Positions 1 to 24,887 of a stretch of 24,887 nucleotides of DNA are shown here, one piece after another; within the stretch, counting starts at the first letter, position 1, and each line of letters starts with the position of its first letter. This DNA comes from a virus. The notes beneath the pieces were generated by a model. That model had not been told where the DNA came from. It did not search any database and was given only the letters and a program-made list of their open reading frames with translations. The translations under genes were made by a program, and so were the position numbers. Where the stretch lies: the IMG/VR virus record IMGVR_UViG_3300020474_000103, positions 1 through 24,887 of that record; one strand, 5' to 3'.

Positions 1-2
1 TA

Positions 3-869
3 ATGAAAGATAAGTTAAACTACAATCCTTATGGTACACCTGATGAAAGAAAGATTGCTAAGATGTTAGATGGTCTTGATAATTGGGCAATGAATTATGA
101 TGGTAATATGAGAGAATCAGTAATCAATGAAATCACACTCGGAAAGTTGGCAACAAAATATAAAAATAAAGAAAAATTTATATCTGCTTTCTTTGCACTC
201 ATGAAAAAGAATTATGGTCCAACTTTTAAAGATTTTGAAAAGGATAAAAAGTATAGAGATGCAATTGGTAAGGTTTGGGATAACCAACATGGTGTTAAAG
301 AATCAGTAATCAACGAAATCTCAGCTGAAGGTGGATTAAAAAGAGTAATCAAAGGACAGACTCGTGAAGTAGAAGGAATCAAGTTATCTGTACCAATGGC
401 ACAGGCGATGTTAGATTGGTTTAACTCTTCACCATATGGTAGAAAATATCCAAGAGCTAAAAAAGCAAGATTACATTTATCTTTAGGTATCATGATGGGA
501 TTCGGATTAGAGAGATACGCTAAACATAAAGGTGCAAAAGACGAGTTGAAGTATATCAAGACTTTAGCAAAGGCAATGAGAGAAGACAATACCTTAAGAG
601 AATCTACAATCAAACATTTGAAATCATTGAATGAAGGTAAATACAATTTCAAAGATGACGCAATGACTGCATATATGAAAGGTAAAATCTCTGCACAAGA
701 ATTAGATAAGATTGCAAAAAATGATTTCAAATCATCAGTAGCAACTAAAAAAGAATTACAAAACTTTCTTGACTCAGGATACATGAAAGAGTTGATGGCA
801 AACACATACGGACTCAAAGTACCTGCTATGGAAAAGAAAGTTAAAGAATTAATGAAGTACGCAAGTTAA
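3..869 (+). CDS. Putative virion-internal (prohead-processed) protein, 288 aa
   Basis: I do not recognise a named family. The protein is Lys-rich and soluble, with no membrane segment. It carries three sites resembling the T4 gp21 prohead-protease consensus (I/L-x-E before a small residue): RESVINE43|I, KESVINE105|I and SLNE211|G. These would split it into about 43-, 62-, 106- and 77-residue pieces. The first two have Ile after the cut, which is not typical. The next gene, 8 bases downstream, uses the same ESVNE-type linker many times, so the two probably form one unit of internal head proteins. The ATG at base 3 is at the window edge, so the true start may lie upstream. Role as a packaged or core protein is inferred from the cleavage motifs and from being in a head-gene cluster. 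Confidence 0.6.
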   Translation: MKDKLNYNPYGTPDERKIAKMLDGLDNWAMNYDGNMRESVINEITLGKLATKYKNKEKFISAFFALMKKNYGPTFKDFEKDKKYRDAIGKVWDNQHGVKESVINEISAEGGLKRVIKGQTREVEGIKLSVPMAQAMLDWFNSSPYGRKYPRAKKARLHLSLGIMMGFGLERYAKHKGAKDELKYIKTLAKAMREDNTLRESTIKHLKSLNEGKYNFKDDAMTAYMKGKISAQELDKIAKNDFKSSVATKKELQNFLDSGYMKELMANTYGLKVPAMEKKVKELMKYAS

Positions 870-877
870 GGGTAAAC

Positions 878-2980
878 ATGGATAAGAACCAACTCAAACA
901 CATCATTAAGGAAGAATACCATAATGTTAAATCATTTATGGAAGACAAATATGGATTCACACCTGAGTTAGGTAAAGTGATTTCTAATCCTTACGCAAAG
1001 TCATTTGTAAACGAAGTATCTGAACCTGAAGTAATTTCACAATTAAGAGATATAGTTAATAAAAAACAAAACAAAAAAATCAAAGACCCAAAGAGTGGTA
1101 AAATGATGAGAGTTGATTTGATGTCAGCTTCAGCAGTAATTGCAGTGTATGACGCTCTAAGAAAACCTAATGTAAAAGCAAACTTCGCATCACAACCTTT
1201 ACCTAAAATGGTTAATGTCGCATTTAAAGTAGCGAAGGTTAGAAAAGAAAATGTAGCGAAGAACCACGATGGTAAAGCAGCACCATATGGTAGTGGGTAT
1301 AAAAAAGTAAACGAATTATTAGTGATAGTAGATAAGTTTGATAAAAACAAACAAGACTATGGTAAAATCTATTACCGAGATGGTGGTAACAGACCAGGCG
1401 ATGGTGATATTAAAAAAGCAAATAAAGAGTTAGAAAAGTTAAGTAAGAAACACAAAGGTTTAACTCTTGTATCAATTGGTAGAAATAGTAAGATGTATGA
1501 TGTAAATAATCCACGAGAATCAGTAAATGAAGGATATGGTCCTTTCATAAAAGCTAAAAATCTTACTGATATTATTAAGTTATCAAAACAAAAGAAAAAC
1601 GCAACATTCTATGTAACTGATGATAATAATTCTCGTATCGGTTCTTTCTATCTAAAGAATGGTAAGTTTGCAAAAGCAACTACTGCAAACCCTAATTACG
1701 ATTTACAAAGAAACAAAACAAAATTAAAAGATAGAAGTGATGTAATCTACAAATACAAAGTAGATGAATCAGTAAACGAAGCTGATATTACTGTTGGTGG
1801 TAAAGAATATAATCTTAAAAAATCAGGTAGTAAAATTACTTTAATTAATAAAAAATTATCAGCTGATAAGTTTATATTTAGAAATACTAAAGAATTTAAA
1901 GATTGGGCAGATGACCAAGTAGAACCAATTGGTGGAACACAATCATCTCATTTTGGTATAAATGAAGCTAAATACAAACATACTTACAAATCTATAACTG
2001 ACCAACAAAAAGATTTAAAAAGAATATTTCCAAGTGGTCACCCAAGAGTTAGTGTAAAAGCATATCACGATATGAATCCACAAGGTAAAATGAAAACCTC
2101 TTATGTAGAAATAGAAGGTCCATCATCATATGTTGACGCATACAAAAAAATGGCATTCAATGGTAAAGGAACTATGTCTGATGTTATTAAGTTTGTAGAA
2201 AAGAACGAATCACTAAATGAGGCGTTTCTTGTTGCATATGGAAAAAGAGAAGGTAATAAATCTATCAAACCTGCATTCGCAGCTTACGCCGATAAAAAGA
2301 TGGCTCAAAAGTTTATGGCTGATATGAAAAAGGATGGGTATAAAGTAATGATGACCCAAAAGAAAATCAAAGGTATTGATGAATCAGTAAACGAAGGTGT
2401 ATTTTCTAATTTAGACCTAATCAGACAAAATTCTAAAGACGCAAGAGATTTTATCAAGAATGTATTTAAAGATGATGATTTTAAAGATATGAAAAACGAT
2501 AGAGAGTTTTTAAAGTATCTTAAATCTATCTACGAAGGATTTGCAAGTGACGCACAAAGAAGAGCAGCATTTGCAAGTGGATATAAAGCAAAAGGTAAAA
2601 AAGGTAAGAAAAAAGAATCAATAGAAGAATATGATGTAGAAAATTACCAAGACGTAAAAGAGTTCATAGAATTTATGAAAGAATACGAAAAAGATATTTA
2701 CGCATTAAATCCTACTATAAATGAAGCAGAGTATCAAGGTCGTGATGTTAAACTTGGTAAGATAATGCAGGGTGATGTTAAAAAGTTTAAAGTTTATGTC
2801 AAGAACCCAAAAGGTAATGTAGTAAAAGTAAACTTTGGTCACAAAGGTAAAGGTGGTGAAAAAACCATGAGAATCAAAAAGTCTGACCCTGCAAGAAGAA
2901 AAGCATTTAGGTCAAGACACAACTGTGATAATCCAGGCCCAAGACATAAAGCAAGATATTGGGCTTGTAGAACTTGGTAA
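878..2980 (+). CDS. Putative head polyprotein cut by the prohead protease, 700 aa
   Basis: A Lys-rich protein built from short unrelated-looking segments joined by a recurring linker. Candidate prohead-protease sites (cut after Glu) are FVNE46, SVNE218, SVNE301, GINE363, SLNE448, SVNE506, SIYE553 and TINE616; all but the first are followed by Ala or Gly as in T4. Full cutting would give fragments of about 46, 172, 83, 62, 85, 58, 47, 63 and 84 residues. The last fragment ends in a Cys/Arg/His/Trp-rich block (RHNCDNPGPRHKARYWACR), which I recall as a conserved C-terminal domain of marine T4-like phage proteins; its function is unknown to me. The N-terminus (QLKHIIKEEY) resembles the short Lys-Leu leaders of the two internal proteins near the protease gene. 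A good AAGGG ribosome site precedes the ATG. Calling it an internal-protein polyprotein is inference. Confidence 0.65.
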   Translation: MDKNQLKHIIKEEYHNVKSFMEDKYGFTPELGKVISNPYAKSFVNEVSEPEVISQLRDIVNKKQNKKIKDPKSGKMMRVDLMSASAVIAVYDALRKPNVKANFASQPLPKMVNVAFKVAKVRKENVAKNHDGKAAPYGSGYKKVNELLVIVDKFDKNKQDYGKIYYRDGGNRPGDGDIKKANKELEKLSKKHKGLTLVSIGRNSKMYDVNNPRESVNEGYGPFIKAKNLTDIIKLSKQKKNATFYVTDDNNSRIGSFYLKNGKFAKATTANPNYDLQRNKTKLKDRSDVIYKYKVDESVNEADITVGGKEYNLKKSGSKITLINKKLSADKFIFRNTKEFKDWADDQVEPIGGTQSSHFGINEAKYKHTYKSITDQQKDLKRIFPSGHPRVSVKAYHDMNPQGKMKTSYVEIEGPSSYVDAYKKMAFNGKGTMSDVIKFVEKNESLNEAFLVAYGKREGNKSIKPAFAAYADKKMAQKFMADMKKDGYKVMMTQKKIKGIDESVNEGVFSNLDLIRQNSKDARDFIKNVFKDDDFKDMKNDREFLKYLKSIYEGFASDAQRRAAFASGYKAKGKKGKKKESIEEYDVENYQDVKEFIEFMKEYEKDIYALNPTINEAEYQGRDVKLGKIMQGDVKKFKVYVKNPKGNVVKVNFGHKGKGGEKTMRIKKSDPARRKAFRSRHNCDNPGPRHKARYWACRTW

Positions 2981-3003
2981 TTACATTCATTAAAAATAAA
3001 ATC

Positions 3004-3012
3004 ATATTTATA
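3004..3012 (+). promoter_or_regulatory. ATATTTATA motif, candidate late promoter or leader element
   Basis: Exact copy of the 9-mer found in seven intergenic gaps of this window. It lies in the 52-base gap after the 700-aa protein gene and 20 bases before the glycosyltransferase ATG. The reverse complement contains TATAAATA, the T4 late-promoter core, but the genes all run on the + strand, so orientation is unresolved. Confidence 0.55.
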
Positions 3013-3032
3013 TAATATAAAGTTAATTAGTT

Positions 3033-4025
3033 ATGAACATTATACAAACCTATCAGTGTAAGAAGACTGACAAGTTGGACGACCTTACACTACTCACACA
3101 ATTTTTAAGTGTTTTAAAGTTAAAACGATTAAATCCAAATTCAAAAGTAATTTTTTATACAGATTCAGAAACTAAAAAATTATATGATGAGTTTGATATT
3201 TTAAAAGTTTACGATGAAATCAATACTGAACTTCTTGATAACTTTGATAGTAGTAAAATAAACTACGATATGTTTTGGGCAACGCCTAAAATGTCTGTTA
3301 TGGAAGTACAAACAGAACCTTTTGTAATAGTAGACGTGGATATGGTAATACATTTACCATTGGTAGAAAACTTAGGTGATAAGAATTTAGATATTTTCTT
3401 TTTTCACCCTGAAACTCCAGCACAATATCCATTTCCTACTTTAATTTCTAAACCAAAAGGTTTTGAATGGTCTGATGACGAATTGATTGGGTTCGCAAAT
3501 ACACTACCTTTTAATTGTGCTATATTAGGATTTAACAATATACCATTTTGTAAGAAATATGTAAAAAGGTATTTTGAATTTGTTAATAACAATAAAGGTA
3601 CGGTTATAAAAAGAGATGAATTAAGTTATCTTCATCAATACGGACCACAAGTTACAGCAGAACAATGGTTATTACCTGCAATGGTTTACTTAGAAAACTT
3701 TAAACCAATTGGAAGTAATATTGACCAATACAATATAAAAACTGTTTCACTATCGGATTCAATTGCTACACCGTTTAGATTCATGCACCAAATGCACAAT
3801 ATGGGTCAAGACGTAATAATTCAAGAAATGAATAAAAATGTTTTTCATCTATGGGGTGCAAAGACATTTTATGAAAAAGAAAGATATGAGGCATGGGATA
3901 GAATTAAAAAGAGTGTAATAGAATCAGTTATGTTTGAAATAGAACAAAATCACCCTAAAACACATTTTGATATATTGGAAAAATTGGAAGAATATTGTAG
4001 AGATATACCAAAAGTAACTAATTAA
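3033..4025 (+). CDS. Putative GT-A-type glycosyltransferase, 330 aa
   Basis: The N-terminus (MNIIQTYQCKK) followed by an alternating strand/helix pattern and a D101-V102-D103 triplet in PFVIVDVDMVIHLPL fits a GT-A nucleotide-sugar-dependent glycosyltransferase, where DxD holds the metal and sugar nucleotide. Later segments such as LPFNCAILGFNN (acceptor loop) and QEMNKNVFHLWGAKTF (C-terminal His/Trp region) agree with this. The exact family is not certain; I recall similar Bacteroidota proteins of unknown function. It has its own upstream ATATTTATA motif and sits alone among head genes. Possible jobs are glycosylation of virion proteins or modification of host surface sugars; neither is shown by the sequence. 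No signal peptide or membrane segment is seen. Confidence 0.6.
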   Translation: MNIIQTYQCKKTDKLDDLTLLTQFLSVLKLKRLNPNSKVIFYTDSETKKLYDEFDILKVYDEINTELLDNFDSSKINYDMFWATPKMSVMEVQTEPFVIVDVDMVIHLPLVENLGDKNLDIFFFHPETPAQYPFPTLISKPKGFEWSDDELIGFANTLPFNCAILGFNNIPFCKKYVKRYFEFVNNNKGTVIKRDELSYLHQYGPQVTAEQWLLPAMVYLENFKPIGSNIDQYNIKTVSLSDSIATPFRFMHQMHNMGQDVIIQEMNKNVFHLWGAKTFYEKERYEAWDRIKKSVIESVMFEIEQNHPKTHFDILEKLEEYCRDIPKVTN

Positions 4026-4035
4026 TTTTTTTTTC

Positions 4036-4044
4036 ATATTTATA
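4036..4044 (+). promoter_or_regulatory. ATATTTATA motif, candidate late promoter or leader element
   Basis: Second exact copy, in the 51-base gap between the glycosyltransferase and the small membrane protein, 32 bases before its ATG. It follows a nine-T run just after the glycosyltransferase stop. Confidence 0.55.
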
Positions 4045-4076
4045 TTAACAACAATAATTTTTAAAATAGGTAAATT

Positions 4077-4526
4077 ATGGTAACATTCTTAATTATTTTA
4101 GGTATATTAGTCGCGGGAGCGGGAGTATACTATTACTTTTACAAAACAGGTAAAATCAATGATAGAGACGGGGATTATATTCCTGATGAAGTTGAAGACA
4201 CTGTTGAAGACGTAAAAGAAAAGGCGACTAAAGTTAAGTCTGAGGTCAAAAGAAGAGCTAAGAGAATAAAAGAAGAACTTAGTGATGTTGCAGATGCAGT
4301 AAAAGAGGTTGGTAAACAATCAAAAGATGTTGTAAACGCAGCAAAAGGAACTAAAAGAAAAGGAAGAAAGCCTTCCTCAGGTAAATCAAAAGCAGGGAGT
4401 CCCAAAATGAAATCATCAGGTTCAGGTTCAGGTAAAGGATACGGTGCTAAGAAGTCTTCAGGTTCAGGTAGAGGACGAGGAAGAAAATCTTCAGGTTCGG
4501 GTTCAGGTAGAGGTTCTAAAAAGTAA
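4077..4526 (+). CDS. Small membrane-anchored protein with basic Ser-Gly tail, 149 aa
   Basis: Three parts are visible. Residues 2-21 (VTFLIILGILVAGAGVYYYF) form one hydrophobic membrane helix. Residues 28-37 (NDRDGDYIPD) look like a short calcium-binding loop of the thrombospondin type-3/EF-hand-like kind. Residues 40-95 are a long charged amphipathic helix, reminiscent of YtxH-like proteins. The last 50 residues are a Lys/Arg/Ser/Gly tail (repeats of SSGSGRGRGRK type) that could bind nucleic acid or another polyanion. It is followed 28 bases later by another single-helix membrane protein, so the pair may work together at the host inner membrane, for instance in lysis or takeover; that is only a guess. 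No family is recognised. Confidence 0.65.
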   Translation: MVTFLIILGILVAGAGVYYYFYKTGKINDRDGDYIPDEVEDTVEDVKEKATKVKSEVKRRAKRIKEELSDVADAVKEVGKQSKDVVNAAKGTKRKGRKPSSGKSKAGSPKMKSSGSGSGKGYGAKKSSGSGRGRGRKSSGSGSGRGSKK

Positions 4527-4528
4527 AC

Positions 4529-4538
4529 GCCGAAAGGC
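4529..4538 (+). other. Small GCC-GAAA-GGC hairpin before the second membrane protein
   Basis: A 3-bp GC stem closed by a GNRA-type GAAA loop lies right after the stop of the 149-aa gene. A strong ribosome site (AGGAGAA) follows, 8 bases before the ATG at 4555. It is too short for a terminator without a T-run and may only shape the ribosome site. Confidence 0.3.
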
Positions 4539-4554
4539 ATAGGAGAATTTCTAT

Positions 4555-5163
4555 ATGAAAAAGTTTGTAAGTAATATACAAACTCTTGTAATTTTTGTTC
4601 TCATCATTTTAGTTTTAATGAAAACTTGTGGTGGTCCATCTAATGTAAATGAGGTGGAAAAAATTGTAACAAAAATTGAAACGAGATATGATACTTTGGA
4701 AGTAGAAAAAAAAGTCTACGTTCCAAAGTATACCACTCGTGTTGTAACAAACACGGTAACAGATACCGTAGTTTTAAAATCTAAAATAGATACTCTTGAA
4801 ATCCTAAAAGATTATTATAGTAAATACGTTTACAAAGACACTTTAAAATTAGATTCTTTAGGTTACATTACTATCGTAGATACAATTACACAAAACAAGA
4901 TATTCAGTAGAAACTTTGATTCACAAGTATTGATACCAACCACTACAATAACAAATGATATTTATTTAAACAAAGCAAAGTTTTTTGGTGGTGTTAGTAT
5001 TGGTGGTAATAAAACACAAATAAACTTTTTATCAGGTGACCTTCTCTACAAATCTAAATCAGACAATGTTTATGGTTTGGGACTTGGTGTAAACGAAAAC
5101 CTTCAACCAATCATAACAGGTAGACTGTATTGGAGAATAAGACTTAAGAAGGATAAAAAGTAA
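4555..5163 (+). CDS. Single-pass membrane protein, possible spanin-like, 202 aa
   Basis: One hydrophobic helix at residues 9-23 (QTLVIFVLIILVLM region) is followed by Cys-Gly-Gly. The Cys is not in a canonical lipobox, so I read this as an uncleaved signal anchor rather than a lipoprotein. Residues 33-110 are rich in Thr, Val and charged residues with heptad-like spacing (IETRYDTLEVEKKVYVPKY), which suggests an extended or coiled periplasmic segment. The C-terminal 70 residues alternate hydrophobic and Gly residues in a beta-rich pattern. This layout recalls uncharacterised Bacteroidota phage proteins placed near lysis or terminase genes. An i-spanin-like role is possible but not shown. A strong AGGAGAA site precedes the start; the terminase ATG is 4 bases after the stop. 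Confidence 0.6.
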   Translation: MKKFVSNIQTLVIFVLIILVLMKTCGGPSNVNEVEKIVTKIETRYDTLEVEKKVYVPKYTTRVVTNTVTDTVVLKSKIDTLEILKDYYSKYVYKDTLKLDSLGYITIVDTITQNKIFSRNFDSQVLIPTTTITNDIYLNKAKFFGGVSIGGNKTQINFLSGDLLYKSKSDNVYGLGLGVNENLQPIITGRLYWRIRLKKDKK

Positions 5164-5167
5164 ATGT

Positions 5168-6742
5168 ATGACCAAACCTCTAAAACAAATCATAAAAGAA
5201 GAGTACATTAAATGTGCTAAAAATCCTGTATACTTTTTCAAAAAGTATTGTTATATCCAACATCCTTCCCGAGGAAAAATTCTTTTTAATTTATACGACT
5301 TTCAAGAAACCCTAATGGATGATTTTAGAGAAAACAGATTTAATGTTATTCTAAAATCAAGACAGTTAGGTATATCAACACTATCAGCAGGATATTCCCT
5401 TTGGTTAATGTTGTTTCACGAAGACAAAAATGTTCTTGTAATCGCAACAAAACAAGAAGTTGCAAAAAACCTTGTAACAAAAGTTAGATTCATGCACCAA
5501 AACTTACCATCATGGTTAAGAGGTGGAACAGAAGAAGATAACAAACTATCACTAAGACTTAAAAACGGTTCTCAAATAAAAGCAACATCTGCAGCAGGTG
5601 ACGCAGGTCGTTCTGAAGCATTATCACTATTGGTAATTGATGAAGCAGCGTTTATTGACAATGTAGAATCAATTTGGACAGCATCTCAATCTACATTATC
5701 AACAGGTGGTGGTGCAATTGTATTGTCAACTCCAAATGGTGTTGGTAATTGGTTTCACAAAGTTTGGTTACAGGGAACAAGTGGTGACCAATGGAATCCA
5801 ATAGAGTTACATTGGAGTGTACATCCTGAAAGAAATAAACAATGGAGAGAAGAACAAACAAAACTTTTAGGTGAAAAGGGAGCAGCACAAGAATGTGATT
5901 GTGACTTTATTTCTTCAGGTTATACAGTAGTAGAAGGTACAACATTAAAATGGTATGAAGAAACTCATGTAAAAGACCCTGTTGAAAAAAGAGGATTTGA
6001 TGGTAACTATTGGTTATGGGATTACCCTAACTATACAAAAGATTATGTAGTTGTAGCAGACGTTGCAAGAGGTGACTCTACAGACTACTCTGCGTTTCAC
6101 GTTTTTGATGTTGAGAATGTAGAACAAGTAGCAGAATATAAAGGAAAGATTGAAACCAAACAATATGGTGCATTTTTAACATCTATCGCAAGTGAATGGA
6201 ACAATGCGATGTTAGTTATTGAAAACGCAAATATTGGATGGGCAGTTATACAAGAGGTTATTGATAGAAATTATCAAAACCTATATTATTCATATAGAGA
6301 ACTTGGATATATTGATGAAGATATTCATTTAAGAAAAGGGTGGGACTTGAAAAGAAAAGATGATATGGTGCCTGGATTTTCTATGACATCAAGAACAAGA
6401 CCACTTGTTATATCTAAGTTAGATACATATATGAGAGAAAGAACACCAATAATTCGTTCAAAAAGATTAATAGACGAATTGTTTGTATTTATATGGAACG
6501 GTTCACGTGCAGAAGCACAAAGAGGGTATAATGATGATTTAGTTATATCGTTCTCAACAGGTTTGTGGGTAAGAGATACCGCACTTAAACTTAGACAACA
6601 GGGAATGGATTTAACAAGAACAACATTGAACCATATTAAGAAGAACCAACCAGGCGTCTATAGTAATCGTAACCTTGGACATGACCCTTGGAAACAGAAA
6701 GATATACACGGAAAAGACCAAGATTTAACTTGGTTACTATAA
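5168..6742 (+). CDS. gp17: Terminase large subunit, gp17-like
   Basis: Packaging motor ATPase plus headful nuclease. The N-terminal ATPase has an adenine-side segment (YDFQETLMDDF), a classic phage Walker A SRQLGIST (residues 64-71) and Walker B LLVIDE with D158-E159. The C-terminal RNase H-like nuclease shows the expected acidic residues: D298 in VVVADVARGD, E352 in LVIENAN and D456/D457 in GYNDDL. Length is 524 aa, shorter than the 610 aa of T4 gp17, with a compact N-terminus. The start is fixed by the NPVYFFKKYCYI segment typical of this family close to the N-terminus. An out-of-frame ATG at 5164 is ignored. It is followed directly by the portal gene instead of sheath and tube genes. Assignment is secure. 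Confidence 0.95.
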   Translation: MTKPLKQIIKEEYIKCAKNPVYFFKKYCYIQHPSRGKILFNLYDFQETLMDDFRENRFNVILKSRQLGISTLSAGYSLWLMLFHEDKNVLVIATKQEVAKNLVTKVRFMHQNLPSWLRGGTEEDNKLSLRLKNGSQIKATSAAGDAGRSEALSLLVIDEAAFIDNVESIWTASQSTLSTGGGAIVLSTPNGVGNWFHKVWLQGTSGDQWNPIELHWSVHPERNKQWREEQTKLLGEKGAAQECDCDFISSGYTVVEGTTLKWYEETHVKDPVEKRGFDGNYWLWDYPNYTKDYVVVADVARGDSTDYSAFHVFDVENVEQVAEYKGKIETKQYGAFLTSIASEWNNAMLVIENANIGWAVIQEVIDRNYQNLYYSYRELGYIDEDIHLRKGWDLKRKDDMVPGFSMTSRTRPLVISKLDTYMRERTPIIRSKRLIDELFVFIWNGSRAEAQRGYNDDLVISFSTGLWVRDTALKLRQQGMDLTRTTLNHIKKNQPGVYSNRNLGHDPWKQKDIHGKDQDLTWLL

Positions 6743-6769
6743 AATTTGGATATAAACTATTTTTTTTGT

Positions 6770-6778
6770 ATATTTATA
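6770..6778 (+). promoter_or_regulatory. ATATTTATA motif before the portal gene
   Basis: Exact copy in the 74-base terminase-portal gap, 38 bases before the portal ATG, preceded by an eight-T run (6760-6768 region). A 6-bp stem with 6-nt loop starts one base after it. Confidence 0.55.
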
Positions 6779-6779
6779 G

Positions 6780-6797
6780 ATTGTAGACGTATACAAT
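6780..6797 (+). other. Leader hairpin ATTGTA-gacgta-TACAAT
   Basis: A perfect 6-bp inverted repeat with a 6-nt loop just downstream of the ATATTTATA motif and 19 bases before the portal ATG. Similar leader hairpins follow the motif at bS21 and at the long fibre gene. It may protect the 5' end or be part of the control element. Confidence 0.35.
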
Positions 6798-6816
6798 ATA
6801 ATTAGAAAACATAATT

Positions 6817-8709
6817 ATGGCAGATAAATCATTATTTGGTAGATTAAAAAAACTATTTAACACTCAAGTTGTAGTTCGTAGAATCGGTAAAGGTAGAACA
6901 CAAACTATTGACACTCAGAGATTACAATCTCAGGGTAACCTTAGAGGTTCTTCTTATTACGATAGATTTGGTAGATTACATACCACACGAAGACATTGGG
7001 AAACATACAATAATCAGTTTAACTACCACTCAAATAAATTAGAATTATATACAGATTATGAAGCGATGGATAAAGATTCAATCATCGCATCTGTATTAGA
7101 TATTTACTCAGATGAATGTACCCTTAAAAATGATATGGGTGACGTTTTAAGAATCAAGAGTAATGACGAAAATATAAAAAAGATATTACACAACCTTTTC
7201 TATGATGTACTAAACATTGAGTTTAACCTTTGGTCTTGGATTAGAGGTATGAACAAATATGGTGATTACTTCTTACACTTAGATATAGAAGAGGGAGTGG
7301 GTATTGTTAATGCTTCACCACTGTCGGCATATGAACTTGAAAGAGAGGAAGGATTCAATCCTGAGAATCCGTATGAGGTTAGATTTAAGTTAGGTGCAGC
7401 GGGAGCCGCACATGGTGTTGCAGCTAATAGACCTGATGACTACTTTGAGTTTTATCAAGTAGCACATTTTAGACTTATGGCAGACACAAACTTCTTACCA
7501 TATGGTCGTTCACTATTAGAAGGTGCAAGAAAGACTTGGAAACAATTAACTCTTATGGAAGACGCTATGATGATTCATAGAATTATGAGAGCACCTGAAA
7601 AGAGAATATTTAAAATTGATGTAGGTAACATTCCACCTAACGAAGTCGATAATCACATGAGAAGTATTATTGACCAAATGAAGAAAGTCCCTTACCTTGA
7701 CCAAAATACAGGTGATTACAATTTGAAGTTTAATCTTATGAATATGTTAGAAGATTACTACTTACCTGTAAGAGGTGGTCAAAGTGGTACTGAGATTGAT
7801 TCTTTACAAGGAATGGAGTTTGGTGGTATTGATGATATTGAATACCTAAGAAACAGAATGATGGCAGCACTTAAAGTTCCAAAAGCATTTATTGGATATG
7901 AAGAAGGTGTTGAAGGTAAAGCAACTCTTGCACAAGAAGATATTAGATTCGCAAGAACTGTTGAAAGATTACAAAAGATTATTCTTTCAGAATTAACTAA
8001 AATAGCAATTGTTCATTTATATTCACAAGGATATGAAAATGCAGACTTAGTTAACTTTGAATTAGAACTTACTAACCCATCTATTATATACGAACAAGAA
8101 AAAGCAAATCTTTGGTCTGAAAAAGTATCACTCGCAAGTGATATGAAAGATTTAAGAATGGTATCTCAAGAATGGGTATACAAAAACATCTTCAATATGT
8201 CTGATGATGAATGGAAGACTGAACAAGCTAAAGTTATCAGAGACCTTAAGTTAGGATTTAGACACGAACAAATAGAATCCGAAGGTAATGACCCTGTTAA
8301 GTCAGGTGAATCATTTGGAACACCACATGACCTTGCCACGATACAACAAAATGGTGATGGTGAAGAACAAGGTGATGGTGGATTCGGTGAAAACAAAGGT
8401 GGAGCACCTGAAGGTGGATTTGAAGGAGCGGGTAGACCAAAACATTCAGGTACATATAAAACTGATGATGACCCATTTGGTAGAGACCCACTCGGAAATA
8501 AATCAAATAGACCAAAAGCAAACTCTACATATAGTAAAAATAAGATGTCGCCACTTGCGTATGAAGAAAAACAAAGGATGGACGCATCTCTTTCAAAACT
8601 AAAGAGAAAAACTAAAAAAGTTATCTTAGAATCTTTGAAAGACGACACCCAAAGTAATGATGAGGGTGGACTGTTAGACGAGAAGAATTTAATAGATGAC
8701 ACGATTTAG
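6817..8709 (+). CDS. gp20: Portal protein, gp20-like
   Basis: Forms the dodecameric ring at the capsid vertex through which DNA enters and leaves. Family segments are clear: YNNQFNYHSNKLELYTDYEAM, PYGRSLLEGARKTWKQLTLMEDAMMIHRIMRAPE (clip/stem region), LDQNTGDYNLKFNLMNMLEDYYLPVRG and the crown-side RNRMMAALKVPKAFIGYEE with KATLAQEDIRFARTVERLQ. Length 630 aa exceeds T4 gp20 (524 aa), mainly through a Gly/Glu-rich, low-complexity C-terminal extension from about residue 485. That extension contains KKVILE605|S, a possible prohead-protease site that would trim the last 25 residues. It follows its own ATATTTATA motif. The identification is secure; the C-terminal trimming is inference. Confidence 0.94.
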   Translation: MADKSLFGRLKKLFNTQVVVRRIGKGRTQTIDTQRLQSQGNLRGSSYYDRFGRLHTTRRHWETYNNQFNYHSNKLELYTDYEAMDKDSIIASVLDIYSDECTLKNDMGDVLRIKSNDENIKKILHNLFYDVLNIEFNLWSWIRGMNKYGDYFLHLDIEEGVGIVNASPLSAYELEREEGFNPENPYEVRFKLGAAGAAHGVAANRPDDYFEFYQVAHFRLMADTNFLPYGRSLLEGARKTWKQLTLMEDAMMIHRIMRAPEKRIFKIDVGNIPPNEVDNHMRSIIDQMKKVPYLDQNTGDYNLKFNLMNMLEDYYLPVRGGQSGTEIDSLQGMEFGGIDDIEYLRNRMMAALKVPKAFIGYEEGVEGKATLAQEDIRFARTVERLQKIILSELTKIAIVHLYSQGYENADLVNFELELTNPSIIYEQEKANLWSEKVSLASDMKDLRMVSQEWVYKNIFNMSDDEWKTEQAKVIRDLKLGFRHEQIESEGNDPVKSGESFGTPHDLATIQQNGDGEEQGDGGFGENKGGAPEGGFEGAGRPKHSGTYKTDDDPFGRDPLGNKSNRPKANSTYSKNKMSPLAYEEKQRMDASLSKLKRKTKKVILESLKDDTQSNDEGGLLDEKNLIDDTI

Positions 8710-8720
8710 ATTATTTTTAG

Positions 8721-8729
8721 ATATTTATA
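8721..8729 (+). promoter_or_regulatory. ATATTTATA motif before the 278-aa gene
   Basis: Exact copy in the 49-base gap after the portal gene, 29 bases before the ATG at 8759. It would start a unit running through the protease and internal-protein genes to 11952, where spacing is tight and no further motif is seen. Confidence 0.55.
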
Positions 8730-8758
8730 TTGTAGTTGTTAGTAATTAAGGTAGAAAA

Positions 8759-9595
8759 ATGGGAAAATTAAAACATAGTAAATTTAAGAATACGGGGATT
8801 CTGTTTGAGTTATTAGTCAGACAAATCGCCTCTGACACTTTGTCGGATAACACTTGCTATGCAACTAAGATTATACAAAACCACTTTAGAAAAAGTTCTC
8901 AATTAGCAAGAGAACTTAAGTTATATCAATCACTTACAAAAGAAAACTTTGATTCTCAGTATAAAGCTCAAGAGTTTTTAAATATTATTTTAAAAGAAAG
9001 AGCTAAATTAAATGAAAGTGTACTTAGAAGAGAAAAGTATAACTTAATAAAGTCTATAAAAGATTCATATATTATAGAAGACTTTTTTAAATATAGAGTT
9101 AGTAATTATAGAGAAATGGCATCAGCGTACAAATTATTTGAAAACGTAGAGTCAGTATCTCCTAAAGAATATGTAGATTGTAAAAATACGATATTTGAAG
9201 CAATAACTACAGATAAAGTTGTAATCAAAGAAGAAGTTGTAAGTGAAGAATATTCTAAACAACCAAAAGAAGTTAGACTATTAGCATATAAATTTTTAGT
9301 AGATTCATTTAACTCTAAGTATTCAGGTTTAAGTGAATCACAAAAACTTATTTTAAAAAATTATATCAATAACATTGATAATTCAGATAAATTAAGAAAG
9401 TTTGTAGTTTCAGAAGTTGCAAAACTTAGAAGAGAACTAAAGTCAATTAAAATCTCAGATAAGGTTACTAAAATAAAATTAAATGAAACTGTAAATTTAA
9501 TTAGTGAACTTACTAAAAATAAAGTAATTAATGAAAATCAAATCCTCGCACTTTTAAGATATCATCAATTACTTCAAGAGTTAAGGAGAAAATAA
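8759..9595 (+). CDS. Conserved-looking head-cluster protein between portal and protease, 278 aa
   Basis: No enzyme motif is recognised. The N-terminus (GKLKHSKFKNTGILFELL) is of a type I recall next to portal genes in marine T4-like phages. The rest is almost all helical, Lys/Glu-rich and Cys-poor, with a gap-free coiled appearance between residues 60-120 and 190-275. One candidate protease site, KLNE86|S, is present. In T4 the genes between portal and protease (67 and 68) encode prohead core proteins, so a core or assembly role is a reasonable guess from position. The stop overlaps the next start by one base (TAATG), pointing to translational coupling. An AAGGAG sequence just before its stop serves the next gene. 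Confidence 0.65.
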   Translation: MGKLKHSKFKNTGILFELLVRQIASDTLSDNTCYATKIIQNHFRKSSQLARELKLYQSLTKENFDSQYKAQEFLNIILKERAKLNESVLRREKYNLIKSIKDSYIIEDFFKYRVSNYREMASAYKLFENVESVSPKEYVDCKNTIFEAITTDKVVIKEEVVSEEYSKQPKEVRLLAYKFLVDSFNSKYSGLSESQKLILKNYINNIDNSDKLRKFVVSEVAKLRRELKSIKISDKVTKIKLNETVNLISELTKNKVINENQILALLRYHQLLQELRRK

Positions 9596-10140
9596 TGTCT
9601 AAATTTTTACTTGAACAACTCGATAAAAAATTTACAGAGTTAGAAGAAAAGAAAACTGTCTTACTTGGACAAGATGAAGAAGAAGAGACTAAAGAAGAAG
9701 CAAACGTTACAGGTAATTTAGATGGTGGAGCAGGTCCACCAAAAACTCCTTACGCATTTGCCAAGTCAGAAGATGATATGGACGATGAACATATAGAAGT
9801 TCTTGGATACAAAAAATCAAAGAAGACAAATAAGAATATCAAAAAGATGGAATCTGTTGAATCCAAGTTAGAAGAGAAATTAGAAAACTTGATTGAAGCA
9901 AGTTACCGTGATTATAAAAAAGATGAGTCAATGAAAGCTCATCAAAAAGTAAACAACTCAATCAAAGAGATTAACAGATTGATGTGGGAAATTACCAAGA
10001 TTGTAAATCAAAATTCAAAGTTAAAAAACGAAATGGGTGTATCTAATGAACAGTATTGGAAATCTACAACAAAAAGATTTGGAAAGATTTCTGAAAGAAT
10101 GTTAAAAGTAGCACGTAAGTTAAGAGAATTGAGTTCGTAA
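9595..10140 (+). CDS. Head-cluster protein, acidic N-half and coiled C-half, 181 aa
   Basis: Function unknown. Residues 14-40 are strongly acidic (DEEEETKEE), residues 42-62 are a Gly/Pro linker (GNLDGGAGPPKTPYAF), and residues 85-180 are a basic helical segment likely to form a coiled coil. ENLIE101|A matches the gp21-type cleavage consensus well and would separate the acidic half from the helical half. Start overlaps the previous stop (TAATG) behind AAGGAG. Its place between portal and protease, together with the acidic composition and cleavage site, fits a prohead core protein such as T4 gp67 or gp68, but sequence likeness is too weak to name it. Confidence 0.65.
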   Translation: MSKFLLEQLDKKFTELEEKKTVLLGQDEEEETKEEANVTGNLDGGAGPPKTPYAFAKSEDDMDDEHIEVLGYKKSKKTNKNIKKMESVESKLEEKLENLIEASYRDYKKDESMKAHQKVNNSIKEINRLMWEITKIVNQNSKLKNEMGVSNEQYWKSTTKRFGKISERMLKVARKLRELSS

Positions 10141-10141
10141 T

Positions 10142-10291
10142 ATGTCTTGTGGATGTAATGAAAATAAAAAGATGACCTTGAAAGAGGAGTTGGAAGTAAG
10201 TGATATCCAACAAATCAGAAAACTAATTCGACATGAATTAGCAAGAGTATTCTTTGATTTATATCGTAAGAAAAAAACATGGGAAGGTTAG
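10142..10291 (+). CDS. Small head-cluster protein, 49 aa
   Basis: A short gene packed between two others: it begins one base after the previous stop and its TAG directly abuts the protease ATG, which argues that it is real. It opens with a Cys-rich stub (MSCGCNENKK) and continues as one amphipathic helix (IRKLIRHELARVFFDLYRKK) ending in TWEG. The helix is of a type I recall as tiny conserved proteins beside the protease gene in marine T4-like phages. By size and place it could be the counterpart of T4 gp67 or gp68, small prohead core proteins. Function is not shown. Confidence 0.65.
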   Translation: MSCGCNENKKMTLKEELEVSDIQQIRKLIRHELARVFFDLYRKKKTWEG

Positions 10292-10924
10292 ATGAAACAA
10301 CTATTAATTGATACAATGTTATTTGAAGTAACTCCTACTATGTTAAAAGAGTCTAAGGACAAATATGGTAGATTTATGGTAAAGGGTGTTTTACAAAGAG
10401 CAAACGCTAAAAACCAAAATGGTAGAGTATACCCAAAGGATATTCTAAAAAGAGAAGTTACCAAGTACATGGGTAGAGAAGTAAAAGAGAATAGAGCATA
10501 TGGTGAACTTGACCACCCTGAATCATCAGTTGTTGAATTGAAAAATACATCTCATATCGTAAGAGATGTTTATTGGAGAGGTGATGATGTTATGGGTACA
10601 GTTGAAATCCTTAACACTCCAACAGGAAAAATATTACAAGAAATAATAAACGCTAAATGTACAGTTGGTATTTCATCAAGAGGAATGGGTTCTGTAAAAC
10701 AAATCAGTGAAGATGGTACAGTAGCAGTAGAACAAGACTTTGAATTGATTTGTTGGGACTTTGTATCTAACCCATCAACACATGGAGCATTTATGTCACC
10801 AAGGAATGAAGGTGTAATAAATGAAGGGATTAGCAAAAAACAAGATACTTATAGATATAATAAAGCACAAAACATTATGAGAGATATTATCTGCGAAGTT
10901 GGTGGATATTGTGAATGTTTTTAG
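10292..10924 (+). CDS. gp21: Prohead core protease, gp21-like
   Basis: Serine protease that matures the prohead by cutting scaffold, capsid and internal proteins. Family marks are RANAKNQNGRVYPKDIL, the catalytic His in GELDHPESS (H75) and the catalytic Ser in VGISSRGMGS (S128/S129), then DFELICWDFVSNPSTHGAFM. Length (210 aa) is close to T4 gp21. GVINE178|G near the C-terminus matches its own cleavage consensus and is probably a self-processing site, as known for T4 gp21. The ATG immediately follows the TAG of the 49-aa gene, so the two are likely coupled. The many xNE|(A/G/S) sites elsewhere in this window are the predicted substrates. Assignment is secure. Confidence 0.93.
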   Translation: MKQLLIDTMLFEVTPTMLKESKDKYGRFMVKGVLQRANAKNQNGRVYPKDILKREVTKYMGREVKENRAYGELDHPESSVVELKNTSHIVRDVYWRGDDVMGTVEILNTPTGKILQEIINAKCTVGISSRGMGSVKQISEDGTVAVEQDFELICWDFVSNPSTHGAFMSPRNEGVINEGISKKQDTYRYNKAQNIMRDIICEVGGYCECF

Positions 10925-10937
10925 ATAGGGATTAATT

Positions 10938-11510
10938 ATGAAATTAAAAAACTTACTTAACGAATCAACTAAATCTTATAAAAGGTTGAATATCGGTGAA
11001 GAAGAACAAGAAAAGAAAATGACTTCTGAAGAAAAAAGAGCGTTTCTTGAAGCAGTATCTGCATATAAAAAATTTGGTGAAACAATTTATCGTAATGGTG
11101 ACCTTATGGAAACATATACAGCCATTAAAGGTATTGTTGAAAACGCAAACAAAGTAACACTTGAAGAGACAGGTGATTGGTTTGATAGAGTTACAGTAAA
11201 TAGACACATGAAATCTATGAACGAATCTTTCAAAGTTTTCCAAAAGACTTTAACAGAAGTTCATACCCTACAACAAAGATTGGAGTCCACTTATGATGAA
11301 ATCGGTGAAGTACTTTCAAAGTATTATGAAATTAAAGAAGGAAATGAATTCGGTGCTGCAAGAGCTAAAGCAATCGCTCAAGGAAAAGATGAATTTGAAG
11401 TAGACGGAAAGAAATATCCTGTAAAGTCAGTTGACAAAGATGATAAAGAAAACGCAAAAGAATTTACAAATGAATCTAAATCAATGAAATTAAAGGACCT
11501 AATAAAATGA
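10938..11510 (+). CDS. Putative internal head protein with capsid-targeting-like leader, 190 aa
   Basis: The first nine residues, MKLKNLLNE|S, look like a T4 capsid-targeting sequence: a short Lys/Leu leader that ends in a prohead-protease site, as in the T4 internal proteins. The middle is helical. Near the C-terminus GAARAKAIAQGKDEFEVDGK followed by KYPVKSV is a small domain I recall from several T4-like phage structural proteins. The last eight residues, MKLKDLIK, are a second copy of the leader motif, preceded by FTNE|S, giving a leader-like piece at both ends. The stop overlaps the next ATG by four bases (ATGA). Packaging inside the head is inferred from the leader and from its place right after the protease. 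Confidence 0.65.
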   Translation: MKLKNLLNESTKSYKRLNIGEEEQEKKMTSEEKRAFLEAVSAYKKFGETIYRNGDLMETYTAIKGIVENANKVTLEETGDWFDRVTVNRHMKSMNESFKVFQKTLTEVHTLQQRLESTYDEIGEVLSKYYEIKEGNEFGAARAKAIAQGKDEFEVDGKKYPVKSVDKDDKENAKEFTNESKSMKLKDLIK

Positions 11511-11794
11511 TTAAATTAAAAGAACTAATTAACGAATCGTTTGGTGTAGGTCAACTACCATCTGAAAAACTAATGAAGATGAAAGTATCAGCTAAAGATA
11601 TGATGGATTCAGTTAATCCTAAATCAGTCAAAAGTGAAACTAAAGTAAATGAAGGATACTCTACTGAAGAAAAAAGAATCGTAATGATGGCAGTTAGAAA
11701 GATTGCTAAATATATGAACAGAGACCTTAAAACTGCATTAGGTTATGTAATCGGTGCAGCAGAAGAACTTAAAAGAAGTGGTAAGGTAAAGTAA
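11507..11794 (+). CDS. Second putative internal head protein, 95 aa
   Basis: The leader MIKLKELINE10|S closely resembles that of the preceding gene and again ends in a protease-type site. A second site, KVNE49|G, divides the rest into a short linker and a compact basic helical domain (residues 50-95). It overlaps the preceding gene by ATGA and its own stop overlaps the next ATG by one base, so three genes are translated as a coupled series. A packaged DNA-binding peptide is plausible because the mature C-terminal part is strongly basic; no family is recognised. Confidence 0.62.
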   Translation: MIKLKELINESFGVGQLPSEKLMKMKVSAKDMMDSVNPKSVKSETKVNEGYSTEEKRIVMMAVRKIAKYMNRDLKTALGYVIGAAEELKRSGKVK

Positions 11795-11952
11795 TGGACA
11801 AAGCAGAAATCCTACAAGACATATCAGTAGACCTTTCTTTCATGTATAAGAAAGCACTTAAGAACATAAATAAGTTAGACCCTAAGACAAAAAAAGAATT
11901 TGCAAAAGCATTTGTTGAGTTCAAAGAAAAAGTTGATGATTTATCATCATAA
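11794..11952 (+). CDS. Small helical protein, 52 aa
   Basis: A short gene whose ATG overlaps the previous stop (TAATG). It reads as one or two helices (MDKAEILQDISVDLSFMYKK, then DPKTKKEFAKAF). No motif is recognised and no protease site is present. The coupled start and the dense packing support it as real. It is the last gene before the bS21 leader, so it ends the protease/internal-protein unit. Confidence 0.55.
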   Translation: MDKAEILQDISVDLSFMYKKALKNINKLDPKTKKEFAKAFVEFKEKVDDLSS

Positions 11953-11975
11953 ATAATTTCATTAAATTTATTTTC

Positions 11976-11984
11976 ATATTTATA
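11976..11984 (+). promoter_or_regulatory. ATATTTATA motif before bS21
   Basis: Exact copy 38 bases before the bS21 ATG and one base ahead of a 9-bp hairpin. This is the only motif copy that is followed so closely by a terminator-like structure. Confidence 0.55.
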
Positions 11985-11985
11985 G

Positions 11986-12008
11986 ATACCTATCCAATTG
12001 ATAGGTAT
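11986..12008 (+). terminator. 9-bp hairpin with T-rich tail in the bS21 leader
   Basis: ATACCTATC, loop CAATT, GATAGGTAT forms a perfect 9-bp stem followed by TTTAATTTTTAT. It has the form of an intrinsic terminator for the protease/internal-protein unit. Because it lies between the ATATTTATA motif and the bS21 start, it could also be a leader attenuator of the bS21 message. No Shine-Dalgarno sequence lies between it and the ATG at 12023. Confidence 0.6.
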
Positions 12009-12022
12009 TTTAATTTTTATAT

Positions 12023-12271
12023 ATGTCAAAAAGATTCAAAAAAGTAAGAAGAGAGGCCATGATTGTACCTGGCCGTTTTAGAGCAGCAAAAGTGGTGAAT
12101 GGAAATATCGAAGCAGCACTTAGATTTTTTAAAAGACAAATGAAAGATTCAGATGTTTTACAAGAAGTTAGAGATAGACAAGAGTTCATAAAACCCTCAG
12201 CTGTAAAAAGAAGACAAAAACAACAAGCAATCAGAAAAGAATACATTAGACGGTTAAGAGAAGAAAATTAA
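12023..12271 (+). CDS. rpsU: Phage-encoded small ribosomal subunit protein bS21
   Basis: Residues 25-82 match bS21: NIEAALRFFKRQMKDSDVLQ, then EVRDRQEFIKPSAVKRRQKQ and a basic C-terminal helix (AIRKEYIRRLREE). The RQ-F-KPS step and the Tyr near the C-terminus are like the Bacteroidota form. An N-terminal extension of about 22 basic residues precedes the usual start; an internal ATG at 12059 is an alternative start. bS21 sits beside the anti-Shine-Dalgarno end of 16S rRNA, and phage copies are known from marine and other phages. It lies between internal head proteins and the scaffold, so it is expected late. It lacks an evident Shine-Dalgarno sequence, although many neighbouring phage genes have strong ones. 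Swapping onto host ribosomes to favour late phage messages is inference. Confidence 0.9.
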   Translation: MSKRFKKVRREAMIVPGRFRAAKVVNGNIEAALRFFKRQMKDSDVLQEVRDRQEFIKPSAVKRRQKQQAIRKEYIRRLREEN

Positions 12272-12306
12272 ATGGTAAACACTTTATCGTTTTCAAAACT
12301 TCTACC

Positions 12307-12315
12307 ATATTTATT
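12307..12315 (+). promoter_or_regulatory. ATATTTATT, near-match to the intergenic motif, before the scaffold gene
   Basis: One base differs from the ATATTTATA motif, in the 153-base gap before the scaffold gene. It lies 11 bases before the first of three leader hairpins. Because scaffold and capsid are the most heavily made late proteins, a promoter is expected somewhere in this gap. Confidence 0.35.
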
Positions 12316-12326
12316 ACCGACTAAAT

Positions 12327-12393
12327 AACACACCCCAATGTGTGTTCACACTAAATAATAGTAAAATCACTATTAAGATTCCAAATAATCTTA
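12327..12393 (+). other. Three consecutive 7-bp/6-nt hairpins in the scaffold leader
   Basis: Three inverted repeats of identical geometry (7-bp stem, 6-nt loop, 20 nt each) lie end to end. They are AACACAC/GTGTGTT at 12327-12346, TAATAGT/ACTATTA at 12356-12375 and TAAGATT/AATCTTA at 12374-12393; the last two share two bases, so they may be alternatives. The word ACTAAATAA occurs at 12320-12328 and again at 12350-12358, the second just before hairpin two. A strong AAGGAG ribosome site follows at 12412. None has a T-run, so they are not terminators. They may stabilise the scaffold/capsid message or bind a regulator. Confidence 0.5.
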
Positions 12394-12424
12394 CTATCCA
12401 AAAATTTAATTAAGGAGAAACAGT

Positions 12425-13639
12425 ATGGCTAAATCTGATTTATTAAAAGAGGCTATCGCTGACGCAAAAGCAGTAAAAGAAACTGCATTAGCAAACGCAA
12501 AGATGGCTTTAGAAGAAGCCTTCACTCCAAAACTTCAATCAATGTTATCTCATAAGATTGCAGAAGAATTAGAAGAAGAAGATGAAATGTCTGAAGAAGA
12601 GGAAAACTCAAATGAAACGTATGAAACGTATCATAACGAAGAGGAAGAATCTAATGAAGATATGAAATCTGAAGAAGAAGATTCTGTATCTGAAGAAGAT
12701 GAAATGAAATCTGAAGAAGATGAAATGAAGTCTGAAGAAGACGAAATGAAATCTGAAGAAGACGAAATGAAATCTGAAGAAGATGAAATGAAATCTGAAG
12801 AGGAAGAAGTAGAAGAAGAATTAGATTCAGAAGAGGAAGACAAAGTAAAAGACATCGTAGACGATGAAATGGATTCTCACGAAGACGAAATGCATGACGA
12901 AGAAAAAGAAGAAGGTCCTGCAGACGAAAACGTAGAAGAAAATGAACTCGAAGAAGATGAACTTGACTTAGAATCTGTAATCGCTGAATTAGAAGCTTCA
13001 CTTACTGAAGAAGAAGACGTTGATGAAAATGAAGTTGACGAGGAAGAAGAAGTAAAAGAAGAATTAGACTCATCTGATATTGGTGATGGCGAAAACGCTG
13101 AACCATCTGATGACGCAGCCGATTCATCTGACATTGAAAACGATGACGAGTTAAACATTGATGAAATCATTGAAACTCTAAAAGAAATGGCAGACGATAA
13201 GGTTGAAGAAGAAGAATCAGAAGAAGAAGAAGTATCTGAAGAAGATATGAAGGATGAAGAAATGGACCCAAACAAGAACGAAGAAGAGTTGGAAGAAGCT
13301 TACAAGACTATCGAGTCTTTAAGAAACACTATCAACGAAGTTAACTTGTTAAACGCGAAATTACTTTATACTAATAAATTATTCAGAACTTTTGACTTGA
13401 ACGAGTCACAAAAAGTAAAAGTTATCGAGAATTTTGATAGAGCAGGAAACTTAAGAGAAGTTAAACTTGTATTTGCTACATTAGGTGAAAACTTAAACGT
13501 TGCAAGAAAAAAGAAAACTGTGGTTAAAGAAGGAAGTGCTTCAAAACCAACTAAGAGTTCGGCTCCAAAAAAATCAATAATCTCAGAAGGTAACGAGGTT
13601 GCTGACAGATTTAAGAAGTTAGCAGGTTTAATAAAATAA
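12425..13639 (+). CDS. gp22: Prohead scaffold (core) protein, gp22-like
   Basis: Forms the internal core on which the prohead shell is built and is then degraded by the protease. Identification rests on position directly before the capsid gene, extreme Glu/Asp content, a helical N-terminus (DLLKEAIADAKAVKETALAN), and a C-terminal helix region (TIESLRNTINEVNLLNAKLL, residues 290-320) ending in RFKKLAGLIK. Residues 89-123 are five exact SEEDEMK heptads. Sites VVKE369|G and IISE388|G fit the protease consensus and would release the basic C-terminal peptides. Length 404 aa exceeds T4 gp22 (269 aa), the extra being the acidic middle. A strong AAGGAG site and three leader hairpins precede it. Confidence 0.85.
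   Translation: MAKSDLLKEAIADAKAVKETALANAKMALEEAFTPKLQSMLSHKIAEELEEEDEMSEEEENSNETYETYHNEEEESNEDMKSEEEDSVSEEDEMKSEEDEMKSEEDEMKSEEDEMKSEEDEMKSEEEEVEEELDSEEEDKVKDIVDDEMDSHEDEMHDEEKEEGPADENVEENELEEDELDLESVIAELEASLTEEEDVDENEVDEEEEVKEELDSSDIGDGENAEPSDDAADSSDIENDDELNIDEIIETLKEMADDKVEEEESEEEEVSEEDMKDEEMDPNKNEEELEEAYKTIESLRNTINEVNLLNAKLLYTNKLFRTFDLNESQKVKVIENFDRAGNLREVKLVFATLGENLNVARKKKTVVKEGSASKPTKSSAPKKSIISEGNEVADRFKKLAGLIK
12689..12793 (+). repeat. Tandem 21-bp repeats encoding SEEDEMK x5
   Basis: Five in-frame copies of a 21-bp unit (tct gaa gaa gat gaa atg aaa with synonymous changes gac/gat and aag/aaa), preceded and followed by decayed copies (SEEEDSV, SEEEEVE). The synonymous differences show the copies are not all fresh, but the peptide is kept identical. 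Copy number is likely to vary between related phages. Confidence 0.85.
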
Positions 13640-13662
13640 TTTAAAATAGAAGGAAAAGTAAA

Positions 13663-15321
13663 ATGAACACACAAAGTTTACTTAATGAATCCGCTGGATT
13701 TAACAAGCAAATGTCTGAAGAGGCAAAAGGACTTGTATCCAAGTGGGAAAAGACTGGCCTTTTAGAAGGTATCGAGTCTGACTTTGAGAGAAGTTCTATA
13801 GCTACACTTTTAGAAAACCAAGCAAGAGAACTTGTAAAAGAAGCATCTTCTACAGGTACATCAGCAAACTCTGAAGAGTGGGCAGGTGTAGCTCTACCAT
13901 TGGTACGAAGAATTTTCAGTGAAATCGCTGCAAAAGAATTCGTTAGTGTACAACCTATGAACTTACCATCAGGTCTTGTATTCTACTTAGACTTTAAGTA
14001 CGGTACAGCACAGCCAGGATTTGAAACTGGCGCAGGTAAAGATTCACAAACTGACTCAGTATTCGGTATCACCGAAACTGCAAGTGAAGCAAGTGAAGGT
14101 CTTTACGGAGCGGGTAGATTTGGTTACTCAATCAATGACGTAGCATCATCAGCATTAGATATTGCAGCATCATTATCTGACGCAACTAAATTTATCTCAG
14201 CATCAGTTAACCTAAATACAGGTGGAACTGAATATGATTATGATTCTTCATTCTCAGCATCAATTGCAGCAGCAGGACACGGTGCATTAATCGTTAAAGT
14301 ATCTGCATTAACTTCATCAATCTCAGGATTCGATAAAGAAGGTGTAAGAGGATTTGAAGTATCAGGTTCAGGTGTTGCAGAACACTATCCAGCATTTACT
14401 AAACTATCAGGTGCAAACATTAGCGCACTTATTAGAATCTCAGCAGCAGATACTGCAGTAGATAAATTAGTAATCAAGTATCACAAACAACCAACTGACA
14501 TCACAAGAGGTGACTTCGAGCAATCTGATTTCGCATCAAACGGTGGTGTAGGTGCAGACTTAGGTATTCCTGAGTTGAATGTTGAATTAAGAAGTGTTCC
14601 AATTGTAGCTAAAACAAGAAAGTTAAAAGCACAATGGACTCCTGAATTCGCACAAGACTTAAATGCATACCACTCAGTAGACGCTGAAGCAGAATTAACT
14701 TCAATGTTATCTGAATACATTTCTCAAGAAATCGACTTAGAAATCTTAGATATGTTATTGGAAAATGCATTAACTACAGGACATTGGTCAGCAAGAATCG
14801 GATATTCTTGGAATGGTTCAGGTTTCACATCAAGTGGTCTTAACGCGGCAGTTGAGAGATATACTCAACAACAATGGTTCCAAACTTTAGGTACTCAGTT
14901 ACAGAGAGTTTCTAACCAAATCCACGCGAAGACTATGAGAGGTGGAGCAAACTTTATGGTAGTATCTCCTGATGTAGCTACAATCATTGAGTCAATTCCA
15001 GGCTTCCATAGTAATGGTACAGGAAACGAAATGAACTTCGCATTTGGTGTAAGCCAAGTAGGTTCTTTCGCGAATAGATACCAAGTATACAAAAACCCAT
15101 ATATGAAAGAGAACGTAATCCTATTAGGATTCAAAGGTTCACAATTCTTGGAAACAGGTGCAGTTTACGCTCCATACATTCCGTTAATTATGACTCCTCT
15201 TGTATATGACCCAACTAACTTCACGCCAAGAAAAGGTGTAATGACACGTTACGCTAAACAAATGGTGAGAGGTGAGTTCTATGGTAAGGTTCTTGTACAT
15301 GGACTTGAAGTAATTGGATAA
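13663..15321 (+). CDS. gp23: Major capsid protein, gp23-like
   Basis: Main shell protein with the HK97-type fold. T4-family landmarks are VRRIFSEIAAKEFVSVQPMN then PSGLVFYLDFKYG, KTRKLKAQWTPEFAQDLNAY with HSVDAEAELTSMLSEYISQE, GGANFMVVSPDVATIIESI, and the C-terminal YAPYIPLIMTPLVYDPTNF with TRYAKQMVRGEFYGKVLVHG. Length is 552 aa (T4 521). LVKE60|A corresponds in place and sequence to the T4 cut after E65 that removes the N-terminal delta domain. A further LLNE9|S site stands at the extreme N-terminus. Residues 120-290 (Ala/Ser/Gly-rich) hold the insertion and are the least conserved. It is preceded by an AAGGA site 24 bases after the scaffold stop and followed by a strong terminator. Confidence 0.95.
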   Translation: MNTQSLLNESAGFNKQMSEEAKGLVSKWEKTGLLEGIESDFERSSIATLLENQARELVKEASSTGTSANSEEWAGVALPLVRRIFSEIAAKEFVSVQPMNLPSGLVFYLDFKYGTAQPGFETGAGKDSQTDSVFGITETASEASEGLYGAGRFGYSINDVASSALDIAASLSDATKFISASVNLNTGGTEYDYDSSFSASIAAAGHGALIVKVSALTSSISGFDKEGVRGFEVSGSGVAEHYPAFTKLSGANISALIRISAADTAVDKLVIKYHKQPTDITRGDFEQSDFASNGGVGADLGIPELNVELRSVPIVAKTRKLKAQWTPEFAQDLNAYHSVDAEAELTSMLSEYISQEIDLEILDMLLENALTTGHWSARIGYSWNGSGFTSSGLNAAVERYTQQQWFQTLGTQLQRVSNQIHAKTMRGGANFMVVSPDVATIIESIPGFHSNGTGNEMNFAFGVSQVGSFANRYQVYKNPYMKENVILLGFKGSQFLETGAVYAPYIPLIMTPLVYDPTNFTPRKGVMTRYAKQMVRGEFYGKVLVHGLEVIG

Positions 15322-15349
15322 TATTTAATTATTTAATTCTCATTAAATT

Positions 15350-15376
15350 AAGGGTAACTTCGGTTACCCTTTTTTT
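15350..15376 (+). terminator. Intrinsic terminator after the capsid gene
   Basis: AAGGGTAAC, loop TTCG, GTTACCCTT is a perfect 9-bp stem with a stable UUCG tetraloop, running into a seven-T tract. It lies 28 bases past the capsid stop and is the clearest terminator in the window, closing the scaffold/capsid unit. Confidence 0.92.
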
Positions 15377-15386
15377 ATGCCCTATA

Positions 15387-15395
15387 CTACTTATA
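15387..15395 (+). promoter_or_regulatory. CTACTTATA, variant of the intergenic motif before phoH
   Basis: This partial match (ACTTATATTAAAG) lies just after the capsid terminator and 43 bases before the phoH ATG. A new promoter is needed here because the terminator ends the previous unit. It shares the ACTTATAT form with the copy at 23556. Confidence 0.35.
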
Positions 15396-15438
15396 TTAAA
15401 GAGTTATGTAAGTTATTATTCATTAATAAGGATAGTGC

Positions 15439-16101
15439 ATGCCAGAAAATACGAATAAAAGGGTACCAAAGGGAGCAGTTAAATATAATATAACTCTTTC
15501 AGAAGAACAGAAACTCGCAAAATCAGAAATAAGAAATCATCCATTTAATTTTATATTAGGAAAAGCAGGAAGTGGTAAAACACTATTAGCAGTACAGATA
15601 TCATTAGATTGTTTTTTTAAACGAGAAGTAAATAAAATAGTAATTACAAGACCAACTATATCAAATGAAGATAATGGATTCCTTCCTGGCTCATTAGATG
15701 AAAAAATGGAACCATGGTTAGTTCCAATTAGGTCTAATATGAGAAAAGTTTACAATAAACCCATTATATTAGAAAAGATGGAAAAGAATCAAGATATAGA
15801 ATTGGTATCTTTATCACACTTTCGAGGAAGAACTTTTGATAGTTCAATAGTTATAGTAGATGAGTTCCAAAATCTAAATAAACAACAGTTAGCAATGGTT
15901 TTAGGTCGTTTAGGTAAAAACTCAAGAATGATGTTGTGTGGCGACCCACAACAAATTGATTTAAAATTTACAAATGACTCTGCTGTTCATGAAGTTCATA
16001 AACTAAAAGATTCAGAGTTTGTTTATAGTGTAAACCTAAAAGATAATCACAGACATGAGTCGTTAGATAACGTTCTTAAACTGTTATTTTCTTTTGAATA
16101 A
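15439..16101 (+). CDS. phoH: PhoH-like P-loop ATPase
   Basis: Single-domain PhoH-like NTPase of superfamily 1 helicase type. Walker A is GKAGSGKT (residues 41-48), Walker B is SSIVIVDEFQNLN (D141-E142), and the SRMMLCGDPQQID sensor/motif III follows. The RPTISNEDNGFLPGSLDEKM segment is typical of PhoH. Length 220 aa fits the short phage form without RNA-binding extensions. PhoH-like genes are common in marine phages and are used as a diversity marker; their role is debated (RNA metabolism is favoured over strict phosphate control). The gene sits alone between the capsid terminator and the first fibre gene. Family is secure, role in this phage is not. Confidence 0.9.
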   Translation: MPENTNKRVPKGAVKYNITLSEEQKLAKSEIRNHPFNFILGKAGSGKTLLAVQISLDCFFKREVNKIVITRPTISNEDNGFLPGSLDEKMEPWLVPIRSNMRKVYNKPIILEKMEKNQDIELVSLSHFRGRTFDSSIVIVDEFQNLNKQQLAMVLGRLGKNSRMMLCGDPQQIDLKFTNDSAVHEVHKLKDSEFVYSVNLKDNHRHESLDNVLKLLFSFE

Positions 16102-16121
16102 CGATTTAGAAAAATAAAACA

Positions 16122-16130
16122 ATATTTATA
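16122..16130 (+). promoter_or_regulatory. ATATTTATA motif before the long fibre gene
   Basis: Exact copy in the 59-base gap after phoH, 30 bases before the ATG at 16161. It is directly followed by the inverted repeat TAACGT-AA-ACGTTA (16131-16144), another motif-plus-hairpin arrangement. A GGAG ribosome site is at 16151-16154. Confidence 0.55.
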
Positions 16131-16160
16131 TAACGTAAACGTTAATTATTGGAGATATAA

Positions 16161-19100
16161 ATGTCATTTGACTACACAGGTTCATTTAGTGGTTCGTTCA
16201 CAGGTAATTTAATATCAACAAATGGGGTAATATCTTCCTCGGCTCAATTGCCAAGTGGGATTTTATCATCATCTGTACAATTACCGAGTGGAATAGTGTC
16301 CTCATCAGGACAAATAAACTATAATACTATTAGTAATAAACCAACTACTATATCTGCATTCCAAAAAAACTCCATAACCGCAAATAACGCATTTAGACAA
16401 ACAACATTTCCATCCGTATCATCATCAATTGGTACAAGATTAACTACTTTAGAAGGTGCAACAGACAATACAGGGTCAGAACAGACACTATCATTTAATG
16501 ATGGTACAAACGCACTAAGTATTTCAAATGGAAATACAGTAGATTTATCAACACTTGCAGGTGGCGGTGGTGGTGGAGCAGGATTAAACATAACAGCATC
16601 AGATGAAGGAACTCCATTAAGTAAAATAGTTCGTAGTTTTGACTTTGTAGGTAACGCAGTTACAGCAACTAACGCAGGTAACGCAGTTACGGTAACAGTA
16701 AATACAGGTTCACTACAATTACCAAGTGGATTAATCTCATCTTCAGCACAATTAGGAAGTATTTCATCATCAGCACAGATAGCAGATGATATATCAGGTT
16801 CATTATCAGCAAATGCGATTGTAGGTTTAGGAGCAGGGATTGTTTCAAGTTCAAATCAAATATTACCAATAGTAACTTCAAGTATTACTGACTTCCCAAC
16901 GGAAGTTTCAAGGTCAGCAGCATCGTTTGGATTTGGAACAGGTGGTGGTTCAACTGACATAACAGCATTAAATAATTTTACGGGTTCTGCAAACACAAGT
17001 ATTACGGCACTAAACACATTTACGGGTTCTGCGATTTCAAACAATCAAACTTCGTCAATGACAGTAGCAACTGCATCATACGCACTATTCGCAGTGTCCG
17101 CGTCTCATGAAATTACAACAGAAGTTAGTTCATCTCACTCAATAAACGCAGATACAGCATCATTTGTGATAGGTCATGTACAAACTTCCCAAACAAGTTC
17201 AATGTCTGTAGCAACTTCATCGTTTACAACAGGATTTTCAATTTTTAACGGAAATAGAGTAATATCTAACACAAGTCTACCTGTAGGAGTTTACAATACT
17301 AACGCAGGAACAAGTGGTTCGTTAACACAATTTATAGAAAAGGTATTTTTCCCAAATACAGTACCATCAATCACAACAAATGGATTTACAATCGGTGAAT
17401 TCGTAGCAAGTGGTTCTGAAATCGGAACAGCAACAGCAACAGACGCAGAAGGACAAAGTATTACATTCCAAGCAGCAAGTTCTTACTCAGATAACTTCTT
17501 TAAGATAGCAAGTAATGGAAAAATAACTCTAAATACTAAATCAACATCATCAATGAACACTGATAATACGCCAGGTAGTGGTTCTCACGCATTTCCTATA
17601 GAAGCCGTAGATACATTCGCAGGTGTTGGTTCTAAAACAATATACATAAGGGTAACTCCTAATACCGCTCCTAAATGGAGACAAACATCAGTAGGTGGTT
17701 CAATAGTGACAACGTTTACACAATCACTAAATGAAAATTCTGTAGCAGCGAATAATAAAGTTAGAGTTTATTTCACTGACGCAGAAAGTGACACTATAAC
17801 AATTGGAAGTGGTTCAGCATTTGTAAGTTCAAGTTTTTCATTTACTAAAGCAAGTACATATGTTCAACTAAATCAGATAACTTCTTCATTAGATTATGAA
17901 GTTACCCCAAAATATGAATTCGTTTTAACAGCAAGTGATGAACATTATGGAAGTGGTGATGATACTGAATCAATTACTTACTTACCATTCCAAGTAGCAG
18001 TAGTTGATAACGTTGGTCCAACTGTAAATGACCAAACATTAGGAAGTATCAATGAAAATACGACAGATGGTGCAAGTGTAGGTTCAATAACTGCAACAGA
18101 CCCAACAGGTGATACAATAACATTTAGTAATTTTACACTAAAAGAAGCAAATTTAGATGGTGGTTCAAATATTACATCATCTTTAGGTGGTAATTCATTA
18201 TATGACCCACACTCAGACCCATTCCAATGTAGTTCTGCAGGTGCAGTAACAAGAAAGAATGGAGTTTATCTAAATTCTGATGTAGCAAATAGATATTTTT
18301 ATCAAGTAACAGTAAAAGACGCATTTAACTCAACATCTGATACAGGTTTAATTAGAATTAACATCGATGATGACGCCGCAACTTCAATAACTGACAATTG
18401 GGATAATTTATATATCATAGAATCCGCAACAAGTAGTGCAGAAATAAAAATTAGTTCAAATGGTAGAACAGGAACAAGTGCATTATGGTCATCAGGAGTA
18501 TCTCAAAGATGGGAAGTTAAATCAACAGGAAATTTAATTTCATTATCATCTACAACAGGTTCAAGTGCAACTTTAAGATTAGCAAGTAACCTAAGTGGTT
18601 CAGCATATACAAGTGGAAGTACAATTTCAGTAGAATTAACCGCATCAGAAAATGGATTTGAAACAACTAAACAATTTGTAAATCAAGATATAGCAGTTGT
18701 TATTAATAACGCACCTGTACCAAGTTTCAGTAACACATCTGCAAACTTAAATACAAATGGTGCAAGAAGTGGTAGTACAATTACAACAATATCTTTTACA
18801 GATACAGAAAGTGATTCACTAAATCATGGTTCATTTACATTTACAGACCCAAGTGGTCAATTAAACGCATATAAATCTGGCGATACTTACTTAGTACAAC
18901 CAAAAAATAATTTAAGTGGTTCCGCTTATCCAATGACCGCATCTATAAAAGATACTCATGGATTTAGAGTAGGTACTACTAAACATAGTGTAACAATCGC
19001 ATCAGCACCAAATGGTACTTTAACTACAAATGGTACATTTAGAATAATAGAGAGTGCAGAAAGTGGAGCACATATAAAAATTAACGCTGATGGTAGAACG

Positions 19101-20198
19101 GGAACACAAGGTGACTTAGGAGTTACTTACTCACCTCAATATAATTCCGCAGCAGTACAAGCATTTACTTCATCTAACGCAGCCATAGCAGTAAACAGTA
19201 ATGGTAAACTAACAATAGGTGTAAATATAAGTGGTTCAAGTACAGGTAGTGGTGATACAATTACATCAACTATATCATATCAAGACCAATTTAATAATAT
19301 AGGTTCAGACAGTATATCAGTAAGTGTAGTTGCAAATCAAGCTCCAACAGCAACATTTAGTGAGATTGGTGCAAACATGACTGCGTCGATTTCAAGTGGA
19401 ACAGGATTAGTAAGTATGTCAATATCTGATACAGAATCCGATACACCGTTTTCCGCTTCATTTGGTGGACCAAACGCAGGAAACTTACAATTTGTACCAC
19501 AAAACGCAAATTCATCGTCATACGTCATTAAAACAACGGGTACGATAAGTTCGGGTGTAACATATAGTTATACAGCATCAGTACACGATAACTTTGACAA
19601 ATCAACATCATACAAAAGAACAATAACACTTCTTGACCCTGTAGCAAAAACATATGTTTACGGTTGGGATGGTGGTTCTGCAGCAAGTGAAGCAACAGCA
19701 ATAGCATCTATGGGTGATAGTGGAGCAGATGGTGTTGATATCGAAGCAGGTTCAGTAATTGCAAAACTACAAAGTGGTTCACTTGGTACAACATTCAGTC
19801 CAACATATGTTGGTGGTACAATGTTACTATTTGGAAGTAGTTCAAAAACAACATTATCAGATAGTAACGCAACAGGACTATCAAGTTTCGGATATATAAA
19901 CTTTAGTAGTGGTGGTTCAAAAAGATTAGTCGTAGTATTCCCATCAGCATCAAATCAGTTTGGGAAACCAAGAAGTATGTATGATGGAGTACCACCTGAT
20001 GGAACAGGTACAGAAAAAGAATACTATGTATATGCAAAAGACGCCTCAATTCCTGGCACAATTGGAACGGGTGTATATTACTTCGACACTGAAAATGCAG
20101 TAGAAGGATATTCAAGATGGGGTATAATATTTGCAGAAGGTGAAAATACAAATAACTCAAGATATTATTTAATGCCTGACTCGGCGTCAGCACCATAA
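16161..20198 (+). CDS. Long adhesin/tail-fibre protein with cadherin-like repeats, 1345 aa
   Basis: The first 420 residues are Ser/Thr/Gly-rich with short repeats (SSSAQLPSGI-type, three copies within residues 23-55, and more later), the style of marine phage fibres. From about residue 400 to 1160 the protein is a chain of cadherin-like/immunoglobulin-like beta domains. Calcium-site-like steps recur: TATDAEGQSITF, YFTDAESDTITI, ITATDPTGDTITF, SFTDTESDSLNHG, SISDTESDTPFSA. A distinct C-terminal domain of about 180 residues (from TYVYGWDGG) ends in SRYYLMPDSASAP and may be the tip. Two further segments share the IIESAxSxAxIKI pattern, marking repeated domains. It opens the fibre unit, and its 16963-17070 stretch shares a module with the next gene. 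Host-surface adhesion is the likely role; virion position is unknown. Confidence 0.75.
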   Translation: MSFDYTGSFSGSFTGNLISTNGVISSSAQLPSGILSSSVQLPSGIVSSSGQINYNTISNKPTTISAFQKNSITANNAFRQTTFPSVSSSIGTRLTTLEGATDNTGSEQTLSFNDGTNALSISNGNTVDLSTLAGGGGGGAGLNITASDEGTPLSKIVRSFDFVGNAVTATNAGNAVTVTVNTGSLQLPSGLISSSAQLGSISSSAQIADDISGSLSANAIVGLGAGIVSSSNQILPIVTSSITDFPTEVSRSAASFGFGTGGGSTDITALNNFTGSANTSITALNTFTGSAISNNQTSSMTVATASYALFAVSASHEITTEVSSSHSINADTASFVIGHVQTSQTSSMSVATSSFTTGFSIFNGNRVISNTSLPVGVYNTNAGTSGSLTQFIEKVFFPNTVPSITTNGFTIGEFVASGSEIGTATATDAEGQSITFQAASSYSDNFFKIASNGKITLNTKSTSSMNTDNTPGSGSHAFPIEAVDTFAGVGSKTIYIRVTPNTAPKWRQTSVGGSIVTTFTQSLNENSVAANNKVRVYFTDAESDTITIGSGSAFVSSSFSFTKASTYVQLNQITSSLDYEVTPKYEFVLTASDEHYGSGDDTESITYLPFQVAVVDNVGPTVNDQTLGSINENTTDGASVGSITATDPTGDTITFSNFTLKEANLDGGSNITSSLGGNSLYDPHSDPFQCSSAGAVTRKNGVYLNSDVANRYFYQVTVKDAFNSTSDTGLIRINIDDDAATSITDNWDNLYIIESATSSAEIKISSNGRTGTSALWSSGVSQRWEVKSTGNLISLSSTTGSSATLRLASNLSGSAYTSGSTISVELTASENGFETTKQFVNQDIAVVINNAPVPSFSNTSANLNTNGARSGSTITTISFTDTESDSLNHGSFTFTDPSGQLNAYKSGDTYLVQPKNNLSGSAYPMTASIKDTHGFRVGTTKHSVTIASAPNGTLTTNGTFRIIESAESGAHIKINADGRTGTQGDLGVTYSPQYNSAAVQAFTSSNAAIAVNSNGKLTIGVNISGSSTGSGDTITSTISYQDQFNNIGSDSISVSVVANQAPTATFSEIGANMTASISSGTGLVSMSISDTESDTPFSASFGGPNAGNLQFVPQNANSSSYVIKTTGTISSGVTYSYTASVHDNFDKSTSYKRTITLLDPVAKTYVYGWDGGSAASEATAIASMGDSGADGVDIEAGSVIAKLQSGSLGTTFSPTYVGGTMLLFGSSSKTTLSDSNATGLSSFGYINFSSGGSKRLVVVFPSASNQFGKPRSMYDGVPPDGTGTEKEYYVYAKDASIPGTIGTGVYYFDTENAVEGYSRWGIIFAEGENTNNSRYYLMPDSASAP

Positions 20199-20216
20199 GA
20201 AAAGGAAAAGAAATAG

Positions 20217-21293
20217 ATGGCAACAACAGCAGGTGATATTTATGTAAGAAGTGGAGCGTCAGGTTCATTCACGTCAGTACAATATGTACAAGGTGGGTGG
20301 ATTACTGTAGCATCAGCATCAGACATGAACTCTATTTATCACGATAGACTTAGAGACGGACAGATTGTTTGGGTAGAACATACTGAACAATTATATGTTA
20401 CAAGAAAGTTTATCGCATTCTCTACGCCAGGATATGGTGGTTCAGATGACTCTGCTTCATTCCATACTACTACCTTAGGTATTTCAGGTGGTGGTGGAGC
20501 TGGTGATATTACATCAGTAACAGCAGGAACAGGTTTAAGTGGTGGTGGGGCATCAGGAGCAGTAACACTTAACTTAAATACATCAGACGCAGCATTTATA
20601 TCAGGTGTAAGTGGTCAATTGACATCATTAAATAATTTTACAGGTTCAGCAAATACAAGTATTACATCATTGAATACTTTTACGGGTTCTGTAATTACAA
20701 ACAGTATAACAAGTTCTATGACTGTAGCAAGTTCTTCTGTATCAGATAGAGCGATGTTTACAGCACAATGGACATTAGGTGCAGATGGTTCCAATCATTA
20801 TACATTTACAGGTCATGGTTTAACAGGAGCAGAAAATGACCCAACACTTTATTTAATGAGAGGTCAAAAATATAAATTTATAAATAATATGGGAGCACAT
20901 CCATTTAGGATTCAATCAACTCCAAATGGTTCAGCAGGTACAGCATATAATGATGGTGTAACAAATAATAACGTTTCAAGTGGAACATTAACTTGGGATG
21001 TACAATTTGACGCACCAAGAGTTTTATATTATCAATGTACTTCTCACGCAAATATGGGTGGTGTTATTTATGTACTAAACGCTGATACAGGTTCTGGCGG
21101 TAGTGGAACAGGTGGTATATTTACAACTACAGGTTCTTTCAAATCAACTACGAACAGTTTAGATATAACAGGTTCGGTTAGAGTCGGTGACGGTGTTTTA
21201 AGATTAAAAGAATTTTCAACTACTCCAACTTATGAAGAAGGTGCAATATTTTATTCAGCATCAAACTTCTACTTTGGGTTAGGAAGTAGTTAA
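20217..21293 (+). CDS. Fibre-type protein with cupredoxin-like domain, 358 aa
   Basis: The N-terminal 100 residues (GDIYVRSGASGSFTSVQYVQ) resemble a virion-attachment part. Residues 115-180 are a Gly/Ser/Thr fibre stretch with NFTGSANTSIT repeats shared with the preceding gene. Residues 185-290 look like a cupredoxin: YTFTGHGLTG, a GAHPFRI step with H228, and YYQCTSHANMGGVIYV with C274, H277 and M280. Together these give the His/Cys/His/Met ligand set of a type-1 copper site with the C-x2-H-x2-M spacing of amicyanin. The C-terminal 60 residues are another beta-rich fibre piece. It follows the long fibre gene by 18 bases behind a purine-rich ribosome site. A virion structural role is inferred; copper binding is predicted only. 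Confidence 0.72.
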   Translation: MATTAGDIYVRSGASGSFTSVQYVQGGWITVASASDMNSIYHDRLRDGQIVWVEHTEQLYVTRKFIAFSTPGYGGSDDSASFHTTTLGISGGGGAGDITSVTAGTGLSGGGASGAVTLNLNTSDAAFISGVSGQLTSLNNFTGSANTSITSLNTFTGSVITNSITSSMTVASSSVSDRAMFTAQWTLGADGSNHYTFTGHGLTGAENDPTLYLMRGQKYKFINNMGAHPFRIQSTPNGSAGTAYNDGVTNNNVSSGTLTWDVQFDAPRVLYYQCTSHANMGGVIYVLNADTGSGGSGTGGIFTTTGSFKSTTNSLDITGSVRVGDGVLRLKEFSTTPTYEEGAIFYSASNFYFGLGSS

Positions 21294-21307
21294 TAAAATA
21301 TAATTAC

Positions 21308-21316
21308 ATATTTATA
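21308..21316 (+). promoter_or_regulatory. ATATTTATA motif before the repeat-built fibre gene
   Basis: Exact copy 14 bases after the preceding stop and 82 bases before the next ATG, the longest leader of the seven exact copies. The leader holds a 7-bp hairpin at 21340-21361. Confidence 0.55.
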
Positions 21317-21328
21317 TTATGTAAGAAA

Positions 21329-21362
21329 TTGGTTGTGGCTGGTACAATTTGTTGTGTACCAA
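21329..21362 (+). other. Structured leader, TTGGTTGT...ACCAA type, copy 1
   Basis: TTGGT (21329-21333) can pair with ACCAA (21358-21362), enclosing or competing with a perfect 7-bp stem TGGTACA/TGTACCA (21340-21346 with 21355-21361, 8-nt loop). A like-built leader with the same TTGGTTGT start and GTGT(T)ACCAA end precedes the related gene at 23651, so this may be a conserved RNA element. Confidence 0.4.
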
Positions 21363-21398
21363 AGTTGTTTAAAATAATAAATTAATAGGAGAAACAAA

Positions 21399-23129
21399 AT
21401 GGCATGGAAAAAAGTCATTGTCTCGGGGTCGGTAGCTAGTTTATCGGAAGTATCAGCATCGGTAGGGTTTAAAGGTAATCTTGTTGGTGCGGTAACAGGT
21501 AATGCCACAACCGCGACAACAGCAACTCAAGTTGGGAACAGTTTGACGGTTGACGATTCAACCATCCAACTGAACTCAGGTACCACATACGATGGTGCAG
21601 CCGCGAGAACCATTAGTGTAAAAAATAGTGGTATAACACTCGCAAAAATAGCAAATCAAGCAAACAATACGGTTTTAGGTAATGTATCAGGTGGTGCAGC
21701 AGCACCAAGTGCATTAACTGCTGCAAATATAAGAACATTAATTAGTGTTGAAGAAGACGCAGATGTAACAGATGCGACTAATGTAGCAGCAGCTGGAGCA
21801 TTAATGGATTCTGAACTTGCAGAAATCGCAACGGTAAAAGCATTAACAAAAGCAGGAATCTCAGGTTCATTATCATCAACCGCATTAGCAGCATTAGGTG
21901 CAGGATTAGTATCATCATCAGCGCAGGTATCTGCATTAGGTGGTGTTCAAGATTCAACAATCACAATAACTGCAGGTAATGGTTTATCAGGTGGTGGTTC
22001 ATTTACTGTAAATACAGGAAGTAATGGAACTATTTCATTGGCAGTAGGTGTTGATGATTCAACAATCGAACTTAACTCAGACGCACTAAGAATTAAAGAT
22101 AGTGGTGTTACATTAGCAAAAATAGCAAATCAAGCAAACAACACAATTTTAGGTAATGTATCAGGTGGTGCAGCAGCACCAAGTGCATTGACCGCAGCAA
22201 ATGTTAGAACACTCATCAATGTTGAGGATGGAGCAGACGTAACAGACGCAACTAATGTAACTTCAGCAGGTGCATTAATGGATTCTGAAGTAGGTGATTT
22301 AGCATTGGTTAAAGGATTGTCAAAAGCAGGAATCTCAGGTTCATTTGGAGCAGCAAGTGCATCATTTAGTACAAGAGTAACTGCGAATGACGCGAAGTTA
22401 ACTGCAAATACATCAAATGTAACTACAGCAGGTGCATTGATGGATTCAGAAGTAACAAACCTTGCATTCGTAAAATCATTAACAGGTGGTATTGCAGAAG
22501 GAAATGTCGCACAATTTACCGCAGCTGTAGCAGATAATGATTTCTTAAGAATCGATGGAACAGAAGTAGAAGGTTTATCAGCAACTGAAGTAAGAACTGC
22601 ATTAAATGTTGAAGATGGTGCAGATGTAACAGATACTACTAATGTAACCGCAGCAGGTGCATTAATGGATTCTGAATTAACTTCACTTTCAGATGTTAAA
22701 GCAATTGACCAAGGATTAACTACAACATCTAATGTAACATTTAATAATGTTATAGCAACAGGTAACTTAGATGTACAAGGTACAACCACAACTCTTAATA
22801 CTACGAACTTAAATGTTGAAGACCAATTTATATTAGTAAATTCAGGTTCAAACTCAAAAGACGCAGGTATTATCTTTGGTGGTACAGGTGGTACTAATCA
22901 ACAAGGTAAAGCACTTATTTGGGATTATTCTTTCAATAGTAACGATGGTCGTTTAGCAGTATCGACAACAGACGTTGCATGGAATAATACTACCAATTTC
23001 GCAGGTGGAACCGCTGGTTATTATGTAGCAGGTGTGTTTATAGGAAGTTTAGAAGACGCCGCGACTGCAAAAGCAGACCATAGAGGTAACATAAGAATAA
23101 CTTCAGGTGAAATATTCATTTATGTATAA
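21399..23129 (+). CDS. Repeat-built tail-fibre protein, 576 aa
   Basis: The start MAWKKVIVSGSVASLSEVSA is shared in pattern with the gene at 23651 and is likely a common virion-attachment end. The body is repetitive: the block LAKIANQANNT.LGNVSGGA through NVxxAGALMDSE occurs twice in full and the AGALMDSE end occurs four times. Short phrases (ISGSLSSTALAALGAGLVSSSAQ) recall the long fibre. Residues 445-500 (TSNVTFNNVIATGNLDVQGT followed by NLNVEDQFILVNSGS) are of a type widespread in marine T4-like phage fibres. A short non-repetitive C-terminal domain follows. A strong AGGAG site precedes the ATG. Role as a fibre or baseplate-linked adhesin is inferred from composition and neighbours. Confidence 0.75.
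   Translation: MAWKKVIVSGSVASLSEVSASVGFKGNLVGAVTGNATTATTATQVGNSLTVDDSTIQLNSGTTYDGAAARTISVKNSGITLAKIANQANNTVLGNVSGGAAAPSALTAANIRTLISVEEDADVTDATNVAAAGALMDSELAEIATVKALTKAGISGSLSSTALAALGAGLVSSSAQVSALGGVQDSTITITAGNGLSGGGSFTVNTGSNGTISLAVGVDDSTIELNSDALRIKDSGVTLAKIANQANNTILGNVSGGAAAPSALTAANVRTLINVEDGADVTDATNVTSAGALMDSEVGDLALVKGLSKAGISGSFGAASASFSTRVTANDAKLTANTSNVTTAGALMDSEVTNLAFVKSLTGGIAEGNVAQFTAAVADNDFLRIDGTEVEGLSATEVRTALNVEDGADVTDTTNVTAAGALMDSELTSLSDVKAIDQGLTTTSNVTFNNVIATGNLDVQGTTTTLNTTNLNVEDQFILVNSGSNSKDAGIIFGGTGGTNQQGKALIWDYSFNSNDGRLAVSTTDVAWNNTTNFAGGTAGYYVAGVFIGSLEDAATAKADHRGNIRITSGEIFIYV
21627..21815 (+). repeat. Long direct repeat within the fibre gene, copy 1
   Basis: This 189-bp segment is repeated in frame, with scattered changes, at 22101-22289. 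It encodes the block from SGITLAKIANQANNT to AGALMDSE. Shorter partial copies of its end are at 22416-22451 and 22590-22676. Confidence 0.8.
22101..22289 (+). repeat. Long direct repeat within the fibre gene, copy 2
   Basis: Same 189-bp length as copy 1 and begins 474 bases after it (158 codons), keeping frame. Most differences are at third positions or are conservative, so the copies have been kept apart by selection or recent partial gene conversion. Confidence 0.8.
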
Positions 23130-23149
23130 TTAAATTAAAAAATTAAGTT

Positions 23150-23338
23150 ATGTCAAATCATAAACAACTTAGAAAAAGTATACAACAACCCCAAAAAGAG
23201 ACAAACCTCAAGCTTAATAAACAAGAGCTTGAGGTTCTCTTGTTTTTAATATCGAATGGAACCTTCAAGGGTACAGATATTGAAAGAATATATAAATTAG
23301 CAGTAAAAATACAAGTAGAACACGATAAATTAAAATAG
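23150..23338 (+). CDS. Small protein between fibre genes, 62 aa
   Basis: Unknown function. The second half (LNKQELEVLLFLISNGTFKG then DIERIYKLAVKIQVEHDKLK) has the same outline as the next gene's LEENDLKVIQIALNKLPITG then KIQMEIEFLK, so the two are probably distant duplicates: a helix, a Gly turn, and a second helix ending in KIQ-E. No Shine-Dalgarno sequence is evident. An 11-bp perfect hairpin lies inside the coding region, which is unusual. Placed between two fibre genes, it might be a chaperone or a regulator; the sequence does not decide. Confidence 0.55.
   Translation: MSNHKQLRKSIQQPQKETNLKLNKQELEVLLFLISNGTFKGTDIERIYKLAVKIQVEHDKLK
23204..23236 (+). other. 11-bp perfect hairpin inside the 62-aa gene
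   Basis: AACCTCAAGCT pairs without mismatch with AGCTTGAGGTT across an 11-nt loop and is followed by CTCTTGTTTTTA. It lies 75 bases after the long-repeat fibre stop. It may be a terminator for the fibre message placed within the next small gene, or an RNA signal; the T-tract is imperfect. Confidence 0.55.
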
Positions 23339-23340
23339 TT

Positions 23341-23532
23341 ATGAAAGAATATAAAGGTTTAGAAGAAAACGATTTAAAAGTTATACAAATCGCATTAAAC
23401 AAACTACCAATAACAGGTGCAGAAGCACAGATGATGGTAGGAATCCAACAAAAAATTCAAATGGAGATAGAATTCCTAAAAACTCCAAAAAGAGGTAGAC
23501 CAAAAAAAGGTGATACAATAATTAAAGGATAA
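23341..23532 (+). CDS. Small protein with AT-hook-like tail, 63 aa
   Basis: Begins two bases after the stop of its likely distant duplicate. Residues 6-46 form two helices (LEENDLKVIQIALNKL and AQMMVGIQQKIQMEIEFLK). The tail TPKRGRPKKGDT holds the RGRP core of an AT-hook, a minor-groove AT-DNA binding motif. In this AT-rich genome such a motif could bind phage DNA. No full family is recognised. DNA-binding is inference from the motif alone. Confidence 0.55.
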   Translation: MKEYKGLEENDLKVIQIALNKLPITGAEAQMMVGIQQKIQMEIEFLKTPKRGRPKKGDTIIKG

Positions 23533-23555
23533 TTTTACTTTCTTTTATTTTTTCA

Positions 23556-23564
23556 ATACTTATA
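23556..23564 (+). promoter_or_regulatory. ATACTTATA, one-base variant of the intergenic motif
   Basis: Differs from ATATTTATA at one position. It lies 24 bases after the AT-hook gene and 86 bases before the next ATG, the same long-leader arrangement as the motif at 21308 before a related gene. Confidence 0.45.
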
Positions 23565-23585
23565 TAAAAGAAATTAAGTTAAATC

Positions 23586-23632
23586 TTGGTTGTTGGCCCT
23601 CACGGGAAGTGGGCACGAATGTGTTACCAACC
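23586..23632 (+). other. Structured leader, TTGGTTGT...ACCAACC type, copy 2
   Basis: This GC-richer patch stands out in AT-rich DNA. TTGGT pairs with ACCAA (23626-23630), or GGTTG with CAACC. Inside, GCCC (23595-23599 region) can pair with GGGC around 23610-23614. It has the same start and end words as the leader at 21329-21362 and precedes a gene with the same N-terminal pattern. Confidence 0.4.
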
Positions 23633-23650
23633 GCAAATTAGGATTAGAAT

Positions 23651-24283
23651 ATGCCAAATTGGAAAAAACTAATAACATCAGGCAGTAACGCCGTACTGAA
23701 CGATATCACCGCATCAGGTGAAATACTTATACCACAATATGTTGAACATTTAGATGATACAGATACTAAATTAGGATTTAGTGCAGCTAATACTGTTGTA
23801 CTTGTAACAGGTGGGTCAACAAGATTAAAAGCAACTAATAGTGGTGTTGAAATTACAGGTACACTTGACGCAACAAAAGAAAAACAAATAATACATACAA
23901 ATGGTGAAGTAGTAAAAGAAGGTATACTTACCGCATATGTTCCATTTGCAAATATAAACATAATGGATACTGATGTTCAAACGGGTTATTGGCAATATGT
24001 TGCTCCCGTAGATGGATATGTAGAAAAAGTAATTGTAAGTCCACATCAAGCAGCAACAAGTGGTACTGTTGGATTACAATGGAAAAATCAAAGTGGTAAT
24101 ATTTCAACCGAAGTAGATGGAACAATATCAGCAACCGCAGGTGTTCCAACAACCTATACTTTTGGTTCATCATATGGTTTTAGTGGTGATGATAGATTAA
24201 ACTTATTAGTAGATAGAGGTGCATCCGCAAGGTCAAGGGGATTTGGTTTTACGATAATATTAAGACTTGATTTTGTTAGTTAA
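23651..24283 (+). CDS. Short fibre/tail protein, 210 aa
   Basis: The start MPNWKKLITSGSNAVLNDIT matches the pattern W-KK-I-SGS-A-L of the 576-aa fibre, suggesting the same attachment point on the virion. Residues 30-80 are beta-rich (KLGFSAANTVVLVTGGSTRL), and residues 95-210 form a beta-sandwich-like domain (YWQYVAPVDGYVEKVIVSPH; then GFSGDDRLNLLVDRGASARS) ending in ILRLDFVS. This looks like a short fibre or tip protein. Its TAA is followed, in the same frame after only nine bases, by the ATG of the Hint-collagen gene. The two genes could therefore derive from one ORF. Function is inferred from the shared N-terminus and setting. Confidence 0.65.
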   Translation: MPNWKKLITSGSNAVLNDITASGEILIPQYVEHLDDTDTKLGFSAANTVVLVTGGSTRLKATNSGVEITGTLDATKEKQIIHTNGEVVKEGILTAYVPFANINIMDTDVQTGYWQYVAPVDGYVEKVIVSPHQAATSGTVGLQWKNQSGNISTEVDGTISATAGVPTTYTFGSSYGFSGDDRLNLLVDRGASARSRGFGFTIILRLDFVS

Positions 24284-24292
24284 GGGGTTATT

Positions 24293-24887
24293 ATGGAATT
24301 AATACACGGATTACATAAAGATACCTTACTTGAAATCAACGGTAAACTTACTCCAATAAGTAATATATCGATTGGTGACAAAGTTAAAGGTTATGATGTA
24401 GAAAATGGTATCTACAGAGACAACAAGGTTGTTAGAGTAGCAACTGAAGAGATACAATCATACTTAAAACTTAAACTTTCAAACGGAACTGAATTAAAAA
24501 CTTCCGTTGATATAAAAATATTTAAAGATGGTGAATGGGTTTCACCAATCGGTAATACATCATGCGCATCTGACGATTGTAAATGTTCTCATAAATCATT
24601 TTTCAATGATATAAAAGTTATTTCCGTAGAATTAGTAGAAGAACCTATAGTAATTAGGAGTATAGAGGTAGAACCTGACCATAATTACTTTGTAGGTGAT
24701 TTATTAGTACATAACACGGGTCCACAGGGACCAAAAGGTCAAAAAGGACAAAAAGGAACAACAGGTCCCCAAGGTCCTACAGGTCCTCAAGGAGCACAAG
24801 GTCCTCAAGGTGCACAAGGTGGTGGTGGTGGTCAAGGTCCTACAGGAGCACAAGGTGCAAAAGGTTCATTAGGTCCAACAGGTCCTC
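24293..24887 (+). CDS. Hint (intein-like) domain joined to collagen-like fibre, 3' end beyond window
   Basis: Residues 1-141 fit a Hint fold. The N-terminal block is GLHKDTLLEINGKLTPISNI then SIGDKVKGYD, a B-like block is LSNGTELKTSVDIKIF, and the C-terminal block EPDHNYFVGDLLVHN141|T142 is intact. The usual Cys1 is Gly6 and the block-B His is Asp73, so full splicing is not expected; Asn141 cyclisation could still cut before Thr142. C91, C96, C98 and H100 form a possible metal knuckle inside the domain. From Thr142 the protein is Gly-X-Y collagen-like (GPQGPKGQKGQKGTTGPQGP onward) to the window edge. AAGGGG lies six bases before the ATG. The gene is incomplete. Self-cleavage is predicted, not shown. 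Confidence 0.75.
   Translation, partial: MELIHGLHKDTLLEINGKLTPISNISIGDKVKGYDVENGIYRDNKVVRVATEEIQSYLKLKLSNGTELKTSVDIKIFKDGEWVSPIGNTSCASDDCKCSHKSFFNDIKVISVELVEEPIVIRSIEVEPDHNYFVGDLLVHNTGPQGPKGQKGQKGTTGPQGPTGPQGAQGPQGAQGGGGGQGPTGAQGAKGSLGPTGP

Follow-up and report, generated by a model that had tools for sequence, protein, structure and literature searches.

The window, the whole 24,887-nucleotide stretch of IMG/VR record IMGVR_UViG_3300020474_000103 analysed here, comes from a T4-like phage, as it encodes a T4-type terminase, a portal and a gp23-type capsid protein. Among isolated phages, Microcystis phage Mel-JY01 (57%) and Flavobacterium phage immuto (52%) come nearest by capsid protein, and neither contained a Hint match. 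The gene at 10292-10924 occupies, to judge from its position, the place that the prohead protease gene holds in relatives. A phage-encoded homologue of ribosomal protein S21 follows at 12023-12271 (Pfam 2.9e-14), and Mel-JY01 has one in the same neighbourhood. Immediately before the major capsid gene, in a scaffold-like position, 12425-13639 encodes a protein rich in Glu/Asp/Ser with repeated MKSEEDE units. The fibre gene cluster opens with a 1345-residue protein with a cadherin-type match (16161-20198; Pfam 9e-7), next to which 20217-21293 encodes a fibre-like protein with a cupredoxin-like stretch (H...C-x2-H-x2-M, 'YYQCTSHANMGG'); its Pfam Copper-bind match is weak (E 0.078), and it may represent a blue-copper domain on a phage fibre. 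Another fibre-like gene with a weak PHROG tail fibre match lies at 23651..24283 (plus strand); in the related contigs L080, L068 and L062, a gene starting with MP[NS]WKK occupies the same upstream place, which in L050, L055 and L065 is taken by a different gene. The last open reading frame of the window, 24293..>24887 on the plus strand, stays open to the record end, where the contig truncates it, and encodes the Hint-collagen protein considered here.

Only five residues, the lead MELIH (24293..24307; all features of this protein are on the plus strand), precede a Hint domain of 136 residues, which extends from intein position 1 to the terminal Asn (residues 6-141; 24308..24715) as delimited by profile, fold and alignment. 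Its key residues are Gly6 (A:1), Ser71 (B:7), Ile74 (B:10) and Ser123 (F:4), followed on the C-terminal side by His130 (F:13), His140 (G:6) and Asn141 (G:7). The domain ends in VHN, Thr142 comes next, and a collagen-like Gly-X-Y fibre starts at residue 143 and is cut off by the contig end (24716..24887); as originally noted, VHN|T passes straight into the repeats, with Gly at 19/19 expected places. Residues 123-143, SIEVEPDHNYFVGDLLVHN|TG (24659..24721), form a conserved C-terminal block that is the slowest-evolving part of the domain. The putative scissile bond, Asn141-Thr142 (24713..24718), is proposed from its position and from the invariance of H140, N141 and T142. Within the domain, a Cys-rich loop, CASDDCKCSHK (residues 92-102; 24566..24598), is present in only part of the family; it has the pattern C-x4-C-x-C followed by His, three members weakly match a metallothionein model, and the loop is possibly a metal site or a disulfide loop. 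The long Gly-X-Y repeat, the C-terminal tip seen in complete relatives and the location among the tail genes of a tailed phage agree with a collagen-like phage tail fibre.

As a single sequence, residues 1-141 of the window protein matched Hint models only weakly (Pfam Intein_splicing, 2.9e-5, and PT-HINT, 1e-3, both below the curated cut-off; TIGR01443, 0.027; the bacterial intein-like (BIL) structure 2lwy in the PDB, 2.8e-3). A profile of the family gave strong matches to PDB entries, namely Tetrahymena BIL2 (2.4e-9), the gp41-1 intein (4e-7) and the C. thermocellum BIL (4.9e-7). The PT-HINT model was matched in 13 of the 18 members, and the relative L062 exceeded its Pfam cut-off (32.5 versus 27.7 bits). 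AlphaFold2 modelled the window domain as a Hint fold (pLDDT 86.3), with Foldseek E values down to 4.6e-10 against inteins and BILs. VIA-align Z scores were 18.6 for Tetrahymena BUBL1 BIL2, 18.0 for 2lwy and 15.5-15.8 for hedgehog, the inteins and hedgehog together ranging from 15.5 to 18. In the structural superposition, intein residue 1 corresponded to residue 6 of the model, and the terminal Asn to its residue 141. L062, the most divergent relative, was likewise modelled as a Hint domain (pLDDT 82.8, Z 17.4), its first 11 residues being poorly modelled. Profile and model thus agree with the predicted N-terminal Hint-like domain, which had been staked on these two checks, and together they rule out a chance or low-complexity match; as modelled, the N-terminal domain is a true Hint fold. 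A search of a defence-gene library gave zero matches.

To collect relatives, we scanned IMG/VR with the Hint domain, the Hint alignment, the fibre tip and one divergent member. This yielded about two dozen further contigs and, in all, 18 distinct Hint sequences with pairwise identities down to 35%. All share the same layout, an N-terminal Hint domain with collagen at the very next residue, L047 being truncated inside the Hint domain. Complete fibres are 942-1502 amino acids long and end in a C-terminal tip of ∼40 residues. With this tip as bait, in IMG/VR only, 12 of 12 complete ORFs with an intact 5' end began with a Hint domain, so that no Hint-less orthologue was found among complete tip-defined ORFs; many further matches were truncated by contig ends and are uninformative on this point. 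Close relatives of the Hint domain, the tip or the second fibre described below were not found among GenBank phages, and prokaryote genomes returned one terminase intein (L048) only.

The 18 distinct sequences show which parts of the intein active site have been kept. Position A:1, correctly read as Gly in the window, where Gly6 pairs with intein residue 1, is Gly in 11 sequences, Ser in 4 and Ala in 3. Block B was placed by alignment to 2lwy, 6y75 and gp41-1, which pairs T/S-x-x-H with Ser71-Val72-Asp73-Ile74 (24503..24514). The block-B His is indeed lost, as had been claimed; however, the residue at its position is Ile74 and not Asp, Asp73 being the ordinary Asp of B:9. Across the family, B:7 is Ser or Thr, and B:10 is I, L, V, A or S and never His. 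Position F:4 is Ser in 18/18. No sequence departs from His F:13, His G:6, Asn G:7 or Thr+1 (HN|T in 18/18), whereas G:5, adjoining the invariant His-Asn, varies freely (V/I/M/F/L). The expectation that homologues would keep His140-Asn141 while varying position 1 therefore held. Even in the L062/L084 branch, which has lost the block-A Lys-Asp-Thr, SITVEPDHNYFVG[NS]LLVHNTGP is intact. Ile4 (-2) and His5 (-1) of the lead are also invariant.

This conservation is concentrated at the C-terminal end. The last 21 of 143 residues contain 14 of the 27 invariant columns (hypergeometric P 1e-7, a value that ignores shared ancestry), and residues 123-143 evolve at a mean site rate of 0.42, other segments at 0.77-1.49. 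As all four codons are used for Thr142 and both codons for each of His140 and Asn141, selection acts on the protein, and this synonymous variation rules out a DNA-level or recombination origin of the HNTG block. For the invariant I4 and L7 (24302-24313), all 18 sequences use one codon each (ATA and TTA), which sets these two apart from most of the other invariant positions; this may reflect codon bias or a DNA- or RNA-level constraint near the start. In inteins, step 1 at the N-terminal splice site involves the position-1 nucleophile (A:1), Thr B:7 and His B:10, whereas step 3, Asn cyclisation, involves His F:13, His G:6 and Asn G:7 (PMC4031507). Read against these residue roles, the 18-sequence alignment describes a family that lacks the step-1 nucleophile at position 1 and His B:10 and has retained the whole step-3 set.

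Compared with known classes, the domain belongs to the Hint superfamily by its horseshoe beta fold and its profile similarity to Hint and intein families. Of the class 1 features, Cys/Ser1 is missing in the window (Gly or Ala in 14/18 sequences, Ser in 4/18) and so is T-x-x-H, of which the B:7 Ser/Thr is kept; the terminal His-Asn followed by C/S/T is present. Class 2 inteins have Ala1, Ser at G:6, Cys+1 and His B:10 (PMC4031507), and here G:6 is His and +1 is Thr. The Cys at F:4 of class 3 is replaced by the invariant Ser. Because residues needed by each of the three classes are missing, splicing is unlikely, and a full splicing intein is ruled out by A:1, B:10 and F:4. The fold and the terminal HN|T with His F:13 are shared with these inteins, but the fibre Hint domain mostly lacks Cys/Ser1 and entirely lacks His B:10 and Cys F:4, and, sitting at the protein's own N-terminus, it is apparently not inserted in a conserved protein. 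With type A BILs it shares the Hint fold (2lwy, BUBL1 BIL2), the terminal His-Asn and the expectation that cleavage products dominate; it differs from them in lacking Cys1 and in carrying Thr at +1. Type A BILs form their own N-terminal thioester and lack a +1 nucleophile (PMC4031507), and the fibre Hint domain is the reverse.

Overall, these data point to a model, which we consider probable, where the Hint domain serves as a cap capable of cleavage only, from which a collagen fibre starting with Thr is freed, in a set of T4-like phages sampled through metagenomes. The Hint domain at the N-terminus of the tail fibre would have been cut down to one half-reaction. As Cys1 has given way to Gly, Ala or Ser and the block-B His is absent, the N-terminal splice-site machinery is lost, and neither a thioester nor normal splicing would be expected. 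With the aid of His130 (F:13) and His140 (G:6), Asn141 would form a succinimide by cyclisation, which would break the Asn141-Thr142 bond and release a fibre that starts with Thr-Gly-Pro, directly in the triple helix. The cut would most likely take place after synthesis or around trimer assembly, and removal of the cap might help the fibre to fold or to join the particle. Cleavage at the C-terminus can survive in inteins that are blocked by mutation of position 1, and such position-1 mutants serve in the laboratory as C-terminal cleaving tags. Like these mini-inteins, the fibre Hint domain would release the downstream protein one-sidedly; whereas they are engineered, it would be a natural, fixed version. 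Three observations speak against the cap. Position F:4, usually Asp, is Ser in all sequences, and by analogy with the class 2 KlbA intein, where loss of B:10 and F:4 also lowered C-terminal cleavage (PMC4031507), this might weaken the reaction. The invariant His(-1) and Ile(-2) find no explanation in cleavage alone. Finally, His-Asn is kept in a neighbouring paralogous fibre, so that there may be non-catalytic reasons for its conservation.

This second fibre is encoded by the next gene, which starts 13-28 bases after the stop codon of the first; wherever the contig of a relative extends that far, this gene codes for a further long collagen-like protein (L055 6180-10763, L062 6164-11872, L065 6173-11302, L068 6176-9913 and L080 6203-9913). 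In a profile comparison, the first 155-210 residues of this protein aligned along their whole extent with the Hint family of the first fibre (probability 89.5, E 2e-6). In all but one of the 14 aligned sequences, the domain ends in VVHN, IVHN or VIHN, L070 having RN instead, and a cysteine-containing linker separates it from the collagen. Asp replaces His at F:13, and the +1 residue is P, A, V, S, F, D or R, often Pro. A PDB profile search with this domain did not recover Hint structures. Based on the profile comparison, the conserved layout and the conserved HN, we provisionally regard it as a still more decayed Hint domain. The contrast at F:13 and +1 suggests that the first fibre is held to a catalytic standard and the second is not. 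The second fibre also indicates that HN can persist where cleavage is doubtful. For the claim of a C-terminally cleaving cap rather than a splicing intein, this leaves a divided outcome: its conservation prediction came true, but the paralogous fibre weakens what the conserved HN can say.

The main rival to the cap is that the Hint domain is retained as a non-cleaving structural N-terminal domain, acting as an anchor, a chaperone or a register-setter, with its C-terminal block conserved as the rigid junction at which the beta-fold passes into the triple helix. The neighbouring fibre lends weight to this idea, as it starts with a decayed Hint-like domain that mostly keeps HN in front of Pro, Ala, Val, Ser, Phe or Asp; zero Hint-less orthologues among the 12 complete ORFs is what a lasting role would lead one to expect, and the invariance of I4-H5 fits as well. 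However, a structural role leaves unexplained why the Asn-cyclisation residues and Thr+1 are invariant in the first fibre, when F:13 and +1 have changed in the second, and why G:5, right beside the invariant His-Asn, is free to vary. Weighing these points, we regard a purely structural domain as possible but rather unlikely. We give little credence to a variant splicing reaction, in which Thr+1 or the Ser at F:4 attacks the His(-1)-Gly1 bond directly and joins MELIH to the collagen. The invariant Ile(-2)-His(-1), the Ser found in all members at the class 3 position F:4 and the Ser1 of some relatives would suit such a reaction, and a missing block-B His is partly made up for by bulky -1 residues, His included, in an engineered DnaB intein (PMC6333167). 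Yet that compensation still needs a position-1 nucleophile (PMC6333167), and most members have Gly or Ala at that position; moreover, class 2 needs His B:10 and Cys+1, and class 3 needs Cys F:4 (PMC4031507), none of which is present. Least probable of all is that a separate protease, either the phage prohead protease, whose T4-type gene is expected and may lie at 10292-10924 as in relatives, or a host enzyme, cuts off the N-terminal domain at this site or close to it, as T4 protease sites differ and such an enzyme gives no reason for invariant Hint catalytic residues.

Returning to the self-removing cap, the same DnaB result offers a lead, though only a lead, on the lead peptide: by analogy, His5 (-1) may sit in the active site. 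Tentatively, and with less confidence than in the cap itself, we can extend the model to a natural, fixed cleavage-only Hint domain in which the invariant His(-1) has taken over an active-site role, with the sister fibre representing the next stage, where the Hint domain is structural only.

Collagen-like repeats and Hint domains also occur together in virion or tail fibre proteins of Erwinia and Yersinia jumbo phages (Yoloswag gp103, Y3 gp110 and fHe-Yen9-02 333c), one of which carries an intein-domain annotation from its depositors. In these proteins, in contrast to the fibre described here, the Hint domain is C-terminal, Cys1 and T-x-x-H are intact and ∼11 residues follow; the layout is the mirror image of the N-terminal Hint-collagen arrangement, and the sequence similarity between the two kinds of Hint domain is weak. 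Jumbo phage collagen proteins with an intact C-terminal Hint domain (Cys1, T-H-E-H, HN|T or HN|V) and an 11-residue tail are encoded at L023 3705-5138, L093 2672-4114 and L094 1678-3114. A further intact Hint domain lies near the C-terminus of the protein encoded at L113 2371-3486 (Cys1, T-Y-E-H, AHN), with Asp at F:13 as in the second fibre. Hedgehog and PT-HINT proteins resemble the fibre Hint domain in fold and in the PT-HINT matches noted above. Hedgehog cleaves at its N-terminal side, whereas the fibre Hint domain would cut only at its own C-terminal side. In the open-licence PMC literature, we found no paper on an N-terminal Hint domain joined to a collagen or tail fibre.

Splicing, hedgehog-type cleavage and toxin release are the known roles of Hint domains. 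If the cap model is true, the Asn-cyclisation half-reaction alone can be selected, here for the processing of a virion fibre. The family would then be a natural test of which residues are needed for Asn cyclisation without branch formation, and would provide a ready-made N-terminal tag that releases collagen-like proteins without a trace. The tandem fibres, of which the first retains the complete step-3 set and the second has decayed, offer a natural comparison for when a Hint domain stops being an enzyme.
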